The notes under the pieces: model-generated
The model's input: the letters and a program-made list of their open reading frames with translations, nothing else
Databases searched by the model: none
What the model was told of the DNA's origin: nothing
Translations under genes and position numbers: made by a program
Shown: piece after piece, positions 1 to 64,000 of the stretch
Layout: every line of letters begins with the position of its first letter
How positions within the stretch are numbered: position 1 is the first letter of the stretch
Assembly (NCBI GenBank): GCA_030168575.1
Contig: CP115555.1
Coordinates: forward strand, 186,001 to 250,000
Direction of reading: 5' to 3'
Source: Methanomassiliicoccales archaeon LGM-RCC1
Lineage (GTDB): Archaea; Thermoplasmatota; Thermoplasmata; Methanomassiliicoccales; Methanomethylophilaceae
Length of the DNA: 64,000 nt

Positions 1-603
1 GCCGATGATCTCCTTCTGCTGCTCCTTTGTGATAGCAGTGGTGACTCCACCAGGGACTCCCATCACGGGGTGAGTGGGCTTTCCTCCGATGATAGCCTGA
101 ACCTTCTGGGCCTCCGCACGTGTCTTGAGGACTGCTCCTCCGAGTTCGAGTCCTACGCGGGCTACGACTCCGAGAACGTTCCTCTCCGCGGCAGGTGCTG
201 CGGGTCCGCAGACGAAGTCGGGTGCTGCCAGCGCATAGAAGTGCGCGATGTGGCTGTGCACGAAATGGGCGTTGTAGAACGTGTCCCTGAGGAGGTACGC
301 GACCTCTGTGGGCTTCGTGTTGTAGCATCCGTCAATCGCCTTTGTCGAGGCCATGTGGTGTGCTCCGGGGCACACTCCGCACAGCCTTGCTGTGATCTGG
401 TTGAGCTCTGTTACTTTCCTTCCGATACAGAATCTCTCGAATCCCCTGACCTCGGGAACCTGCCAGTATGCGTTGGCAACGTCTCCCTTGTCGTCGAGGA
501 AGATCTCGATCTTTCCGTGTCCCTCGAGACGTGTGATGGGGTCGACGGTCACTTTGTTTCCGGTGACCTTCTGCTTCTCGTCCCAAATGATAGGTCCTGT
601 CAT
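1..603 (-). CDS. mvhA: F420-non-reducing [NiFe] hydrogenase large subunit MvhA (partial, N-terminal 201 codons)
   Basis: Catalytic subunit that oxidises H2 at a Ni-Fe centre and feeds electrons through MvhG and MvhD to HdrA for flavin-based electron bifurcation. The N-terminal 201 codons are present; the C-terminus lies outside the window. Visible are the family signature RLEGHGKI near residue 25 and the first nickel-ligand box RLCGVCPGAHH near residue 73. The start ATG is 603-601, one base after the mvhG stop, with a strong Shine-Dalgarno GGAGGT lying inside the end of mvhG. It is the last visible gene of an hdrA-mvhD-mvhG-mvhA operon. Confidence 0.95.
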   Translation of the reverse strand, partial: MTGPIIWDEKQKVTGNKVTVDPITRLEGHGKIEIFLDDKGDVANAYWQVPEVRGFERFCIGRKVTELNQITARLCGVCPGAHHMASTKAIDGCYNTKPTEVAYLLRDTFYNAHFVHSHIAHFYALAAPDFVCGPAAPAAERNVLGVVARVGLELGGAVLKTRAEAQKVQAIIGGKPTHPVMGVPGGVTTAITKEQQKEIIG

Positions 604-604
604 T

Positions 605-1804
605 TCACTGACCTCCTTCTACAACTGCTTTCCTAATCAATGACTTACCGAGAGTGAATGCGTAGAAGTATCCGAGCGGGTCCTTGACTTCCGACATGAT
701 CTTCACGATCTCGCTCTCTCCGATGATTCCGTCGTCCTCGCGGATGGGGAACATCGAAGCGATAGCTGTGAACACACTTGCTCCGTGCTCCTGGACATCG
801 GATGTGGGTCCGTAGCATCCACGGCAGGGCTGGCCTACCTTGGTGCACCTTGCACCGCATCCACCGACTGTTGCGGGTCCGAGGCACAGGATTCCCTGGT
901 CCATCAGGCACACGTCGGGCTTGACATCGATCTCGTGGGGCTCGTAGATGTGCTCGATTCTGAGGTTCTCCTTCTTCCTGGGGCACTCCTCGCACAGGGT
1001 CTTGGTAGTGACTCCGATCTCGGTTCCCTTGGGCGGGAGGGGAACTCCCCTGTAAGCAAAGTCCGCGACTGCCTTGAGCAGGACGCTGATGGACTCCTGG
1101 AGGGGAGGACATCGGGGGACGTAGTAGTCGACGTCGATGACCTGGTCGAGTGTCTTGACTGTGTCGTAGAACACAGGCAGAGTGAGCTCTCCCTCAGGTG
1201 CCTGGTATGAGGTCTGGGGGACAACGGGTGCACCGGCGTGGTAATCCGCCTGGAAGTTGGCTGTCGTGGGAGTCTTCTGGTAGACGTACTCCAGAATCTC
1301 CTTTCCCTCTCCGGGGACGAGGTTTGCAAGGGCGGGGCTTCCACCGAAGCATGCACAGGTTCCGTATGAGACAACGACCTTGGACTTCTTCCTCAGAAGC
1401 TTGACCATGTGCTCGTTCTCGGAATTCCTTACTGCTCCGGAGATGATGGAGACGAGAATCTCTCCGTCTTCCATTGCCTCGATGTCCTTCTCCTTTCCGT
1501 CGGCTGCGATAGGCCACATTACGATGTCTGCCATGTCACCGATGGTGAGGATCCTCTCGTTTGTGTCGAGGAGTGAAACGTCGCATCCTCCACAGGCTGC
1601 TGCCCAGTAGATAGCGAGCTTGAACTTTCCTCCTGGAGGTGCTCCGGGGAGAAGCTCTCCAAGGTCTGCTGCCTGGAGTCCGATGGGCTCCTTGGGTCCG
1701 TCTGCGACAGGTGCAGCTGCTGCCTTGGGTGCCGCGGCTGCCTTTGCTGCCTTAGGCTCCTCTTTCTTCTCTCCCTTCTTGAATAACTTATCGAAGAATC
1801 CCAT
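605..1804 (-). CDS. mvhG: F420-non-reducing hydrogenase small subunit MvhG with Ala/Pro-rich N-terminal extension
   Basis: Iron-sulfur small subunit that relays electrons from the MvhA Ni-Fe site to MvhD. The core starts near residue 60 with the proximal cluster motif AACGGCDVSLLD and continues with YGTCACFGGSP and several later cysteine boxes (CEECPRKKENL, GGCGARCTKVGQPCRGCYG). At 399 aa it is clearly longer than the usual about 300. The first about 45 residues are a lysine-rich segment (FDKLFKKGEKKEE) followed by an alanine/proline linker, which could be a flexible tether or docking arm. It lies one base from both neighbours, so the operon is translationally coupled. Confidence 0.93.
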   Translation of the reverse strand: MGFFDKLFKKGEKKEEPKAAKAAAAPKAAAAPVADGPKEPIGLQAADLGELLPGAPPGGKFKLAIYWAAACGGCDVSLLDTNERILTIGDMADIVMWPIAADGKEKDIEAMEDGEILVSIISGAVRNSENEHMVKLLRKKSKVVVSYGTCACFGGSPALANLVPGEGKEILEYVYQKTPTTANFQADYHAGAPVVPQTSYQAPEGELTLPVFYDTVKTLDQVIDVDYYVPRCPPLQESISVLLKAVADFAYRGVPLPPKGTEIGVTTKTLCEECPRKKENLRIEHIYEPHEIDVKPDVCLMDQGILCLGPATVGGCGARCTKVGQPCRGCYGPTSDVQEHGASVFTAIASMFPIREDDGIIGESEIVKIMSEVKDPLGYFYAFTLGKSLIRKAVVEGGQ

Positions 1805-1805
1805 A

Positions 1806-2228
1806 TCAGTTCGCCTCCTCTTTCTTGAGCGGTGTGGGTCCGAGCTGCTTGATCACATCGACGAAGTCGACGATTGTCTTCTGGAATTTCTCTCCCTCTG
1901 ATGCGGAGACCCACTCAAGTTTGAGTCTCTTGGGGTCGAAACCGTACTGCTCGAGGACCATCCTCAGCAGAGCAATTCTTCTCCTGGCCCTGTAGTTACC
2001 GCCGATGTAGTGGCAGTCTGCAGGGTGGCATCCGAGCACCATGACTCCGTCTGCTCCCTTGGAGAAGGCCCTGAGAACGAACTCGGGGTCGACACGTGCG
2101 GAGCACATTGTCCTGATGATACGGAAGTTTGTGGGCATCTGAAGCCTTGCGACTCCAGCTCCGTCTGCACCGGCGTATGAACACCAGTTGCAGCAGAATG
2201 TTACAATCCTTGGCTCAAAGTCTGCCAT
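1806..2228 (-). CDS. mvhD: MvhD, [2Fe-2S] electron-transfer subunit linking hydrogenase to HdrA
   Basis: Small iron-sulfur protein that passes electrons from the hydrogenase to the heterodisulfide reductase subunit HdrA. The 140-aa length is typical. Conserved cysteines are visible in FCCNWCSYAGAD near residue 11, RTMCSARVDPEF near 39 and GCHPADCHYIGGN near 66. It sits between hdrA and mvhG with one-base gaps, the expected order for the electron path MvhA-MvhG-MvhD-HdrA. No separate hdrB or hdrC is in the window. Confidence 0.95.
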   Translation of the reverse strand: MADFEPRIVTFCCNWCSYAGADGAGVARLQMPTNFRIIRTMCSARVDPEFVLRAFSKGADGVMVLGCHPADCHYIGGNYRARRRIALLRMVLEQYGFDPKRLKLEWVSASEGEKFQKTIVDFVDVIKQLGPTPLKKEEAN

Positions 2229-2229
2229 T

Positions 2230-5200
2230 TCACTGACCTCCTACGGGGAAATCGAGACATGCGTCGATCTCAGCGCAGATCTGCTTGTTCCTGAATCCTC
2301 TCTGCTCCATCGCACCTGCAGGACAGGACGCGACACAGCTTCCGCATCCCTTACAGAGACCGGCGTTGACGAAACTCTTGAAGGCTCCGTTGGGCTGCTC
2401 GACGAGCGAGATGGCGTTGTAATCACAGCATCCTACACAGACACCGCAACCGTCACAGCGGTCGGGGTTGGAGGTAGCTACGATACCCTCGGAAATGTAC
2501 TTGGACTTGGAGATGACGGTCAGCATCCTGGAGGCTGCTCCGGATGCCTGAGCGATACACTCGTCCATGAACTTGGGCCAGTGTGCGGTTCCTGCAACGT
2601 ATACTCCCTCAGTTGCGAAGTCGACGGGCCTCAGTTTCTGATGGGCCTCGAAGTAGTAACCGTCCTTGGAGATGGGGACCTTGACCATCTTGGCGAGCTC
2701 CTCCTTCTCCTCCCTGAGGGGTGCGATACCGGTAGCGAGCACCAGGGTGTCGACGGGGACGTCGAGATCCTCTCCGAGTGTTGCGTCGTATGCGTTGATG
2801 TAGGTTCCGTTGTACTTGGGCAGCTCGTCCTCGACGGGGTACCTAAGGAACCTGACTCCCAGCTGGCATGCCTTCAGGTACATCTCCTCACGGAATCCGT
2901 ATGTCCTGATGTCCTTGTGGATGATGGTGACATTCGCTGTGGGGTCCTTCAACTTGATCTTGATCGCGTTGCAGAGCATGGAAGCGCAGCAGACACGTGA
3001 ACAGTACTTGACCTTGTCGTTCCTGGATCCGATACAGCTGACGAATACAACGTCCTTTCCGTTGAAGTCTCCGGATTCGAGTTTCTTCTCGAGTGCGATC
3101 TGGGTTGTGACCTTCTCATCGTTTCCGAATCCGTACTCTGTGGGCTGGTACTGGGCAGCTCCGACGGCGAAGAGGACTCCTCCGACGGGGTACTTGGTAC
3201 CGTCGCTGAGCTGGAGCTCAAAGTTACCCTTGAATCCGGGGATGTCCTTAACGGTAACACCGGTGTGGACTGTGATGAGCTTCTCGTTCTGCACTTTCTT
3301 GATTGTCTCTGCGAGGTAATCCTTAACGGAAACTCCATCCTCCTTGAAGTTGAAGTTGCGTGCGAATCCTCCGAGTTCCTTCTCCCTCTCGACGAGGTGG
3401 ACAGGGAATCCCTGTGCGGCGATGTCGAGTGCAGCGTTCATTCCGGTGATTCCTCCTCCGATGATGGCTGCTGCCTGGGTGACGGGGATCTCGGATCCCT
3501 CGAGAGGCTCGAGCAGGCATGCCTTTGCGATGGCCATCCTCAGAAGGTCCTTTGCCTTTGCGGTTGCCTCGTCGTGGGCGTGCATGTGGATCCACGAGCA
3601 CTGGTCACGGATGTTGGCCATGTTGAACAGGTACTTGTTCAGTCCTCCGTTCCTGCATGCCTCCCTGAAGAGGGGCTCGTGTGTCCTGGGGGTACAGGAT
3701 GCGACGACGACTCTGTTGAGGTCGTGCTCCTTGATTGCTGTGGAAATCGCATCCAGACAGTCCTGTGCACATGCATACTGTGACTCGCTGGAGATGACGA
3801 CTCCGGGAAGTGTCTTCGCGTACTCTGTGACGGCGGGGACATCAACGACTGATCCGATGTTGATACCGCAGTGGCAGACCCATACTCCGACCCTGGGCTC
3901 GATACCGATGACTTCCTTCTCCTCGGGGTAGACTTTGGGAGCGCAGGGCTCGAAGTTCTTGCCGACGATCCATGCTCCGGCCTTTGCGGAGGATCCGCAT
4001 GCCTCGGCGACAGATGTGGGGATGTCCTTGGGTGCCGCGAAGGCTCCGGTTACGAAGATACCGGGCCTGGTTGTCTCGAGGGGGTGGAAGACCGTGGTCT
4101 TACAGAATCCGTACTCGTTGAGCTCGATTCCAAGTGTCTGGGCGAACTCCTCGGCTCCCTCGGGGGGTGTGAGACCGATTGAGAGGACTGCCATGTCGAA
4201 CTCCTCTGTTACACCATCGTTGTTGTCGTCGGTGTAGCTGATGAGCAGCTTCTTTGTCTCGGGGTCCTCCTCGATGTTGGAGACACGTGCACCGCGGTGC
4301 ATGTTGATTCCGTACTCCTTCTGGCCTCTCTCGATGTAGGCCTCGAACTCCTTTCCGTAGGACCTGATGTCCATGAAGAAGATGTCCTCCTGGAGATCTC
4401 CGTGCTCCTTTGTGATCATTGCCTGCTTTGTCGCGTACATACAGCAGACGGAAGAACAGTACTTCTTCCATCCCTTCTTCTGGGACCTGGATCCGCAGCA
4501 CTGGATGTAGGCGATCTTCTTGGGTGCCTCTCCGTTGGAGGGGCAGACGATGTGACCCCTGTGAGGTCCGGATGCGCACATGATCCTCTCGTACTCGATG
4601 GCGGTGACGACGTTTGCGAACCTGCCGTATCCGTACTCGCTGGCGATGTGTGCGTCCCATACCTTGAATCCGATCGCAGAAATGATGGATCCGACTTCAA
4701 GTGTGATGAGCTCATCCTTGTCATCGTAGTGGATTGCGCCCTTTCCACAAGCCTTGGCGCAGTTTCCACATTTGTCTTTGTTGATCTTCATGCAAACGCT
4801 GGCGTCGATAACTGCAACCCTGGGCACAGCCTGTGCGTGGGGGATGTAGATTGCCTTCCTTGTTGTGAGCCCGAACTCGTACTTGTCGGGGATGTTCTTA
4901 ACAGGACACTTTGCAAGACAGTCTCCACAGCCGGTACACTCGTTGGGGTTGACGTACCTGGCCTTCTTGAGGACAGTCACCTTGAAATCTCCTGCCTTAC
5001 CCTCGACCTTCTGAACCTCGTGGTAGGTCAGAACGTCAATGTTGGGATGTCCGTTACAATCCGCCATTTTAGGCGAGAGGATACATGCGGAACAATCATT
5101 CGTAGGGAATGTCTTGTCGAGACGGCACATGATTCCACCGATTGTGGGGTCTTTCTCCACAAGGTAGACATGAATGTCCCTGTCTGCAAGATCAAGCGAT

Positions 5201-5250
5201 GCTTGAATACCCGCAATTCCTCCTCCGATAACCAATGCCGATTTTGTCAA
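2230..5250 (-). CDS. hdrA: HdrA, heterodisulfide reductase flavin subunit, double-length form
   Basis: FAD subunit that bifurcates electrons from H2 toward ferredoxin and CoM-S-S-CoB. The 1006 aa far exceed the usual about 650. Residues 1-453 form an extra HdrA-like half: dinucleotide motif VIGGGIAG at 7-14, cysteine box CSAC near 53, ferredoxin clusters CTGCGDCLAKCP near 105 and CGNCAKACGKG near 161. The canonical HdrA N-terminus (VGVWVCHCGINIG) begins at residue 454, followed by a second FAD motif IIGGGITGMNA near 605 and two C-terminal [4Fe-4S] motifs (CDGCGVCVGCC, CKGCGSCVASCP). The gene therefore appears to encode two flavin sites and at least four cubane clusters. It is the first gene of the mvh operon; upstream is a long AT-rich promoter region. 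Confidence 0.93.
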   Translation of the reverse strand: MTKSALVIGGGIAGIQASLDLADRDIHVYLVEKDPTIGGIMCRLDKTFPTNDCSACILSPKMADCNGHPNIDVLTYHEVQKVEGKAGDFKVTVLKKARYVNPNECTGCGDCLAKCPVKNIPDKYEFGLTTRKAIYIPHAQAVPRVAVIDASVCMKINKDKCGNCAKACGKGAIHYDDKDELITLEVGSIISAIGFKVWDAHIASEYGYGRFANVVTAIEYERIMCASGPHRGHIVCPSNGEAPKKIAYIQCCGSRSQKKGWKKYCSSVCCMYATKQAMITKEHGDLQEDIFFMDIRSYGKEFEAYIERGQKEYGINMHRGARVSNIEEDPETKKLLISYTDDNNDGVTEEFDMAVLSIGLTPPEGAEEFAQTLGIELNEYGFCKTTVFHPLETTRPGIFVTGAFAAPKDIPTSVAEACGSSAKAGAWIVGKNFEPCAPKVYPEEKEVIGIEPRVGVWVCHCGINIGSVVDVPAVTEYAKTLPGVVISSESQYACAQDCLDAISTAIKEHDLNRVVVASCTPRTHEPLFREACRNGGLNKYLFNMANIRDQCSWIHMHAHDEATAKAKDLLRMAIAKACLLEPLEGSEIPVTQAAAIIGGGITGMNAALDIAAQGFPVHLVEREKELGGFARNFNFKEDGVSVKDYLAETIKKVQNEKLITVHTGVTVKDIPGFKGNFELQLSDGTKYPVGGVLFAVGAAQYQPTEYGFGNDEKVTTQIALEKKLESGDFNGKDVVFVSCIGSRNDKVKYCSRVCCASMLCNAIKIKLKDPTANVTIIHKDIRTYGFREEMYLKACQLGVRFLRYPVEDELPKYNGTYINAYDATLGEDLDVPVDTLVLATGIAPLREEKEELAKMVKVPISKDGYYFEAHQKLRPVDFATEGVYVAGTAHWPKFMDECIAQASGAASRMLTVISKSKYISEGIVATSNPDRCDGCGVCVGCCDYNAISLVEQPNGAFKSFVNAGLCKGCGSCVASCPAGAMEQRGFRNKQICAEIDACLDFPVGGQ

Positions 5251-5748
5251 ATCATTGCCTCCCGTATAAGGAATAATTAAGGCATGAATTATTGGTATAT
5301 TAAGGGCTTTTACGAAAGCAATAAATATTCTTAATAATTATTACAAAGACCGTCGAAGTCGATTTTTGATTAAAATCAAAATATTGCTAAAAATTAATTG
5401 TTATTTCATGTGCCAGCATTTCTTTTATTGACATTAATTTATCTCATCCTTTATGATAATGCTACCAAATTTTTAGTTAAATTTTGAATTTTAATTCGTA
5501 TTTAGGCGAAGTAAAATTATATCTTCATATTAAGTGACGTTAAAATAATTTTTAAATAGTGCGGAAATGGGGATTTTTTGCGTACAATTTTTGTCTGGCT
5601 ATCAGATTGATGATGGATACATAATTCATCCATCTAAAGACCTAAAATTGTTTAGGTAGAGCTAAAAAACAATAGGAAAACAACGAATATCGACCGTGGT
5701 GGCGACAGCGAGAAAGATGTTAAGAAAGAGGACGTTGTACCCTGGTCC
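5251..5748. promoter_or_regulatory. AT-rich divergent intergenic region between hdrA and pop5
   Basis: No convincing protein gene. The hdrA side contains TA-rich stretches suited to a minus-strand TATA element near 5310-5335. On the plus strand TTTTTAAATA at 5549-5558 is a good archaeal TATA box that would start a transcript near 5578-5585, giving pop5 a leader of about 165 nt. That leader contains two inverted repeats: GATGGAT/ATCCATC (5612-5618 with 5628-5634) and CCTAAA/TTTAGG (5641-5646 with 5651-5656). Confidence 0.6.
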
Positions 5749-6051
5749 ATGGTCGTGAAAGCCGTCCGCGGAAGAAGGCGCTACATCGTCTACACAGTAC
5801 CGGAATCCGCAGGGAGATCCGATGTCCTCTCAGCATTGTCAAGCTTAGAGACATCCATGCCCGATCTCCGCGTCATCACTAGCTTCGGAGGCAAGGCTGT
5901 AGTTAGATGCAACCCCTCTGAGAAGGAGGCCGTGACGGAGGCCATGAAGGCAGCCTATCCGGGGTGCGAATCCCTCATCACATCAGGAACTCTCAGGAAG
6001 ATACGTGAGGAGTATCCCGAACTTAAGGTCTCCCAGAAGAAGAAACGCTGA
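5749..6051 (+). CDS. rnp2: Ribonuclease P protein component 2 (Pop5/Rnp2)
   Basis: Protein subunit of archaeal RNase P, which removes 5' leaders from pre-tRNA. The 100-aa basic protein (VKAVRGRRRYIVYTV at the N-terminus, KVSQKKKR tail) fits Pop5 in size and charge. The assignment rests mostly on position: Pop5 directly precedes the proteasome alpha gene at the head of the archaeal exosome superoperon. The ATG at 5749 is used. The same frame stays open upstream without an ATG, so a longer product from a rare start cannot be excluded. Confidence 0.75.
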   Translation: MVVKAVRGRRRYIVYTVPESAGRSDVLSALSSLETSMPDLRVITSFGGKAVVRCNPSEKEAVTEAMKAAYPGCESLITSGTLRKIREEYPELKVSQKKKR

Positions 6052-6068
6052 ACCTTCCTACCTCTTCC

Positions 6069-6078
6069 TTTTATAATA
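6069..6078 (+). promoter_or_regulatory. TATA box upstream of psmA
   Basis: TTTTATAATA lies 43 bases before the psmA start in the short gap after pop5. This suggests that the proteasome-exosome genes have their own promoter in addition to read-through from pop5. Confidence 0.5.
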
Positions 6079-6120
6079 CTTTAAGAATGCTCCCGCGTAA
6101 AGAAAAAAGGAGCAGCAATT

Positions 6121-6843
6121 ATGCAACCCGGACAAATGGCTTATGACAGGGGGATCACAGTTTTCTCCCCTGACGGAAGACTTTTCCAAGTAGAGTACGC
6201 CCGTGAGGCCGTGAAGAAAGGTTCCACGACCATCGGACTAAAGTACAAAGGCGGAGTGGCCCTCATCGTCGACAAGAGATCGATGAGCAAACTCCTGGAG
6301 CCTAAATCCACCGAGAAGATCCACGATATCGATGACTACATCGGATGTGCGACTTCTGGACTCGTTGCGGACGCTAGGGTGCTGGTCGATCAGGCCAGGC
6401 ATGAGGCCCAGGTCCACAGGGTCAGCTACGGCGAGAACATCTCCGTCGAGATGCTCGTCAAGAAGGTTTGCGATTACAAGCAGCAGTTCACCCAGTACGG
6501 CGGGGCACGTCCCTTCGGAACAGCCCTCCTGGTAGCTGGAACGGATGACCTCGGAGTACACCTCTTCGAGACCGACCCCTCCGGAGCACTTGTCGCATAC
6601 AAGGCGACAGGAATCGGAAGCGGACGCCCCGCAGTCATGGACGTATTCGAGAAGGAATACAAGGACGACATGACCGCCAATGCGGCACTGAAGCTCGGAC
6701 TGAAGGCGTTGGAGGCAGCCATCGAGGAGAAGCCCAGCGCCGAGACCACAGAGATCGGTGTTGCCGAGGTCGGAAAGAGGTTCAGGAGACTGACCGAATC
6801 CGAGATCGAGGCACTGCTGAAGAAATCCAAGGAAAAGGCCTGA
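6121..6843 (+). CDS. psmA: Proteasome subunit alpha
   Basis: Forms the outer heptameric rings of the 20S proteasome and gates substrate entry. The N-terminal alpha signature YDRGITVFSPDGRLFQVEYA is present at residues 8-27, and the 240-aa length is normal. It is followed within 10 bases by SBDS, the standard archaeal arrangement joining the proteasome and exosome. The beta subunit gene is not in the window. Confidence 0.97.
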   Translation: MQPGQMAYDRGITVFSPDGRLFQVEYAREAVKKGSTTIGLKYKGGVALIVDKRSMSKLLEPKSTEKIHDIDDYIGCATSGLVADARVLVDQARHEAQVHRVSYGENISVEMLVKKVCDYKQQFTQYGGARPFGTALLVAGTDDLGVHLFETDPSGALVAYKATGIGSGRPAVMDVFEKEYKDDMTANAALKLGLKALEAAIEEKPSAETTEIGVAEVGKRFRRLTESEIEALLKKSKEKA

Positions 6844-6852
6844 GGCAGGAAC

Positions 6853-7548
6853 ATGGTCAGCCTTGATGACGCGATCACAGCGAAGCTTGAGAGTCACGGA
6901 GAGACATTCGAGATCCTCCTGGACCCCAAGGTATTCGACCTGATCAAACAGGGAAAGTCCTTCGACATCGTCGACTACATGGCAGTGGAGGAGGTCTTCA
7001 AGAACGCAAGCAAGGGGACCAAGCAGGCAGAGGACAAACTGAAGGAGGCCTTCGGGACAGAGGACGTCGCGGAGATCGCGAGCAAGATCGTCGAGAAGGG
7101 TGAGATTCAAATCACGGCCGAACAGCGCAAGGAGATGCTGGAGGCCAAGAAGCAACAGATAATCACCTACATCGCCGCAAATGCGATCAACCCGCAGACA
7201 AAGACTCCCCACCCACCGTTGAGGATACAGCTGGCGCTGGAGGAGGCCAAGTTCCACGTGGACCCCTTCAAACCGCTGGACAAGGAGATCGACGAGGCTA
7301 TGAAACTCCTCAGACCTCTCCTTCCCATAAGGTTCGAGAAATCCCATATCGCCATCAAACTGGACGGTGCCGATTACGGACGCTGCTTCGATGACATCAT
7401 CAGCTACGGTATCGTCGAGAAGGAAGAATGGACCGCTGACGGTTCATGGATAGGCGTCATGGAGATACCTGCAGGCCTGATAACAGAGATCACGGACAAG
7501 CTCAAGCACAAGACGAAGGGCTCTGCATCCGTGAAATTGATTAATTGA
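6853..7548 (+). CDS. SBDS-family ribosome maturation protein
   Basis: Orthologue of the Shwachman-Bodian-Diamond protein, which helps release the anti-association factor (aIF6) during 50S maturation. The 231-aa protein has the N-terminal SBDS fold (GETFEILLDPKVF near residue 17), a central helical part containing KTPHPPLRIQLALEEAKF, and a C-terminal RRM-like part. It sits between psmA and rrp4 as in most euryarchaea. Confidence 0.95.
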   Translation: MVSLDDAITAKLESHGETFEILLDPKVFDLIKQGKSFDIVDYMAVEEVFKNASKGTKQAEDKLKEAFGTEDVAEIASKIVEKGEIQITAEQRKEMLEAKKQQIITYIAANAINPQTKTPHPPLRIQLALEEAKFHVDPFKPLDKEIDEAMKLLRPLLPIRFEKSHIAIKLDGADYGRCFDDIISYGIVEKEEWTADGSWIGVMEIPAGLITEITDKLKHKTKGSASVKLIN

Positions 7549-7567
7549 CATTCGCGAGAGTGATAAA

Positions 7568-8278
7568 ATGGAAAAAAGAAACGCCAGACAGACACGTCAG
7601 ATCGTCGTGCCCGGTGACATCCTCGACGGAACGGGGATGAGGCCCGGAGAGAACGCATACGTGCTGGACGGCAAGGTTCGCGCCAGCGTTATGGGAGTAA
7701 GGAATGTCTTCCAGAACACTGTCGGAGTCATTCCCCTCAGGGGAGGATACATGCCCACATCCGGCGACACCGTCTTCGGAGTCATCGTGGACATCGGACC
7801 CTCCAACTGGTTGGTGGATATCGGTGCACCTTACCCTGCACCGCTGCATGTGAGCGAAGTACCCTGGAAGGTCGAGTTCGGAGACACATCCAGGTTCCTG
7901 ACCATCGGGAACGTTGTGCTCCTGAAGGTGCTCGCAGTGGACGAGAGTAAGAAGATCTCCGTCACGATGAAGGATTCGGGACTGAGGAAGATCGAGGGCG
8001 GAAGGCTCGTGAAGATCTCCCACACCAAGGTCTCCAGGGTCATCGGCAAGAGCGGATCTATGATCTCCATGCTGAAGAACATGACCGACTGCCGTATCAC
8101 CGTCGGACAGAACGGATGGATATGGGTGGACGGCGAGGATGAGGAAGCTGACGTGGCAGTCGAGGCGATCAAGATGATCGAGGACCTCGCCCAGAGCAGC
8201 AACCTGACTGACAGGATTAAAGAATTTATCGAGAAGAAGATCCCTCAGGACGAGGAATATGATGAGGGGGATGAGTGA
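7568..8278 (+). CDS. rrp4: Exosome RNA-binding subunit Rrp4
   Basis: Cap subunit of the archaeal exosome that recruits RNA to the Rrp41-Rrp42 ring. An N-terminal domain is followed by an S1 domain (about residues 60-130, with [19 protein letters not shown]) and a KH domain with the GKSG loop ([12 protein letters not shown] near residue 158). The 236-aa length is typical and the C-terminus is very acidic. Its stop overlaps the region of the rrp41 start. Confidence 0.96.
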
Positions 8279-8280
8279 CC

Positions 8281-9021
8281 ATGAGCGGACACACAGATAT
8301 GGTATTAGTTGACGATAACGGCCTCAGGATCGACGGAAGGACCGCCGACCAGCACAGGCCCTTCAAGATTGAGGCAGGAGTCCTCAACAATGCGGACGGG
8401 TCCGCATACGTGGAGATTGGAAAGAACAAGGTCCTTGCAGCGGTCTACGGACCCAGGGAATGCCACCCCAGGCACCTGCAGGACCCTACGAAGGCCATCG
8501 TGCAGTGCAAGTACAACATGCAGTCCTTCTCTGTCAGCGACAGGAAGAGGCCCGGACCGGACAGAAGGTCCATCGAGATTTCCAAGATCATCTCCGAGGC
8601 ACTGGAGAAGGTCGTCCTCACAGAGCTCTACCCCCGTGCATCCATCGATGTCTTCATCGAGATCCTGCAGGCTAACGCAGGAACAAGGTGCGCAGGACTC
8701 ACAGCGGCATCCGTCGCACTCGCTGACGCAGGTATCCCCATGAGGGACATCGTCCCTGCACTGGCATGCGGAAAGGCTGACGGACACGTCCTCCTGGACC
8801 TCAACAAGGAGGAGGACAACTACGGACAGGCGGATGTGCCCATCGCGATCATCCCCTCCACTGACGAGATCGTTCTCCTGCAGATGGACGGAAACATGAC
8901 ACGCGAGGAGTTCGACCACGGAATCAAGATGGCCGTAGCAGGCTGCCACGAGCTCCACGAGCTCCAGGTGGACGCACTGAAGAGACGCTACTCCAAGAAC
9001 GCAGAGGAGGCATCCGAATGA
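8281..9021 (+). CDS. rrp41: Exosome catalytic subunit Rrp41 (RNase PH fold)
   Basis: Phosphorolytic 3'-5' exoribonuclease subunit, active in a hexameric ring with Rrp42. The RNase PH core shows the phosphate/RNA-binding arginines in [16 protein letters not shown], and the aspartate-containing segment [18 protein letters not shown] holds active-site acidic residues. The ATG at 8281 is preferred over the in-frame GTG at 8275, which would overlap the rrp4 stop. The end overlaps the rrp42 start by four bases. Confidence 0.96.
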
Positions 9022-9788
9022 CCGAGATGATGTCCGAGATCAAGCGCGACCACATGATGAAGCTCATCGCCGACGGCAAGAGGCTGGACGGACGCGGAGT
9101 CACCGACGTCCGTGACATCAGCATCGTCACCGATGTCATCGAGAGCGCAGACGGATCCGCAAGGATCAAGATGGGAAAGACCGAGGTCATCGCCGGAGTC
9201 AAGATCATCCCCGGAACACCGTTCCCTGACACCCCCAACATCGGAGTGCTCACGACCGGTGCCGAGCTTATCCCCATGGCACACCCCACATTCGAGTCCG
9301 GACCGCCCGGAGAGGATGCGATCGAGCTCGCCCGTGTCGTCGACCGCGGTATCCGTGAGTCAGGCATGGTCGATGTCGAGGCACTGTGCATCGTACCCGG
9401 AGAAGAGGTCTGGATGTGCTTCGTCGACATATACGCCCTCGACTATGACGGCAACCTGTTCGACGCTGCCAACCTGGCTGCGGTATGCGCACTCAAGTCG
9501 GCTACCATCCCGGGAGAGCAGTACGGAAAGGGAGAGAACAAGCCCCTGCCCATCACATGCACCCCCATATCCATCACTGAGGTCAAAATAGGTAATACTT
9601 TAATAGTAGACCCTAATTTCGACGAAGAGCAGATTTCAACCGCCCGTCTGACGGTTACGACCGACGACATCGGCAACTTCAGAGCCATGCAGAAAGGCGG
9701 ATGCGGATCGATCACACTCGACGAACTCAGCCTCTGTCTCGACAGGGCTGTTGAGAAGGGTGCTGAGATCAGGAAACTCATCGGGTGA
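9018..9788 (+). CDS. rrp42: Exosome structural subunit Rrp42 (RNase PH fold)
   Basis: Non-catalytic partner of Rrp41 that completes the RNA-binding surface of the ring. The 256-aa RNase PH-like protein begins with [15 protein letters not shown] and has the family segment [17 protein letters not shown]. It overlaps rrp41 by an ATGA-type junction, which supports coupled 1:1 translation. Confidence 0.95.
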
Positions 9789-9793
9789 AACCT

Positions 9794-10045
9794 ATGTCAA
9801 AGAGAACAGAGAAGGCAGGAAGTTCCGGAAGGTTCGGAGCAAGGTACGGAGTTATCGTACGCAACAGGATCAAGACCATCGAGGCCCAGCAGAAGGGAAA
9901 GCACGAGTGCCCCGTCTGCCACCACATGAACGTGAAGAGGGTCAGCTCCGGTATTTGGTACTGCAGCCGCTGCGAGACAAAGTTCGCAGCCGCAGCATAC
10001 AGCCCCGACACAAAGAAGGACATCTCGCAGGTCTCAGAGCAGTGA
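9794..10045 (+). CDS. rpl37ae: 50S ribosomal protein L37Ae
   Basis: Zinc-ribbon ribosomal protein of about 83 aa. The four zinc cysteines are visible as CPVC and CSRC (CPVCHHMNVKRVSSGIWYC). The ATG at 9794 is chosen; the GTG at 9785 in the same frame overlaps rrp42 and adds only three residues. Its location between rrp42 and rpoP is the conserved archaeal order. Confidence 0.95.
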   Translation: MSKRTEKAGSSGRFGARYGVIVRNRIKTIEAQQKGKHECPVCHHMNVKRVSSGIWYCSRCETKFAAAAYSPDTKKDISQVSEQ

Positions 10046-10067
10046 GACGATCTGAACGGTGATTACA

Positions 10068-10208
10068 ATGAGCGCAGGCGAATACAGATGTGCTAAGTGT
10101 AACGAGCCCCAGAACGTCAACTCCCTCGGACTCCAGTGCGAGAAGTGCGGATACCAGATCTTCTTGAAGGACAGGCCTGTCGACAAGAAGGTCTACAGCA
10201 CCGATTGA
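10068..10208 (+). CDS. rpoP: DNA-directed RNA polymerase subunit P (Rpb12 homologue)
   Basis: A 46-codon gene that is easily missed. The product is a single zinc ribbon with C8/C11 (CAKC) and C24/C27 (CEKC), the hallmark of the smallest archaeal RNA polymerase subunit, which stabilises the Rpo3-Rpo10-Rpo11 platform. It starts with ATG at 10068, stops with TGA at 10206-10208, and pcc1 begins one base later. Confidence 0.93.
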   Translation: MSAGEYRCAKCNEPQNVNSLGLQCEKCGYQIFLKDRPVDKKVYSTD

Positions 10209-10209
10209 G

Positions 10210-10449
10210 ATGATCGAGGCCGATCTCAGGCTGACCGGCGGAATAGCGTCGGTCACAGTCCCCACGATCTCCCCCGAGGCAGGGAGGGAACTCCCCCGCA
10301 CGGAGACCGAAGTGGAACTGAAGGGTGACGAGGCCCTGATACACATCAGGGCCACGGACACCACAGCCATGAGGGCGGCGGTCAACTCGTATCTCGAGTG
10401 CGTACGCGTGATAGAAGACATAGGAAATCTGACAAAGGTGAACCAATGA
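10210..10449 (+). CDS. pcc1: KEOPS complex Pcc1-like subunit
   Basis: Dimerisation subunit of KEOPS, which makes the t6A37 modification on ANN-decoding tRNAs. The 79-aa length and the segment ALIHIRATDTTAMRAAVNSY near the middle match archaeal Pcc1. Its place between rpoP and prefoldin beta is the conserved one. The stop overlaps the pfdB start as ATGA. Confidence 0.88.
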   Translation: MIEADLRLTGGIASVTVPTISPEAGRELPRTETEVELKGDEALIHIRATDTTAMRAAVNSYLECVRVIEDIGNLTKVNQ

Positions 10450-10793
10450 ACGGAATAAGCCCACAGCTTCAGAACCAGATCACCCAGTTCCAGCAGGTGC
10501 AGCAGCAACTCCAGGCGGTCACATCGCAGAAGATGCAGATGGATGCCAACAGGCGCGAGCTCGTGAAGACCAAGGACGAACTGGAGAAGTCCACGGGAAC
10601 GGTCTACAGGACCTCCGGTGCCTTCATGATCAAGGTCGACGACGTGGAGTCCCTCAAATCCGAGCTCGACGAGTCCATCGAGACTCTCGAGGTCAGGATC
10701 GGATCCCTGGAGCGCCAGGAGACCTCTCTCAAGGAGAAGTACACCTCGCTGCAGGAGGCCATCAACAAGGCCATGGGAACCGCCCAAGAGTAA
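10446..10793 (+). CDS. pfdB: Prefoldin subunit beta
   Basis: Beta subunit of the hexameric chaperone that holds unfolded proteins in its coiled-coil tentacles. The 115-aa product consists of two long coiled coils (QLQNQITQFQQVQQQLQAV near the N-terminus, SLKEKYTSLQEAINKAMG near the C-terminus) around a short beta hairpin. The ATG at 10446 overlaps the pcc1 stop. Last gene of the superoperon; a hairpin terminator follows. Confidence 0.93.
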   Translation: MNGISPQLQNQITQFQQVQQQLQAVTSQKMQMDANRRELVKTKDELEKSTGTVYRTSGAFMIKVDDVESLKSELDESIETLEVRIGSLERQETSLKEKYTSLQEAINKAMGTAQE

Positions 10794-10811
10794 ACCCGAT
10801 AACAATTTCAT

Positions 10812-10838
10812 CCCGGAATCGATCATTCCGGGATATTT
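10812..10838 (+). terminator. Stem-loop terminator after the exosome superoperon
   Basis: A perfect 8-bp inverted repeat, CCCGGAAT (10812-10819) and ATTCCGGG (10825-10832), is followed by ATATTTTT. It lies 19 bases after the prefoldin stop and before the ABC transporter promoter. Confidence 0.65.
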
Positions 10839-10868
10839 TTCTTATAACATCACTATAATTATTCGTGC

Positions 10869-11594
10869 ATGACAGATGCACTCGTCCTTACGGATGTCCG
10901 TAAGACGTATGGTCAGAGGGAAGCCGTGCACGGCGTCTCGCTGACGGTTAAGGAAGGAGAGGTGTTCGGTCTGATCGGCCACAACGGTGCCGGTAAGACC
11001 ACCATCCTCAGGATGATATCAACCATCCTCAAGATCACCTCCGGGACAATCCAGGTCTATGGAAAAGACGTCACCAAGGAGTCCGACGACGTCAGGGAGC
11101 TCATCAGCTACTTGCCCGAGGACGCCGGGGCGTACAAGGACATGACCGGCAGGAGATACCTCACGTTCATAGCGGAATTCTTCGTCTCCGGAAAGGAGAG
11201 GGACGAGATGGTGGAGAAGGGCATCGCCCTCGCCGATCTCGGTGACAAGATCGACTACAGGATCGACACCTACAGCAAGGGAATGATGCGCAGACTCCTC
11301 ATCGCTAGGGCGATCATGACATCCCCCAGGCTCGCCATATTGGACGAGGTGACATCCGGACTGGATGTCATCAACGCCTACGAGATCAGGGAGGTCATAA
11401 GGAAGATCTCCAAGAGCGGTGTGACCATCATCATGTCATCTCACAACATGTTCGAAGTTGACATGCTGTGCGACAGGGTTGGTATGATCGATCAGGGGAA
11501 CCTGATCGAGGTCGGAACCCCTGAAGAGCTCAAGCAGAAATACGGAAAGGACAACCTCGAAGAGGTGTTCGTAGCGGCGGTGAAAGGAGCATGA
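10869..11594 (+). CDS. ABC transporter ATP-binding protein, NatA-like
   Basis: ATPase of an ABC-2 type exporter. Walker A GHNGAGKTT near residue 37, an ABC signature in the variant form YSKGMMRRL (SKGM replaces the usual SGG(Q/M)), Walker B LAILDEVTSGLD and the switch histidine in SSHNMFE are all visible. The 241-aa length is normal. It overlaps the permease gene by four bases. Substrate is unknown; NatAB-type sodium export or drug export are possible. Confidence 0.9.
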   Translation: MTDALVLTDVRKTYGQREAVHGVSLTVKEGEVFGLIGHNGAGKTTILRMISTILKITSGTIQVYGKDVTKESDDVRELISYLPEDAGAYKDMTGRRYLTFIAEFFVSGKERDEMVEKGIALADLGDKIDYRIDTYSKGMMRRLLIARAIMTSPRLAILDEVTSGLDVINAYEIREVIRKISKSGVTIIMSSHNMFEVDMLCDRVGMIDQGNLIEVGTPEELKQKYGKDNLEEVFVAAVKGA

Positions 11595-12985
11595 GCGACC
11601 TATCCAACATTGTAAGGAAAGAGGTCAAGGAACTCCTCACGCCCGGATCCGTGGCTTCCGTGATCATCATGATGGTCCTCTTCGCAGGACTGGGCGGACT
11701 CATAGGTGAAGAGGTGCAGAAGAGCGCCGTGCTGCCCACCATAGGCATAGCGAACTACGAGGACCAGTACATCGAGACGGAATACGGCTCATGGGATGCA
11801 TACGATTTTCTGATCAGCTTCTACCTCAGCAGCGGCGATAAGAGGATCACCCCATCTAACGTCGAGGACTTCGTCATCAAGATGGATAAGGGCAACATCC
11901 TAGAACAGATGGAATCCACAGGAGCCTCAGTGGTCCTGGTCCTTGGTGATGATTTCAAGAAGAACATAGAGGACAGCATGGATGCGGCCACATCCGGCGA
12001 GGGAGGACCCTACGAGAAGGGAGACATCTACCAGTACTACCTCTACCAGCCCTCGGGAATGATCGGAGGTACCGTGTCCTCGACCACCACGTCGTACATC
12101 GTCCAATACATGAACAGCAGCCTCTCGTCCTTCCTCATGCTCGGAGAGGATGCAGGATTCATCAACTTCCTGAAGACCCCTGTGAACGGATCGCATACCG
12201 TCACCTACATCAACGGAGAGCCTTACGAGGACGTCACTCCCTCCGACATCAGCGAGGCGTTGACAGGTCAGACCATGTTCATCCCGATGATCATCATGAT
12301 CATCATCATGATGGTGGGAAGCATCGTCATAAGCTCCATGGGATCCGAGAAGGAGAACAAGACTCTGGAGACGCTGCTGACCCTGCCGATCAGCAGGACC
12401 ACCATAGTCACCGGTAAGATCATCGCAGCAGCGGCTGTCGGACTGATATTCGGATTGGCCTACATGGTCGGCATGGGGCTTTACATCGGTTCGGTCACAG
12501 CGATGGCCGTGGGCGGCAGCGGAATAGACATAGGGTCGTTCGGTCTGGCGCTCGGACTCACCGATTATGCGCTGATAGGACTGTCCATGTTCCTCTCGAT
12601 CGCATGCGCATTGGGAATATGCATGATCCTCGGAGCGTTTGCGAAGAACTACAAATCGGCGCAGACGATGACCATGCCTCTTAGCATCCTTGCCATCATC
12701 CCCATGTTCATCACGATGTTCTCAGGATGGTACGGCTCCAACATCATCATCAAAGCTGTGCTGTTCGTCATACCTTTCAGCCACCCCATGATGGCTCCGG
12801 AGGCACTGCTCAACGGTGACATGACGTTGGTGCTGGCAGGTCTGGTTTACATGGCGGTGTTCGCATTGGTGTCGATATTCATCACCGTCAGGCTGTACAA
12901 GTCCGATATCCTCATCACAGGACTCGGGCAGAACAAGTACGTGGAAAAGCTAACCGGACGCAACAAGCGCCCTTCGAAGCGCTGA
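11591..12985 (+). CDS. ABC-2 type transporter permease, NatB-like
   Basis: Membrane half of the exporter with the preceding ATPase. One N-terminal membrane segment (about residues 20-40) is followed by an about 175-residue extracytoplasmic domain and then about six membrane segments from residue 230 on (FIPMIIMIIIMMVGSIVIS is the first). The segment EKENKTLETLLTLPISRTT is characteristic of ABC-2/NatB permeases. The C-terminus is basic and cytoplasmic. Confidence 0.88.
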   Translation: MSDLSNIVRKEVKELLTPGSVASVIIMMVLFAGLGGLIGEEVQKSAVLPTIGIANYEDQYIETEYGSWDAYDFLISFYLSSGDKRITPSNVEDFVIKMDKGNILEQMESTGASVVLVLGDDFKKNIEDSMDAATSGEGGPYEKGDIYQYYLYQPSGMIGGTVSSTTTSYIVQYMNSSLSSFLMLGEDAGFINFLKTPVNGSHTVTYINGEPYEDVTPSDISEALTGQTMFIPMIIMIIIMMVGSIVISSMGSEKENKTLETLLTLPISRTTIVTGKIIAAAAVGLIFGLAYMVGMGLYIGSVTAMAVGGSGIDIGSFGLALGLTDYALIGLSMFLSIACALGICMILGAFAKNYKSAQTMTMPLSILAIIPMFITMFSGWYGSNIIIKAVLFVIPFSHPMMAPEALLNGDMTLVLAGLVYMAVFALVSIFITVRLYKSDILITGLGQNKYVEKLTGRNKRPSKR

Positions 12986-12994
12986 ACCTATAAC

Positions 12995-13025
12995 GGGCCG
13001 ACCGAGGCCATCGGTCGGCCCCTCT
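12995..13025 (+). terminator. Strong stem-loop terminator after the ABC exporter
   Basis: A perfect 11-bp inverted repeat, GGGCCGACCGA (12995-13005) and TCGGTCGGCCC (13011-13021), with a five-base loop. A pyrimidine-rich run and TTTTTT (around 13040) follow before the next gene. Confidence 0.65.
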
Positions 13026-13070
13026 TCTGATAATCCCCCAGTTTTTTATCTGCTATCTGTATGCCCACGC

Positions 13071-14042
13071 ATGTTCGGGGATATCGCGGACAAGCTCAAA
13101 GGGAAGAGGAAGGTCATCCTGGTCCACGGCAATGCGGATATGGATGCTATAGGCTCCGCTTATGCTCTGAAGAGGGCTTTCCCCGAGGCGGACATCTTCG
13201 CCGGTAACGGCATCGACAGGATCAGTAGGCTTGTCGTCGAGAAGATGGACGTGCCCATTCTGGAATCTTGCGACATATCGAGATACGATCAGGTCGTCAT
13301 CGTCGATACCTCGTCCCCGGAACAGCTTGAGACCGAGGTTGAGATCCCCAAGGATGCCATCATCATAGATCACCACGTCCCCACCGGGAAATGGGACGGG
13401 TACAACTTCTACTGCGATGACAAGAGGACGTCCTGCTGCGAGATAATCAAAGAGATCCTCGATGAGAGCAACACCCCGATAGACCGTGACATGGCCCTCA
13501 TGCTGATCGGCGGAATGATAACGGACAGCGGACATTTCCAATTCGCCAAACCGGGGCTCTTGGAGGCCTTTGCGGACCTCATGAGGCGCTGCAACATCGA
13601 CATGGACGAGGCCTACAACTTCACAGTGGCTCCGGTCAGCATGTCCGAGAAGATCGCCATGCTCAAGGCCATCGAAAGGACCAAGTTCGACCGTGTAGGG
13701 AACTACATCGTCGCCACCGCGTACGGAGGGAGCTTCGAGGCATCATCCTGCAGGGCGATCATGAACGCCGGGGCGGATGTGGTCTTCGTCGGATCTCAGA
13801 GGGATGATACCTTCAGGATAAGCTCCAGAGCTACCCAGGAGGTCGTCCGCAAGGGACTGCACCTCGGGGAGATCGTTCAGGGTATCGGCAAGGAGCCGGT
13901 CACCGACGGCGGGGGACACGGCGGAGCGGCAGGACTCTCCGGGATCGGGGATGTCGAGGCCATGCTGTTCATCTGTATGAAAAGAACAATGGAGGTCTTC
14001 AGGGATTTGAAGACCAAAGACCTCCTTGAGAAAGAGTTGTGA
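13071..14042 (+). CDS. DHH/DHHA1-family phosphoesterase (NrnA/RecJ-like)
   Basis: Probable nuclease or phosphodiesterase of the DHH superfamily, as in oligoribonuclease/pAp phosphatase NrnA. Metal-binding motifs run in order: HGNADMDAIGSAYAL near residue 19, VIVDTSSPEQ near 82, the signature IDHHVPTG near 100, and the C-terminal DHHA1 glycine motif DGGGHGGAAGLSG near 281. At 323 aa it has no extra domain. The exact substrate cannot be told from sequence. Confidence 0.85.
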   Translation: MFGDIADKLKGKRKVILVHGNADMDAIGSAYALKRAFPEADIFAGNGIDRISRLVVEKMDVPILESCDISRYDQVVIVDTSSPEQLETEVEIPKDAIIIDHHVPTGKWDGYNFYCDDKRTSCCEIIKEILDESNTPIDRDMALMLIGGMITDSGHFQFAKPGLLEAFADLMRRCNIDMDEAYNFTVAPVSMSEKIAMLKAIERTKFDRVGNYIVATAYGGSFEASSCRAIMNAGADVVFVGSQRDDTFRISSRATQEVVRKGLHLGEIVQGIGKEPVTDGGGHGGAAGLSGIGDVEAMLFICMKRTMEVFRDLKTKDLLEKEL

Positions 14043-14045
14043 TCC

Positions 14046-15125
14046 TCACCTGAGTTTGGTGAGTCCCTCGAGGACCTTGGCGAGTGCCTCACGGTTCTCA
14101 GGGTGTGCTGCAAAGTATTCCGCTACAGGCTCCAGAGTCTTGGCCATTCCGTCGGTTACTCCGGTCTTGAGGTCGAAGGGCGAGAGCTTCTTGTCGAAGT
14201 ATGCCTGCTCCAGCTCCTCGTAGGAGTTGTATGTGACGGGTCCGCCGTACTGCTCGGGGCGGTCAACGAACAGGGATCCGTTCCTGGGGATGATGATGTA
14301 CTTGCACAGCATGAGGACGGGGTTGACCTCCTCGTTGCCCTCAGCGTCGAGCTTGTCCATGGGGCAGTACGCCTTCTTCATCTTCTTCGCAATGTCGTCC
14401 CTGTTGTCGTGGATCGTGATGTTGCCCTCGGGCTTGGACTTGGACATCTTGTTCTCGATGGGATCCATCCTGTTGCCTCCCTTGAGTCCGGGGAGCAGCG
14501 GTGTGTGCAATGCTACGGGCTTCTTCCATCCGAGCTTATCGGCGGCATCCCTGGCGAGCATGTGAGCCCTCCTCTGGTCGATACCGGCGTAAGCGACGTC
14601 GCAGTTCAGGAAGAATATGTCTGTGGCCTGGAGGATGGGGTACAGCACCTTGGATGCGTCGACCTCTGCCTCGTCCTCGGACCTTCCCATGATCGTCATG
14701 GCCCTCTTGACCCTTGAGAGCGATGTGACCTTCGCGACCTTGATGACCTTCTCCCAGTACTCGATCTCCGAGCACAGGTCGCTGGCGTACTTGAATTCGA
14801 CCTTGTCCTTGGGGACACCGAGCGCGATGAAACAGTCCTGCATGTATCTGGCGCAGGTCCTGATGTTCTCGATGTCTCCGCCGAGCTTGTCATTGATGTA
14901 CGCATGCCAATCTGCCCAGAAGATGGTGACCTTGAAACCTGCGTCGCAGAGATCCCTGATCTTCTGCGCGACGAGAACCCAGCCTAAGTGGACCGTTCCT
15001 GAAGGTTCGAATCCGATATAGGCCGTGGGCTCCTCTTTCTCCGTGAGGAGAGCACGGAGTTCCTCTTCGGTCACGAGCTCTTCGGTGTTCCTTGTCACCA
15101 AGGCCAGCCTTTCGTCTACATTCAT
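14046..15125 (-). CDS. tyrS: Tyrosyl-tRNA synthetase
   Basis: Class I synthetase charging tRNA-Tyr. The archaeal-type 359-aa enzyme has the HIGH-equivalent motif PSGTVHLGWV near residue 42, the tyrosine-site region and KMSKS (NKMSKSKPEG near 230). The ATG at 15125 (MNVDERLALV) is preferred over the upstream in-frame start at 15143. It converges on the DHH gene with a three-base gap. Confidence 0.95.
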   Translation of the reverse strand: MNVDERLALVTRNTEELVTEEELRALLTEKEEPTAYIGFEPSGTVHLGWVLVAQKIRDLCDAGFKVTIFWADWHAYINDKLGGDIENIRTCARYMQDCFIALGVPKDKVEFKYASDLCSEIEYWEKVIKVAKVTSLSRVKRAMTIMGRSEDEAEVDASKVLYPILQATDIFFLNCDVAYAGIDQRRAHMLARDAADKLGWKKPVALHTPLLPGLKGGNRMDPIENKMSKSKPEGNITIHDNRDDIAKKMKKAYCPMDKLDAEGNEEVNPVLMLCKYIIIPRNGSLFVDRPEQYGGPVTYNSYEELEQAYFDKKLSPFDLKTGVTDGMAKTLEPVAEYFAAHPENREALAKVLEGLTKLR

Positions 15126-15248
15126 GAATATCAAAGGTGGCAACGGTCCGCTTATATTAAGCGTTGGCGGGACACAGTGTGTACCGAATCAGTCAGCATG
15201 ACCGCTACATAGTGTCTTTATATTCCACTCATCAAAGTCCATGAACCC

Positions 15249-16508
15249 GTGGACCCGACGCTGATATTGATCGTAGCGGTATTCTCCCTGATAGGATGCA
15301 CCATGGGACTCTTCTCGGGACTCGTTCCCGGGATCCATGTGAACACGCTCGCAACGATACTCCTTATCTCACTACCTCCTTTGCAGGAAACACTCTCCGG
15401 CATCATATCTAGCGAGTACGTTCCCGTTGCGATCTGCAGCACCATAATGTCGGCGTCGGTGGTCCATTCTTATGTGGACTTCGTCCCATCCGTGTACATA
15501 GGCGCTCCCGATGCAGAAGATGCCATATCCGTGTTGCCTGGACATCGTCTGCTGCTTGCCGGGGAAGGCATGAGGGCGGTCCGTGCGGCCGCCATCGGAA
15601 GCCTGATCGGATGTTCTTCTGCCGTGCTGCTTGCGATACCTCTGCAGGCTGTGATGTCAATGGGCGGTTCCGATCTATTGAACGGAATGACTAAGAGCGT
15701 CCTGATCTTCGTATCGGGGATCCTGCTGCTGAACGAATGGAGGAAAGGGCATGCTTTCTACGGCACGGCTGCTTTCGTGCTATCCGGGATCCTAGGTTAT
15801 GCCGTCATGGAGCTGCCGATACCATGCACTGGTCTGCTGGGAGAGGGGACCCTGCTGATGCCCATGCTGACAGGATTATTCGGATTGCCTGTCATGCTGG
15901 AAGCGGATACCGGTGGCAGGATACCTGCGCAAAAGGATGCTGGAAAAGATCCCGTAGGAGTTATTCCCGGACTCAAGGGAGTGATAATGGGGGCGATAGC
16001 CGGCTGGTTCCCCGGCATCACATCCACCGTGGGGGCCACAGTGTCCGCAACGCTCATGCCGGATAGGACGCCGGAGAGATTCATATCCACTGTAGCCTCG
16101 ATAGGTACTGTGACCACGGTCCTGTCCCTCGTGACCCTGTCAGTGACCGGGGGCGGTCGTTCCGGGACGGTAATCGTGATAGGGACCATCCTCGGAGATT
16201 CCATCGGAGGGTTCGCCTCTGAACCGCTTGTCATGATGCTGGTATCTGCTGCGATAGCATCCCTTGTCGGATATCATCTAACAATCATGAGCGGAAGGGC
16301 CATGACCTCCTTTTTGGAAAGGATGGACATGACAAGAATCAACAAACTGGTCATCGCATTCCTCGTTGGGATGACAACCTTATCCACCGGATTCTGGGGA
16401 CTGGTGGTTTTGGGGGTGGCACTGGCCATCGGTTTCATCCCTGTGTCAAACGACATGGGTAAGACCGTCCTCTGCGGCTGTCTGATACTTCCGTCGCTAA
16501 TCATGTAA
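15249..16508 (+). CDS. TctA/DUF112-family membrane permease
   Basis: Polytopic membrane protein of 419 aa with roughly 10-12 membrane segments. Repeated glycine/proline motifs such as GLFSGLVPGIHVNTL near residue 22 and GWFPGITSTVGATV near 255 are typical of tripartite tricarboxylate permease (TctA)-like archaeal proteins, where two homologous halves each carry such a motif. No TctB or TctC partner is nearby, as is common for the archaeal branch, so the substrate is open. Start is GTG at 15249. Confidence 0.75.
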   Translation: MDPTLILIVAVFSLIGCTMGLFSGLVPGIHVNTLATILLISLPPLQETLSGIISSEYVPVAICSTIMSASVVHSYVDFVPSVYIGAPDAEDAISVLPGHRLLLAGEGMRAVRAAAIGSLIGCSSAVLLAIPLQAVMSMGGSDLLNGMTKSVLIFVSGILLLNEWRKGHAFYGTAAFVLSGILGYAVMELPIPCTGLLGEGTLLMPMLTGLFGLPVMLEADTGGRIPAQKDAGKDPVGVIPGLKGVIMGAIAGWFPGITSTVGATVSATLMPDRTPERFISTVASIGTVTTVLSLVTLSVTGGGRSGTVIVIGTILGDSIGGFASEPLVMMLVSAAIASLVGYHLTIMSGRAMTSFLERMDMTRINKLVIAFLVGMTTLSTGFWGLVVLGVALAIGFIPVSNDMGKTVLCGCLILPSLIM

Positions 16509-16541
16509 TGTTGATATACATCCAATTGATAGAACAGGAAC

Positions 16542-17936
16542 GTGAACCTTACCAGAGCAGAGCTGTTGGCGCTCCTTGCGATGGCCTTTGCGGTCTTCAT
16601 GGACGGTCTGGACAGCAGTATCGTCAACATCGCCCTTCCTTCCATAGCGGAATCCTTCGGAGCCGATGCCAACGCAGTTGCCTGGGTGGCGGTCACATAC
16701 TTCATGATGATCGCCGGTATGATGCTCACCTTCGGCAGGATCGCCGACATGGGGCACATCAGGAGGATATTCATCATAGGATTCGGATTGTTCGCGGCTT
16801 CTTCGCTATTATGCGGACTGTCATGGAATCTCGAGATCCTCATATTCGCAAGGACCGTTCAGGGCATAGCAGCCGCTATGCTCGGAGCTGTCGCCCCGAT
16901 GGTATGCGTGAAGTTCCTTCCGCCTACCAAACTAGGGCTCGGAATGAGCGTTCTGATGCTGTCGGGAGCTGTGGGCTTCTGCTCCGGTCCCGCGGTAGGG
17001 GGAGTGCTCATCGATGTGCTATCCTGGCACTGGGCATTCTTCATCAACATCCCAATAGGGATATTCGCTATCCTCTTCGCATTCCGCGCACTGCCCGATG
17101 AGACCCCGGTCAAAGGTGCGAAGCTCGACCTGACCGGATGTGCGCTGCTCTTCGTCGCCATAGTCTGCGCAGTCTATATCGTGGAGATGTTCGCGAAGGA
17201 CGGACAGGCGACTATCTGCATGGTGCTGGGCGTGATTGCGATCGTCTCCCTTGTACTGTTCGTCCGTGCGGAGAAGAAGGCTGCCTACCCAATGCTCAAC
17301 GTCAGCATGTTCCGCGACTGGAGATTGGACTCGGCAATGCTGACCTACTTCCTGACCAGCATCGCATACGTCGGAATCGCCTATCTGATCCCGTTCTACC
17401 TCATCAAAGAGCTGGAGATGAGCTACACGTTGGCGGGATTCATCGTACTGATCCCCAGCATCTTCACGATCATCATCAGCATCCCTGCTGGACATTACGG
17501 AGACACCCACGGCAGGCGCAACCTGTCGATAATATGCACGGTCAGCATGCTGGCATCGGCTGTAGGCTATGCACTGATCAGACCAGATATGGGGTGGCTG
17601 CCTTTCATCCCCATAGGGCTCCTCTGCGGAATATTCTGGGGATCATGCGGGGCATCTCTTGCAAGCCGCATAGTCGATCTGTCCCCGGAGAAGGAGAAGG
17701 GCATGGCCTCGACCATATCGAACTTCCTGTACTACGTGGGAGGGTCGTTCGGTACCGCACTGTTCGCGACCATGGTCAGCTACGGTTCAGGTTCGATCGG
17801 GGTTCCGGTCGACCTCATATCTCCCGAGGATTTCATGGACGGTTACATGCTCTGCATGTACGTCGGAATAATCCTATCGGTAGTGGCGATAATCACTGCG
17901 ATAATAATCGACGAGAGGAAGGTCAAGAGCGCTTGA
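16542..17936 (+). CDS. MFS transporter, DHA2 (EmrB/QacA-like) 14-TM family
   Basis: Probable proton-driven drug or metabolite exporter. The 464-aa protein shows about 14 membrane segments and the N-terminal motif FMDGLDSSIVNIALPSI typical of DHA2, plus GRIADMGHIRRIF as the MFS loop 2-3 motif. Start is GTG at 16542, downstream of the permease gene by 33 bases. Its last 14 bases overlap the convergent thioesterase gene. Confidence 0.88.
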   Translation: MNLTRAELLALLAMAFAVFMDGLDSSIVNIALPSIAESFGADANAVAWVAVTYFMMIAGMMLTFGRIADMGHIRRIFIIGFGLFAASSLLCGLSWNLEILIFARTVQGIAAAMLGAVAPMVCVKFLPPTKLGLGMSVLMLSGAVGFCSGPAVGGVLIDVLSWHWAFFINIPIGIFAILFAFRALPDETPVKGAKLDLTGCALLFVAIVCAVYIVEMFAKDGQATICMVLGVIAIVSLVLFVRAEKKAAYPMLNVSMFRDWRLDSAMLTYFLTSIAYVGIAYLIPFYLIKELEMSYTLAGFIVLIPSIFTIIISIPAGHYGDTHGRRNLSIICTVSMLASAVGYALIRPDMGWLPFIPIGLLCGIFWGSCGASLASRIVDLSPEKEKGMASTISNFLYYVGGSFGTALFATMVSYGSGSIGVPVDLISPEDFMDGYMLCMYVGIILSVVAIITAIIIDERKVKSA

Positions 17937-18309
17937 GCTCCGCCTTCTGCATGAACTTCCCAGAATCTACGATGAACCTCTCATGGGTTCCGGATCCGAC
18001 CTCGCCTTTGGAATCGTACACACGGACGGAGAAGACCAGTCTCCTCCTGTCGATCTCCGTGAGCTCTGTCTCGCAGACAACGGTCATCCCTACCGGTGTC
18101 GCCGAAGAATGGGCCACATCCAGATGGGTGCCTACTGTCGATGTGCCGATATCGAGATACGGTGCGACGCTGAGCGAAGCTGTCTTCTCGATCAATGCGA
18201 TCATGGCCGGTGTGGCGAAAACGGGAAGGTCCCCGCTACCCAAAGAAATGGCTGTGTTGTCCTCGGTGACCTCGACCGATTGCGCACCCTTGATTCCCAT
18301 GCTCAGCAT
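17923..18309 (-). CDS. Hotdog-fold acyl-CoA thioesterase, FlK-like
   Basis: Small hotdog thioesterase of 128 aa. The pattern PVFATPAMIALIEKTA near residue 30 and GTHLDVAHSSATPVGM near 62 matches the fluoroacetyl-CoA thioesterase-like family, which is widespread and mostly of unknown substrate. The start may be 18309 or the ATG at 18300. Divergent from the helicase gene, with shared promoter space at 18310-18431. Confidence 0.82.
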   Translation of the reverse strand: MLSMGIKGAQSVEVTEDNTAISLGSGDLPVFATPAMIALIEKTASLSVAPYLDIGTSTVGTHLDVAHSSATPVGMTVVCETELTEIDRRRLVFSVRVYDSKGEVGSGTHERFIVDSGKFMQKAELKRS

Positions 18310-18431
18310 ACGTGGATGATGGAATCGGCATATTTAGTTGGATGCAGAGGTCCGCTGCTGAACATCCTTACAAAAAAATCAAGGTAGATTTTCCTGTCCA
18401 AGCGACATTGTTTTACTACAATGAAAATAAT

Positions 18432-21400
18432 ATGCCCTCTATGGGATTGGAAGAGCAGCTGTACGACGAACTGTACCAACTGAGGGAGCGCCTCAGGGAA
18501 GAGGGCAGAATGGCAACGGGAAGGATCCCGAACGTCTGTCCCGATGAGGCACTCATGGAGATGGCGCACCGCGTACCCACGAAGATAGAGGATTTCGTAG
18601 CCATCGTGGGAGTGGGCCAGAGGTTCATCGAGGTATACGGCGAAAGGTTCCTGGCCATCACCAGGAAGTACGCTGTCACGGCTGCCAAGGGATCCGATCT
18701 GGCAACGGACACGGCCAAGACCCTCAGGGAATTGGAGAAGAAGCTCATCAACATAAGCAGGAGCAACCGTCTGCTCTACCAGGGAAAGATCTCGGTCAAG
18801 AACACCTTCGATCTCATGACTCTCCCGGACCAGGATGTTCTCGGTCTGCTGTTCGGAAAGAAGAGGGTGCTGAAGCTCTGCGACATCACCAACAGCAAGG
18901 AGGATGAGAAGGTCTACAAGCACCTCAACCAGGTCATCCGTGAGGTCAACAGGGAGATGAGGGAGAAGGGACAGTACGATCTCTACATCGGATACCCGTT
19001 CGTCCAGGGTAAGATGCCCGACGGCGACTTCGACATCCGTGCACCCATGGCGCTCTTCCCTGTCACACTGGAGAAGGATGCCCGTTCCATCACGCTCACA
19101 TTCGATACATCCCGCGATGCGATGTACAACAACACGCTCATCCTGGCGTACATCAAGGCCACAGGCCAGAACAAGCCCCTCCCCAACAACATCCTGGAGG
19201 AATACAACGGGGACACATTCATCGAGGACTCGCTCCACTTCTTCAAGATGAACGGCATCGAGATCAAGTGCGAGAACGCCGAGCCGATGGAGTTCATCGA
19301 CTACAAGGCCGGGGAGTTCCCCGACTACCTGCCAGGGGACATGGAACTGGTGCCCAACATCGTGGTAGGTAAGTACCCCACATACTCGAGTTCTATCCAA
19401 AGGGACTTCGATGCCATTCTCTCCGGCAAGGAGATCAACGGTATCCTGATGGATCTGGTCGAGAACCTGGACAAGACCGATTTCCTGTCGGACAAGCCCG
19501 ACCCGCTGTCATTCGACGAGATCAAGAAGAAGGGGATCCAGGCATCGGAGAAGAACCTGTTCTACATCAATTCGCTAAACAGCGCTCAGGAGAACATCCT
19601 CACCGCGATCGATGCTGATGACGAGATCGTCGTCCAGGGACCCCCGGGAACTGGTAAGTCGCAGGTCATCACCGGACTGATCACATCTGCCGTGGTGAAA
19701 GGAAAGACCGTCCTGATGGTCTCCGAGAAGAAGACCGCGCTAGATGTCGTCTATTCACGTCTGGGAAACCTGTCCAAGTACTGCCTGCTGATCGACGATG
19801 TGGGAAACAAGGACCTGTTCTACAGACAGCTGGAGGTCATGCTCTCATCCGGAGTTCCCAAGAGAGGTACCGACCTCGAGAGGATATCGGACAGCATCGA
19901 CGACGATGTGGACATGCTCACGCGCATAGCGGACACCATGTACACTCCCGGTGATTTCGGAATCGCACCTTACAAGCTCTACGGTATGGAGAAGACCAAT
20001 CTGGCGGACGAACGCCAGTTCAGCGAGTACAAGGTCCTGAAGGACCATATCGACCCCAAGCTCATGGGCCTGAAGTACCCGGTCGTGACCGAGCTGCACA
20101 AGACATTCGGCAACGAAGCGCTGATGAGGAACTTCAGCGACTACATGTCGCTGTCAACATCCCTGCCCTGGATCACTCAGATGAGGACCGACCTGTCCGA
20201 ATACAACATCGGGGAGATGAAGGCAGACCTCATGGATCTGGAAATGCAGATGAAGGACTTCAACTCCAAGGGATTCATGGGAAGGCTGTTCTCCAAAGGC
20301 AAGGTAAACCGCGAGGCAACTGTCATGGCCTCGAAGTACTTCGAGAACTACAACCAGCATCTGCTCAACTATCTCATGGACGACCCCAGGAGGATCGTCG
20401 ACGGACTGGACGAGTACGAGAAGTTCGCTTCCCTGTCCACGGTCTACAAGAGAATGAACGACGATCAGAAGCTTTACGGCGAGGATATACTGTCCATCTC
20501 CAATTCCACTAAGATGAGGTTCACAGACAGCAACGACAAGATATACAGCTGGCTGCTGAACGAGCACCTGATGAAGTTCGATGCCGAGCACAAGGACATC
20601 ATGCAGCAGATATGGGACTTCGACAGCATCATCCGCGACATGGACAGGAAGATGGAGGAGAAGCGCCTGATGTGCAAGGACAAGGTGGAGGAGATCCTCC
20701 AGAACAACCTCAGGTACATCTCCGAGTCCAAGAGGCGCGGGGACATCAACAGGATCATCGAATCCAAGAGGAAATGGAACCTCAACAAGTTCATCAACCG
20801 CTACGGCTACGAGCTCTTCAAGGGTGTGCGCGTATGGCTTCTGACCCCTGAAGTGGTATCCGAGATACTGCCGCTGGAGATGGGTGTGTTCGATATGCTC
20901 ATCTTCGACGAGGCGTCGCAGATGTACGTGGAAAAGGGAATACCCTCAATCTACCGTGCGAAGAAGGTCGTGGTGGCCGGAGATCACAAGCAGCTACGTC
21001 CCTCCAGCCTCGGAGTCGGAAGGATCGAGTACGATTCCGACGAGGACGACCTTGACGACGACATATCCGCAGCGCTGGAAGAGGAGTCCCTTCTGGACCT
21101 TGCCAGGGCCAGGTACGACTCCATCCTGCTGAACTTCCATTACAGGTCGAAGTACGAGGAGCTCATCGCATTCTCCAACTATGCGTTCTACGGAGGAAGG
21201 CTGTATGTCTCCCCCAACGTCATAGATCCTCCCAAGCCGCCCATTGAGACCATCAGGGTTGACGGACTGTGGGAGAACAAATCGAACATAGCTGAGGCCA
21301 ACAAGGTCGTCGAGCTCCTGAAGCACATATTCAACGAGAGGAAGAACGACGAGACCATCGGAATCATCACATTCAACGCATCCCAGAGGGATCTGATCAA

Positions 21401-22307
21401 CGATGTGATCGATGACGAGTGCACCAAGGACGGAGCGTTCGGTAAGACCGTCACGAACGAGATGAAGAGGTTCGACAACGGTGAGGATGTAGGTCTGTTC
21501 ATCAAGAACATCGAGAGTGTGCAGGGAGATGAGCGTGACATCATAATCTTCTCCATCGGATATGCGAAGAACGCCGACGGTAAGCTCATGCAGAGGTTCG
21601 GTTGGCTGAACAACCGCGGCGGTGAGAACCGTCTCAACGTCGCTATCTCGAGAGCGAAGAAGAAGATCTACATCGTATCGTCCTTCGAGCCCAAGGAGCT
21701 CCAGGTCGAGGACAACAAGAACGATGGTCCCCGCGTGCTGAAGAAGTACCTCCAGTACGCTGATGCAATCAGTAGCGGCAACAGGGATCTGGCGGATGCG
21801 ATCCTCCATTCCTTCGGTGACCAGCGTTGGTCCGAGCCCGAGGAGTTCAACTCCGGACGCATAGCCGACAAGGTCTACAACGCATTGCTCAGGAAAGGTT
21901 ACACGGTAGAGAGGAACGTCGGTATCGGAGGATACCAGATAGACCTGGCCGTCAAACAGAACGACAGGTACATACTCGGTATCGAGTGCGACAGCCGCCT
22001 CTACGAGATGTCCGACTCCACCAGGGAGAGGGACTACCACAGGCAGAAGTACCTGGAATCCAGGGGATGGAAGATCCACAGGGTCTGGACTCCCGGATTC
22101 TGGAAGAATCCGGACAAGGAGATCGCCGGCATAATCGATGCCATAGAGAGGGTTTTAGATGAAGACTACATTGAAAATCGAAGGAATGATGTGCGAGGGC
22201 TGCGTTGCCAAGGTCAACGAGAAGCTTTCAGCACTCGACAAGGTCAAGAGCGTGGATGTGAACCTCAAGGCAGGGAGGGCCGTCGTGGAGCACGACGGTG
22301 CATCTGA
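18432..22307 (+). CDS. HRDC-DUF4011-SF1 helicase with C-terminal Vsr/DUF559-like nuclease, candidate defence protein
   Basis: Large multidomain nucleic-acid enzyme. Residues about 25-75 resemble an HRDC domain (DEALMEMAHRVPTKIEDF); residues about 100-380 resemble DUF4011 (ELEKKLINISRSNRLLYQG). The SF1 helicase core has Walker A GPPGTGKS at 403-410, Walker B FDEAS with D826-E827 and a C-terminal SF1 motif RLNVAISRAKKKIYIV. The end is a PD-(D/E)XK/Vsr-like nuclease (YQIDLAV, GIECD, RDYHRQKYLESRGWKIHRVW). This order is known from anti-phage helicase-nuclease proteins. ATG 18432 (or 18441) fits the promoter gap better than the more upstream in-frame ATG 18312. The natural end seems near residue 1245, but no stop occurs until 22307, 149 bases inside copZ. 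Confidence 0.85.
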   Translation: MPSMGLEEQLYDELYQLRERLREEGRMATGRIPNVCPDEALMEMAHRVPTKIEDFVAIVGVGQRFIEVYGERFLAITRKYAVTAAKGSDLATDTAKTLRELEKKLINISRSNRLLYQGKISVKNTFDLMTLPDQDVLGLLFGKKRVLKLCDITNSKEDEKVYKHLNQVIREVNREMREKGQYDLYIGYPFVQGKMPDGDFDIRAPMALFPVTLEKDARSITLTFDTSRDAMYNNTLILAYIKATGQNKPLPNNILEEYNGDTFIEDSLHFFKMNGIEIKCENAEPMEFIDYKAGEFPDYLPGDMELVPNIVVGKYPTYSSSIQRDFDAILSGKEINGILMDLVENLDKTDFLSDKPDPLSFDEIKKKGIQASEKNLFYINSLNSAQENILTAIDADDEIVVQGPPGTGKSQVITGLITSAVVKGKTVLMVSEKKTALDVVYSRLGNLSKYCLLIDDVGNKDLFYRQLEVMLSSGVPKRGTDLERISDSIDDDVDMLTRIADTMYTPGDFGIAPYKLYGMEKTNLADERQFSEYKVLKDHIDPKLMGLKYPVVTELHKTFGNEALMRNFSDYMSLSTSLPWITQMRTDLSEYNIGEMKADLMDLEMQMKDFNSKGFMGRLFSKGKVNREATVMASKYFENYNQHLLNYLMDDPRRIVDGLDEYEKFASLSTVYKRMNDDQKLYGEDILSISNSTKMRFTDSNDKIYSWLLNEHLMKFDAEHKDIMQQIWDFDSIIRDMDRKMEEKRLMCKDKVEEILQNNLRYISESKRRGDINRIIESKRKWNLNKFINRYGYELFKGVRVWLLTPEVVSEILPLEMGVFDMLIFDEASQMYVEKGIPSIYRAKKVVVAGDHKQLRPSSLGVGRIEYDSDEDDLDDDISAALEEESLLDLARARYDSILLNFHYRSKYEELIAFSNYAFYGGRLYVSPNVIDPPKPPIETIRVDGLWENKSNIAEANKVVELLKHIFNERKNDETIGIITFNASQRDLINDVIDDECTKDGAFGKTVTNEMKRFDNGEDVGLFIKNIESVQGDERDIIIFSIGYAKNADGKLMQRFGWLNNRGGENRLNVAISRAKKKIYIVSSFEPKELQVEDNKNDGPRVLKKYLQYADAISSGNRDLADAILHSFGDQRWSEPEEFNSGRIADKVYNALLRKGYTVERNVGIGGYQIDLAVKQNDRYILGIECDSRLYEMSDSTRERDYHRQKYLESRGWKIHRVWTPGFWKNPDKEIAGIIDAIERVLDEDYIENRRNDVRGLRCQGQREAFSTRQGQERGCEPQGREGRRGARRCI

Positions 22308-22377
22308 TGAGGAGCTCATCGGTGCGGTCGTCGATGCCGGATTCAGGGCATCCGCCAAGCACGGCCTGTTCTCATGA
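22159..22377 (+). CDS. copZ: Copper chaperone CopZ-like HMA-domain protein
   Basis: A 72-aa single heavy-metal-associated domain with the metal-binding motif [11 protein letters not shown] (CxxC at residues 12 and 15). It presumably delivers Cu(I) to the CopA ATPase encoded immediately downstream, with which it overlaps by four bases. The whole first two-thirds of the gene lies inside the unterminated helicase frame. Confidence 0.9.
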
Positions 22378-24602
22378 AGACACGTGTGTTCCGCATAGGC
22401 GGGATGACCTGCGCCGCCTGCTCCAACAGGATAGAGGGCGCCATAGGCGAGATCCCCGGAGTGCAGACTGTGGTCGCCAACTTCGGGAACAACACCGCCA
22501 CGGTGACCTATGATGAGACGAAGGTTACGGATGAGATGGTGGCCGATGCGGTAACCTCTGCCGGCTACCAGATGATCAGCGACGATCGCGAGAGAGCTGA
22601 GCAGCAGGAGCTGGAGGCCCTCAGAATTCAGAAGAGGGACCTCATCATCTCCATACTCTTCGTCATACCCCTGAGCATAATCGCAATGGGGCCCATGCTG
22701 GGCCTCGAGATGCCCTGGTCTTCCGCTCTCGGTAGCCCGTGGGGCATGAGGGTCGATTGCATCATACAGCTAGCGATCTTCCTGCCGATAATGTACTCGG
22801 GCAGACGCTTCTACAAGAAAGGGTATCCTGCACTGTTCAGCAAGAGCCCCACCATGGATTCGCTTGTCGCCCTGAGCACCACCGCATCGCTTCTGATGGG
22901 ATTGTACTACACCGCATTGGCGTTCATGACCGATGAGCACATGCACATAATGCTGAGCTTCGACTCCGCAGGCATGATCATCGCCCTAGTCAGCGTCGGG
23001 AAGTACATGGAGGCGCGCTCCAAGCATAACACAAACGATTCCCTCAGGAAGCTGCTGTCCCTGGCCCCCAGCAAGGCCACGATCATCGTGGACGGCAAGG
23101 AGTACGAGGTAGAGGCCTCATCGCTCATCGTAGGGGATATCGTCCTGGTCCGTCCGGGAGAGTCCATACCTGCGGACGGAGTCGTCATCGAAGGTAACTC
23201 TGCGGTGAACGAATCCATGCTCACAGGGGAATCGATCCCTGTCTCCAAGACAATAGATTCTGTGGTCTACGGAGCCACTGTGAACGGTAACGGAAGCCTG
23301 AAGATCAGGATCGAGAAGACCGGTGAAGAGACCGTTCTGTTCCAAATAGCCAGGATGATGGAGATGGCGCAGGGAACGAAGGCTCCCGTGGCCCATGTTG
23401 CGGATAGGGTAGCAGCCGTATTCGTCCCTGCGGTCATAGTAATCGCGGCACTGTCGGCGATAGCATGGTTCGTGGCAGGGATGTTCGTTCCCGATGCGGG
23501 TTACGACTTGGAATTCTGTCTCACGATTGCCATCTCCGTTCTGGTCATTTCATGTCCCTGCGCACTCGGTCTCGCGACCCCGTTGGCGATCGTCATCGGC
23601 ACAGGGAATGGATCGAGACACGGGATACTGTTCAAGACCGCCGCATCGATAGAGGCTGCGGCCAACATAGACACGGTGATCCTGGACAAGACAGGTACTA
23701 TAACGAAAGGGCACCCGACGGTCACAAAGATCGTAACGGAACAGGACGAGAGGGAATTCATCTCCGTTGTGGCTGCTGCCGAATCCGATTCGGAGCACCC
23801 TCTGGCCGAAGCGATAGTCAACTACGCGAAGGAGAACGACATAGAGATTCCTCCGCATTCCGATTTCAAGGCCATCACAGGTCAAGGAATATACTGCAGG
23901 GTCGACGGTCATGATGTACAGATAGGCAACGAAGCACTGATGACCGAAAACGGAATCGAATTCCAGGACTCCCCCGGGATCATCGTGGCCATCGACGGCA
24001 TCCAATCAGGATCCATCGTCGTTTCCGACCCCATAAGGGACGAGAGCCCTGCTGCAATAAGGGACCTCAAGGACATGGGCGTCAGAGTCATGATGGTCAC
24101 CGGAGACCGCAAGGATACCGCGGATGTCATAGCGGAACAGGCAGGACTGACGGAAGTGGTTGCTGAGACCAGACCCCAGGATAAGCTTGACATCGTCAAG
24201 AAGCTGCAGGTTCAGCAGGCCCGCGTGGCCATGACTGGAGACGGTATCAACGATGCTCCTGCGCTCACACAATCGGATGTGGGGATGGCGGTCGGCTCAG
24301 GAACCGATATAGCGATCGAATCTGCCGACATCGTTCTGATGAACGACGACCTCAGGACTGTACCTGCGGCATTGGAGATCGGAAGGGCGACACTGAAGAA
24401 CGTGAAACAGAACCTGTTCTTCGCACTGTTCTACAACGCGGTCTGCATACCGATCGCTGCGGGACTTCCTGTGCTCTTCGGATACACCGACCTCGTGATG
24501 GTGATGCCGATGATAGCCGCTGCGGCGATGTCACTGTCGTCGATATCGGTCGTGTCCAACGCGCTGAGGATGAGGGGTTTCGAACCCAGATCGCTGGCGT
24601 AA
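22374..24602 (+). CDS. copA: Copper-exporting P1B-type ATPase CopA
   Basis: Pumps Cu(I) out of the cell. One N-terminal HMA domain has C13 and C16 ([12 protein letters not shown]). Eight membrane segments are expected, with the transmembrane metal site CPC at 394-396 ([13 protein letters not shown]). The phosphorylated aspartate is D438 in DKTGT, and the nucleotide-binding HP motif (SEHPLAEA) and hinge [10 protein letters not shown] are present. The 742-aa length is normal. It stops with TAA at 24600-24602, 72 bases inside the convergent diphthamide gene. Confidence 0.95.
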
Positions 24603-25259
24603 TCTCGCCGATGTGACATTCAGGGTACCGTTGTCCCTCTTCCAGGAAATCTCGGAGGAGACTATCTCCAGCGGGTGGGAATGCATCGGGGAATCCAGGG
24701 TCATGGACTCATACTCTCCGCCCTCCCCCATTATGCTTATCCCGAACTTCTCGCGGAGCATCTTCAGCTCCGCCACGGTCTCGGCGTTGAGCTCTCTGCC
24801 GAGCCATTCCTGGCCCAGGCCCTCTGCGTAGCACCCGACGATTATCGCCTTGATGCCTGATTGCAGGAAGGCATCCATGACCATGTCCTGATCCTTCCTC
24901 CACAGCGGAGAGAACACCTTCAGGCCGAGGTCGTTGCAGACGAGATTCATCCTGTCCCACTGGTAATCGGACCAGACCGCACCTGTGATTATGCCGTCCA
25001 CATCCAATCCCTCGAGGGCATTATGCAGACCTTCCATGTCCCCCTCCTCCGTGCCGGTACTAGGTGCAGTTATCAGCTCCTTGCCCATGGCCTCCGCCAT
25101 AAGCGGGACGACATTCAGATTGGGAGTATGGAAGATCCATGATGCCTTGTCCTCGGGCATGATGTTGACCAGATAGGGCACGTCATGGCCCATCTGCTCC
25201 TCCAGATATAACGAGAACGTGGAGTCCTTCCCGCCCGAGTACAGGGATGCTAGCCTCAT
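24531..25259 (-). CDS. dph6: Diphthine-ammonia ligase (Dph6-like, PP-loop ATPase)
   Basis: Catalyses the last step of diphthamide formation on elongation factor 2 (ATP-dependent amidation). The N-terminal PP-loop [12 protein letters not shown] and the family motif [13 protein letters not shown] are clear. The family core ends about at residue 219 ([10 protein letters not shown]). The last about 24 residues are translated from the antisense of copA and look non-native, so the ancestral stop may have been lost. Confidence 0.88.
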
Positions 25260-25358
25260 GGACCTTCCATCGAGTGTCCGATAATAAAACTTGAGCCTTC
25301 ATCTACTGAGCCCCAATAATCATTTATCTTCCTGTCGGCATGGGGGCTTGTGACTGAT

Positions 25359-26090
25359 ATGACCCTCGACGCGAACGCGATGAAGAAACTGGTGGCTGAG
25401 GAGGCTGTGAACAGATACGTCAAGGACGGAATGTTCGTAGGACTCGGTACCGGATCCACCGCGAAGTTCATGATCGAGAGGATCGGAGAGCTCGTCAAGC
25501 AGGGGTACAACCTCACCTGCACAGCAACCTCCGTGCAGAGCGAGGAACTGGCGAAGAGCCTCGGCATCAAAGTCGTGGATCTGGATGAGATCGATCACCT
25601 GGACATCACCATCGACGGAGCCGACGAGGTGGATCCCCAGATGCAGCTGATCAAAGGACTCGGAGGAGCGCTCCTCAGAGAGAAGATCGTGGCTGCCGCT
25701 ACCGTCAAGGAGATCATCATCGCCGACGACTCCAAGCTCGTAGATGTGCTCGGAACCAAAGCACCTCTCCCAGTGGAGGTCCTGCAGTTCGGCCATCAGC
25801 ACACCAAGCACGCCCTGGAGCAGCAGGGATGCAAACCCGAGCTCAGGATGAGGGACGGCAAACCGTTCGTCACTGACGGGGGCAACTACATCTACGACTG
25901 CAGGTTCGAATCCATCAGCAAGCCCTTCTTCCTGGAGGCCGCCATAGACAGGATCCCCGGAGTGGTGGAGAACGGACTGTTCCTCAACACCGCCTACGAT
26001 GTACTGATCGCCAAGCCTGACGGAAGCGTCTACAGCATGGCAGATGCCCTTGCCGCTCAGAATCCGGACGGTCCGAACATCCTTCTCTAA
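25359..26090 (+). CDS. rpiA: Ribose-5-phosphate isomerase A
   Basis: Interconverts ribose 5-phosphate and ribulose 5-phosphate. The conserved blocks GLGTGSTAKFMI, IDGADEVD and KGLGGALLREK carry the catalytic and substrate-binding residues. Length is about 243 aa. The ATG at 25359 is preferred; GTG at 25350 is in frame three codons earlier. Confidence 0.95.
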   Translation: MTLDANAMKKLVAEEAVNRYVKDGMFVGLGTGSTAKFMIERIGELVKQGYNLTCTATSVQSEELAKSLGIKVVDLDEIDHLDITIDGADEVDPQMQLIKGLGGALLREKIVAAATVKEIIIADDSKLVDVLGTKAPLPVEVLQFGHQHTKHALEQQGCKPELRMRDGKPFVTDGGNYIYDCRFESISKPFFLEAAIDRIPGVVENGLFLNTAYDVLIAKPDGSVYSMADALAAQNPDGPNILL

Positions 26091-26128
26091 AATACCCTAT
26101 ATACGCGCGCATCCAATGGGGTATCAAG

Positions 26129-26139
26129 TTTTTATATAA
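26129..26139 (+). promoter_or_regulatory. TATA box of the L44e operon
   Basis: TTTTTATATAA lies about 45 bases upstream of the rpl44e start, in the gap after rpiA. Expected to drive the five-gene translation/RNP operon. Confidence 0.6.
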
Positions 26140-26180
26140 CTTCGATAATAGGTCGCCCGATTCAATTCAAGGTGTATACC

Positions 26181-26459
26181 ATGAAAATGCCCAGAACAAT
26201 CAAAAGATACTGCCCTACCTGCAAGGCCCACACCGAGCAAGAGGTGGAGAGGGTCAAGAAGAAGAAGGCGAGCGAACTCAAATGGGGACAGAGGAGATTC
26301 AGAAAGGTAACCGCAGGTTACGGAGGATTCCCCAGGCCCAAGCCGGAAGGAAGGGAGAAGCCCACCAAGAGGATCAACCTCAGGTACAGATGCACCCAGT
26401 GCAAGAAGGCCAACATCTCGCCTTGCATCCGCGCAAAGAAGTTCGAGCTCACGGAGTGA
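26181..26459 (+). CDS. rpl44e: 50S ribosomal protein L44e
   Basis: Zinc-binding ribosomal protein near the E site. The 92-aa basic protein begins KMPRTIKRYCPTCKAHTEQE and has a second cysteine pair CTQC near residue 71. The ATG at 26181 is used. First gene of the L44e-S27e-aIF2alpha-nop10-PAC2 operon conserved in euryarchaea. Confidence 0.96.
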   Translation: MKMPRTIKRYCPTCKAHTEQEVERVKKKKASELKWGQRRFRKVTAGYGGFPRPKPEGREKPTKRINLRYRCTQCKKANISPCIRAKKFELTE

Positions 26460-26464
26460 TTATC

Positions 26465-26632
26465 ATGACCGGAGATTTCATCAAAATCAAGTGTCCCGAC
26501 TGCGAGAACGAGCAGATCGCATTCAAGAAGGCAGCGACCAAGGTCACCTGCCACGTCTGCGGAGCCACACTCATCGTCCCCAAGGGCGGAGTTGGCGAGA
26601 TCAAGGGCGAAATCGTTGAGGTCGTCAACTGA
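26465..26632 (+). CDS. rps27e: 30S ribosomal protein S27e
   Basis: A 55-aa zinc ribbon with cysteine pairs CPDC and CHVC (IKCPDCENEQIAF, TCHVCGATLIVPKGG). It starts at ATG 26465, five bases after L44e, and its TGA overlaps the aIF2alpha ATG by one base. Confidence 0.95.
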   Translation: MTGDFIKIKCPDCENEQIAFKKAATKVTCHVCGATLIVPKGGVGEIKGEIVEVVN

Positions 26633-27414
26633 TGTCTAGGGTCAGGGGCCTTCCCGAGAACGGTGAGCTTGTAGTCTGCACCGTTAAGAGCGTGAAGAAC
26701 TTCGGAGCATTCGTTACTCTCGACGAGTACGATGACAGGGAAGGATTCATTCACGTCAGGGATGTCGCAACTGGCTGGGTTAAGTACATCAGGGACTTCG
26801 TCAGAGAAGGCCAAAAGATCGTCTGCAAAGTTCTGGGCGTTGATTCACAAAAAGGTCACATCGACCTTTCCTTAAAATCGGTCAATGATCATCAGAAAAG
26901 GGAGAAAATCCAGCAGTGGAAGAACGAGAAGAAGGCAGAGAAGCTTCTCGAGATCGTCGCTGAAAGGATGAACATTGACATCGACAAGGCCTACAAGCAG
27001 TTCGGAAACGACCTGCTTGAGGCCTACGAGACACTTTACAGTGCTTTTGAATCCGCTGTCGCATACCCTGAGGATTTCACATCGGAGTTCAGCGGCAAGT
27101 GGGTAGATACATTTATGGAAGTCGCCAAGGAGAACGTCGCGGCACCCACGGTGCAGATCGACGGAATCCTCGAGATGAGCTCATCGGCACCCAACGGCAT
27201 GGAGCTCATCAAGAACGCCCTCATGGAGGGACTGGCGGCGGCGGACGGCTCATCCGTGGAGATAACCTGCGTAGGTTGCCCCAGGTACAGAGTCGTGGTC
27301 AATGCGGCCGAGTACAAAGAGGCCGAGGACATCATGAAGGCTGTCACCGCGACGGCCATCGATTCACTGACGTCGAACGACGGCACAGCAGTGCTGAAAC
27401 GTGAGAGCAAGTGA
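26632..27414 (+). CDS. Translation initiation factor aIF2 alpha subunit
   Basis: Part of the heterotrimer that brings initiator Met-tRNA to the ribosome. The N-terminal S1 domain (VKNFGAFVTLDEYDDREGFIHV near residue 21 in two parts), the central helical domain and the C-terminal alpha-beta domain are all present in 260 aa. The position directly before nop10 is the conserved archaeal context. Confidence 0.95.
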   Translation: MSRVRGLPENGELVVCTVKSVKNFGAFVTLDEYDDREGFIHVRDVATGWVKYIRDFVREGQKIVCKVLGVDSQKGHIDLSLKSVNDHQKREKIQQWKNEKKAEKLLEIVAERMNIDIDKAYKQFGNDLLEAYETLYSAFESAVAYPEDFTSEFSGKWVDTFMEVAKENVAAPTVQIDGILEMSSSAPNGMELIKNALMEGLAAADGSSVEITCVGCPRYRVVVNAAEYKEAEDIMKAVTATAIDSLTSNDGTAVLKRESK

Positions 27415-27415
27415 G

Positions 27416-27604
27416 ATGAAGAGCGAGATCCGCAAATGCGCCGAATGCGGAAGATACACGCTTCTGTCCGAATGCAAATACTGTCACAAGCCCACGGTAT
27501 GTCCGGTACCCCCCAGGTATTCCCCGGATGACCGCATGGGAGAGTACAGGCGCAGATCCATCATTCAGGAGTATGGAGAGAATGGAAAACACGATCACCT
27601 ATGA
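27416..27604 (+). CDS. nop10: H/ACA RNP component Nop10
   Basis: Small scaffold of the pseudouridylation guide RNP that binds Cbf5. The 62-aa product has the zinc ribbon CAECGRYTLLSECKYC and the segment PPRYSPDDRMGEYRR that contacts Cbf5. Its 3' end overlaps the PAC2 gene by 23 bases. Confidence 0.93.
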   Translation: MKSEIRKCAECGRYTLLSECKYCHKPTVCPVPPRYSPDDRMGEYRRRSIIQEYGENGKHDHL

Positions 27605-28325
27605 CTGCAGGCCCGATTTCCATAACGTGATTTTCATCGAGGGGCTGCCGGGTGTCGGCAACGTGGGCAAGATAGCCGCTGATTTCATCAGCTACAAACT
27701 CGAGACCAAGAGATTCGCCACGATCCTCTCCAGCGACCTCCCTCCGCAGGTGTTCGTCGACAACGAGAGCATCGCGTATCCCGCTTCAGAGGAGCTCTGG
27801 TATGCGAAGGATGTCAACGGACATGACATCATCTTCCTAGAGGGAGAATTCCAGGCTTCGACGCCTCAGGGACAGTTCGAACTGAACAAATTCATCTTCG
27901 AGAAGATCGTGAAGTACGATCCTGAGCTGATCATCACACTGGGCGGCTACGGATTGGGCCAGGTCGTCACCGAACCTCAGGTCCTCGGGGTGGTCAACGA
28001 CTCAAAGCTGAAGACCAGGCTCGAGAAGGCCGGCGTCACGTTCAAGGCCAACGAGCCTCAGGGCGGGATCATAGGCGCTGCGGCGATGTTCCTAGTCATG
28101 GCCGATGAGTACGACATAGATGCTGCATGCATCATGGGAGAGACCTCCGGATTTATCATCGATCACAAGAGCGCCAAATGCGTCGTAGATGTCCTATGCA
28201 AAATACTCGGCATCGAATTGGACACTTCCGAGATGCAGGCAGACATCCAACAGGTGGAGCAGATCAACGATGAGGTTCAGGCGCTTGCAGAGACCAGTCC
28301 CGAGGATCTTTCGTACTTCAGATGA
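27582..28325 (+). CDS. PAC2-family proteasome assembly chaperone-like protein
   Basis: A 247-aa protein related to proteasome assembly chaperone PAC2, often placed after nop10 in archaea. Recognisable segments are IEGLPGVGNVGKIAADF near residue 16 and the glycine motifs TLGGYGLGQVV and PQGGIIGAAAMFLVMA. The start ATG 27582 is preceded by GGAGAG; ATG 27573 is a close alternative. Confidence 0.85.
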   Translation: MENTITYDCRPDFHNVIFIEGLPGVGNVGKIAADFISYKLETKRFATILSSDLPPQVFVDNESIAYPASEELWYAKDVNGHDIIFLEGEFQASTPQGQFELNKFIFEKIVKYDPELIITLGGYGLGQVVTEPQVLGVVNDSKLKTRLEKAGVTFKANEPQGGIIGAAAMFLVMADEYDIDAACIMGETSGFIIDHKSAKCVVDVLCKILGIELDTSEMQADIQQVEQINDEVQALAETSPEDLSYFR

Positions 28326-28326
28326 A

Positions 28327-28341
28327 CGATCTTTAGGATCG
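28327..28341 (+). terminator. Small stem-loop after PAC2
   Basis: CGATC (28327-28331) and GATCG (28337-28341) form a 5-bp stem with loop TTTAG two bases after the PAC2 stop. A weak terminator candidate. From here to the tRNA there is no gene; TATTTTATAATG near 28449 is a likely tRNA promoter. Confidence 0.35.
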
Positions 28342-28483
28342 ATCTCGTCGAATTATTAAGTCTGAAAACAACAATATTCTGCATGAATATCGATGATTAT
28401 GAAGCACGATTCTGGGAGAATAATTGGCTCTGGAAACAAGACCAATACTATTTTATAATGTATAAGCATCCCCGAATCTAAGT

Positions 28484-28595
28484 CCCCACTTAGCTCAGAC
28501 TGGCTAGAGCGGCTGACTGTAGAGTGTTTTCGGTAAAACCCGATACAGCCGCTGAAATCAGCAGGTCCCCTGTTCAAATCAGGGAGTGGGGACCA
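28484..28595 (+). tRNA. tRNA-Tyr(GTA) with a 34-nt intron and encoded CCA
   Basis: Acceptor stem CCCCACT (28484-28490) pairs with AGTGGGG (28585-28591); C1-G72 is the archaeal tRNA-Tyr identity pair. D arm GCTC...GAGC, anticodon stem GCTGA/TCAGC, anticodon GTA at 28519-28521, T arm CCCTG-TTCAAAT-CAGGG. The intron occupies about 28523-28556 at the canonical 37/38 site. Discriminator A28592 and CCA 28593-28595 are encoded. Its last bases double as the left attachment repeat of the integrated element. Confidence 0.93.
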
Positions 28596-28617
28596 TCCTT
28601 ATCCAGCATCCCCGGAA
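28577..28617 (+). repeat. Left attachment repeat (attL) in the tRNA-Tyr 3' end
   Basis: The first 20 bases AATCAGGGAGTGGGGACCAT are identical to 38727-38746. Identity resumes after three mismatches (TATCCAGCATC), then two mismatches and CGGAA: 36 of 41 positions. It covers the T-stem/acceptor 3' half, CCA and flanking bases, so integration leaves the tRNA intact. Confidence 0.88.
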
Positions 28618-28701
28618 AGTGCGATTTTCGGGTTTTCGCAATTCACAGCGTTAAGTCGATTTCTATTCCTATCGGAATATTACCTATCTGGAGGGGTTCT
28701 C

Positions 28702-29751
28702 GTGTCGGTTTTTGACACGATGGACCGCGGGGAGCTGCAGAAGAAAGTGCTCTCCGGAGAGATCGATGCAGACTGCCTGTTGAAGGATCTCATCGAATGG
28801 GTGACCCTTGTCTACTACAACCTTTTTGCCAACCTCGATACGGGAGAGCACCGTGCCTGCCCTGTATCGAGGAGAGGCAATGCCGCGTATGCTTTACGTC
28901 AGTCTTTCAAGAAATCTATGTTAGCTAAACTGATCAAGAAATCTACCATCTCTGAACAAACCTCTTCCGGCATCTTCTCACATCTTCTCTTCATGACCCT
29001 GACCATCGACCATAATGTCATGTCCCGTGATGAGGCTAACAGGTTCATCACTGCCAAAGGCAAGGGCATCAGCAGGTTCTTTGCACGTCTGGAGAAGGCC
29101 TTGGACGACGGTTACTCGAAGGTGATTGTCAAAGAGTCCACTACATCCGGCTATCCGGCTGTGCATATCATCCTCCACTTGGACAGGCCTCTAAAGATAA
29201 AATGGCACGAGAAGAGCCATTCCTATCGTCCAGATCCGTCGGATCCGTACACACGTTCCATCCTTTCCAAACTAAAGAATCTGGATGATTGGAACTCTAA
29301 GAGCCCCATCTGGGGTGTCGGTTTCGTGGACATCTACGGTTTCACAAATGACCGTCTCCAGATGAAGAGCTACTCCAACCCGATAAACTACATCGCCAAA
29401 TACATCTCTAAGTCGCTTGATCTTCAGGACATCCCCGACCTTGATAAGTACGAGAGGGTGTCGGAGCTGCCGGAGAAATACCGCACGAAGATCTGGACGG
29501 TCCTGAACAACCTCATTTGGAACTCCCAGACTTGGGTCATCTCCAAGTCGTTCAGAGAGGACCTCAAGAAGATAAAGGAGAAGATCGAGAAACTGAAATC
29601 CCGCTGGATGTACGTCGATACGGTCTCTGTCGACAATCCAAGGCTCTACACATGGATGGATTGGGCCCTCGATAATCTCCCCCCAGACATTCAATTGGCA
29701 TTGCGTATCAGACCTGATATCGTGCCGTCCAAAAAGCTCGTGATAATGTGA
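28702..29751 (+). CDS. Probable rolling-circle replication initiator (Rep, HUH-like)
   Basis: The 349-aa protein shows three segments in the order of rolling-circle Rep motifs: LLFMTLTID near residue 95 (motif I, FxTLT), AVHIILHLDRPL near 155 (motif II position, but spaced H-x3-H rather than H-x-H), and NPINYIAKYISKS near 230 (motif III YxxKYxxK with candidate nucleophile tyrosines). Start is GTG 28702 with the Shine-Dalgarno-like GGAGGGG. Next to attL and upstream of a hairpin-rich block that could be its origin. The family match is inferred from motifs only, and the atypical motif II leaves room for doubt. Confidence 0.68.
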   Translation: MSVFDTMDRGELQKKVLSGEIDADCLLKDLIEWVTLVYYNLFANLDTGEHRACPVSRRGNAAYALRQSFKKSMLAKLIKKSTISEQTSSGIFSHLLFMTLTIDHNVMSRDEANRFITAKGKGISRFFARLEKALDDGYSKVIVKESTTSGYPAVHIILHLDRPLKIKWHEKSHSYRPDPSDPYTRSILSKLKNLDDWNSKSPIWGVGFVDIYGFTNDRLQMKSYSNPINYIAKYISKSLDLQDIPDLDKYERVSELPEKYRTKIWTVLNNLIWNSQTWVISKSFREDLKKIKEKIEKLKSRWMYVDTVSVDNPRLYTWMDWALDNLPPDIQLALRIRPDIVPSKKLVIM

Positions 29752-29756
29752 TACCC

Positions 29757-30224
29757 ATGCGTTACAAGATAAAATCTCAGACATTGATCTCCAATGTCCT
29801 CAGCCACCTCTATCAGGCGATCCTGTTCATCTATTCAGATTTCAAATGCGGACTCCTGTACTCCATTCTGGTAATTGGTGAGAAACTGTACATTTTCGGT
29901 TACAGCCATTACAATGCTTATAGGAACAGAATCGAGGATATCAGAGAACATACGTACTACATGAAGGACGGATATGGCAGAAGATACAAGATCTTCCGTC
30001 ACCCCAGCTCCTTTTTCGATCCGATCAATTACCGCCCTAGTCTGCCCTTCCGTCACCGCAAACGATCGGACCTCAGACACACCATACTTCTATCCCAATC
30101 AATACGGGCGGGCCACGCGGCGGCGAAGCCCCGTCGCCCCTTGGGGCAGGGGCGACGACGTGTGGACGGCACGTATGGCGGCGGGCTCACGCGAAGCGTG
30201 GCCGAAGGCGGCCCGCCGCGTTGA
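29757..30224 (+). CDS. Hypothetical protein downstream of Rep (3' end runs into hairpin block)
   Basis: I do not recognise this protein. It starts six bases after the Rep stop. The first about 115 residues look plausible: one hydrophobic segment near residues 20-45 (including GLLYSILVIGEKLYIFGY), then a basic tyrosine-rich part. The last about 40 residues are Arg/Gly/Pro-rich and are simply the translation of the GC-rich inverted repeats from 30108 on, so the true gene may be shorter, or the frame may be only fortuitously open. Confidence 0.4.
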   Translation: MRYKIKSQTLISNVLSHLYQAILFIYSDFKCGLLYSILVIGEKLYIFGYSHYNAYRNRIEDIREHTYYMKDGYGRRYKIFRHPSSFFDPINYRPSLPFRHRKRSDLRHTILLSQSIRAGHAAAKPRRPLGQGRRRVDGTYGGGLTRSVAEGGPPR

Positions 30225-30357
30225 GCCCCGGCCCCGAAGCTTCGCCGTAGGGGACGTGGGCGAAACCTCGACATTCGCGTTGCCGAGCGCAGCGAAGGCA
30301 ACGGGAATGGAGAGCATACGACCCGGACGAGCGAAGCTCGGACGGGGAAGTATGCAT
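30108..30357 (+). other. GC-rich block of mini-hairpins, candidate replication origin or structured RNA
   Basis: About 250 very GC-rich bases inside AT-rich DNA, almost wholly foldable. Seen: CGTCGCCCC/GGGGCGACG (30132-30140/30149-30157); GCGGCGGGC/GCCCGCCGC (30178-30186/30211-30219) enclosing two side hairpins CACGC-GAA-GCGTG (30188-30200) and GCC-GAA-GGC (30201-30209); CGTTGCC/GGCAACG (30278-30284/30297-30303); GCATAC/GTATGC (30314-30319/30350-30355) enclosing CGAGC-GAA-GCTCG (30328-30340). The heptamer GCGAAGC, an exceptionally stable single-stranded DNA hairpin, occurs three times. Placed right after Rep, it suggests a rolling-circle origin or a structured RNA. Confidence 0.65.
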
Positions 30358-30857
30358 AGACTTGATGAAGATAACCAAAGTTGAAACCTGACTCGACCAC
30401 ATTAGCTGTGATGTTTGAGTGATTAAAGGTTATCTAAATCTGTTACACCGGCCGTTATGTACTACCATTTCTTAGACTACTATCAGAACTCGTCACGTTT
30501 ATCCAAGAATGGATGACAGCGGAAATCTTCAAGCTTATTTCTGTAAGGGTATAGGAGACTTAGGCGCGCGAATGTGAAACGATATATTCTTATCTTCTTA
30601 CCAGCCGACAACATGACGAATGCTTGGATCAACAAATCGTTCTTTATGATTGTACAGTACCCTGATCGATCTTCTTTGAACTTTATGGAACAGATGCTAC
30701 AGCCAATGAGTCCCTGGAAAGTTAAATAAGAAAACCAGAGTTTCTACATATGTTTATATAATGATGGAGAATTTAACGGGTATATTCAGACAGGGTTTTA
30801 ATCCAGCCCCATATGGTTGGTAGACCCCAGAAAATGTTTGATGAAAACCTGTATTAG
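30358..30857. other. AT-rich stretch between hairpin block and surface-protein gene
   Basis: No convincing large gene. It holds one possible 38-aa ORF (30613-30729) and, near its end, the promoter of the surface-protein gene: TTTATATA at 30753-30760, about 104 bases before the start. Confidence 0.5.
30613..30729 (+). CDS. Possible 38-aa ORF, unknown
   Basis: ATG to TAA reading MTNAWINKSFFMIVQYPD then a methionine-rich tail. No recognisable family, no clear ribosome-binding site. Listed only because the surrounding 500 bases are otherwise empty; it may be chance or a remnant. Confidence 0.15.
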   Translation: MTNAWINKSFFMIVQYPDRSSLNFMEQMLQPMSPWKVK

Positions 30858-30863
30858 GTGATC

Positions 30864-33800
30864 ATGTTGAAGACAGATTCAAAAAAGGCATTGATGGCAG
30901 TCATTATGGTGTCTATGATGCTGATAGTACCATTGTCCGTGGTCCAGTGGGACCAGACAGATAACGGGGGGGGACTCGATCTTTCAGCCTTCCCTGTAAC
31001 AGATAGAAGCAATAAGAAAATAAGCATTATCGGAGACAGCATCTCCACTTTGAGCACCCATAACAAACAGGGCAACGCGATTTATTATAACGCTAACGGA
31101 CCCAACCAAATCAGCATCAATACGATGTGGTGGGGGCGTCTTATAAAGGATTGGAATAACGGGTCGGAAGGATGGGAAAACAATCTTCTTGTCAATAATT
31201 CATACAGTGGATCCACGGTTGCCAACGGTACTTCTCCGAGGGCCAACCAAACCGTAGTAAATGACCTGTCGAACGGTACATCGAATCCCGATATCGTTCT
31301 GATCTTCGTTGGTACCAACGATTACAATAGAAACAGAAGTGCAACGATCGGAGACGTCGATGGTGATTCGTTGGCAACATACATCGCACAGGATCTTGTA
31401 GGAGGTTCCTCTAGGACATCCTATGACAATATCGCTCAGGCATACACTCTGATGTTGAAGAGAGTCATAGATAAATATCAGACTCCAGGTGATAATCTGG
31501 AGATCATATGTCTCCTGCCTTTTACAGAACCGGCACAGATACAGAAGGGCGTCCACTACGGCAACAATGAAAACGCGACAGGGTTCTACAGGGATACGTT
31601 CAACGATGGGTTGGAAGCCATATGCAAGTACATGAAGACCTATCACGGTACTCACGGCACAGGGAATAACGACATCAAATGTATTGACATGTCCAAATGC
31701 GGTCTGCCGGAGAGATTTACCAAGGCATCGGCCGATTATTTTGTTGATGGAGGAGATTACATGAATTACAGTGTGAGGTCCCTGCATCCGAACAACGCTG
31801 GATTTGAGCTGATGTTCAACTACATCAAACAAGAACTCGAAGGAACGTATTCAAAGCATTCATCCAATGCAATCCCCAAGGGCACAGACTATCTATATAG
31901 GATAGATTTCGACAAAAACGGAAATAACATTACCAACGTTTTGGAGTCCCATCATGTTGGAAGTGCATACACGTCATTGGAAAGCAAATACCGTGTTGCA
32001 AAGGATGGTCCGAATTCCAGTAATTCATCCACTGGAAACAGTAGCTAGAGTATCAATGCTTTTTGGGATTTCGATCCCGATACCGGTCTGGGGCCGTTCA
32101 ATTCGTTTTACGCAGCGATCAACATCAAGGATTCCAACTATGGCAATCCTGACGATTCTAAGGAACTCAGACTGAACGACAAGAAGGGAACAGTGGCATA
32201 TGTGTTGGACCCGTACAACTTGAAGAAGACCCTTAAAGGGATGATGTTTTCCACGGACCTTTACAACGTTATGCTTGTGATTCCGACCGTCTATTGGAAA
32301 TCGGTAGGAGTTGATGGCGAAGGACATGAAGTGAGCCCAGACGGCGCTTTGGCCTCATGTTCGGAATATCGGCTGTATCTTTCGAACAAACAGTCATATA
32401 CTCCAAATGGTGGAGATGAAGTCACGGGCATGCACGCAAACGGCCATACCGATGGATATGGTAACACAGGAAATGTGAAGCCATATATCGCCATAGGGGT
32501 CTATGAAGCATATGCCACATCAGACTCAGAGTTGGTGTCGCAGAGTGGCAAAGTGCCTACTGTCAACAAGACATTGGCAGAATTCAAGACCCTAGCCGGT
32601 AATAACAACACAAATATTGGTAACACAGGATCATACTCACTTTGGGGTTACGACCAATGGCAGTTGTACAAGATGATGGCATTTACCATCATGGGTACCG
32701 AGAACGCCCAAGGAATGATCGGTCGCGGATTGGCCACCGGTTCGTTCAATAGCGGATTCAGATCAGAAACAGGAACAGTGGATACCGCGGGAAGTTATTT
32801 CGGAACATATCTTGTTGAGCCCAGCAGGACCACCGCATCCAAGCTGCTACTGGAGAACACCTGGGGAAGCGTAGCCGAATTCCTTGGGGACGTGAAAGGA
32901 ACATACCATGATTCAAAATATCGTTTAGTGTTTGAAGCAGAAGAGATAACAGCAGAAAAAATCATAGAGAGTTTCAATAACGCGACGAGTGGATGGTATT
33001 CTAAAACATGGCTCAGAGATAATCCCCTCTGGGGTTGCTTGGGTTGGTTCGATACAGGAAATTACACCGGGGCGGATGACCAGATGTCCTTGGATATAAG
33101 TGGTGACAGAATAGCTATATCCTCACCTCAAACCGATAAATCAGTCCGTGTCGGAGGAGCACATAACACCACGGGTAACCGTGCCGGACTCAGCACCCTA
33201 TGGATGGATTCGGTCATATCAGAAGCGGATTCGATTACCGGCTCGCGCATCATGTATCTGATGGATGCGGCAGCCGTTGAGGTGAAGGTCAGTGTTTCAA
33301 CAACACATGTGGAAACCGCTAGTTTGGCAGTTACCAAGAAAGTTGGTTCGGACACACCGACTAATGTGGCGGATCCGATCTATGTAGGAAATGATGCAAC
33401 TCTTGCGATGGTTGATAACAATATGACCATCACTGATGGCGATACCGTATACACATACACAGTAACCCCTGCCTCCGGAAAGTCGTTCAATTACTTCATG
33501 GACGAACTCAATGACAGAATCCAGGTTAGCGGAAAGGTCAGGTCGATGGTCCTGAAAGCCGTTTGCGGTACACCTGAAGTCGTTTCCGTCATACAGGCCG
33601 CCGGAGGAACCTTGACGATACATTATAGAAGCGATGCGACCGTGACTCCGGGAACTTCCGAGTATTCTGTCCAGGACAATGTGCTTACGATATCGACTGG
33701 TAATAACATCAATCTGACGGTCACGGCCACACCTAACAACGGCGTCCATTTCGGTATGTTCCTGGTGGGGCCTTCGAATGCAATGGTTCCTCAGACAAAT

Positions 33801-36143
33801 ACAGATTCGGTGGCTATCACGGACGCTTATACTAAGGATAACCCCTTGACGATAACCGCGGCCTTCGTTAACTACGTCTACGCTTTCAAAGGCGATGATT
33901 ACACCATCAGCTACGTTTCGAAATCAGGAACACAGACAATCTCCAACGGCAGTGTTACGAACGAGTCACCGATCCCGGTCGTCTATCAGACCGGTACCGT
34001 CGAATTGACGATAACAGCTGAAGACAATCATCTAATCAATAAGGTCTATGCCGGGATAACAGAATTGACCGAATCCGCTAACAAATACACAGTAGGTCCA
34101 TTGACTTCCGACACTTACGTTACGGTCCTGACCGATAATGACAATACTGTAACTTTCACAAGAGACAGTGTGAAGATCGAAACCGAGCATGAGGCTAGCA
34201 ATCTCTATCTGCCGACCGAAGTGGTCGTCACTCCTATCGATAACCTTACAGACGGAGTCCTTGAGAGTATCAAGAACAGGGCTTCACTGAGCGTTGCGAT
34301 CCTTGGAAAGTCGGACGTCCGCTTGAACGTCCCCACGGTGCAAACAGTCCCCATTCCGGTGGCGGCATTGACATTATTCAAGGGATCTAACGGAGACCTG
34401 TATATCGATTCCCTCAATGCGAACCTGGTATTCACCAGAGCTGCACTATCGGATATCGGAGAAGCTATCGAAGCGGGAGTGGGCGATAATTCGATCATGA
34501 TCGATCAAAATTCGGCGCTGTCGGTATCTGCGATTTCGACCAGTGCGCCTGAGGCATATTCTTCTTTGATACCTCATAGCCAAGTCTTCAATATCGATGT
34601 GGCGGTGGTCACGGATACCGTCACCTATCACATCACATCAGAACTCGGATCGCCTATGACGATAGAGCTGGACCCGACAGCCGGTTATAGCAAATATTCC
34701 ATACGTTACCTGGACGGAACAGGGGGCATGGAGAGGCTGCATTCCAGCAACTGTACCTTCGATGCAACCCTCTTCGGCCTGTATGCGATCGTTGAGGAAT
34801 ATACCGTGCGTTTCGATACGGCCGGTCTGGTTCTCAAAGATAGCGTCAACGTGGCGAGAGATTCTACTCTGGATCCCGGCTCGCTGATGGCTGCCGGCTA
34901 CACATTCGCCGGATGGTATAAGGATCCGACATTCGACACTCCCTGGAGCGAGCAGAGTATCGTGTCCGTGGACAATATGACGCTATATGCCAAGTGGAAC
35001 GTCTGGACCCTGACCGTTACGTTCGAACCGGGTACAGGATCAGGTACCATGGAACAACAGACAATCAGGTACAGCGATGGAAGCAGGACCTTGAATCCCA
35101 ATGCTTTCACGAAAACCGGTTACGTGTTCGACCATTGGACTTCCGATACCGAAGAGACGTACGATGACAGGGCCGACATGTCGGAACTGATCCTTGCGGT
35201 CGATTCAGAGATCACTCTCGCAGCCGAATGGAGAAAAGCCCCCGTGCCGCCGTCACCCGTCAACCCCAATATCTACGAGGCGGTCAGCGACGACGGGGAA
35301 TTCAGCGACAAAGAGGTGTCCTCCATCATCTCGCAGATGAAGAACATCGCATCCTATAGCAAGACGCCGATTCTGAACGTCACCGCAGAAGGGCGGATCC
35401 ATCTGACATCGGAGCTGTTCGACGCCATGATCAATTACGGTGCGAAGTTGGTGTTCAAGGACAAGAATGTGACCATAGACGTTCCCTCTAAGACTCTGGC
35501 CGGTATAGGCAAAGGAAAGGATGCAATCCTCATGGTGGACACCAAGGACATATCGGAGGTCTACGTCCTGAAGGACAGGGACGGTGAGGTCTACGACATA
35601 ACCCTGGTGGTCAACGGTCAGACCTACAAGGAACTATTCGCCGAGCCTATAGACATCTCCATCATATGTGACGACCTGAAGGATGTCGACAAGGATCTCA
35701 CGGAGCTGTTCTACGTCAATGGTTCCGTACTGGAGAAGGTGGACATTACCAAATTCGGCGATATGGTCTGGTTCTCGGCTCCGCATCTGAGCCGTTACGC
35801 CCTCGTGTACGATAGAGGCGCCACAGTGTCTGTGAACATAAGCGGCGGAACGGTATCCGACCCCGGGGACGGATGGAAGTACAGCGGCGGATACTACTCG
35901 AAGAAGTTCGCGGTCGGCTCCACCGTGACGGAGATACTGGACGACCTGGGATCAATAAGCAAATCCTGGTCCGTCAGGATGGGTCAAAGCTCCACATCCG
36001 ACGTGTTGGAAGAGGGCGGGATGACCATCGTAGTGAAGTGGGTGTCCCTCGCGGACATCCTCCTCGTGATCTTTGTGGTCATCGTCGCGATCCTCCTGCT
36101 CTTCATAACCTTCTACCGGAAGGGAACCGGTCGGAGGAGCTGA
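30864..36143 (+). CDS. Giant secreted surface protein: SGNH hydrolase + in-frame amber + lectin-like and InlB-type repeats + C-terminal anchor
   Basis: Read through one TAG (codon 395), the frame encodes 1759 residues. Residues 7-28 are a signal/anchor segment. Residues 50-325 are an SGNH/GDSL esterase: GDS with S59, GTND at 150-153, H308 in SLHPN. After the amber, residues about 440-790 resemble an FGE/C-type-lectin fold (ENTWGSVAEFLGD; RVGGAHNTTGNRAGLS; GSRIMYL). Beta-rich repeats follow, then two InlB/Flg_new-type repeats at about 1312-1459 (AGYTFAGWYKDPTF, LYAKWNVW). A membrane helix lies at about 1728-1751 with a KGTGRRS tail. Without readthrough only the SGNH part (394 aa, unanchored) is made. 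Adhesin-like proteins of gut methanogens share such repeats. Start ATG 30864; GTG 30858 is possible. Confidence 0.8.
32046..32048 (+). other. In-frame TAG, candidate pyrrolysine codon
   Basis: The only TAG ending a long frame in the window. It falls in a serine/asparagine linker (STGNSS before, SINAFWDFDPDTG after). The frame then stays open without another stop to 36143, with no start codon before the GTG at 32193, while clearly protein-like sequence begins immediately after the TAG. Confidence 0.65.
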
Positions 36144-36155
36144 GACCGCAAAAAC

Positions 36156-36186
36156 ATCCGGACGGCTGAGGTTGGGCCGTCCGGAT
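36156..36186 (+). terminator. Stem-loop terminator of the surface-protein gene
   Basis: A perfect 11-bp inverted repeat, ATCCGGACGGC (36156-36166) and GCCGTCCGGAT (36176-36186), 13 bases after the stop. Confidence 0.65.
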
Positions 36187-36210
36187 ATCAAACCTCTTCC
36201 CGAAACCGTG

Positions 36211-36270
36211 ACGGATCGGCTGCATGGTAGTTGCCGTAACAGCTCATGGGCCATGGACATCTTTTTGAGT
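36211..36270 (-). pseudogene. 3' remnant of a third DUF3800 gene
   Basis: Minus-strand codons read KKMSMAHE, matching the C-termini KKVSFAHE and EKISIAHE of the two DUF3800 genes nearby. The following bases keep the hairpin spacing of those copies (GGCTGC 36218-36223, GTTGCC 36230-36235, CTCATGGG 36243-36250), but the outer 5' arm and the stop codon are lost. The rest of the gene is gone, replaced upstream by the second copy. Confidence 0.6.
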
Positions 36271-36274
36271 TTAC

Positions 36275-36358
36275 TTTAAATACGACTGTGCCGATAAATC
36301 ATTATCCCGATAAGACCCATGAGTCGGCTGCTGGAGTGTGGCCATTACGGCTCATGGG
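36275..36358 (+). ncRNA. Candidate antisense hairpin RNA at the 3' end of DUF3800 (copy 1)
   Basis: TATA box TTTAAATA at 36275-36282. A 43-nt hairpin at 36316-36358: outer stem CCCATGAG/CTCATGGG, internal loop TC/ATTACGG, inner stem GGCTGC/GTGGCC with two G-U wobbles, loop TGGAGT. The transcript would start near 36305 and be antisense to the last codons and stop of the DUF3800 gene. Spacing and architecture are identical in the copy at 38895-38979. Confidence 0.5.
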
Positions 36359-36940
36359 CGAAGGATACCTTCTTCGCTATCAGCTCGTAATAACTGTCCT
36401 CGTTCGATTCGTACTTAGAACGGATGGAACCTGCGACGAAATCCGCCAGCTGGACACATTTATTGTCATGTGACTGGACTTTCTTTACGGCCTTTATATT
36501 GCGTCCTTCGAGTCCCTGTTTCGCAATTTCGGACAGATCCCCTATTGATACGCCAAGGTTCTGGTCGAAATGGAATATCACATCCCTGGTCTCAAGCGCA
36601 TCATTGACCAGAGGCATCAACAGTCTGACAGCTTCTTTGTATAGTCTCTTCCCACGGACATCCATGTAGCCATCGGAATCCTTATCGATGCATACATAGA
36701 CTATGTTCAACGGCAGCCGACAAGCGATTCCAGAATCTCTTCCTTTTCATCCATGAATGAATTATAGAATTTGATCTCATGACCGGGCTTGAACGACTTC
36801 CTCCTGTTCTTGACCAAATCAATGGTCTTGAAGGCTGGCTTCAGGTCCCTGACACGTCTTGATACGATTGCGGCCATTATGAAGAATCTATCCTCCGAGC
36901 CCAGATTGCCGGATTCGTCTATGGCCACTATCGAAGTCAT
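36345..36940 (-). pseudogene. DUF3800-family gene split by a frameshift
   Basis: The N-terminal part (36940-36707, SIVAIDESGNLGSEDRFF with the DESGN motif) and C-terminal part (36710-36345, NIVYVCIDKDSDGY onward) are in different frames. Together they match the intact 200-aa DUF3800 protein at 38966-39568 end to end. The shift is near 36710, where the upstream frame ends LVGCR-TGA and the next opens with TTG overlapping the stop. DUF3800 proteins have an RNase-H-like fold and are frequent in mobile and defence loci; activity is unknown. A coupled two-piece protein or programmed shift is possible, but I see no clear slippery site. Confidence 0.72.
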
Positions 36941-36949
36941 CTTATCCCG

Positions 36950-37486
36950 TCACTGAACAGGCTTCTCCTTGTTCCTGATCATCTCGCGGATCCTGTCCAC
37001 TTCGCCCTTGATGTCGCTGGATTTCAGGAAATCTTCGATCTTCTTTTCATGACATAGTATATCGCGCTGGCTCGCGAAGAAATACATCAACGCTATCTTG
37101 ATGAAATCCTGATGGTTCTTGAACTGCCTGGTCCTCTCGATGACCCTGTTCATCTGCTCCAGCAGCATATATGGGAAGACCACCAGGATGCTTATGCTGT
37201 CCCTGCCCATCTTCGCAGTGGCTTCGTAGTCCTCACGGATGGTCTCGATGTAGCTTTCCAGCTCTTCGTAGTAGACCGCCTGGCCCACTTCCCTTGATAC
37301 CTTGCGTTCCTCCACCGCATCGAGAATGAGCATCTCCCTCGTGCATATCTCCGTGTAGAACTTGCGGCATGCATCGACCACGACGTCCGGACGAGATGCA
37401 TGGGTGCTGCCTGCGAAGGCATCCATGGATCTGCACATATTATCGGTGACCCTAATCATTATGCGCGTTTTGGCCTCTTCACCCAT
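36950..37486 (-). CDS. Ribbon-helix-helix DNA-binding regulator of the element
   Basis: A 178-aa protein. Residues about 7-45 (TRIMIRVTDNMCRSMDAF, SRPDVVVDACRKFY) fit a ribbon-helix-helix domain of the CopG/NikR type, and the rest is helical with no recognised ligand domain. Divergent from the 40-aa ORF and integrase, with a perfect 9-bp inverted repeat between them. Likely autoregulates and controls integration. No NikR-type metal histidine/cysteine pattern is evident. Confidence 0.7.
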   Translation of the reverse strand: MGEEAKTRIMIRVTDNMCRSMDAFAGSTHASRPDVVVDACRKFYTEICTREMLILDAVEERKVSREVGQAVYYEELESYIETIREDYEATAKMGRDSISILVVFPYMLLEQMNRVIERTRQFKNHQDFIKIALMYFFASQRDILCHEKKIEDFLKSSDIKGEVDRIREMIRNKEKPVQ

Positions 37487-37576
37487 GTAATCCCTCGCTA
37501 ACTATCTATTTCAATATGATAATGGATTGATTTACTTTTAAACCAGATGTCTAGTATAAACTAACTTTATATATGC

Positions 37577-37602
37577 ATTTTGTAATCTATCACTTACAAA
37601 AT
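37577..37602. promoter_or_regulatory. Operator-like inverted repeat upstream of the integrase operon
   Basis: ATTTTGTAA (37577-37585) and TTACAAAAT (37594-37602) form a perfect 9-bp inverted repeat with an 8-base spacer. It sits between TTTATATATG (a TATA box at about 37566-37575) and the Shine-Dalgarno AGGAGG at 37605-37610, where a bound repressor would block initiation. Confidence 0.7.
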
Positions 37603-37619
37603 ATAGGAGGTTAAAAGTC

Positions 37620-37742
37620 ATGGTTTACATGGACGAATGGGAATACCATCTCTGGTTAGAACTGCACAAGAACGAACTTACGGCCTTACCTGAGGACGAT
37701 CAAACCGCTTCTCAGGAGGTGCCTTTAGAGGAGGAGCCCTGA
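37620..37742 (+). CDS. 40-aa acidic ORF before integrase (possible excisionase or regulator)
   Basis: Starts ATG 37620 behind a strong AGGAGG, ends TGA 37740-37742, and the integrase ATG follows with no gap. The product (MVYMDEWEYHLWLELHKNE start, acidic end QEVPLEEEP) matches no family I know. The strong ribosome site and tight coupling argue that it is translated; an excisionase or DNA mimic role is a guess. Confidence 0.6.
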   Translation: MVYMDEWEYHLWLELHKNELTALPEDDQTASQEVPLEEEP

Positions 37743-38717
37743 ATGACCACCAGGATCTCGACTCCCGAAAGATGTATCGAGAAGTACATCAGGGAGAACA
37801 AGAAGAGCTCCAAGACGGAAACGTACGACCAGTACAGGACCGTCCTGACCAAGATGGCTAGGGACCTCGAAGCAGCCGGTTTCGACCCTCTGCCATACTA
37901 CGTAACGGAAAAGGCCGTCAGATACCTTCTGGATGAAATCTGGAAGGATCTCGAGGTCTCGACCAGGAAGTGGCATACACACATTTTCTCAAGGTATCTC
38001 CGCTTCTTCGGAAACAATGTGATCGTCAGCATGGATATTCGCTGGCCCCAAGACATGCGCCCCAACGTGGATTGGCTTACCGATCCTGAGCAGCAGAAGC
38101 TTCTGAACGCACCCAAGACCATCCTCGAAGAGGCTGTGATACACTTCGAGCTCAACCTCGGACTCCGTATCGCGGAGGTCTGCAATCTCAAGCTCGACTG
38201 CATCAACTACAGGATGAGGACGGTTGAGGTCCTCGGAAAGGGTCACGGAGAGGGCAAATGGAGATCCGTTCCTTTCAGTGAGGACACGGAGGACGTCCTG
38301 AGAAGATGGATGGAAGAGCGTCAGAGGCTCGTGGACCGCGTGAGGGCATTCAACCCCTTATGGCAGGATCCAGGCAACGTTTTCATCTGGTGCCACTACA
38401 AGTACAAACCCCAGGCCGGAGCCTACTCCGATAGGGGTCACAGCCTCGACCGCGGAGTTATACACATCGTGCGCGACCGCCTCGGAGTGGAGTTCACCAA
38501 CCACACCCTCAGGAGGACATTCGGCCGCACCATGTACCATGCCGGAGCGCCTATAGAATCGATCTCAAAGATACTCGGTCACGAGGACATCGTTACCACC
38601 CTGAAGTACCTCGGGATCAACCTCGACGACATGCAGGCCGCCATGGATCTGCACGGCGATTATCAGAAGAAGATTCGTATGGGAATATTCCAGAAAGGGG
38701 GTGTCCAGCGTGTTTAA
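37743..38717 (+). CDS. Tyrosine recombinase (integrase) of the tRNA-Tyr element
   Basis: Site-specific recombinase of 324 aa. N-terminal SAM-like core-binding domain about residues 5-105. The catalytic domain has R142 (LGLRIAEVCNLK), a lysine in the beta-hairpin near 166-172, H254 and R257 (NHTLRRTFG), H280 (LGHEDIVTT) and nucleophile Y289 (LKYLGIN), a complete set. It ends nine bases before attR and points toward it, as for elements whose attP adjoins int. Controlled probably by the divergent RHH protein. Confidence 0.93.
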   Translation: MTTRISTPERCIEKYIRENKKSSKTETYDQYRTVLTKMARDLEAAGFDPLPYYVTEKAVRYLLDEIWKDLEVSTRKWHTHIFSRYLRFFGNNVIVSMDIRWPQDMRPNVDWLTDPEQQKLLNAPKTILEEAVIHFELNLGLRIAEVCNLKLDCINYRMRTVEVLGKGHGEGKWRSVPFSEDTEDVLRRWMEERQRLVDRVRAFNPLWQDPGNVFIWCHYKYKPQAGAYSDRGHSLDRGVIHIVRDRLGVEFTNHTLRRTFGRTMYHAGAPIESISKILGHEDIVTTLKYLGINLDDMQAAMDLHGDYQKKIRMGIFQKGGVQRV

Positions 38718-38726
38718 TCCGTTCCC

Positions 38727-38767
38727 AATCAGGGAGTGGGGACCATTTCTATCCAGCATCTTCGGAA
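38727..38767 (+). repeat. Right attachment repeat (attR)
   Basis: Perfect 20-bp copy of the tRNA-Tyr 3' end (AATCAGGGAGTGGGGACCAT) followed by 16 further matching bases out of 21. It is not part of a second tRNA: no acceptor, D or anticodon arm precedes it. Confidence 0.88.
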
Positions 38768-38894
38768 TTTGGCGACTTACCGGTCGGGAATTCCTCTTAT
38801 CCGGTTAACCAATCAAATAGAGTATGGAGAAGCCTCATTCGAACCACAATTCTAAAGCATCTTGTATTGATGATTCGAAACAGAACGAGTTCAA

Positions 38895-38979
38895 TTTAAA
38901 TATGACAAACGATAATGGATACATATCCAAGTAAGACCCATGAGTCGGCTGCAAGTGAGCAGCCATTATGTCTCATGGG
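38895..38979 (+). ncRNA. Candidate antisense hairpin RNA at the 3' end of DUF3800 (copy 2)
   Basis: TTTAAATA at 38895-38902 and a 43-nt hairpin at 38937-38979: CCCATGAG/CTCATGGG outer stem, TC/ATTATGT internal loop, fully paired inner stem GGCTGC/GCAGCC, loop AAGTGA. Same element lengths as copy 1 (8+2+6+6+6+7+8). TATA-to-hairpin distance is 42 versus 41 bases. The 3' arm overlaps the last codons of DUF3800 on the other strand. Confidence 0.5.
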
Positions 38980-39568
38980 CAATGGATATCTTCTCTTCGA
39001 TTACAGCCATATACTGTTCATCGTTGTTTTCGTACTTCTCACGGATAGATCCTGAAATGAAATCCGCTAGCTGCACCGCTTTGTCGGCGAAGGATCTAAC
39101 TTTCTTCACAGATTTGACATTACGGTTCTGAAGGTTGTTGTTCACAGCCTCGATCAGATCCTTCATACTGATGCAGAGATTCTCGTCGAAATTCAGAGCA
39201 ACGTCATTGGTCGTAAGTGCCTTTCCGACCAGAGGGAGTATCTCTTTAATGGCTGCCTTATACAAATCACAGTTGTGCGTATTGCTGTACAACTTGGATT
39301 TCTTCTTATCGATAACGACGAAGACAATGGAAACAGAACTCTCTGACAGTGACTGAAGCACCCTTATCCTTTCATCCGGATAGGAATTGCTGAACTTCAC
39401 TTCAGGGTCAGAGCCTTTGGCGCTGTTCCTCTTCTTTCTCATCTCGTCTAGAATTTTGAATGATTTGTTCAGATCGTTTGTACGCTTCACAATCAGAGCT
39501 GATAACACAAAGTACGTGCCCTGGGAACCAACATTCCCGGATTCATCCAAAGATGCTGTAGAAGTCAT
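38966..39568 (-). CDS. DUF3800-family protein (intact)
   Basis: A 200-aa protein with the N-terminal family motif STASLDESGNVGS, a central segment VSIVFVVIDKKKSKLY and the C-terminal acidic/aspartate motif DKAVQLADFISGSI. The DxE and late D residues are the presumed RNase-H-like metal site. The function is unknown; the family is common in defence islands and mobile elements. Lies just outside attR, yet is homologous to the broken copy inside the element. Shine-Dalgarno-like GGTGAGG precedes ATG 39568. Confidence 0.85.
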   Translation of the reverse strand: MTSTASLDESGNVGSQGTYFVLSALIVKRTNDLNKSFKILDEMRKKRNSAKGSDPEVKFSNSYPDERIRVLQSLSESSVSIVFVVIDKKKSKLYSNTHNCDLYKAAIKEILPLVGKALTTNDVALNFDENLCISMKDLIEAVNNNLQNRNVKSVKKVRSFADKAVQLADFISGSIREKYENNDEQYMAVIEEKISIAHET

Positions 39569-39617
39569 TCCTCACCTTGATATTAGAAAAAATGGAATTG
39601 GTAGATATTGCTATCGT

Positions 39618-39637
39618 GAAGAATTCACGAATTCTTC
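39618..39637. promoter_or_regulatory. Perfect inverted repeat upstream of the intact DUF3800 gene
   Basis: GAAGAATTC (39618-39626) and GAATTCTTC (39629-39637), separated by two bases, lie 50 bases before the DUF3800 start. Either an operator or the terminator hairpin of the gene fragment to its right, whose TGA lies within it. Confidence 0.45.
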
Positions 39638-39798
39638 TCTTTCAAAGCTTGTCTGGCAACCTTGTCCTTCTGATACTCTTCCCAGGCTTTCTGCTCAGCA
39701 GCTTCAGGGTCCTCAATCTCATAATCATCACGGTATTTCTCTTCGTATGATCTGAGCCTGTTCTCTATTTCCTCAGCCTCGAAATCATGGCCGACAAA
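39625..39798 (-). pseudogene. C-terminal fragment of an unknown gene
   Basis: An open stretch without a start codon, reading GHDFEAEEIENRLRSYEEKY and then a Glu/Lys-rich helical tail ending ALKEKNS-TGA. The composition is protein-like (charged helix), but its 5' end is cut at about 39799 by an in-frame TAG, with non-coding-looking sequence beyond. Probably the tail of a deleted gene. Confidence 0.35.
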
Positions 39799-40123
39799 CT
39801 ACTCGATTGGAACAATCCCGGATAAGGTCAAGGAAAGCTTCGTCGAGATCGAGTACTATCCCAACAAATCGTTCACTGTAGAGGTTGACGATTGAGTTGA
39901 ATGACGGTTTGCTTGCTACCGATCCAATGAGAGCTATTCGCTCCGAACTGACCTCGTTGGGCTCACGAAGTCAGTTTGGACAGCAGTGTGCTGACCTCAT
40001 CGTCGCTCAGACCGAGATAATCCGTGCTAGCCGATTCCACAGCTCCTATAATAAACAGGGGTTTAGAAGATTGAACAATATAATGACGCGAATGTCAGTG
40101 CCTGTGAAAATGGATGAAGTGAT
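39799..40123. other. Remnant-rich stretch without a supported gene
   Basis: The plus strand holds a short tail-like reading ending FTVEVDD-TGA at about 39894, without a start. A 7-bp hairpin AACTGAC/GTCAGTT (39946-39952/39970-39976) with a second inner pairing TCGT/ACGA follows. Nothing else is supported; it looks like leftover of earlier insertions at this locus. Confidence 0.4.
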
Positions 40124-40145
40124 CCGCCGGGATCCGACCCGGCGG
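40124..40145 (-). terminator. Stem-loop terminator
   Basis: CCGCCGGG (40124-40131) and CCCGGCGG (40138-40145), an 8-bp stem with a six-base loop, nine bases beyond the stop of the minus-strand gene at 40155. Confidence 0.55.
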
Positions 40146-40154
40146 AAGTTTTGA

Positions 40155-41000
40155 TCAAAGCAGTTGCATGTAGACCTTGGTGTCCAAGTACTGTTCGTAT
40201 TCGATTCCGTCATAAACGATCGTACCTTTGGACTTCAGGACGTAACCGTTGTAGACGTAGAGCTTGTAGTCCCTGTAGTTCTCACCGTTCAAGGTGTAGA
40301 TCTTGACGTTGAGTCCTCCGAGCTTACCGTTGGTCACCTTTTTGCTGCAGTCATGATAAATGTCCTCATCGAAAACTTCCAGGGCAGTGGCGAGGGCCAC
40401 ATCCTTATCGACCGTTCCCGTTGCTTCCATGGCGGCAGTAACCTTCACCTGGACTTCTCCATCCTCTGTCCAGACCTCCTCGGTTGTCACCATGTGGACT
40501 TGAGTCCCCGCCCTGTCGACTTCGACCTTCAGCTGATAGGATCCGTCGACATCCGATACCTCCTCGCCATCATAGGTGATCCACAGGTCATTGAATGCGA
40601 ATATCTGTCCCGGCCTCTGCTCGAATGAGCCGTCTATGATGTACAGGTCTCCCTCTACATAGACGGAGACCCCTTCGGGAATGGCTGATGGATCAGTGTA
40701 GTCTATCGGCAGATACACGTCGGGGGAGAAGTAATAGAGACTGAATGATGTCATGTAGGACTCCTCTGCATCGATGCCCACAGTCACATCGCTGCCGGAA
40801 ACCTTTGTCAACACGGTTGTCTTCTCCATTTCAGTGTGACCTCCGGCCACCAACTCGAATGTCAATCCTTCGTTGAGATCTGAGGATGCCAAAAGGGTGT
40901 AGTCCTCGGTATTGTCCACCTCGTAGTACACCAGATAGGAATATCCTAGACATGCGACCACGGCGATGGCCGCCACGGTCAGAGCGACTGATGATTTCAT
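40155..41000 (-). CDS. Secreted or membrane-anchored protein of unknown function
   Basis: A 281-aa protein. Residues 3-27 are a hydrophobic signal/anchor (VALTVAAIAVVACLGYSYLVYY); the rest is a beta-rich extracytoplasmic domain rich in Asp, Tyr, Val and Thr. No lipobox and no domain I recognise. It resembles the many lineage-specific exoproteins of gut methanogens. Shares a promoter gap with the divergent marker 8 gene. Confidence 0.75.
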   Translation of the reverse strand: MKSSVALTVAAIAVVACLGYSYLVYYEVDNTEDYTLLASSDLNEGLTFELVAGGHTEMEKTTVLTKVSGSDVTVGIDAEESYMTSFSLYYFSPDVYLPIDYTDPSAIPEGVSVYVEGDLYIIDGSFEQRPGQIFAFNDLWITYDGEEVSDVDGSYQLKVEVDRAGTQVHMVTTEEVWTEDGEVQVKVTAAMEATGTVDKDVALATALEVFDEDIYHDCSKKVTNGKLGGLNVKIYTLNGENYRDYKLYVYNGYVLKSKGTIVYDGIEYEQYLDTKVYMQLL

Positions 41001-41077
41001 GCCCTATAATCGGGGTTCGTTATTTTATCATTTCATCATCTTTTTTTATATCTACGAAACGATGGAAATAGGATAAC

Positions 41078-41995
41078 ATGACTGGTAAAGGCGGAAGACA
41101 CGTTTTCGACATGCTGGGGATGACCCGCGTGGTCATCATCGACGGCGAGGTAGCGGAGATAGGACAGTCCGAATTGAGATTCTGCCCACTGTTCAAGAAG
41201 CTCTGCGGCATGGAGGACATCTCCCCGGAGAAGATCCGCGAGAACGTGGAGTTCCGCATAAGGGACTTCGGTTTCTGCACCGAGAACAGGGTGGTCCGCG
41301 CCAAGGACTACGTGACCTTCGGCGTATCCGAGATCCTAAGCCTTGCATTGGAGAAAGGGGACATTGACGCTGCGGTCATAGCGGCGGATGGATGCGGCAC
41401 GGCGATCGTCACCGAACCTGCACTCCTCCAAGGTCTCTGCGGAAGGATATCCGGACTTGTCGAGACATCACCTCTCCAGGTCGTACTGGATGCCGTAGGC
41501 AGGGACAACGTCCTGGATCCCGATACGGTACCGCTGGACATGGTGAAAGGGGCCGCGTTAGCCGATTCCAAGGGATTCATGAAGTTCGCCGTAACCATCG
41601 CCAGAGCCGATGATGCCAAGACCCTAAGGGATCTTTACGGTGATCGCGCACTGATCGTCGGTGTGCACACCAGTCACACCAACTGTAGGGGCGCCAAGGT
41701 CATGTTCGATAACTGCGACATGATAACGGCCTGCGCATCAGAACCTATCAGGAAAGAGGCAGAGGCCAGGGACGTCCTTGTGGCAGGGAACAAGATCCAG
41801 ATCTACGGGGTCACCGACATCGGTAAGAGGATGGTGCTCGACAAGCTTGTCTCCATCGGCAGAGAGCCCTACAAGGGCGAGCCGAAGGAAGAGCCCAGAC
41901 CTCTGATCAACTGGCACCGATCAGGACATCAGACTGGGGTTAAGGGCCATCGCTATGAAGTAGACCACGTAGATGGCCAAGAGGACGAATCCTGA
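41078..41995 (+). CDS. Methanogenesis marker protein 8 (DUF2099)
   Basis: Conserved in methanogens and of unsolved biochemical function. Recognisable blocks: MTRVVIIDGEVAEIGQ near residue 15, RFCPLFKKLCG near 34, IRDFGFCTENRVVRAKDYV near 66 and AADGCGTAIVTEPALLQG near 107, with conserved cysteines. The family sequence seems to end near residue 280 (PRPLINWH). The last about 25 codons are antisense to the exchanger gene and look non-native. Confidence 0.82.
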   Translation: MTGKGGRHVFDMLGMTRVVIIDGEVAEIGQSELRFCPLFKKLCGMEDISPEKIRENVEFRIRDFGFCTENRVVRAKDYVTFGVSEILSLALEKGDIDAAVIAADGCGTAIVTEPALLQGLCGRISGLVETSPLQVVLDAVGRDNVLDPDTVPLDMVKGAALADSKGFMKFAVTIARADDAKTLRDLYGDRALIVGVHTSHTNCRGAKVMFDNCDMITACASEPIRKEAEARDVLVAGNKIQIYGVTDIGKRMVLDKLVSIGREPYKGEPKEEPRPLINWHRSGHQTGVKGHRYEVDHVDGQEDES

Positions 41996-42874
41996 CCTCC
42001 TGTCAATCCTATTCTTGAAGCGGACTATCAGGAACATTGTTACGGCCAGGAGCATCATCATCGGCATATGGAATCCGACCATCGACTGAGAGATCGGTAT
42101 GTCAACCAACGCTGCACCGATGCCAAGCACGAACATTATGTTGAATATGTTGCTACCAACGATGTTCGCGACGGCCAAGTCCGCTTCTCCACGACGGGCG
42201 GCCAGAAGGCTGATGCAGATCTCCGGCAGCGACGTTCCGATGGCGACGACGACCAGACCGATGATCATATCGGATACTCCCAGGAGATGGGCCAGGTCCT
42301 TCGCTCCCTCGATGAAGTACTTCGCGCCGAAGTACAGAAGCACCAGACCGATGAGGCACAGAAGTAAGAGCACCGATGTACGGAGGGTATCGATGGTGAC
42401 CTCCTCCTCATAGACCGCACGGCCTTCCTTGTCCGCCTTCTTCTTCTTGAAGACGACGAACAGGAACACGAACAGGGAAAGGACCAACGGTATGCCGATC
42501 ATGGAACCGATCGATCCGAGAAGACCGAGACAGCAGAGGACGGCGCTCGCCAGGAGCATCACCCATATCTCCAGCCTCATGTCCTTGTAAACTGCGGCCA
42601 TCGGGCCCAACACGGCCGCCAATCCGATGGCGAGCCCGACATTGGCAATGTTGCTTCCTACGACGTTCCCTATGATGATCTCCGGATTGCTCGTACTCAC
42701 GATGGATGTGATTGCCTCGGGCGCTGAAGAACCGAACGCCAACACGGTGAGACCAATGACAAACGGGGCCACTCCCAGGTTCAAAGCCAGACCCTTTGCT
42801 CCGCGGACCAACCATTCCGATCCGAAGTATAACATCACGGCACCTGCGATGAGGCATATAGCAATCCAAATCAT
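41921..42874 (-). CDS. Sodium/calcium exchanger family (CaCA, YrbG-like)
   Basis: A 317-aa antiporter with ten predicted membrane helices in two inverted halves. Alpha-1 repeat FGSSAPEAITSI near residue 48 and alpha-2 repeat IGTSLPEICISL near 213 carry the ion-binding glutamates. A charged loop FKKKKADKEGRAVYEEE separates the halves. Overlaps the marker 8 gene tail-to-tail by 75 bases. Confidence 0.92.
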   Translation of the reverse strand: MIWIAICLIAGAVMLYFGSEWLVRGAKGLALNLGVAPFVIGLTVLAFGSSAPEAITSIVSTSNPEIIIGNVVGSNIANVGLAIGLAAVLGPMAAVYKDMRLEIWVMLLASAVLCCLGLLGSIGSMIGIPLVLSLFVFLFVVFKKKKADKEGRAVYEEEVTIDTLRTSVLLLLCLIGLVLLYFGAKYFIEGAKDLAHLLGVSDMIIGLVVVAIGTSLPEICISLLAARRGEADLAVANIVGSNIFNIMFVLGIGAALVDIPISQSMVGFHMPMMMLLAVTMFLIVRFKNRIDRRSGFVLLAIYVVYFIAMALNPSLMS

Positions 42875-43124
42875 GACCGGTCATACACTCCAGAATATAA
42901 CACATTCTCTGAGACTGTACCATGTTATTTCCGTATCATCGCTTGTACACGACCCATCTTCCCCTGGTACCACCAATATGTATATGCACTGAGAGGGTTC
43001 CTTATGCATCCTCGGATGTCAAGACAGAATATTGAAAAAAAACTGGCCTCTGAGTTGAAAAAGTATCACATTACCAATTTCAATTATTATAACAAATCCT
43101 TGGCCGAAGCCACGGGTTTGGGTT
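42875..43124. other. Intergenic region between exchanger and P-type ATPase
   Basis: No gene supported. Contains the exchanger promoter on the minus strand side and the 3' flank of the ATPase. Confidence 0.4.
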
Positions 43125-45257
43125 TTACTTCTTCTTGCTGTACATGAGAAGAAGGGCAGAGTTGACCACGACGGCCACGGATCCCACGTTGTGCACCAGC
43201 GCACCGGTGACGGGGTTCAGCACCGCCAGCATGGACAGCCCGACGGCCAGGAAATTCCAGCACATGGAGAAGGCTATGTTGAACCTGACCTTGCCCATCA
43301 TCTTCTTCGATATTCCGGACAGATGGGGTAATAAGTCGAGACCGTCCTTGACCAGGACCATGTCCGATGCATCCGCGGCGATATCCGTTCCAGTGGAACC
43401 CATGGCGATGCCTACCCACGCCTTCTTCAAGGCAGGAGCGTCGTTTACACCGTCACCGACCATGCAGACCTTCCTTCCTGCATCCTGCTTATCCTCTATG
43501 ACGGCCACCTTGGTCTCCGGGGTGCAATCGGCCCTGTATTCGCCGATTCCGGCTTCAGAAGCCATATGGGCCGCCGCACGGACGTTGTCCCCGGTCAGCA
43601 GCACGCATCCTATGTCCATGAAACTTAGCTCGTACACGGCATCCTTGGAGGTCGGACGGATGGAATCCGAGAATGCGACGAAACCTGTGAACGCCCCGTC
43701 CTTGGCAACGAACACGACTGTGCTGCCTTTAGAGTAAAAACTCTCGGAAAGCTCGGATGCGTCGGCCGGGATGGTGATTGCGGCCTCCTCCATCATCCTA
43801 GCGTTTCCGATGTGGACCTTGGAACCTTCTATGATCGCCTCGATTCCGCGCCCTACGGTCATCTTGAAAGTATCTGGTCTTGAATGCTTCACCCCTCCTT
43901 CGTTCGCGAAGGATACGAATGCCTTCGCGAGCGGGTGCTCGGATCCAGATTCCGCTGATGCGACAATCGAGACGAAATCTTTCTTGTCACCCACAGAATA
44001 GACCTCCAGGACCTTGGGCCTTCCCTCGGTTATGGTACCAGTCTTGTCGAAAGCAACGGTATCGACCGTCGACATCCTTTCCAACGAATCCCCGTCTCTG
44101 ACCAGGACTCCGCGCTTCGCCAGGTTCCCAATTGTGGCTACCACCGCGGTGGGGGTAGCGAGGATAAAAGCACAGGGGCAGAACACGATACAGACGGTGA
44201 CCGCACGGTAGATGTCGTTGGTCAGGAAGTACGTAGCAACGGCAAGGACCATTACAATCGCAACCAGTGCCGTGGCCCACTTGTCCGCGACTCTTACCAT
44301 GCGGGTCTTATCCGCATCCACAGATGAGACCATCCCGACCATCCTCTGGAAGGATGAGTCATCGGAGGTCTTCTCGGCGATCATGTCGAAGGACCCCATC
44401 TGATTGATGGTCCCGCTGAACACATTGTCACCCACGAGCTTGTCCACGGGAAGCGACTCACCGGTGATAACCGACTGATCGATCGAAGTCTCTCCTGCTA
44501 CAACCCTTCCGTCCACGGGAACGGCCTCGCCGGGCAGGACCCTGACGGTCTGACCTATCACGATCTCCTCCACGGGGACCTCGGTCACATTATCTCCGTC
44601 CACTATCCTTCCGATCTTGGGGGACATGCTCTGCAGAGCCTCTATCCCCTTATTGGCCTTGGCAGCGGAGAAATCCTCGAGGAATCCACCGATCTCCATG
44701 ATCAGGGCTACCTCTCCCGCTGCGAACCATTCTTCTAGATAGAGCGCTGCGACTATCGCGATTGCTACGAGAACGTCTGCCTTGATGTCGTGGTGGAGAA
44801 TCAGACCAGTGACCGCGTCCCAAAGGATGGGCGCACCGCAGACTATAATCGCTATCCATGCCGAATCCGCAGGGAATGCCCCAGGATACAATATGGACAG
44901 CACCAATGAAACTCCGGCGACGACTAGCACTATCAGGGAGCTCTTCACGTCGTCCTTGACAAAATCCAGTATCAGGAGGAGAATCGCCACCAATCCAACG
45001 ATCGGTATTTCCCCTCTGAAGACCACATACATCATCACAATGCCGACCATGGCATTGGAATCGATCTCCTCGCCCGATCTAATTCCGTCTATGATGTATG
45101 TCGCAGATAGTAATCCGCACAGTATATACAGGCTGACGTCTGCTAATCCGTCCATTGCCTCGCTGTGTACGAGAAACGGTATAGTGGACATCACCGCCAA
45201 CAGCAGTAACACGATGCGTCTAACATTACTGTTCATGAGGCCTTCGGAGAGACTCAT
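43125..45257 (-). CDS. Heavy-metal P1B-type ATPase without N-terminal HMA domain
   Basis: Metal efflux pump. The transmembrane metal motif CPC occurs in FCPCAFILATPTAV, the phosphorylation site in FDKTGTITEGRP, the HP motif in SEHPLAKA and the hinge in GDGVNDAPAL. About 710 aa from MSLSEGLMNSN (ATG 45257; ATG 45236 is an alternative; an upstream start at 45356 adds an unlikely leader). No HMA or histidine-rich extension, so the metal (Zn, Cd, Cu, Co) is uncertain; the cobalt importer genes lie next to it. Confidence 0.9.
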   Translation of the reverse strand: MSLSEGLMNSNVRRIVLLLLAVMSTIPFLVHSEAMDGLADVSLYILCGLLSATYIIDGIRSGEEIDSNAMVGIVMMYVVFRGEIPIVGLVAILLLILDFVKDDVKSSLIVLVVAGVSLVLSILYPGAFPADSAWIAIIVCGAPILWDAVTGLILHHDIKADVLVAIAIVAALYLEEWFAAGEVALIMEIGGFLEDFSAAKANKGIEALQSMSPKIGRIVDGDNVTEVPVEEIVIGQTVRVLPGEAVPVDGRVVAGETSIDQSVITGESLPVDKLVGDNVFSGTINQMGSFDMIAEKTSDDSSFQRMVGMVSSVDADKTRMVRVADKWATALVAIVMVLAVATYFLTNDIYRAVTVCIVFCPCAFILATPTAVVATIGNLAKRGVLVRDGDSLERMSTVDTVAFDKTGTITEGRPKVLEVYSVGDKKDFVSIVASAESGSEHPLAKAFVSFANEGGVKHSRPDTFKMTVGRGIEAIIEGSKVHIGNARMMEEAAITIPADASELSESFYSKGSTVVFVAKDGAFTGFVAFSDSIRPTSKDAVYELSFMDIGCVLLTGDNVRAAAHMASEAGIGEYRADCTPETKVAVIEDKQDAGRKVCMVGDGVNDAPALKKAWVGIAMGSTGTDIAADASDMVLVKDGLDLLPHLSGISKKMMGKVRFNIAFSMCWNFLAVGLSMLAVLNPVTGALVHNVGSVAVVVNSALLLMYSKKK

Positions 45258-45455
45258 TTTATCGAAACAGTAACATCTATTCCGAAGATTAATAACCTGA
45301 CATGCTCCCAGGCTAGCGTGTATAAGGAACAAAATATCGTGATACCTAGGTCGCACGAATTGGCATACGTTAACACCTCATGTTATCGAAAAGGGATCCG
45401 TATTACCGGCATTATCCGCTGGTAATACGAATCTAAATGGTTTATGTTGAAAGTA

Positions 45456-46601
45456 TTACTGTTCTACGATGGAATAGTTGATGGGATCCCCGAACACGGA
45501 CATCTCCTTAGCCTTCTTTTCCATCAGATCTACGCAGTCGGGATCGCAGTAAAGCGCCACATCCTTTCCGTTCAGGAGCTGCGATACGCAGGACTCGAAT
45601 CCACCGAAGAAGAAGTCCACGGTGATGTTGGCGTAGGACACTGCTCTGCGGACCTTCGTACCATAGATGCCGACGATCCTTCCCTCCCACTTCTTGGCGT
45701 TGACGGTCTCCTGTGTGATCTCGCCGCTGAAGGGGATGATCTGCATGGTACCACGTGCCTTGTCCGGGACCATCTTCGCGATGAGCTGGGGCTCGGTGTG
45801 CGGATACGGTGCCGGATCCTTTCCGCGGAGTGCGGAAAGGGTGTTGTTCATTTGAAACATGGAAGGTGGCAGCAGACCTGCCGAGTATGATAGTTCTGCA
45901 TCCGAATAGAAACCTTCCTGGGTTCCCGAATAGATCTTCTCTGATTTCCTCAGGACATGGATTTCATCGGCCCACATGTAGGCGAGATCGACATCGTGAG
46001 TGGACAGGACGATATCCGTTCCGTTGTGGTGCAGCTGCTCCGCAAGCTCCATGAGCTCTAATGCCATCTGTGGATCCAGACCGGCAGTGGGCTCGTCCAT
46101 GATGAGGATCTCAGGGTTCATCGCCAGCGCTCCGGCCAGGGACAACCTCTTCCTCTGTCCGTAGGATAACTGAAGGGAGTTGGAATCCCTCTTCTCCCAG
46201 AGACCGACCTGCTCCAAGGCCCTCTTGGCCCTCTCATCGACCTCCTCCTTAGAAAGACCGATGTTCTTAGGTCCGTACTGGGCATCGGCCAATACGGTCT
46301 GTCCGAAGATCTGGTCGTCAGGGTTCTGAAGGACCACCGCTACATGGGAGCATAGCTCGCGCTTGGCCTTCTTCTTGTAGGACAGCGGCTTGTCCATGTA
46401 CAGGACGACTCCGGATGCAGGCTCAACCACACCATTCAGATGATAGAACAGAGTGGACTTTCCTGCTCCGTTACCTCCGAGGATGGCCGTCTTGACACCT
46501 TTCTTGATAGTAAGCGACACATGCTGTAGGGATGGTTTCTTGCTGCCCTCATAGTAGAACGTTATGTCACGGGTCTCCAACAATGCCTTCTCATCGGTCA
46601 C
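45456..46601 (-). CDS. cbiO: Cobalt ECF transporter ATPase CbiO (copy 1) with C-terminal extension
   Basis: ATP-binding subunit. Walker A GGNGAGKST, signature LSYGQRKRLSLAGAL and Walker B ILIMDEPTAGLD are complete. About 250 residues of ATPase are followed by a roughly 120-residue extension shared with copy 2 (PYPHTEPQLIAKMVPDK; GKDVALYCDPDCVDLMEKK). The extension has cysteine and aspartate residues that could sense metal, but this is inference. Overlaps copy 2 by four bases. Confidence 0.93.
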   Translation of the reverse strand: MTDEKALLETRDITFYYEGSKKPSLQHVSLTIKKGVKTAILGGNGAGKSTLFYHLNGVVEPASGVVLYMDKPLSYKKKAKRELCSHVAVVLQNPDDQIFGQTVLADAQYGPKNIGLSKEEVDERAKRALEQVGLWEKRDSNSLQLSYGQRKRLSLAGALAMNPEILIMDEPTAGLDPQMALELMELAEQLHHNGTDIVLSTHDVDLAYMWADEIHVLRKSEKIYSGTQEGFYSDAELSYSAGLLPPSMFQMNNTLSALRGKDPAPYPHTEPQLIAKMVPDKARGTMQIIPFSGEITQETVNAKKWEGRIVGIYGTKVRRAVSYANITVDFFFGGFESCVSQLLNGKDVALYCDPDCVDLMEKKAKEMSVFGDPINYSIVEQ

Positions 46602-47710
46602 ATTACCACCTCCGCCTTGATTCCGAACTTTTCAAGCGAGCGGATACGTTCCGACGCCATACTGACCATCGAATCGTCGCAGTACAGGGTAGAGTTCTTA
46701 CCTTTGACCGCATCCTGCATACACATCTCCAATGCATCGTACATGTAATCGATCTTGACGTCGTTCTTCTGAACGAACTTCTTGGCTGTGTATCCGTAAG
46801 CACCTACCGCTCCCTCGGCAGTAACGGGCTCGGTCCCGTCCTTCACGGACACAATCCTGACCTTTCCACCGACGGATTCCTTCGGAGCCATCTTGGAGAT
46901 GAACTGACTGGTCGTGCGCGGATACGGCGCCTCAGAGAGGTTACGCATCTTAGAGACGTAGGAGTTGACAGAGAACGTGTGGGGCCTGGCCAGACCTGCA
47001 TAGGCAGTCCTCTCGGCATCGGTGAAGTAGGGTTCCGGTTCCCCGGAATAGACCAGATCCCCATGGTTGAGGACGATGATGTCCTCCGCCCAAGAATAGA
47101 CGAGATCCACGTCGTGCGTGGACAGGACCACCGTTGTTCCCGTGCAGCAGAGCTGATCGACCAGCTCCATTACCTCACGGGCCATCTGGGGGTCCAGACC
47201 GGCGGTGGGCTCATCCAATACTAGGACCTTCGGTCTGACTGCAAGTGCTCCGGCGAGGGACACACGCTTCTTCTGCCCGTATGAGAGTTGTGTGGAGGGA
47301 CGCATGCGGAAATCCGTCATCCCTACCATGTCGAGCGCCTCGGTGATGCGTTGGTCGACTTCCTCTCTGGGAAGCTCCATGCTCATGGGGCCGAAAGCGA
47401 CATCCGATTCGACCGTTGACGAGAATATCTGCTCATCCGGATTCTGGACGACGACGCATATGTCGCTGCGGAGCTCCCTCAGGGCAGGTTTGGAATAGTC
47501 CAGAGGCTTGTCCTTGTACAGGACCACACCGGACGACGGCTTGAAGATACCGTTGAAATGGTAGAACATGGTGGATTTGCCGGCCCCGTTCGCTCCCAGT
47601 ATGGCCGTGCGCCTTCCCTCGTTCACCTTGATGCTTATGTTATTTAGGGAGTTCTTCGTCTGCCTGGAGTTGTACCTGTAGGTTACATTCTGCAATTCGA
47701 ACAATGCCAT
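46598..47710 (-). CDS. cbiO: Cobalt ECF transporter ATPase CbiO (copy 2) with C-terminal extension
   Basis: Second ATPase of the heterodimer: Walker A GANGAGKST, signature LSYGQKKRVSLAGAL, Walker B VLVLDEPTAGLD. The 370-aa product starts at ATG 47710 (MALFELQNVTYRY); the longer upstream reading lies inside cbiQ and is rejected. C-terminal extension homologous to copy 1 (PYPRTTSQFISKMAPKE; KNSTLYCDDSMVSMASE). Its ATG overlaps the cbiQ stop. Confidence 0.93.
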   Translation of the reverse strand: MALFELQNVTYRYNSRQTKNSLNNISIKVNEGRRTAILGANGAGKSTMFYHFNGIFKPSSGVVLYKDKPLDYSKPALRELRSDICVVVQNPDEQIFSSTVESDVAFGPMSMELPREEVDQRITEALDMVGMTDFRMRPSTQLSYGQKKRVSLAGALAVRPKVLVLDEPTAGLDPQMAREVMELVDQLCCTGTTVVLSTHDVDLVYSWAEDIIVLNHGDLVYSGEPEPYFTDAERTAYAGLARPHTFSVNSYVSKMRNLSEAPYPRTTSQFISKMAPKESVGGKVRIVSVKDGTEPVTAEGAVGAYGYTAKKFVQKNDVKIDYMYDALEMCMQDAVKGKNSTLYCDDSMVSMASERIRSLEKFGIKAEVVM

Positions 47711-48534
47711 CAGCTCACCCCCAGGAGTAACTGAGCCATACTGATCCAATCCTCTGTCTGAATGCCGAACCAATACAGTCCTGCCGCGGTGACTACAATC
47801 GCGACAAGCCACTTGATACCCATCTTGGCAGGCTCCGTGAACACAGGGAAATAACCGCGATAGTTCCTGCAGTCCAGTGCGATCTGCGACTTGTCGGACA
47901 GGTTAGTGGATTGAATGAATATTCCCACGGCGATCGCAGCCACTGTATTGATGGAGGTGCGGGCACCGTTGAATCCCATCCTGCTGCTGGCGGCAGCCCA
48001 CATTGCCTCCATCCTCTCCAAGAGAAGGAAGGCGTAACGGTAGATCAGCACGACGATCTCGATGAGTTCGACGGGCATGTGGATCTGCTTCATCGCCAAG
48101 GACATGTGCGGAATGGGTGTGGATGTTGCGAATGAGAGCATCACTGTGATTCCAGCAGTTCCCCTGAAGAGGATCAGCCATGCTTTGTTGAAACTGTTGA
48201 CGGTCATGTGGAAGTGCATCCACAGGAAGTCGGTGTCCCAAATGACGGTTGAACCGTCATCGTAGCCACCGTTGACCGAGATGACTCCTGCACCGATAAC
48301 AAGGATCAGGAAAGCCTCCAGGATCGCCAGGAATATAATGAATGGAATCTTGAAATTCGTAGAATACGCCATGAGGGCCAGTCCAACCCCCATCGTAATG
48401 AATGTCACGAGGACAGAGTTTGTGAGAATGTTCAGGACCAATATTGCTACGACAAACAGGAGTTTGCCCAGTGGTGACCAATTCAACATCCTCGAACTGT
48501 AAGCCAATGTGTCCATCTGTGTTTCTTCTGACAT
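47710..48534 (-). CDS. cbiQ: Cobalt ECF transporter transmembrane subunit CbiQ
   Basis: Membrane coupling subunit of 274 aa with five to six helices. The coupling-helix motif AASSRMGFNGARTS (A-A-x-x-x-R-G type) that docks on the ATPases is visible. First gene of the cbiQOO cluster, separated from cbiMN by 288 bases holding a terminator and an operator-like repeat. Confidence 0.9.
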   Translation of the reverse strand: MSEETQMDTLAYSSRMLNWSPLGKLLFVVAILVLNILTNSVLVTFITMGVGLALMAYSTNFKIPFIIFLAILEAFLILVIGAGVISVNGGYDDGSTVIWDTDFLWMHFHMTVNSFNKAWLILFRGTAGITVMLSFATSTPIPHMSLAMKQIHMPVELIEIVVLIYRYAFLLLERMEAMWAAASSRMGFNGARTSINTVAAIAVGIFIQSTNLSDKSQIALDCRNYRGYFPVFTEPAKMGIKWLVAIVVTAAGLYWFGIQTEDWISMAQLLLGVS

Positions 48535-48822
48535 CAGTTCACCGTTTGTTTCTAATCGTTGGGGGTACGAGTTGATCGTCGGGAAACACCGATAATGGCA
48601 CTCGTGATGTTTGGATTAATTATCCAATGTAAGGGTGGCACCACATTAGGGATTATAATAATGTCGAAAAGAAATTGATTTTTAAGAATAATTAGAAAAA
48701 CGTAATAATATTGGTGGAAAAAAATTACTAACGATATTTCACCAAACACATTTGTCAAGTAAAAAGATAAGTTGTTTACAGAGCGATGCCCGAGATTCGG
48801 GTCACCGCTCTGTTGGATTTGC
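48535..48822. promoter_or_regulatory. Gap splitting cbiMN from cbiQOO: terminator plus operator-like repeat
   Basis: Minus-strand hairpin CAGAGCG/CGCTCTG (48779-48785/48806-48812) with inner CCCGA/TCGGG directly after the cbiN stop fits a terminator. TTGGAT (48611-48616) and ATCCAA (48622-48627) form an operator-like inverted repeat in the cbiQ promoter region. AT-rich DNA at 48650-48720 can hold the TATA box. Confidence 0.5.
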
Positions 48823-49110
48823 TCATTCTTTCCTGGTGTAGGCACCGATGAAGTATCCGATGATGATAGCTCCGATCGCGGCCTGGAGGGCAAAGAGCAT
48901 ACTCTCGGTCTCACCGGGAAGCTCGTAGTCTCCGAAGATTCCGTTCCACCAGGACTCATAGCCGGGGTCGACCTCTTCGACGATTCCCTCTGCACCATCG
49001 TCTGCTCCACCGAACTCCCAGTCCTGTGATGCTCCGTAAGCGAGAACTGCGATGACCAGGAGTGCGATGATTGCGAAACCTGCAATGTAGACTGTCTTAG
49101 ACTCTGCCAT
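48823..49110 (-). CDS. cbiN: Cobalt transport protein CbiN
   Basis: Small accessory subunit of 95 aa with two membrane helices (IAGFAIIALLVIAVLAYG and LFALQAAIGAIIIGYFIGAY) flanking an acidic extracytoplasmic loop with GAEGIVEEVDPGYESWW. Required with CbiM for metal loading. Two-base gap from cbiM. Confidence 0.9.
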   Translation of the reverse strand: MAESKTVYIAGFAIIALLVIAVLAYGASQDWEFGGADDGAEGIVEEVDPGYESWWNGIFGDYELPGETESMLFALQAAIGAIIIGYFIGAYTRKE

Positions 49111-49112
49111 TT

Positions 49113-49784
49113 TCAGGCCTCCTTTGCTGCTGCCTTTGCGGCGATCTCACCAGCGATGTCGAAGATCTCGGGCTTGTTCCTCATGAGGTAGATACCGAAC
49201 ATGTAGAACAGAATGCACTCGACGACCGACAAGGGGATCTGAGTGAGAGCGTAGTTGGACAGGAAGTTGACGAATGCCTCAATAGACTGCCCGTGGTTGA
49301 GTGTCATCTGGAAGGCTGTGACGACATATGTCATCCAGTCTGCGATGAGCGCTGTGATACCAAGGCTGATAGGCATGCTAACTCCGCCCTTCATCATTGC
49401 TTTCCAAATGAGTACACCGAAGAAAGGTCCGATGATACCCATGGAGCAGATGTTGGCTCCGAGTGTTGTGAGTCCTCCGTGCGCCAGAAGCAGTGCCTGG
49501 AAGATCAGAACGATAGTTGCGAGGAATGCAGTGACCGAGACTCCATAGAGTGCTGCGGAGAATCCTGTTCCTGTAGGGTGTGAGCTCGATCCTGTTACGG
49601 AAGGGAGCTTCAGCGACGAGAGCAGGAAGATGAAAGCGCCGGCGAGGGCAACTGTCATCTTCTGCTCGGGGTGCTCGCGAACGAGCTCGATGACTTTCTT
49701 GGCTCCAAGAGCGACGAAGGGGATCGCAATGATAAACCACACTGCGCACCAGATCGGGTCAAGGAAACCTTCCATTATGTGCAT
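49113..49784 (-). CDS. cbiM: Cobalt ECF transporter substrate-binding component CbiM
   Basis: Binds Co(II) through its N-terminus: MHIMEGFLDP carries the conserved His2 ligand, and the SSHPTG motif near residue 68 supplies a second histidine. 223 aa, about seven helices. Feeds cobalt to corrinoid synthesis, in high demand in methyl-reducing methanogens. The start places the metal-binding histidine at position 2, which fixes the start codon. Confidence 0.95.
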   Translation of the reverse strand: MHIMEGFLDPIWCAVWFIIAIPFVALGAKKVIELVREHPEQKMTVALAGAFIFLLSSLKLPSVTGSSSHPTGTGFSAALYGVSVTAFLATIVLIFQALLLAHGGLTTLGANICSMGIIGPFFGVLIWKAMMKGGVSMPISLGITALIADWMTYVVTAFQMTLNHGQSIEAFVNFLSNYALTQIPLSVVECILFYMFGIYLMRNKPEIFDIAGEIAAKAAAKEA

Positions 49785-50095
49785 TTATTTCACCATCCAA
49801 TGGGATAGTACCAGGACATAGATTCCTAGGTACGTTTTTATCAAATTAATCATGATATGATTATTCGATTGGTCGGTAAATCCAACTATGTAATATTAAA
49901 AGGTTAGTCAACTTTAACGCTCTTTTAGGGTTATTTATCTACTATTTTGATAACCTTATCTAATTTTTTTAAGCTATGCCTAAAAATACCATATATAGAA
50001 TTGACCTTTCAGTCTTTCACTCATATTTCTTAAGAAATTTCTACGGTAGATGGATGTGACTAGTAAACTGTGACCGCCGTCTGATATCTATCGGT
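49785..50095. promoter_or_regulatory. cbiMN promoter region with 17-bp palindrome
   Basis: TAATCAT (49847-49853) and ATGATTA (49857-49863) form a perfect inverted repeat with a three-base centre, about 63 bases before cbiM, next to AT-rich TATA candidates. A metal-responsive repressor site is plausible. No cobalamin riboswitch is evident. The remaining AT-rich DNA holds no gene. Confidence 0.55.
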
Positions 50096-50980
50096 TCATA
50101 ATCCATTACTCATGATGATCTTGGGGTAGAGATAGAACAGCCACAGCATCATGGCGAAACCGCCTATCGCCGTCCCGTATCCCGGTATCAGGCTCAGGGG
50201 GATCAGGAGAATCAGAGCGTCGGCTAGCATCCCTGCTACATAGATCTTAGCCTTATTCTTCAGGGAAATATCGGGCACTTTGTAGCTTACATATCTGCGC
50301 TCCAGTACCTTCCCCAGGATCATGCCGTAAATGAATCCCATGTATTCCAATACCTTCGTCGTTTCCACATTCCAAACGAACAGAGCCGTCGCGAATAAGA
50401 TGGTGAATAACGCAACGTACACCAAATCAATGAAAAGATGTCTGCGATCGTTCCCATATGCCCAATCCACCGCCTTCCAGGCTGTGACCGCCGATAATGC
50501 TCCGACGGCTAATCCTGCGATGATGTCCAACGGCGTATGGACACAGAGGATCAATCTGGAGAACATCACCAGAGATGTCAGCACGATCATTGAGCACGCG
50601 AACCACACGTTCCTGCCAAAAATGGCCGCCGGTATGAATGATGATACGGTCATGGCTGTATGACCGCTGGGTAGCGACGGCCCGTTGGCATGGACTCCCG
50701 ATACGTGTTCTATGCGCGGATCGATCTCCCAGGGTCTCGGCTGCCCTATCCCGTACTTAGACAGCATCGAGAAGACCATCGCCGGAATGCAGGACAGACC
50801 TAGGATTTCCCCCTGCTTCTTGTCGATGGTCCAGTAGAACGCAGCGACTATCATTATCGGCAGCACCAGATAGACGATCCTGGAGGACATTGCTTGGAAA
50901 AGGTCCCCCAGAATCGGATATTCCATCCTGAGCTCCTGCAGATGGTACAGCAGCTCGATGCCCGTCCACATCCGTTTCAC
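50096..50980 (-). CDS. PAP2-superfamily membrane phosphatase
   Basis: Integral phosphatase, probably acting on lipid or polyprenyl phosphates. The three PAP2 motifs are in order: KYGIGQPRP near residue 74, PSGHTA near 102 and SRLILCVHTPLDIIAG near 141. 294 aa with about eight helices. Overlaps the DUF853 gene start region by four bases. Confidence 0.9.
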   Translation of the reverse strand: MKRMWTGIELLYHLQELRMEYPILGDLFQAMSSRIVYLVLPIMIVAAFYWTIDKKQGEILGLSCIPAMVFSMLSKYGIGQPRPWEIDPRIEHVSGVHANGPSLPSGHTAMTVSSFIPAAIFGRNVWFACSMIVLTSLVMFSRLILCVHTPLDIIAGLAVGALSAVTAWKAVDWAYGNDRRHLFIDLVYVALFTILFATALFVWNVETTKVLEYMGFIYGMILGKVLERRYVSYKVPDISLKNKAKIYVAGMLADALILLIPLSLIPGYGTAIGGFAMMLWLFYLYPKIIMSNGL

Positions 50981-52449
50981 TTCTTGCCGAACAGACTCTT
51001 GACCAGGCTGTTGCCTATTGTTCTTCTCGCGGACCTCGCCATATTGTTCACTGCCCTCTCGGCTGTCTTCTGTGCGGCGCTCTTGGTGGTCTTCTTAGCG
51101 GTAGAGGTCTTCGAAGCAGTCGCCTTGGCTGCCTTCTCCTGCTGCTTTGCCTCCTCCTTCTTGGATTTCTCGTTGAGCTTCTGTATCGCCTCATAGGCGG
51201 AATGACGGTCCACGGTGTTCCTATATTTCTTGTCCAACGGAGATGTGCGGATCATCTTGTCGTAGCCCTCGCTGTCGAGAGCCTTCAGAGAACTCTGAGG
51301 CGGAAGGATGAATGCCCTCTCGACGATGGACGGCGTACCGTTCTCGTCCAGGCATGAGACCAACGCCTCGCCCACTCCAAGCTCCATTATCGCTTCCTCT
51401 GTCTTGAACGCCTTGTTCGCACGGAACGCTCCAGCAGCTGCCTTCACGGCCTTCTGCTCGGCCGGGGTGTATGCGCGCAGGGCATGCTGTATGCGGTTGC
51501 TGAGCTGAGCGAGGACGGAATCAGGTATGTCCGATGGGCTCTGAGATACGAAGTATATGCCCACGCCTTTGGACCTGATGAGCTTGACCATCTGCTCGAT
51601 CTTCTGCACCAAGGACTTGGGCGCGTCGGAGAACAGCATGTGAGCCTCGTCGAAGAAGAACACCAGCTTAGGCTTGTCCAGGTCCCCTGCTTCGGGAAGC
51701 CTCTCGAAAAGTTCCTGCATCAGCCACATCATGAACGTCGCATAGAGCTTGGGGCTCCTGGAGAGCTTCTCGGAGTTCAGGACGTTGATGATTCCCTTGC
51801 CGTCCTTGTCCGTCTGCATCCAGTCCTCGATGTCCAGTGCGGGTTCTCCGAAGAAGAAGTCGCCTCCCTCATCCTCGAGTGAGCGCAGGGACCTCTGGAC
51901 CGCAGCGAGACTCTGAGTGGACATGTTACCGTACTCGGCTATGTAATCGTCCTTGTTCTCGTTCACGTACTGGAGTACGGCCCTCAGATCCTTGGTGTCG
52001 ATGACGTCCCATCCCTCGTCCCTGCAGATCCTGAACACGACTGTGAGCACATCTGCTTGGATATCGGAGAGATTCATCAGTCTCGCCAGCAATGTCGCAC
52101 CCATAGATGACATGGTGGTCCTGACGGGGTGACCGGTGTCCCCATAGACATCCCAGAACCTTGTGGGGAATGCCTTGAAGCTCCAGTCGTCGATGCCGAA
52201 TCTATCGACGCGCTTACGCATCTTCTCCGTGTCCTCGCCGGCGCGGCAGATCCCACCAACATCTCCCTTCATATCCGCAAAGAATACGGGAACGCCTGCA
52301 TCGCTGAACGACTCGGCCAGAACCCTCAGGGTGACAGTCTTCCCTGTACCGCTGGCCCCGGTTATCAGACCGTGCCTGTTGGCCATCTCGGGATAAAGGT
52401 AAACCCTCTTGTCACTGCTTGCGATCCAGATCTTGTTGTCCGAGTACAT
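50977..52449 (-). CDS. DUF853 (HerA-like) P-loop ATPase
   Basis: A 490-aa ATPase of the HerA/FtsK superfamily. Walker A GASGTGKT at residues 31-38, Walker B LVFFFDEAHMLF near 265, C-terminal arginine-containing ATPase region near 330. The last about 90 residues are a Lys/Ala-rich linker. The family is widespread, with no settled function; DNA pumping or export are suggestions only. Coupled to PAP2. Confidence 0.88.
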   Translation of the reverse strand: MYSDNKIWIASSDKRVYLYPEMANRHGLITGASGTGKTVTLRVLAESFSDAGVPVFFADMKGDVGGICRAGEDTEKMRKRVDRFGIDDWSFKAFPTRFWDVYGDTGHPVRTTMSSMGATLLARLMNLSDIQADVLTVVFRICRDEGWDVIDTKDLRAVLQYVNENKDDYIAEYGNMSTQSLAAVQRSLRSLEDEGGDFFFGEPALDIEDWMQTDKDGKGIINVLNSEKLSRSPKLYATFMMWLMQELFERLPEAGDLDKPKLVFFFDEAHMLFSDAPKSLVQKIEQMVKLIRSKGVGIYFVSQSPSDIPDSVLAQLSNRIQHALRAYTPAEQKAVKAAAGAFRANKAFKTEEAIMELGVGEALVSCLDENGTPSIVERAFILPPQSSLKALDSEGYDKMIRTSPLDKKYRNTVDRHSAYEAIQKLNEKSKKEEAKQQEKAAKATASKTSTAKKTTKSAAQKTAERAVNNMARSARRTIGNSLVKSLFGKK

Positions 52450-52565
52450 GCGTAATCACCGGCGGAACTAATCTTCCGACGGTCTGTGAATGACGTGAAG
52501 ATAGATAAGTGGTTGCTGTCCGATGATTGATAACATATTTTATGACAAAAAGCACTCTCCAGACC

Positions 52566-52955
52566 ATGACCACATTGATCGTATACTCGGGCGGTTCCAA
52601 CACCACCGCCGTTGCGAACTACATCGCAGGCAAGACCTCGGGAAAGGCTGTTACTGCAGGAGCTGCAGGGAATGAGGACCTCTCCGCTTACGACACCATC
52701 ATCATCGGAAGCAGGGTCCACGCCGGAAGGATCCCCAAGGACCTGGTGGAATATGTCGCCAAGAACAAATCTGTCATCGACCAAAAGAAGACTGGATTCT
52801 ACCTCTGCTGCATGTACAACGATGACAAGGGACAGAATCAGGTGGAGAAGATCGCATCCGAGCTCGGAATCGAAAAATGCATCTTCATCAACAAAGCGAA
52901 GAAGGTCGTCAAAGAGGATCCCTCAGCGATCGATTCCTTCGTAGCTGGTCTCTGA
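52566..52955 (+). CDS. Flavodoxin-domain protein
   Basis: A 129-aa flavodoxin-like electron carrier: N-terminal FMN phosphate loop LIVYSGGSNTTAVA, then YDTIIIGSRVHAGRIP and GFYLCCMYNDD. Related to the menaquinone-dependent protoporphyrinogen oxidase/flavodoxin group. The ATG at 52566 is used because it starts exactly at the flavodoxin strand. Confidence 0.88.
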   Translation: MTTLIVYSGGSNTTAVANYIAGKTSGKAVTAGAAGNEDLSAYDTIIIGSRVHAGRIPKDLVEYVAKNKSVIDQKKTGFYLCCMYNDDKGQNQVEKIASELGIEKCIFINKAKKVVKEDPSAIDSFVAGL

Positions 52956-53020
52956 AAAACTTACGGCACCTCTCTGAGGTGCCCCTTCGATTACTTCTTC
53001 TCCGAATCCGAATGGACCTC

Positions 53021-53431
53021 TCAATCATCCCACTCCGTCACACCTTCAGAATCGGATAGAGCCGATTTGTGGAAAACGGGTTCCTCGATACCTCTCCGTT
53101 TCTGATCCAAGTAATCGTGGTACACCTCCAGAACTGTACGCGACAGTAGGACGAGCACGAACACGTTGGTTATCGCCATGGCGGCATTGAAGGTATCGGA
53201 TATGAGGTCCATCATGGACATGTCTATTAGGCTGGCGCCGAACACCGTCAGGATTGCCAGTATACGTAGGACCAATATGACTTTGTGATCATCCTTCACG
53301 AACCTGATGTTGCCCTCGGACATCGCATACTCTCCCATGAGGCTCGTGAACGCGAAGAAGAACAGGAACAGGCTTATCGTAGCTGCTGCCCAAGATATCA
53401 TTCGAAAATTGGTGTTTGGCGTTAATATCAT
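53021..53431 (-). pseudogene. C-terminal remnant of an AGCS alanine/sodium symporter
   Basis: The 136 aa correspond to the last three helices of an AGCS transporter (SLFLFFFAFTSLMGEYAM; MDLISDTFNAAMAITNVFVLV; LSRTVLEVYHDYLDQK). A full symporter needs about 450 residues, and nothing upstream (53432-53519) continues it. Probably a decayed gene; a short membrane protein reusing the fragment cannot be excluded. Confidence 0.6.
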
Positions 53432-53519
53432 TTTCTTAGAGCGAAGCCAGGGTTTGGTGCGGCTCCACGTTTTTGAACGATGAGTACCGCCGAGGTTCGA
53501 ATGATCGGATTCTTGACCC

Positions 53520-54476
53520 TCAATGGGCCGAGGGATCGTTCTCGGATAACCTCACCAGGGATCCGATCCTGTCCACTATGCCGTCGATCGCTCCTTCCTC
53601 GTATCCGATTGCGATAGCGTCCGTAGGGCACTCCTCCGCACACCTGCCGCATCCCCTGCAGAGTCCTTGATCTATTGTGAATTTACCCTCGACAATCTTA
53701 ACTGCCTTGGTAAAGCAAATCTCTTCACATGATCCGCAGCCTATGCATTTGGAGGTGTCGAGATCCACCGTGACCCCTTCCATGCGCCTGAATGTCCTGC
53801 CTATGGTATCAGAGATATCTCTGGTCACATTCCAAAGGCAGCAGCAGGGACAGCAGTTGCAGATGGTCATCAGGTCCTTCTTGTCACCCGTGCTCAGCCA
53901 TATGCTGTCCAGCTTGTTCCTGCCAACGATATGGACCAATCCCTCTTTGCCGCACTCGTCGATGTAGGCCACTGCCTCCTCGTGAGTGGCGAGATGACCG
54001 AAATCGGAAGGGATCTTATGCACTCCTTTCCCTAGGAAGATACATCCGCGGTCCACGGGGTAATCCTCACACTTACTGGACCTACGGCAAAGACAGAAGT
54101 TCATGATGAAGACATCGTTAGCACGCCTGATCAGGGACTTGACCACATCGCTCGGGAGCACTGTGGATTCCCCCGCATCCTCGATCTCGATATTCGCATT
54201 CACGGTCTTCCTGACGACGTTGTCCTTCGGCAGGACTATCATGTCATCGCCATCGAACAAGGTCTTCGATATCACCTTGTCAAAGGTCTTGTACCTGCGG
54301 GTATACGAAGCCAGCTTGTACCTCCACCCGAAGATGTGCTTGAGCAGCCTGACCGACATGCGGGGAATGATCTCCATACAGACGGTTGCAACCATAATAC
54401 TAATAAAAACCTGCTCTACGACAGATGACGAATAGGTCAATCTTCTGAACAATACATCCAACCAATGTACCAGCAC
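53520..54476 (-). CDS. Membrane-associated 4Fe-4S protein with cysteine-rich centre
   Basis: A 318-aa protein. A short hydrophobic N-terminus is followed by a middle domain with cysteine groups NFCLCRRSSKCEDY near residue 126 and TICNCCPCCCLW near 207 (six cysteines in eight positions), and a C-terminal two-cluster ferredoxin (CIGCGSCEEICFTKAV and CRGCGRCAEECPTDAI). Widespread in methanogens and anaerobes without assigned reaction; probably redox. The first methionines are ambiguous. Confidence 0.8.
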   Translation of the reverse strand: MLVHWLDVLFRRLTYSSSVVEQVFISIMVATVCMEIIPRMSVRLLKHIFGWRYKLASYTRRYKTFDKVISKTLFDGDDMIVLPKDNVVRKTVNANIEIEDAGESTVLPSDVVKSLIRRANDVFIMNFCLCRRSSKCEDYPVDRGCIFLGKGVHKIPSDFGHLATHEEAVAYIDECGKEGLVHIVGRNKLDSIWLSTGDKKDLMTICNCCPCCCLWNVTRDISDTIGRTFRRMEGVTVDLDTSKCIGCGSCEEICFTKAVKIVEGKFTIDQGLCRGCGRCAEECPTDAIAIGYEEGAIDGIVDRIGSLVRLSENDPSAH

Positions 54477-54504
54477 ACGTCTTTTTGGCCCGTTCCCTTA
54501 ACAA

Positions 54505-54514
54505 TTTTTATATT
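54505..54514 (+). promoter_or_regulatory. TATA box of the first CPA2 antiporter gene
   Basis: TTTTTATATT lies 31-40 bases before the ATG at 54545, close enough that the transcript would be nearly leaderless. Confidence 0.5.
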
Positions 54515-54544
54515 AACATATGCACGTACGTCTTTAGGGATGAG

Positions 54545-56404
54545 ATGGACGAGATTATACTTTTGACCAGCTTGGCAACTTTCTTGCTGTTGGCCGCAGT
54601 CTGTTCCATCATCTTCAACAAAATCAAGCTCCCTCCCCTCATAGGATACCTGATGGCGGGTATCATCCTGTCAAACCTCTGGTCCATCACCGAAATCGGA
54701 GAAGAGGTCGTCGAGATCCTGTCCAACATGGGATTGATCATCCTGATGTTCTGCCTAGGTTTGGAAATCAACATGAAGAAGATCCGTAAGCAGGGTCTGT
54801 TCGCTATGGAGGTGGCGCTGGTCCAGCTTCCGGTCACTATGCTTTTGGGCATCGTCATTGGTAGCTTCGTGCTCGGACTCACATCCCTCCAGAGCATGGT
54901 CATAGGTGCGATAATGTCTGGCTCCAGCACCGCTGTGGTGCTGGCCGTTATGTCCACGCATAACCTCCTCGACAGCGACCACAAGGCCACTCTCATCCTT
55001 GTCCTTATCATGGAGGATATCGGACAGGTCATACTGCTGTCCGTGCTCACGCCTATGATGGCCGGTTCTAGCATGGACCCGGGAGGATTGGCTGCGATGA
55101 TCGTAAGCATCGTCGTGTTCATGCTCGTCAGTATCTTCGCTGGACTGAGGCTCATGCCCCGTGTCATCAACTGGCTTTCGGATAACGTATCATCGGAGGT
55201 ACTGACCATCTTCGCCGTCGGAATGGCGTTCGGTATGGCGCTGCTTGCGAACTTCGCAGGACTGTCCGTCGCTATCGGAGCGTTCCTCATGGGAATGATG
55301 ATCGCATCCAGCAGGAAGAGCAGAGAGATCACTCACGATATCGAGCCCATGAAGAACATATTCATGGCCATGTTCTTCATCTCCGTCGGAATGGAGATCC
55401 AAATAGAGACGCTGATAGACAACATAGGCATGATCGTGGTGATCTACGGAATGTTCGCCACCCTTATCATCTCCACCGTGTTCCTCGGATATTGGATGGG
55501 CAACGAGAACCCCCGTACCGGTTTCATATCGGCGATCAGCCTCGCCGTCATGGGAGAATTCGCATTCATCATCGCCAAGCAGGCACTTGACTACAACGTG
55601 ATCGATGTTTCCTTCTATACATCGGTCGTCGGAGCCGCTCTACTGTCCATGGTGATCCTTCCGATAATAGCGAAGAAGTCCGGGATCATATGGGACGGCC
55701 TTTCCAAGAGGTGTCCTACGCCTTTACGTAAGGCACTGCTTTCCGTTGATTACGTGAAGACCTCAGCATACGCCAGGGTCAACAGGTCCTCCAAGAAGAC
55801 CAAGAAGGAATTCCAGACCACGTTGAGGAACATCTACATCTACATCGTAGCAGTGGTCGTCATAGAGATAGCGTTCATCATGCTGTCAACATTCTTCGAG
55901 GAATGGGGAATGAAATACTTCGGCGGCGGGGCATATCTATGGAGTATGATCGTCCTCGTTCTGAACCTCATCGTGATCTATGTTCCCATCATCAGGATCA
56001 TCAACAACATCAAGACCATCAGCGTCCTCACCAACGGAGGACACATCCGTAAGTCCTCCAGGACTCAGGCGGACACGTTCATGGAATGGTTCATGAGGTC
56101 CAACACGCCCATCACTGGACTGATCGTCTCGATCACCATCATAATCATCATCCCCAACGATCTTGGCATCTGGGAGCACATCGTGGTCCTGATCGTCGCA
56201 TTGGCGGTGCTGTTGCTTTACAACAGGAAGGCCATCAAATACAGGTCCAATATGGGATCATACACCATGGGTGTCGACGAATACGAGATCGTCGATACGG
56301 ATATGTTCCTGAAGATGCTCAACGAGAAGGTCCGCGAGCAGGAATTGCTGAACGAAGAGAAGTATTCCGTATCGATAGATACCGGGGATATGAGAGAAGA
56401 ATGA
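54545..56404 (+). CDS. CPA2 cation:proton antiporter with extra C-terminal membrane domain (copy 1)
   Basis: Monovalent cation/H+ antiporter. Residues 1-385 contain the 12-helix CPA2 core (KIKLPPLIGYLMAGIIL; SGSSTAVVLAVMS; MGEFAFIIAKQALD). Instead of the KefB-type RCK/TrkA-N domain, the C-terminal 230 residues contain about five further membrane segments and a cytoplasmic tail. The ATG at 54545 starts exactly at the first helix. Closely related to the copy at 61833-63599. Confidence 0.88.
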   Translation: MDEIILLTSLATFLLLAAVCSIIFNKIKLPPLIGYLMAGIILSNLWSITEIGEEVVEILSNMGLIILMFCLGLEINMKKIRKQGLFAMEVALVQLPVTMLLGIVIGSFVLGLTSLQSMVIGAIMSGSSTAVVLAVMSTHNLLDSDHKATLILVLIMEDIGQVILLSVLTPMMAGSSMDPGGLAAMIVSIVVFMLVSIFAGLRLMPRVINWLSDNVSSEVLTIFAVGMAFGMALLANFAGLSVAIGAFLMGMMIASSRKSREITHDIEPMKNIFMAMFFISVGMEIQIETLIDNIGMIVVIYGMFATLIISTVFLGYWMGNENPRTGFISAISLAVMGEFAFIIAKQALDYNVIDVSFYTSVVGAALLSMVILPIIAKKSGIIWDGLSKRCPTPLRKALLSVDYVKTSAYARVNRSSKKTKKEFQTTLRNIYIYIVAVVVIEIAFIMLSTFFEEWGMKYFGGGAYLWSMIVLVLNLIVIYVPIIRIINNIKTISVLTNGGHIRKSSRTQADTFMEWFMRSNTPITGLIVSITIIIIIPNDLGIWEHIVVLIVALAVLLLYNRKAIKYRSNMGSYTMGVDEYEIVDTDMFLKMLNEKVREQELLNEEKYSVSIDTGDMREE

Positions 56405-56436
56405 TCCTGCCCGGAGAATCCGGGCAGATTGTGTTT

Positions 56437-57726
56437 TCATCTGATGCAGAGCTGTCTCCAGACATCCTCCGACTTGGACAGGATGTCATCCTTGTCCAAA
56501 GTCAGGATGTTGCCGTCCTGCATGACCATGTCTCCCTGACAGAACACGGTCTTGGTGTTGAGGCCGTTTCCGGAGTAGACTATGTTGGCGATCATGTTCT
56601 CGGGGACCAGAGGCCTCATGTTTGGTGCCTTTCCGTCGAGTATGATCAGGTCGGCGTACTTGCCGGGCTCCAGCGAACCGATCTTGTCCGCCATACCGAC
56701 GGCCTTCGCACCGTTTATGGTAGCGAAATCAAGAAGCTGCTGTGCTCCGCATACAACGGGGTCCCATCTGCTGGACTTCTGAAGCAGTCCGAGGGACTTC
56801 ATCTCGGCGAACATGTCGAGGGTGTTGTTTGTGGTGTTCCCGTCGGTTCCGAATGATACGTTCACTCCTGCCTCCGTGAGCTCGGGCACAGGGGCCACGC
56901 CTCCGGTAGCCAGCTTCATGTTGGATACAGGACATGATGAGATAGACATTCCTACCTTGCCCATGAGCATGACCTCTCTCTTGGTCAACCATGCAGAATG
57001 TGCAGCGACCATGTGCGGAGTCAGAGCGCCGATCTCCGACAGCCACTCGGCGGGCCTCATGCCTGTCTTCTTTTTGTGGTCAGCCACCTCCCCCCTCGTC
57101 TCCGAAAGGTGGAAGTTCAACGGAGCGTTGACCTCGTCAGCGAACTGTGCCGCGCTTACGCAGGTCTCCTCGTTGCACACATAGACTCCTTGGAGTCCTA
57201 CTCCGGGAACGATCTTCCTCTCGCCCTTGAACTTGGAATAGAAGTTCTTGCAGTTCTGGACAGGATTGCCCTTCTGCGTGGTCTTATCCTCATCGAGACA
57301 GCACCAGCAAAGCACTCCCCTTATCCCGGCCTGTTGGGTTGCCTTTGCGATCACATCCTCCGAGTAGTAGAGATCCATGAAGGTCGTCGTACCGCTGCGG
57401 ATCATCTCCATGCACCCGACCTTCGTACCAATGTCCAGATCGTAATCTGTACGGTCGGAATCGATCTTGAATACCTTATCGAGGAAATCGGGGAACGTGA
57501 GATCGTCCACCACGCCCTTCATCACGGACATGGCCACATGGGTGTGGGTGTTGATCATACCGGGCATGACGATATCGCCGGTGGCGTCGATCTCGCGTTC
57601 TGCGGTGCCCTTGTACTCAGGGCCGACGGACACGATCTTCTCGCCGTCTATGACCACATCCCCGCGGATGATGTCCCTGGATGCGTTCTGTGTGACAATC
57701 CAGGCGTTACGGATCGCTGTTATCAT
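56437..57726 (-). CDS. dadD: Amidohydrolase: 5'-deoxyadenosine/MTA/SAH deaminase family
   Basis: Deaminates 5'-deoxyadenosine, methylthioadenosine or S-adenosylhomocysteine. In methanogens this recycles radical-SAM and methyl-transfer by-products. Zinc site: GMINTHTHVAMS near residue 57, HLSETRGEV near 205, AHSAWL near 238 and the catalytic aspartate in SFGTDGNTTNN near 285. 429 aa from ATG 57726. The preferred substrate is not decidable here. Confidence 0.88.
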   Translation of the reverse strand: MITAIRNAWIVTQNASRDIIRGDVVIDGEKIVSVGPEYKGTAEREIDATGDIVMPGMINTHTHVAMSVMKGVVDDLTFPDFLDKVFKIDSDRTDYDLDIGTKVGCMEMIRSGTTTFMDLYYSEDVIAKATQQAGIRGVLCWCCLDEDKTTQKGNPVQNCKNFYSKFKGERKIVPGVGLQGVYVCNEETCVSAAQFADEVNAPLNFHLSETRGEVADHKKKTGMRPAEWLSEIGALTPHMVAAHSAWLTKREVMLMGKVGMSISSCPVSNMKLATGGVAPVPELTEAGVNVSFGTDGNTTNNTLDMFAEMKSLGLLQKSSRWDPVVCGAQQLLDFATINGAKAVGMADKIGSLEPGKYADLIILDGKAPNMRPLVPENMIANIVYSGNGLNTKTVFCQGDMVMQDGNILTLDKDDILSKSEDVWRQLCIR

Positions 57727-57820
57727 GAGCGGATAATCCCCGAGCACCCATATAACGTTGATTGATTCGTTGAGAGATTCATATTATAATCCGCAGAACC
57801 ATTGAGAGGATGTTGATAGC

Positions 57821-58654
57821 ATGGCATTCCGCATCACTTTCTTGGGAACCGGCGGTGGTAGGCACACCACCATGTATCAGGTCAGGTCCACCGGCGGAAT
57901 GCTCATCGAGCATGATGGGAAGATGCTCAACGTCGACCCTGGACCGGGTGCGCTGGTCCAGATGCAGAGGATCCACTATGACGTCTGCAACACATCGTCG
58001 ATGATCATCTCCCACTGCCACCCCGATCACTATTCGGATGCCGAATGCGTGGCCGAGGGGATGTCTCACGGCGGATGGAAGAAGAGGGGGCACATCTACG
58101 GGTCGCCCACTGTGATAGAGGGCGAAGCTGGGCTGGGGCCTTGCGTGTCGCCCTACCACCTGAGGATCGTGGAAGGTTACAAGGTGTTCAGGCCCGGCGA
58201 TGTCCTGGATGTCGACGGAATGCGTGTGGACATTAAGAAGGCGGTCCACAGCGACCCCACCAACGTGGGATTCGTCTTCCACACCGATCACGGTGACGTG
58301 TCATACGTCAGCGATACGGAGTTCTCGGTGGAGATCGCTCAGCAGTACATCGGGACCAGGGTGCTCATCCTCCCGGTGACGACGCCCATGGGTAACCGCA
58401 TAAAATGGCATCTCTGCACCGACGATGCGATCAAGTTCATAGAAATCGTGAAACCGGAGCTTGCAATATTCATCCACCTTGGAGTGGTCATCATCAGGAG
58501 AGGTCCGGAGAACGAAGCGAAGATGACAGAAGACGCCACAGGAATCCGTACCGTAGCGGCCCGTGACCTGATGATACTGGATGTCGGTGAGGAACTGAAC
58601 CTATCGGATGCAGAGACCTTCGATGATCACTGGATTCCGTCCAGCTCGGTCTGA
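57821..58654 (+). CDS. MBL-fold metallohydrolase
   Basis: Metallo-beta-lactamase fold enzyme of 277 aa. Motifs: FLGTGGGRHTTM near residue 7, metal motif SHCHPDHYSDAE (H-x-H-x-D-H) near 66, histidine in IKKAVHSDPTN, aspartate in YVSDTEFS and late histidine in FIHLGVVII. RNase Z-like and lactamase-like subfamilies share this pattern; the substrate is unknown. Its end overlaps the transglutaminase-like gene by 28 bases. Confidence 0.85.
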   Translation: MAFRITFLGTGGGRHTTMYQVRSTGGMLIEHDGKMLNVDPGPGALVQMQRIHYDVCNTSSMIISHCHPDHYSDAECVAEGMSHGGWKKRGHIYGSPTVIEGEAGLGPCVSPYHLRIVEGYKVFRPGDVLDVDGMRVDIKKAVHSDPTNVGFVFHTDHGDVSYVSDTEFSVEIAQQYIGTRVLILPVTTPMGNRIKWHLCTDDAIKFIEIVKPELAIFIHLGVVIIRRGPENEAKMTEDATGIRTVAARDLMILDVGEELNLSDAETFDDHWIPSSSV

Positions 58655-59787
58655 TCCTCAGACACGGGGTAGTATCCTGCCATTCCCCAATACATGGTCT
58701 CCTTTCCGATGCTTTCCGCAGAACCTTTCAGAAGGTAACCTACCGGCGCCTGCCCCTTCGTGGTATCCACACCATAGTACAGTATCTCAGTATCCTGGCC
58801 GGTTATATCGTATCCTGAGGACTTCGTGAATACCCTGTATGTGTTCAGGAAGTCCTTGTAGTCCTCCAGATTGCGTTCCTCAAATGAATCCAAGGCAACA
58901 CTGGCGGCAACGTGACCAGGGACACCAACCATGGCGGTACGGAACCCTGCGGCCTTGAATAACGCACAACCAACGGCAGCGGAATCGTCGCAATCGCCTA
59001 TGCCGAAGAACAACGTCTCCAGGGAATTGGCCCAGTACTCTTCGCAACCCCAGACCTCGTAATCGGTAGAAGTCTTCGGCACCGAATTCCCGAATATATC
59101 CCTGTCGTAGACTGGATTTCCCATATCGTCCACCCAGGTGTAGGTCCTGTGGGGGTACTTGATCCCGAGCTGTGCGAAGGATATGAGGAAATCGGCGTAC
59201 GACTGCCTGTCTTCGAGCGATCCTCCTATCTCCAAGTACCTGGACTCCAACTGTGATACGATGGAGCGCACGGTTTCATTCACGTAGACTTCCCTCGGAA
59301 GGTCGACGAACTTGAACCTGGTGTTATCGTTCCATTCCCTGTTCTCAATCATTATGTTCGCCAGTTCAGAGATGTCTATCTCGTAGCTTACTGAGACGTC
59401 GTAGACCTCTTTGGCCAGATGGTATTTCCAGGACATCTCTTTGGTGATCTTTCCGTCGATGATCAGATCGAACGTGTCCTCTCCGACAGTGACCTTGTAG
59501 AATCCGGGATCGAAAGTCAATGACTTCCCCCCATACTCATCCTTATCCTTGATCTTGTCGATATGCTCCTTCAGCTGATCCACGACTGTCCAGACGACAG
59601 ATTCCTCCGACATGAGGGTGGATGTGGTCTTATCGAATGTTATTCCCTCGGGATACGGCGATATTTCCGGATCAGGGTCGTCCGGAACGACAGGGGCCTC
59701 ATGCGGCAGTGTGACGATGATGGCCACGACAACCACTGCAATGGCTACGCCTATAGCAGATAAGATGGCCTTGTCCCTGCCGTTCAT
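58627..59787 (-). CDS. Membrane-anchored transglutaminase-like protein
   Basis: A 386-aa protein with an N-terminal anchor (residues 9-27), an acidic proline-rich linker (VVPDDPDPEISPYPEG), and a papain-like transglutaminase core: cysteine in FGIGDCDDSAAVGCALFKA near 265 and histidine in GVPGHVAASVALD near 293. Extracellular protease or cross-linking/isopeptide role is possible. Typical of archaeal cell-surface proteins. Confidence 0.78.
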   Translation of the reverse strand: MNGRDKAILSAIGVAIAVVVVAIIVTLPHEAPVVPDDPDPEISPYPEGITFDKTTSTLMSEESVVWTVVDQLKEHIDKIKDKDEYGGKSLTFDPGFYKVTVGEDTFDLIIDGKITKEMSWKYHLAKEVYDVSVSYEIDISELANIMIENREWNDNTRFKFVDLPREVYVNETVRSIVSQLESRYLEIGGSLEDRQSYADFLISFAQLGIKYPHRTYTWVDDMGNPVYDRDIFGNSVPKTSTDYEVWGCEEYWANSLETLFFGIGDCDDSAAVGCALFKAAGFRTAMVGVPGHVAASVALDSFEERNLEDYKDFLNTYRVFTKSSGYDITGQDTEILYYGVDTTKGQAPVGYLLKGSAESIGKETMYWGMAGYYPVSEDQTELDGIQ

Positions 59788-59859
59788 GGCTGCAAAACAG
59801 CCCCCCAGATAATAAATCTGGCGATGGTTTATTTAACGTAGTTTGCCGATATAGGGCAC

Positions 59860-60240
59860 ATGGCAGAAGGTAAAACTCGTCCATTATTGATCACCATCCT
59901 TGGTATCCTTGGATTGATCGGTGCAGTCATTTTGATCGTAGGCAGTATCATAGGAGGAGCTGCGCTTGCTGAGTACATCGCATCTATGATTCCTGGATCT
60001 GAATTTATCGCCGGATACATCTCCGCGGTTGGCATTGTAACTGCAATAATCGCACTCGTGATCGCTATCGGATACCTCAAGGGTTGGAAACCCATTTGGT
60101 ACATAGCAGTCATCCTTTACATCCTCTCCGCGATTATGGGAATCCTCTCATTCCCCTATGGAATCGTCGGAACCATTATCGACATCCTCCTGATTTGGTA
60201 CTTCTTCAGACCTGGTGTCAAAGAGTGGTTCGGTATCTGA
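59860..60240 (+). CDS. Small four-helix membrane protein, unknown function
   Basis: 126 aa with four hydrophobic helices beginning at residue 9 (LLITILGILGLIGAVILIVG). No conserved charged motif visible. The last 93 bases overlap the convergent gene at 60148. Confidence 0.7.
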   Translation: MAEGKTRPLLITILGILGLIGAVILIVGSIIGGAALAEYIASMIPGSEFIAGYISAVGIVTAIIALVIAIGYLKGWKPIWYIAVILYILSAIMGILSFPYGIVGTIIDILLIWYFFRPGVKEWFGI

Positions 60241-60843
60241 GGCTGCAAAACCAATACCGCCCAAATGGGCGGAAACCCCTTCCTTTCTTTTATCGCCGCA
60301 TATTCGTATCGGATCTCGCCCGATCCGAGAACTGGAGAAGATTCTGATGAATTCGGAAAGCACATCATCGCTCTCCGGTACAGCCGCACGGAACCTGTCC
60401 CTGTCAAGCACCTCTATGTAATACGGCCTGAGATCCGACATTGCGCATACTCTGTTCCTATCGCCATGACGGACGGCCAGCAACCAACGGAATCCATCGG
60501 TCGCTATCCCTCTGGGCGCATCATCGGCATTCATGGCGCAGAGAACCCGAGACGATGCCGAGGACAGCACGGAATTCATCGATACCGTTGCCAGAGACAC
60601 TCCGGGCACTCTGCCTTCGAACACATCGCCCGAATACAGTGACGAATACCCCAGACAGACCATCACAGGATTCACCAATACCCTCTGCGTCAGCCTTAGG
60701 GGGTCCTCCTTGGTAACCACGTCCTTGTAGGACGGCACCTTGTTGCCAGAGACCACTCTGCCGGAGTCGTACCTCCCGAAACTCGAATCCAATTCGCACA
60801 GGGCATCCGATATCAGTGCCCTGATCGCATCTTCGCAGACCAC
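60148..60843 (-). CDS. Hypothetical protein, possible nuclease-like fold
   Basis: 231 aa, not assigned. The segment ATDGFRWLLAVRHGDRNRV followed by DLRPYYIEVLDRDRFR resembles the substrate-side strand region of PD-(D/E)XK-type proteins, but I cannot name the family. The true C-terminus is probably near residue 175; the remaining about 55 residues are partly antisense to the neighbouring membrane-protein gene and look random. Confidence 0.5.
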   Translation of the reverse strand: MVCEDAIRALISDALCELDSSFGRYDSGRVVSGNKVPSYKDVVTKEDPLRLTQRVLVNPVMVCLGYSSLYSGDVFEGRVPGVSLATVSMNSVLSSASSRVLCAMNADDAPRGIATDGFRWLLAVRHGDRNRVCAMSDLRPYYIEVLDRDRFRAAVPESDDVLSEFIRIFSSSRIGRDPIRICGDKRKEGVSAHLGGIGFAASDTEPLFDTRSEEVPNQEDVDNGSDDSIGE

Positions 60844-60986
60844 GGTGCTGATGAAGAGTAAGGATATAAGAGCCTCACAGGGAGGTCACCGAACAGCTTT
60901 GCACAAGAACGCAAGCCAGTATCTGAAAAGCAAGACCGAAAGTGGAAAAGTAAGGGGTTTGGGGAAAGGGTTTAGTGATCGTGTAC

Positions 60987-61589
60987 TCACATGTTCATTG
61001 CGTTCTTCACATCGTTGTCGATAAGCAGTGCAAACATGCATCCGTAGAGGACGAGGTTGCAGATACCGATTATGGCAGGAATGATGAGAATCAGTCCTAC
61101 TACGATGGTGAGGATTGCCAAGAGAATCTCGACGATGAAGATCAACAGGAGGAAGATCCATATGACCTTGTCCCCTCCGGTCTTCTTTCCATCGTTGATC
61201 TTACTGGCGCAGAAGATGACGATAAGACCGAGAACGATCGTGATGATTGCTGTGTACATCTCGGTCCCGAGGTCCATACCCTCGACAACTTTTGCGATGC
61301 ATTCGAATACCGCTGTGATGATCATCACAATTCCGACAATCCTAACGAACTGTGCGAGAATCTCGACTTTATCAGAGATGACTCCTGTCCTGACCTTGTT
61401 ACCGTATCCGAACATGATGACACCGGCGATTATGGCTCCGATGCCTGAAATGACGACGGGTACAAGGGCGATTTCTGCATCCATAGCAGCGAGGATTATT
61501 GAAATCAATGCTCCAAGAATCTGCAGGATAGCTACGATCACGTACGCCGTTCCGGCGTGTTTAGGTTCGCTAAAGAATCCCATGGACAT
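60987..61589 (-). CDS. Six-helix membrane protein, unknown function
   Basis: 200 aa with about six hydrophobic helices (GTAYVIVAILQILGALISII first, LLLIFIVEILLAILTIVVGL near 150). No motif that gives a function. Upstream 61590-61832 is an intergenic region with promoters and no gene. Confidence 0.7.
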   Translation of the reverse strand: MSMGFFSEPKHAGTAYVIVAILQILGALISIILAAMDAEIALVPVVISGIGAIIAGVIMFGYGNKVRTGVISDKVEILAQFVRIVGIVMIITAVFECIAKVVEGMDLGTEMYTAIITIVLGLIVIFCASKINDGKKTGGDKVIWIFLLLIFIVEILLAILTIVVGLILIIPAIIGICNLVLYGCMFALLIDNDVKNAMNM

Positions 61590-61832
61590 GAATTCGTTTT
61601 GAGGATATATACAGGTTACGCTGTTTTGTCAGTAAAATTGTACATTTGGACGAATGTGCCAACGTCGGAAACATAAGTTTGTTAGGAGCTCTGGTACAAT
61701 CAGCTTAACACCTATTGAATATTGCTTCATACGGCACAGAAATAACAGCATCGCCTCACGCGCACACATGCGAACCCTTTATTAATGGGGATGGATACCG
61801 TTGGCCTATCATCCCAACTAAGAAGGCACCCT

Positions 61833-63599
61833 ATGGAAGAAACGACCCTCATAGCAATCATGGCAACCCTCGTCATACTGGCAGCGTTCCTGTCGATCGT
61901 GATGAACAAGATCAAGTTCCCGCCCCTTCTGGGGTTCATAACCGCGGGTATCCTGATTGCCAACTACATACACGTGGCTGAGGAAGCCGACCTGGTGGTC
62001 GAGATCTTCTCCGATATCGGATTGATCATGCTGATGTTCTCCATAGGGATGGAGATCGACATACGCAAACTGAAGGAACAGGGTAAATTCGCAGTCATCG
62101 TCGCCGCCGTCCAGCTTCCGCTGATGGTCATAGGCGGGGTGCTGGCGGGTTTCCTTCTCGGATTCAATACGCTCCAGTGCATATGCCTGGGCTGCATAAT
62201 ATCCGGTTCAAGTACGGCCGTCGTGATGGCCGTCCTTCAGTCACAGGGGCAGCTGGACAAGGAGCATATCGAGCTGCTGGTTCTGGTCACCATAATGGAG
62301 GACATCGGACAGGTCATAATGCTCTCGATGCTCACCCCCATGCTGACGGGAGGCTCCATGGGCACAGAAGACCTGGCGATACTCATCGCAGAGATCGCCA
62401 TATTCATGGTTGCCTGCTTCACGCTCGGACTCTACATCGTCCCCCGCATCATAGATTGGTTCTACATGAGGTCCAACGACGAGCTGATCTCGCTGCTTTG
62501 CATAGGTGCGTTGTTCGTCCTGTCCTACGCCGCGACCAAGATGGGGCTGTCCGTCGCAATCGGAGCATTCCTGATGGGTGTAATAGTGGGAACTTCTCGT
62601 CCGAAACATGCGGTGGAGCACTTCGTGGACCCGATAAAGAGCCTGTTCATGGCCATGTTCTTCATATCTGTGGGAATGGAGGTCACCCTGGGCAGTCTGG
62701 CCGAGAATCTGGCCCTCATCTTCATCATATACGCGGTATTCGCGATATGCAAGACCGCGACCGTGTACTTGGGATACTGGGTGGGCAACGGTGATCAACG
62801 CACCGGATTCGTGTCGGCTATCGGCCTGTGCGCCATGGGAGAATTCGCCTTCATCATCGCCAAGCAGGCTTTGGACAACGGCGTGGTGGATCAGGGATTC
62901 TACTCGTCCGTCATCGGAGCGGCGCTTATCTCCATGATCTTCCTGCCCATATTGACCAGATACTCGGGCAAAGGCTATGATGCACTGTACAAGGCATGCC
63001 CCAACGGAGTAAAGAGGGGCTTCGCCAGACTGACCTCTGTCAGGGACAGATTCTATGATGACCTCAACACGCTGTCACAGAACATGAGGCAGGCATTCAC
63101 ATCAGGTCTGGGGTCGGTCTACTTCAACTTGTTCCTGATAATCGTCGTCGAGGTCCTGTTCTACTTCGGATATGGGCCGGGATGCGGATGGCTCCAGGAG
63201 AGCTTCGGAATAGACAAGACGCTTGCGATGTATGTGCTCCTGTTCATCAACATCCTGATATTGCTCAGACCCTGCATGAGGCAGGTCTCGAACATACGTG
63301 TGCTGCTCTATCTCCTCTCCATGGGTAAGCTGAAAAACAACAGGGACATACCTGAGGACAGGGCGAAATTCTACGAGACCATGAACCCGCTCCTGATAGC
63401 AGGAGTGGTCGACATATTGATCGTGGCATTGGTCCCCAATCCGCTGGATACCGGCTACCAGATATTCGTCAGCGCATGCATCGTCCTTGCAGTAGCAATC
63501 TACCAGGTCTACAGGTTCAAGGTCGGTAAGAGGAGCAAATCACTTGAAAAGGTCTTAAGCAAACTAGGGGCTGAGAGCGAGTCCCATTCGGAGGAATGA
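61833..63599 (+). CDS. CPA2 cation:proton antiporter with extra C-terminal membrane domain (copy 2)
   Basis: Same architecture as copy 1: CPA2 core (KIKFPPLLGFITAGILIAN; SGSSTAVVMAVLQSQG; MGEFAFIIAKQALDNG), then extra membrane segments (YFNLFLIIVVEVLFYFGYG; LAMYVLLFINILILL) and a charged tail, no RCK domain. 588 aa from ATG 61833; the upstream in-frame ATGs at 61785 and 61791 are less likely. Three bases before asd. Confidence 0.88.
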   Translation: MEETTLIAIMATLVILAAFLSIVMNKIKFPPLLGFITAGILIANYIHVAEEADLVVEIFSDIGLIMLMFSIGMEIDIRKLKEQGKFAVIVAAVQLPLMVIGGVLAGFLLGFNTLQCICLGCIISGSSTAVVMAVLQSQGQLDKEHIELLVLVTIMEDIGQVIMLSMLTPMLTGGSMGTEDLAILIAEIAIFMVACFTLGLYIVPRIIDWFYMRSNDELISLLCIGALFVLSYAATKMGLSVAIGAFLMGVIVGTSRPKHAVEHFVDPIKSLFMAMFFISVGMEVTLGSLAENLALIFIIYAVFAICKTATVYLGYWVGNGDQRTGFVSAIGLCAMGEFAFIIAKQALDNGVVDQGFYSSVIGAALISMIFLPILTRYSGKGYDALYKACPNGVKRGFARLTSVRDRFYDDLNTLSQNMRQAFTSGLGSVYFNLFLIIVVEVLFYFGYGPGCGWLQESFGIDKTLAMYVLLFINILILLRPCMRQVSNIRVLLYLLSMGKLKNNRDIPEDRAKFYETMNPLLIAGVVDILIVALVPNPLDTGYQIFVSACIVLAVAIYQVYRFKVGKRSKSLEKVLSKLGAESESHSEE

Positions 63600-63602
63600 A
63601 AA

Positions 63603-64000
63603 ATGGATAAGTTGAAAGTCGGAATACTAGGTGCCACCGGTATGGTGGGGCAGAGATTCGTGTCCCTGCTGGCAGACCACCCCTGGTACGAGATCACCGT
63701 GCTCGCCGCCAGCGAGCGTTCTGCGGGCAAGACATACATGGATGCCCTCGGAGGACGCTGGAGCATCGAGACACCGGTCCCCGAGAAGATCGGGAAGATG
63801 ATGGTACAGAACGTGGCCGACATAGACGATATCTGCAGCAAGGTGGACTTCGTGTTCAGCGCCCTCAGCATGTCGAAGGAGGAGATCAGGAAGATCGAGG
63901 ACGACTACGCCAAGAAGGAGATCCCGGTCGTATCCAACAACAGCGCTCACCGCTGGACCCCCGACGTACCCATGATCCTCCCCGAGATCAACCCGCACCA
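63603..64000 (+). CDS. asd: Aspartate-semialdehyde dehydrogenase (partial, N-terminal)
   Basis: Reduces aspartyl phosphate to the semialdehyde for Thr, Met and Lys synthesis. The N-terminal NADP-binding motif GILGATGMVGQRFVSLL and the archaeal/fungal-type block VVSNNSAHRW, PEINPH are present. The catalytic cysteine lies past the window end. Confidence 0.93.
   Translation, partial: MDKLKVGILGATGMVGQRFVSLLADHPWYEITVLAASERSAGKTYMDALGGRWSIETPVPEKIGKMMVQNVADIDDICSKVDFVFSALSMSKEEIRKIEDDYAKKEIPVVSNNSAHRWTPDVPMILPEINPH

Follow-up and report, generated by a model that had tools for sequence, protein, structure and literature searches.

This analysis points to a GC-rich array of DNA hairpins and the short conserved tail behind it as the replication origin of an integrative rolling-circle element of ~10 kb, a reading to which we assign a probability of roughly 70%. 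The array lies in a 64-kb stretch of DNA, hereafter the window, from an archaeal genome of 1.66 Mb on one contig. Within it, the hairpin next to the predicted nick site and the tail likely form the double-strand origin, and the additional arms the single-strand origin. The anatomy of the locus, its conservation, its strand polarity, its compensatory changes, its link to a Rep gene and its integration are read directly from the sequences compared below. The initial annotation of this DNA had offered two possibilities, namely that a rolling-circle replicon has its double- or single-strand origin here, or that a structured RNA is read from the element. The first is well supported by a nick-like tail, a two-tyrosine Rep upstream at 33 of 35 loci, strand-specific GNA loops, compensatory changes, and att repeats with an empty site; the second is weaker, with no Rfam match and no enrichment of RNA-type loops. 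The features to which the text refers are the following.

28577-28617, plus strand: attL, a 41-bp direct repeat that spans the 3' end of a tRNA-like gene and extends somewhat past it
28702-29751, plus strand: Rep, rolling-circle initiator of 349 aa with the motif INYIAKYISK (Pfam REP_ORF2-G2P)
29748-30224, plus strand: ORF2, small protein between Rep and the block, its last codons overlapping the block in the window
30108-30357, plus strand: GC-rich multi-hairpin block, proposed single-strand origin and Rep-recognition hairpins
30122-30130, plus strand: GGC-GAA-GCC mini-hairpin
30132-30157, plus strand: long GC hairpin CGTCGCCCC/GGGGCGACG
30177-30219, plus strand: stem that forks into a pair of C(GAA)G side hairpins, showing compensatory changes (helices 4 and 5 of alignment A2)
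30272-30309, plus strand: arm with a 5+7-bp stem, CATTC/CGTTGCC/GA/GC-GCA-GC/GAA/GGCAACG/GAATG, strict core 30278-30303
30314-30355, plus strand: nick-proximal arm, GCATAC/CCCG/GA/CGAGC-GAA-GCTCG/GA/CGGG/GTATGC, strict core 30322-30346
30360-30387, plus strand: conserved tail ACTTG^AT-N4-ATAAC...AGTTGAAAC, proposed double-strand-origin nick site
30858-36143, plus strand: cargo, a GDSL lipase ORF and a List_Bact_rpt ORF in one frame with one TAG between them
37743-38717, plus strand: tyrosine recombinase (integrase; Pfam Phage_integrase, E 2e-22)
38727-38767, plus strand: attR, a near-identical copy of attL

The hairpin block and its integrative element

As the initial annotation had described, the block is GC-rich within AT-richer DNA (71% GC at 30108-30357, against 45% and 38% in the flanks), and three GCGAAGC heptamers, a stem that forks into two GAA-loop side hairpins and further stems were all located on its plus strand. 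The heptamers lie at 30123, 30191 and 30331, with another at 30239 on the minus strand. Counted on both strands, the four heptamers in 250 bp compare with a mean of 0.12 in dinucleotide shuffles, and the six C(GNA)G hairpins with a mean of 0.71; neither count was reached in any of 2000 shuffles. Across the whole window GCGAAGC is not over-represented (11 against 6.5 expected, a count reached in 8 of 100 shuffles). Folded as plus-strand RNA, positions 30100-30365 give -153.7 kcal/mol against -119.3 ± 5.1 in shuffles (z -6.7; 0 of 200 shuffles), and z is -6.4 for the plus strand as DNA and -7.3 for the minus strand as RNA. Two arms in the block follow a strict grammar of stem, G(N)A, 2-6 bp, GNA loop, G(N)A and stem (30272-30309 and 30314-30355); they are the only such arms on either strand of the window, and the second ends 4 nt 5' of ACTTG. 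The limits originally given, 30108-30357, enclose the block itself but stop 2 bases before its most conserved part, the tail. Its placement next to Rep holds in that Rep lies upstream on the same strand, but ORF2 intervenes after the end of Rep at 29751. Upstream of the tail, tblastn matched ORF2 in 8 of the 30 contexts, that of the window itself among them.

The element that carries the block is ~10.15 kb long and is bounded by the att repeats at 28577-28617 and 38727-38767. A same-species genome (G060) holds the corresponding empty site, which is uninterrupted and in which the two flanks overlap by 41 bp. The element contains Rep, ORF2, the hairpin block, surface-protein cargo, small genes and the tyrosine recombinase; no conjugation gene was recognised among the eight of its proteins that were scanned. 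As read from the sequence, the integration site is the 3' end of a tRNA-like gene at 28501-28600, apparently with an intron, where ARAGORN reported no tRNA. Within the cargo, a TAG at 32046-32048 interrupts the GDSL-lipase ORF and the 1316-aa List_Bact_rpt ORF, which together would span 1,761 residues if read through. In the host order TAG is decoded as pyrrolysine, so that the two ORFs may yield one secreted protein. The DUF3800 gene at 36345-36940 on the minus strand is divided between two overlapping ORFs, through a frameshift or a coupled start.

Rep matches Pfam REP_ORF2-G2P with 31.0 bits (cut-off 27.8), and a divergent class of related Reps falls below the cut-off or has no match. The tyrosines of its YxxxY motif, Y230 and Y234, are conserved without exception across an alignment of 11 Reps, the most distant at 28% identity; the initiator of phiX174 carries the same two-tyrosine motif. 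In place of the two-histidine HUH motif, all 11 Reps have GYPAVH or GYPAPH, with only the second histidine present and alanine instead of the first. The AlphaFold model is of middling quality (mean pLDDT 70.8) and poorest around the tyrosines. Its fold matches include SIRV1 ORF119, geminivirus-type Rep, AAV Rep and pMV158 RepB (low Z, 5.1-6.5), among unrelated ferredoxin-like folds, as well as Helitron and other HUH enzymes, and its best 50 matches in a viral library comprise four named Microvirus initiators, one putative phage replication protein and otherwise nameless proteins. Sequence searches with Rep gave no relative in viral contigs, either as a single protein or as an alignment, no convincing relative in the PDB, and in PHROGs only a weak match to "DNA replication initiation" (E 0.041). 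Its named relatives come from Methanomethylophilaceae, Methanomassiliicoccaceae and Thermoplasmata assemblies. On three contigs (L022, L024 and L031), close and divergent Rep genes lie ~6-7 kb apart, as if elements stacked in tandem at one integration region.

The conserved tail and its occurrence in related methanogens

The tail, which reads ACTTGATGAAGATAACCAAAGTTGAAAC in the window, directly follows the block. It recurs behind the Rep genes of relatives, where similarity ends right after it, and the divergent Reps (~28% identity to that of the window) have their own version, ACTTGATAGAGATAACCTGAGTTAAAA. Aligned on the viral-strand origin annotated at 4306 in the phiX174 record, the tail and the phage sequence share ACTTG^AT, four free bases and ATAAC; in this register, the nick is predicted between 30364 and 30365 on the plus strand. 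The gapped pattern ACTTGAT-N4-ATAAC occurs once in the window, against 0.01 expected. Plain identity to the phiX174 site at 12 of 16 positions is not significant, as it is found four times in the window, and the weight of the comparison therefore lies on register, conservation and position. The core of the tail is also that of the archaeal Rep74/75 origin TATCTTG/ATA (PMC9569500) and of pC194-type CTTGATA (PMC10378824), as given in the available parts of these sources. The exact core is present a single time in the genome that contains the window and likewise a single time in each element of the relatives, which led us to reject a CRISPR repeat as the identity of the tail, whose end is GTTGAAAC. 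Matches to the core in 16 viral contigs were judged to be chance, and ACTTG was rightly placed in none of the contexts displayed.

Among 147 genomes of the order, 18 contain a match to a loose tail pattern and none a match to the reversed pattern. Together with two variant tails, this pattern defined 30 distinct loci, on which all block statistics are based. A covariance-model search, proposed in the initial annotation as a check of the fold, was carried out with a model built from seven loci and yielded five more, which enter the count of 35 and stand apart from the statistics on 30 blocks. Rep lies upstream on the same strand as the tail at 29 of the 30 pattern-found loci and at 33 of 35 when the covariance-model loci are included. 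One exception (G013:C17) is 476 nt from a contig end. The other (G060:C7:61593; positions 3594-3713 of L133, which is G060:C7:58000-63500) carries both block and tail in complete form, but the 3.6 kb before them contain no Rep; it shares its region with a Rep-bearing element (L148) and is possibly a satellite that uses the Rep of its neighbour in trans. These counts leave out G011, where the Rep contig (L025) ends before any block, and a tail-like site behind the Rep of G027:C7:325033, by eye one base off the pattern.

The Rep match ends ~220 to 1,130 nt before the tail, and the block is thus more than the mere end of a rep gene. Block lengths range from ~100 to 290 nt and more, and are approximate because a GC threshold determined where each block was taken to start. 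At the loci displayed, and as read by eye, the last arm ends ~1-8 nt 5' of ACTTG. All loci are related, and the counts are not independent.

The arm grammar extends to most of these loci. On the nick strand, 23 of the 30 blocks contain 29 strict arms, against 0.01 in shuffles, and the remaining seven have none; the other strand of the 30 blocks has no strict arm at all. The grammar was framed after the sequences had been seen, and the shuffle control measures its rarity and is no independent test.

For three sets of loci grouped by likeness, comprising 8 (A2), 8 (A3) and 7 (A4) of the 30, with the other seven left out, alignments could be compared with the predicted helices. The initial annotation had looked to compensatory changes in relatives as a check, and the stems are indeed kept. 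In A2, which includes the window, 98.2% of 495 cells are paired, and both sides have changed at nine pairs in 13 cells, compared with 3.6 cells in shuffles (0 of 500). A3 is paired at 93.3%, with both-side changes at five pairs in five cells (0 of 500 shuffles), while the near-identical sequences of A4 contain one such pair and are little informative. Sliding the partners against each other removed most of the compensatory signal in A2 and A3. The aligned loci are related, and these changes are not independent events. The nick-proximal arm (helix 10 of A2) is invariant at 8 of 8 pairs, so that its support comes from comparison between classes and not from covariation within one.

The smallest form is found in a related genus (L103), where Rep is 62% identical to that of the window and the tail is kept. 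Its block is one AT-rich hairpin, AAAACC-GA-GT-GGA-AC-GA-GGTTTT, placed 8 nt before ACTTG, and folds no better than shuffles (z -0.5). In this locus, as judged from its sequence, the arm grammar outlasts the GC-rich composition, and we take the single hairpin and the tail as the candidate irreducible origin, to which further arms were added. A second tail-like sequence, ACTTGATATTACTC...AAGTTAAAAC, is located at ~1190 on the minus strand of L103, downstream of the first origin.

A proposed rolling-circle mechanism and its alternatives

In the mechanism that we propose, the element would excise and Rep, a two-tyrosine initiator in the style of phiX174 gene A, would bind the nick-proximal hairpin and cut the plus strand at ACTTG^AT (30364/30365). 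The resulting 3'-OH would prime leading-strand synthesis into the cargo, displacing the old plus strand. A cut at this position would place the block at the extreme 3' end of the displaced strand, where it would be exposed last and be single-stranded only near the end of the round. The C(GNA)G mini-hairpins would then fold there, stay folded and offer Rep the nick site at which it makes the closing cut. In the larger blocks, the additional arms may act as a single-strand origin, at which host primase or RNA polymerase would start the complementary strand. The proximal arm and the tail would thereby serve to cut and rejoin, and the distal arms to restart synthesis. Single-strand origins usually lie upstream of double-strand origins in rolling-circle plasmids, in most cases because they become single-stranded only at the end of the round, according to the accessible parts of the sources (PMC4595007; PMC9569500).

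A serious but unlikely alternative is that the hairpins are a recognition structure for Rep or a relaxase only, similar to oriT or IS200-type sites that lie 5' of the cut and are bound single-stranded, with no single-strand-origin role; Rep may then also mobilise the element. That L103 has one hairpin directly 5' of its nick-like site as the universal minimum fits this reading, as do the range of block lengths, which implies that most arms are dispensable, and the presence of Helitron and other HUH enzymes among the fold matches of Rep. However, it leaves unexplained why many elements keep extra arms that lie at a distance from the nick and show compensatory changes, and the scanned proteins of the element included no recognisable conjugation gene.

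The nature of the loops bears on the question whether the block acts as DNA or RNA. In the 30 blocks, C-closed GNA loops on at least 2 bp number 92 on the nick strand, compared with 17.4 ± 4.4 in shuffles (maximum 30 in 300), and those on at least 4 bp number 26, against 1.4 expected. On the opposite strand, C(GNA)G hairpins are at chance level (7 against 6.8 for at least 2 bp; 1 against 0.5 for at least 4 bp). The middle base of GNA varies freely (C27, A26, T26, G13). GNYA loops are also frequent on the nick strand (17 against 8.0 ± 2.6; 9 on the opposite strand), and GNRA loops are not (5 against 9.2; 3 on the opposite strand). On stems of at least 4 bp, RNA-type tetraloops are not enriched (GNRA 2 against 1.6; UNCG 0 against 0.6). 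L103 entered the loop count with 40 nt and the grammar count with 60 nt. Of the pairs predicted for the nick strand, 3.8% are G-U, a share that is 8.0% for the opposite strand and 8.5% ± 0.6 in shuffles. The fold z is lower on the nick strand in 30 of 30 blocks, with L103 near zero on both strands. A single-strand origin is structured, non-coding and specific to one strand; here, C(GNA)G arms are found on the nick strand only and relatives differ by frame-breaking gaps.

A structured non-coding RNA, transcribed from the plus strand of the element, is an unlikely alternative. The strong plus-strand fold would suit such an RNA, which would also share the polarity of the nick strand and the compensatory changes. 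Against it, no Rfam covariance model matched, the enriched loops are the DNA-type C(GNA)G and GNYA and not GNRA or UNCG, and G-U pairs are depleted relative to shuffles. Moreover, a terminator-like site is absent, inspection by eye revealed no common TATA-like promoter ahead of the shortest blocks, and the block keeps a fixed position relative to the nick sequence.

Similarity between elements is lost abruptly past GTTGAAAC and the cargo changes, a pattern that would also be compatible with an integron attC-type cassette recombination site. This is highly improbable. The attC core is GTTRRRY, which GTTGAAA/GTTAAAA does not fit; divergence begins after C and not within GTT, and the integrase of the window is located next to the att site, at the opposite end. 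That cargo is exchanged at the edge of the origin, which we offer as a guess, would account for the sharp divergence. Finally, an extension of ORF2 or another gene, or an effect of GC composition, can be dismissed: ORF2 (29748-30224) enters the block in the window and most single GC-rich blocks have some stop-free frame, but the A2 relatives differ by frame-breaking gaps rather than sharing the conserved protein that the initial annotation had named as contrary evidence, G013 has a stop just before the block, and L103 retains one hairpin and nothing else.

Relation to known replication origins

The proposed rolling-circle origin resembles that of phiX174 gene A in the register of ACTTG^AT-N4-ATAAC and in a CCCC-GAA-GGGG hairpin near the phage's own origin. 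It differs in the placement of its hairpins, which precede the nick on the 5' side and are not part of the rep gene, in the continuation of the tail as AGTT(G/A)AAAC, and in that the element is integrative and resides in an archaeon. The phage mini-hairpin, at about 131-144 of the extracted segment (L153, 4200-4420), is ~25 nt 3' of the origin nick.

Several archaeal and bacterial systems, as described in the available portions of the cited papers, share part of this layout. The pGT5 (Rep75) and Methanosarcina pC2A (RepA) plasmids have the CTTG/AT nick core and a single-strand origin that precedes the double-strand origin by 100-200 bp; unlike here, their double-strand origin is within the 5' part of rep, and those portions describe no GNA-arm block (PMC9569500). 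The Rep-Arvir origin of pleolipovirus SNJ2, the nearest of those described, likewise belongs to an archaeal integrative element and is a hairpin origin 3' of rep with bipartite bind and nick elements. In contrast, its initiator is related to Rep_trans and contains a MarR-like domain, and its nick is proposed in the hairpin loop; in the same portion, the authors report no equally conserved element outside Halobacteria (PMC13107129). Pfam places the Rep of the window in REP_ORF2-G2P, away from the family of Rep-Arvir. The ICEBs1/pBAA1-type single-strand origin is similar in being ~200 bp long, intergenic, composed of three stem-loops and located beside the initiator gene, but sso1 of ICEBs1 lies downstream of its double-strand origin, and the likeness noted is one of layout (PMC4595007). 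A literature search, to which many subscription papers were out of reach, found no mobile-element replication origin described for Methanomethylophilaceae.

Ultra-stable DNA mini-hairpins are formed where two or more G-C pairs are capped by a GNA or GNNA loop, and the arms described here share the C-GNA-G and GNNA loops of d(GCGAAGC); there, in the part of the source available, the hairpin is a component of a designed aptamer and serves as a biophysical model, and here it occurs in conserved natural arrays (PMC4686876). Tentatively, and at somewhat less than even odds, we suggest that the blocks represent a conserved natural DNA fold. They would constitute a family of single-stranded DNA origins whose arms consist of a stem, a GA or GNA internal loop, 2-6 bp, a GNA or GNNA loop, a GA or GNA internal loop and a stem. 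Selection would have favoured the stability that GNA mini-hairpins have specifically in DNA, as opposed to RNA loops, and on the displaced strand these origins would form a landing pad that resists SSB. Mini-hairpins of this kind are unusually stable in DNA, and a clear natural job for them has so far been missing; if this suggestion is true, d(GCGAAGC)-type mini-hairpins would have one.

The 35 loci provide a ready alignment, a predicted nick at base resolution and a strand-specific structural code that is testable with oligonucleotides. If the origin reading is right, it would tie an archaeal integrative element to phiX174-type initiation, provide an origin with which vectors could be built for one methanogen order, and represent a natural, evolving secondary structure of DNA, not RNA, with compensatory changes.

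Follow-up and report, generated by a model that had tools for sequence, protein, structure and literature searches.

Does the TAG codon at 32046-32048 end the gene in which it lies, does it divide the output of that gene between two proteins, or is it read as an amino acid? The gene is found in the window analysed here, a stretch of 64,000 nucleotides (G000:C1:186001-250000) from a Methanomassiliicoccales genome of 1,664,211 bp that is assembled as a single contig with an estimated completeness of 98.8%. On retranslation, positions 30864-36143 of the forward strand formed one frame of 1759 residues whose sole internal stop is this TAG, at codon 395, just as the original prediction had described. 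The parts of the encoded protein are the following.

30864..32045, + strand: upstream part of 394 codons, with a signal-like N-terminus, an SGNH/GDSL-like domain and the start of domain 2 (Pfam and alignment)
Residues about 51-325: SGNH/GDSL-like domain (Pfam PF16255 and PF00657, above Pfam cut-offs)
31887..33266, + strand: domain 2, with the TAG inside it (20-homologue alignment, AlphaFold2, Foldseek match to 5vf4)
32046..32048, + strand: in-frame TAG, codon 395; TAT or TAC (Tyr) in two orthologues
34800..35237, + strand: InlB-type repeats (Flg_new and Flg_new_2; Pfam)
36051..36143, + strand: C-terminal membrane segment with a basic tail, and the end of the frame on the TGA side (read from the translation)

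Reading frame across the TAG

The next in-frame start past the TAG is GTG 32193, 144 bases beyond it. The 48 codons leading up to this GTG carry the conserved FWDFDPDTGLGPFNSFYAAIN, with residues that are invariant in 20 homologues, and coding potential persists in hexamer-based gene calls for 1364 codons past the TAG, without a second stop or a frameshift. Conserved sequence ahead of GTG 32193, together with coding potential of this length, indicates that the open frame past the TAG is not a matter of chance. The earlier observation that protein-like sequence resumes straight after the TAG thus held, as did the placement of a signal peptide upstream and an anchor downstream, since the translation has a hydrophobic signal-like stretch at its N-terminus and a membrane segment at its C-terminus.

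The initiation signals were compared between the two ends of the interruption. Just 5' of ATG 30864, AGGTGATC is a good, Shine-Dalgarno-like match to the anti-Shine-Dalgarno sequence of 16S rRNA. At the first six starts past the TAG, the longest match to the anti-Shine-Dalgarno sequence is at most three bases, and an independent start past the TAG was dropped for lack of such a signal. It is extremely improbable, in our judgment, that two separate genes are present, with the second beginning at GTG 32193. A 1316-aa open frame does begin there, but it has no Shine-Dalgarno sequence, its product would lose invariant residues of domain 2 and would have no signal peptide, and the orthologues of the protein, which might have turned out to be pairs of genes, are single proteins.

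Amber codons elsewhere in the genome

A gene for tRNA-Pyl (pylT) with the anticodon CTA (CUA) was found at 1.29 Mb, along with PylS, PylB, PylC and PylD, each above its curated cut-off. The search for pylTSBCD proposed with the original prediction therefore returned the full set, tRNA-Pyl and PylS included. Two mtmB genes adjoin the pyl locus and served as positive controls, each with the expected single in-frame TAG.

The behaviour of amber codons was surveyed in stretches that together make up 500 kb, or 30% of the genome; in this sample a simple hexamer gene caller yielded 507 genes. These calls replaced a scan for read-through by codon usage only, which was too noisy because neighbouring genes in the same frame mimic read-through. 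In the sample, 15 TAG-ended calls had usable scores, and nine of the 15 continue as coding past the TAG. Three of these nine genes encode methylamine methyltransferases (two mtmB and one mtbB, Dimeth_Pyl), and the six others encode a Na/Pi cotransporter with a PhoU domain that extends across the TAG, an OmdA-like protein, an IS110 transposase, two proteins of unknown function and the surface protein of the window. Among the cases listed, coding-like sequence before any start was present in 7 of 9 for TAG, 1 of 5 for TAA and 1 of 25 for TGA, the TGA cases listed being mostly neighbouring genes that start within a few codons. Nine of 441 confident genes were called as TAG-ended, six of these calls being the 5' portions of interrupted genes; the 500 kb sample thus has about three TAG codons that may be real stops, or ~0.7% of the confident genes. 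The frame at L049:801-1968 (G000:C1 about 664801-665968) ends in a TAG that is among the few candidates for a true stop, the extension past it being 11 codons; this frame encodes a distant homologue, at 25% identity, of the Rep-like gene of the window described below. The six non-methyltransferase TAGs correspond to a density of six per 146,000 codons, which gives a roughly 7% chance of one in a gene of 1759 codons, so that the case in the window is unremarkable for a gene of this length.

Six genomes of the genus share the position of the TAG in the Na/Pi cotransporter gene (L074-L079), and AAG, AAA, AGG or GAG (Lys, Arg or Glu) occupies this codon in outgroups. Past the TAG, dN/dS values are mostly 0.06-0.15, with dS near saturation; downstream values only are given, since the upstream ones were computed without gaps and were partly misaligned. 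Purifying selection past the amber over that divergence argues that ribosomes pass it routinely, and its retention across six genomes provides a comparative case for long-standing use of amber as a sense codon in the lineage. Of the relatives inspected for the OmdA-like gene, a single one (G009) shares the position of the TAG and the others have sense codons there, suggesting that ambers come and go. Since TAG 32046 is present in one genome only, long-term translation is shown for the Na/Pi gene, not for the gene in the window. Taken together, the TAG-interrupted genes, the rarity of TAG ends and the shared Na/Pi TAG under purifying selection show amber behaving as a sense codon here. With its pyl set and its interrupted genes, the genome evidently decodes UAG in genes outside methylamine metabolism, as had been supposed for the gene studied here.

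The TAG site in orthologues and in the protein

Homologues were sought in 60 relatives. Two members of the same genus (G012 and G013) have orthologues to residues about 45-810, with 43-45% identity and a single uninterrupted frame. The codon aligned with TAG 32046 is TAT in one orthologue and TAC in the second, and the residues around it read STGN-P-[ED]-Y-D-V-N-R-FWDFDP; the homologue alignment suggested earlier thus places a sense codon at this site, and the TAG is not conserved. It is seen at codon 395 in this species alone, one base from the Tyr codons. Because both same-genus orthologues have Tyr, the ancestral residue at codon 395 is most simply taken to be Tyr. A sequence or assembly error, by which a Tyr codon was misread as TAG at one base, would fit this one-base distance from TAT and TAC. 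It runs against the single-contig, highly complete assembly and against the other in-frame TAGs of the genome, one of which was found independently in six genomes, and we put its probability a little below even the low one that we assign to a regulated switch.

In the SGNH/GDSL-like domain, GDS 57-59, G116, GTND 150-153 and HPN 308-310 are conserved, so that the Ser, Gly, Asn and His blocks of SGNH/GDSL hydrolases (PF16255, PF00657) are present. Those hydrolases usually have an Asp three residues before the His, in a DxxH motif, but it is missing in all three orthologues, where residue 305 is Arg or Pro. Domain 2 has a predicted fold similar to that of TaqVP, a DGR variable protein of the C-type-lectin type (Foldseek 5vf4, E 2e-5, probability 1.00, with moderate confidence in the model; AlphaFold2 mean pLDDT 69, pTM 0.79). 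In the 20-homologue alignment and the AlphaFold2 model, residue 395 lies at the end of a low-confidence loop within domain 2, past its first strands. Termination at the TAG, which is not at a domain boundary, would leave domain 2 as a stub. In the model, then, the TAG at residue 395 looks like a tolerated loop substitution, not a modular switch. In the G012 and G013 orthologues a membrane segment follows directly after domain 2, whereas the protein of the window has ~950 extra residues, including the InlB-type repeats, ahead of its anchor.

The original prediction had favoured a regulated switch, in which UAG splits the output into a released SGNH esterase and an anchored full-length form. The signal-bearing SGNH domain before the TAG and the anchor after it would suit such a switch. 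Nevertheless, the TAG is unconserved in orthologues and lies inside domain 2, ambers are also read in many unrelated genes, and no PYLIS-like or unusual RNA structure was found 3' of TAG 32046 (z -0.44). A switch is therefore very unlikely, and the other suggestion made at that time, that the amber is tolerated because the cell decodes it, fits better. We give equally little weight to the idea that read-through is incomplete, so that the cell would both release an SGNH protein of 394 residues and anchor a full-length adhesin whose pyrrolysine is exposed, in a ratio tracking Pyl supply.

The reading that we consider likely is that read-through of TAG 32046 yields a full-length, Pyl-containing protein. 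The gene would encode one exported, membrane-anchored adhesin-like protein, in which a Tyr codon would have become TAG by one base change in this species. This TAG would be read by tRNA-Pyl and PylS as pyrrolysine, like other in-frame ambers of the genome, and would be tolerated because it is so decoded. The presence of the pyl machinery and the way in which the other ambers behave lead us to infer that the TAG is translated, and efficiently so, with Pyl as residue 395. Some product may stop at residue 394, but it would then be a by-product, not a form made under regulation.

The element carrying the gene, and related proteins

The surface-protein gene lies among the following features.

28484..28592, + strand: intron-containing tRNA gene, probably for tRNA-Tyr (GUA), with the integration site at its 3' end (Rfam RF00005, 50 bits; anticodon read by eye)
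28577..28617, + strand: left 41-nt direct repeat, attL-like, beginning in the 3' end of the tRNA gene
28702..29751, + strand: Rep-like gene (REP_ORF2-G2P; Pfam E 3e-7)
37743..38717, + strand: tyrosine integrase (Phage_integrase; Pfam E 2e-22)
38727..38767, + strand: right 41-nt direct repeat, attR-like, just past the integrase, 88% identical to the left repeat and 10,150 bp apart from it

The 41-nt repeats, the tRNA 3' end, the Rep-like gene and the integrase suggest that an integrated Rep/integrase element of 10.15 kb (28577-38767) probably carries the surface-protein gene as cargo, and this status fits the patchy distribution of the gene. Carriage on a mobile element with such a distribution would also suit a recent nonsense mutation, which would make the gene a fresh pseudogene with a truncated 394-residue product only, as would a TAG specific to this species where orthologues have Tyr. 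We regard this as unlikely, though less so than a switch, since the genome decodes amber elsewhere and 1364 codons follow without a second stop or frameshift.

Proteins predicted to contain pyrrolysine outside methylamine metabolism have been described in related methanogens. In M. alvus, 16 Pyl proteins were predicted besides the methylamine methyltransferases, TAG accounts for 1.6% of stops, and a new in-frame amber was argued to be a stable mutation (Borrel 2014, PMC4153887); for ISO4-H5, in-frame amber was reported in 46 genes, including an adhesin-like gene (PMC5011839), and for ISO4-G1, 25 genes for Pyl proteins were reported (PMC4824259). In-frame amber outside methylamine metabolism, including in an adhesin-like gene, was thus already published in 2014-2016, and the gene in the window is a further example. 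It resembles the published cases in having amber where homologues have a sense codon, in a genome with a complete pyl operon and few TAG-ended genes, and differs from them as cargo of a Rep/integrase element with a site traceable to Tyr. MtmB, MtbB and MttB likewise have a single in-frame TAG and use the same tRNA-Pyl, but their TAG is conserved and the residue catalytic, whereas the TAG here is a change within a loop, present in a single genome. The present case adds a mobile-element-borne surface protein of a gut-type methanogen to the proteins expected to contain pyrrolysine. Gene prediction under table 11 will break up genes with an in-frame TAG. A code in which all TAG codons are Pyl reportedly received proteomic support in some archaea in a 2025 paper.

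Beyond its fold, domain 2 is linked to DGR variable proteins by homologues that adjoin reverse transcriptases in several relatives. The gene in the window was considered as a DGR target because of its CLec-type fold and rejected: a search with the end of domain 2 gave no template repeat match, either to the template repeat (TR) of the genome or elsewhere, so the gene is not at present targeted by a DGR. The genome does contain a DGR at another locus, L038:852-2485 (G000:C1:1080852-1082485), with the following parts in L038 coordinates.

852-969: variable repeat (VR), at the 3' end of the target ORF
1168-1285: template repeat
1418-2485: reverse transcriptase ORF

The 22 differences between its TR and VR all fall on an A of the TR (31 A), and the 87 other positions have none. 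Our literature search turned up no publication that deals with DGRs in genomes of Methanomassiliicoccales. On G003:C7, G013:C27, G014:C1, G015:C1 and C2, and G016:C50, domain 2 homologues have reverse transcriptase genes no more than about 2 kb away, which suggests that DGRs diversifying a surface domain of this type are common in the genus.
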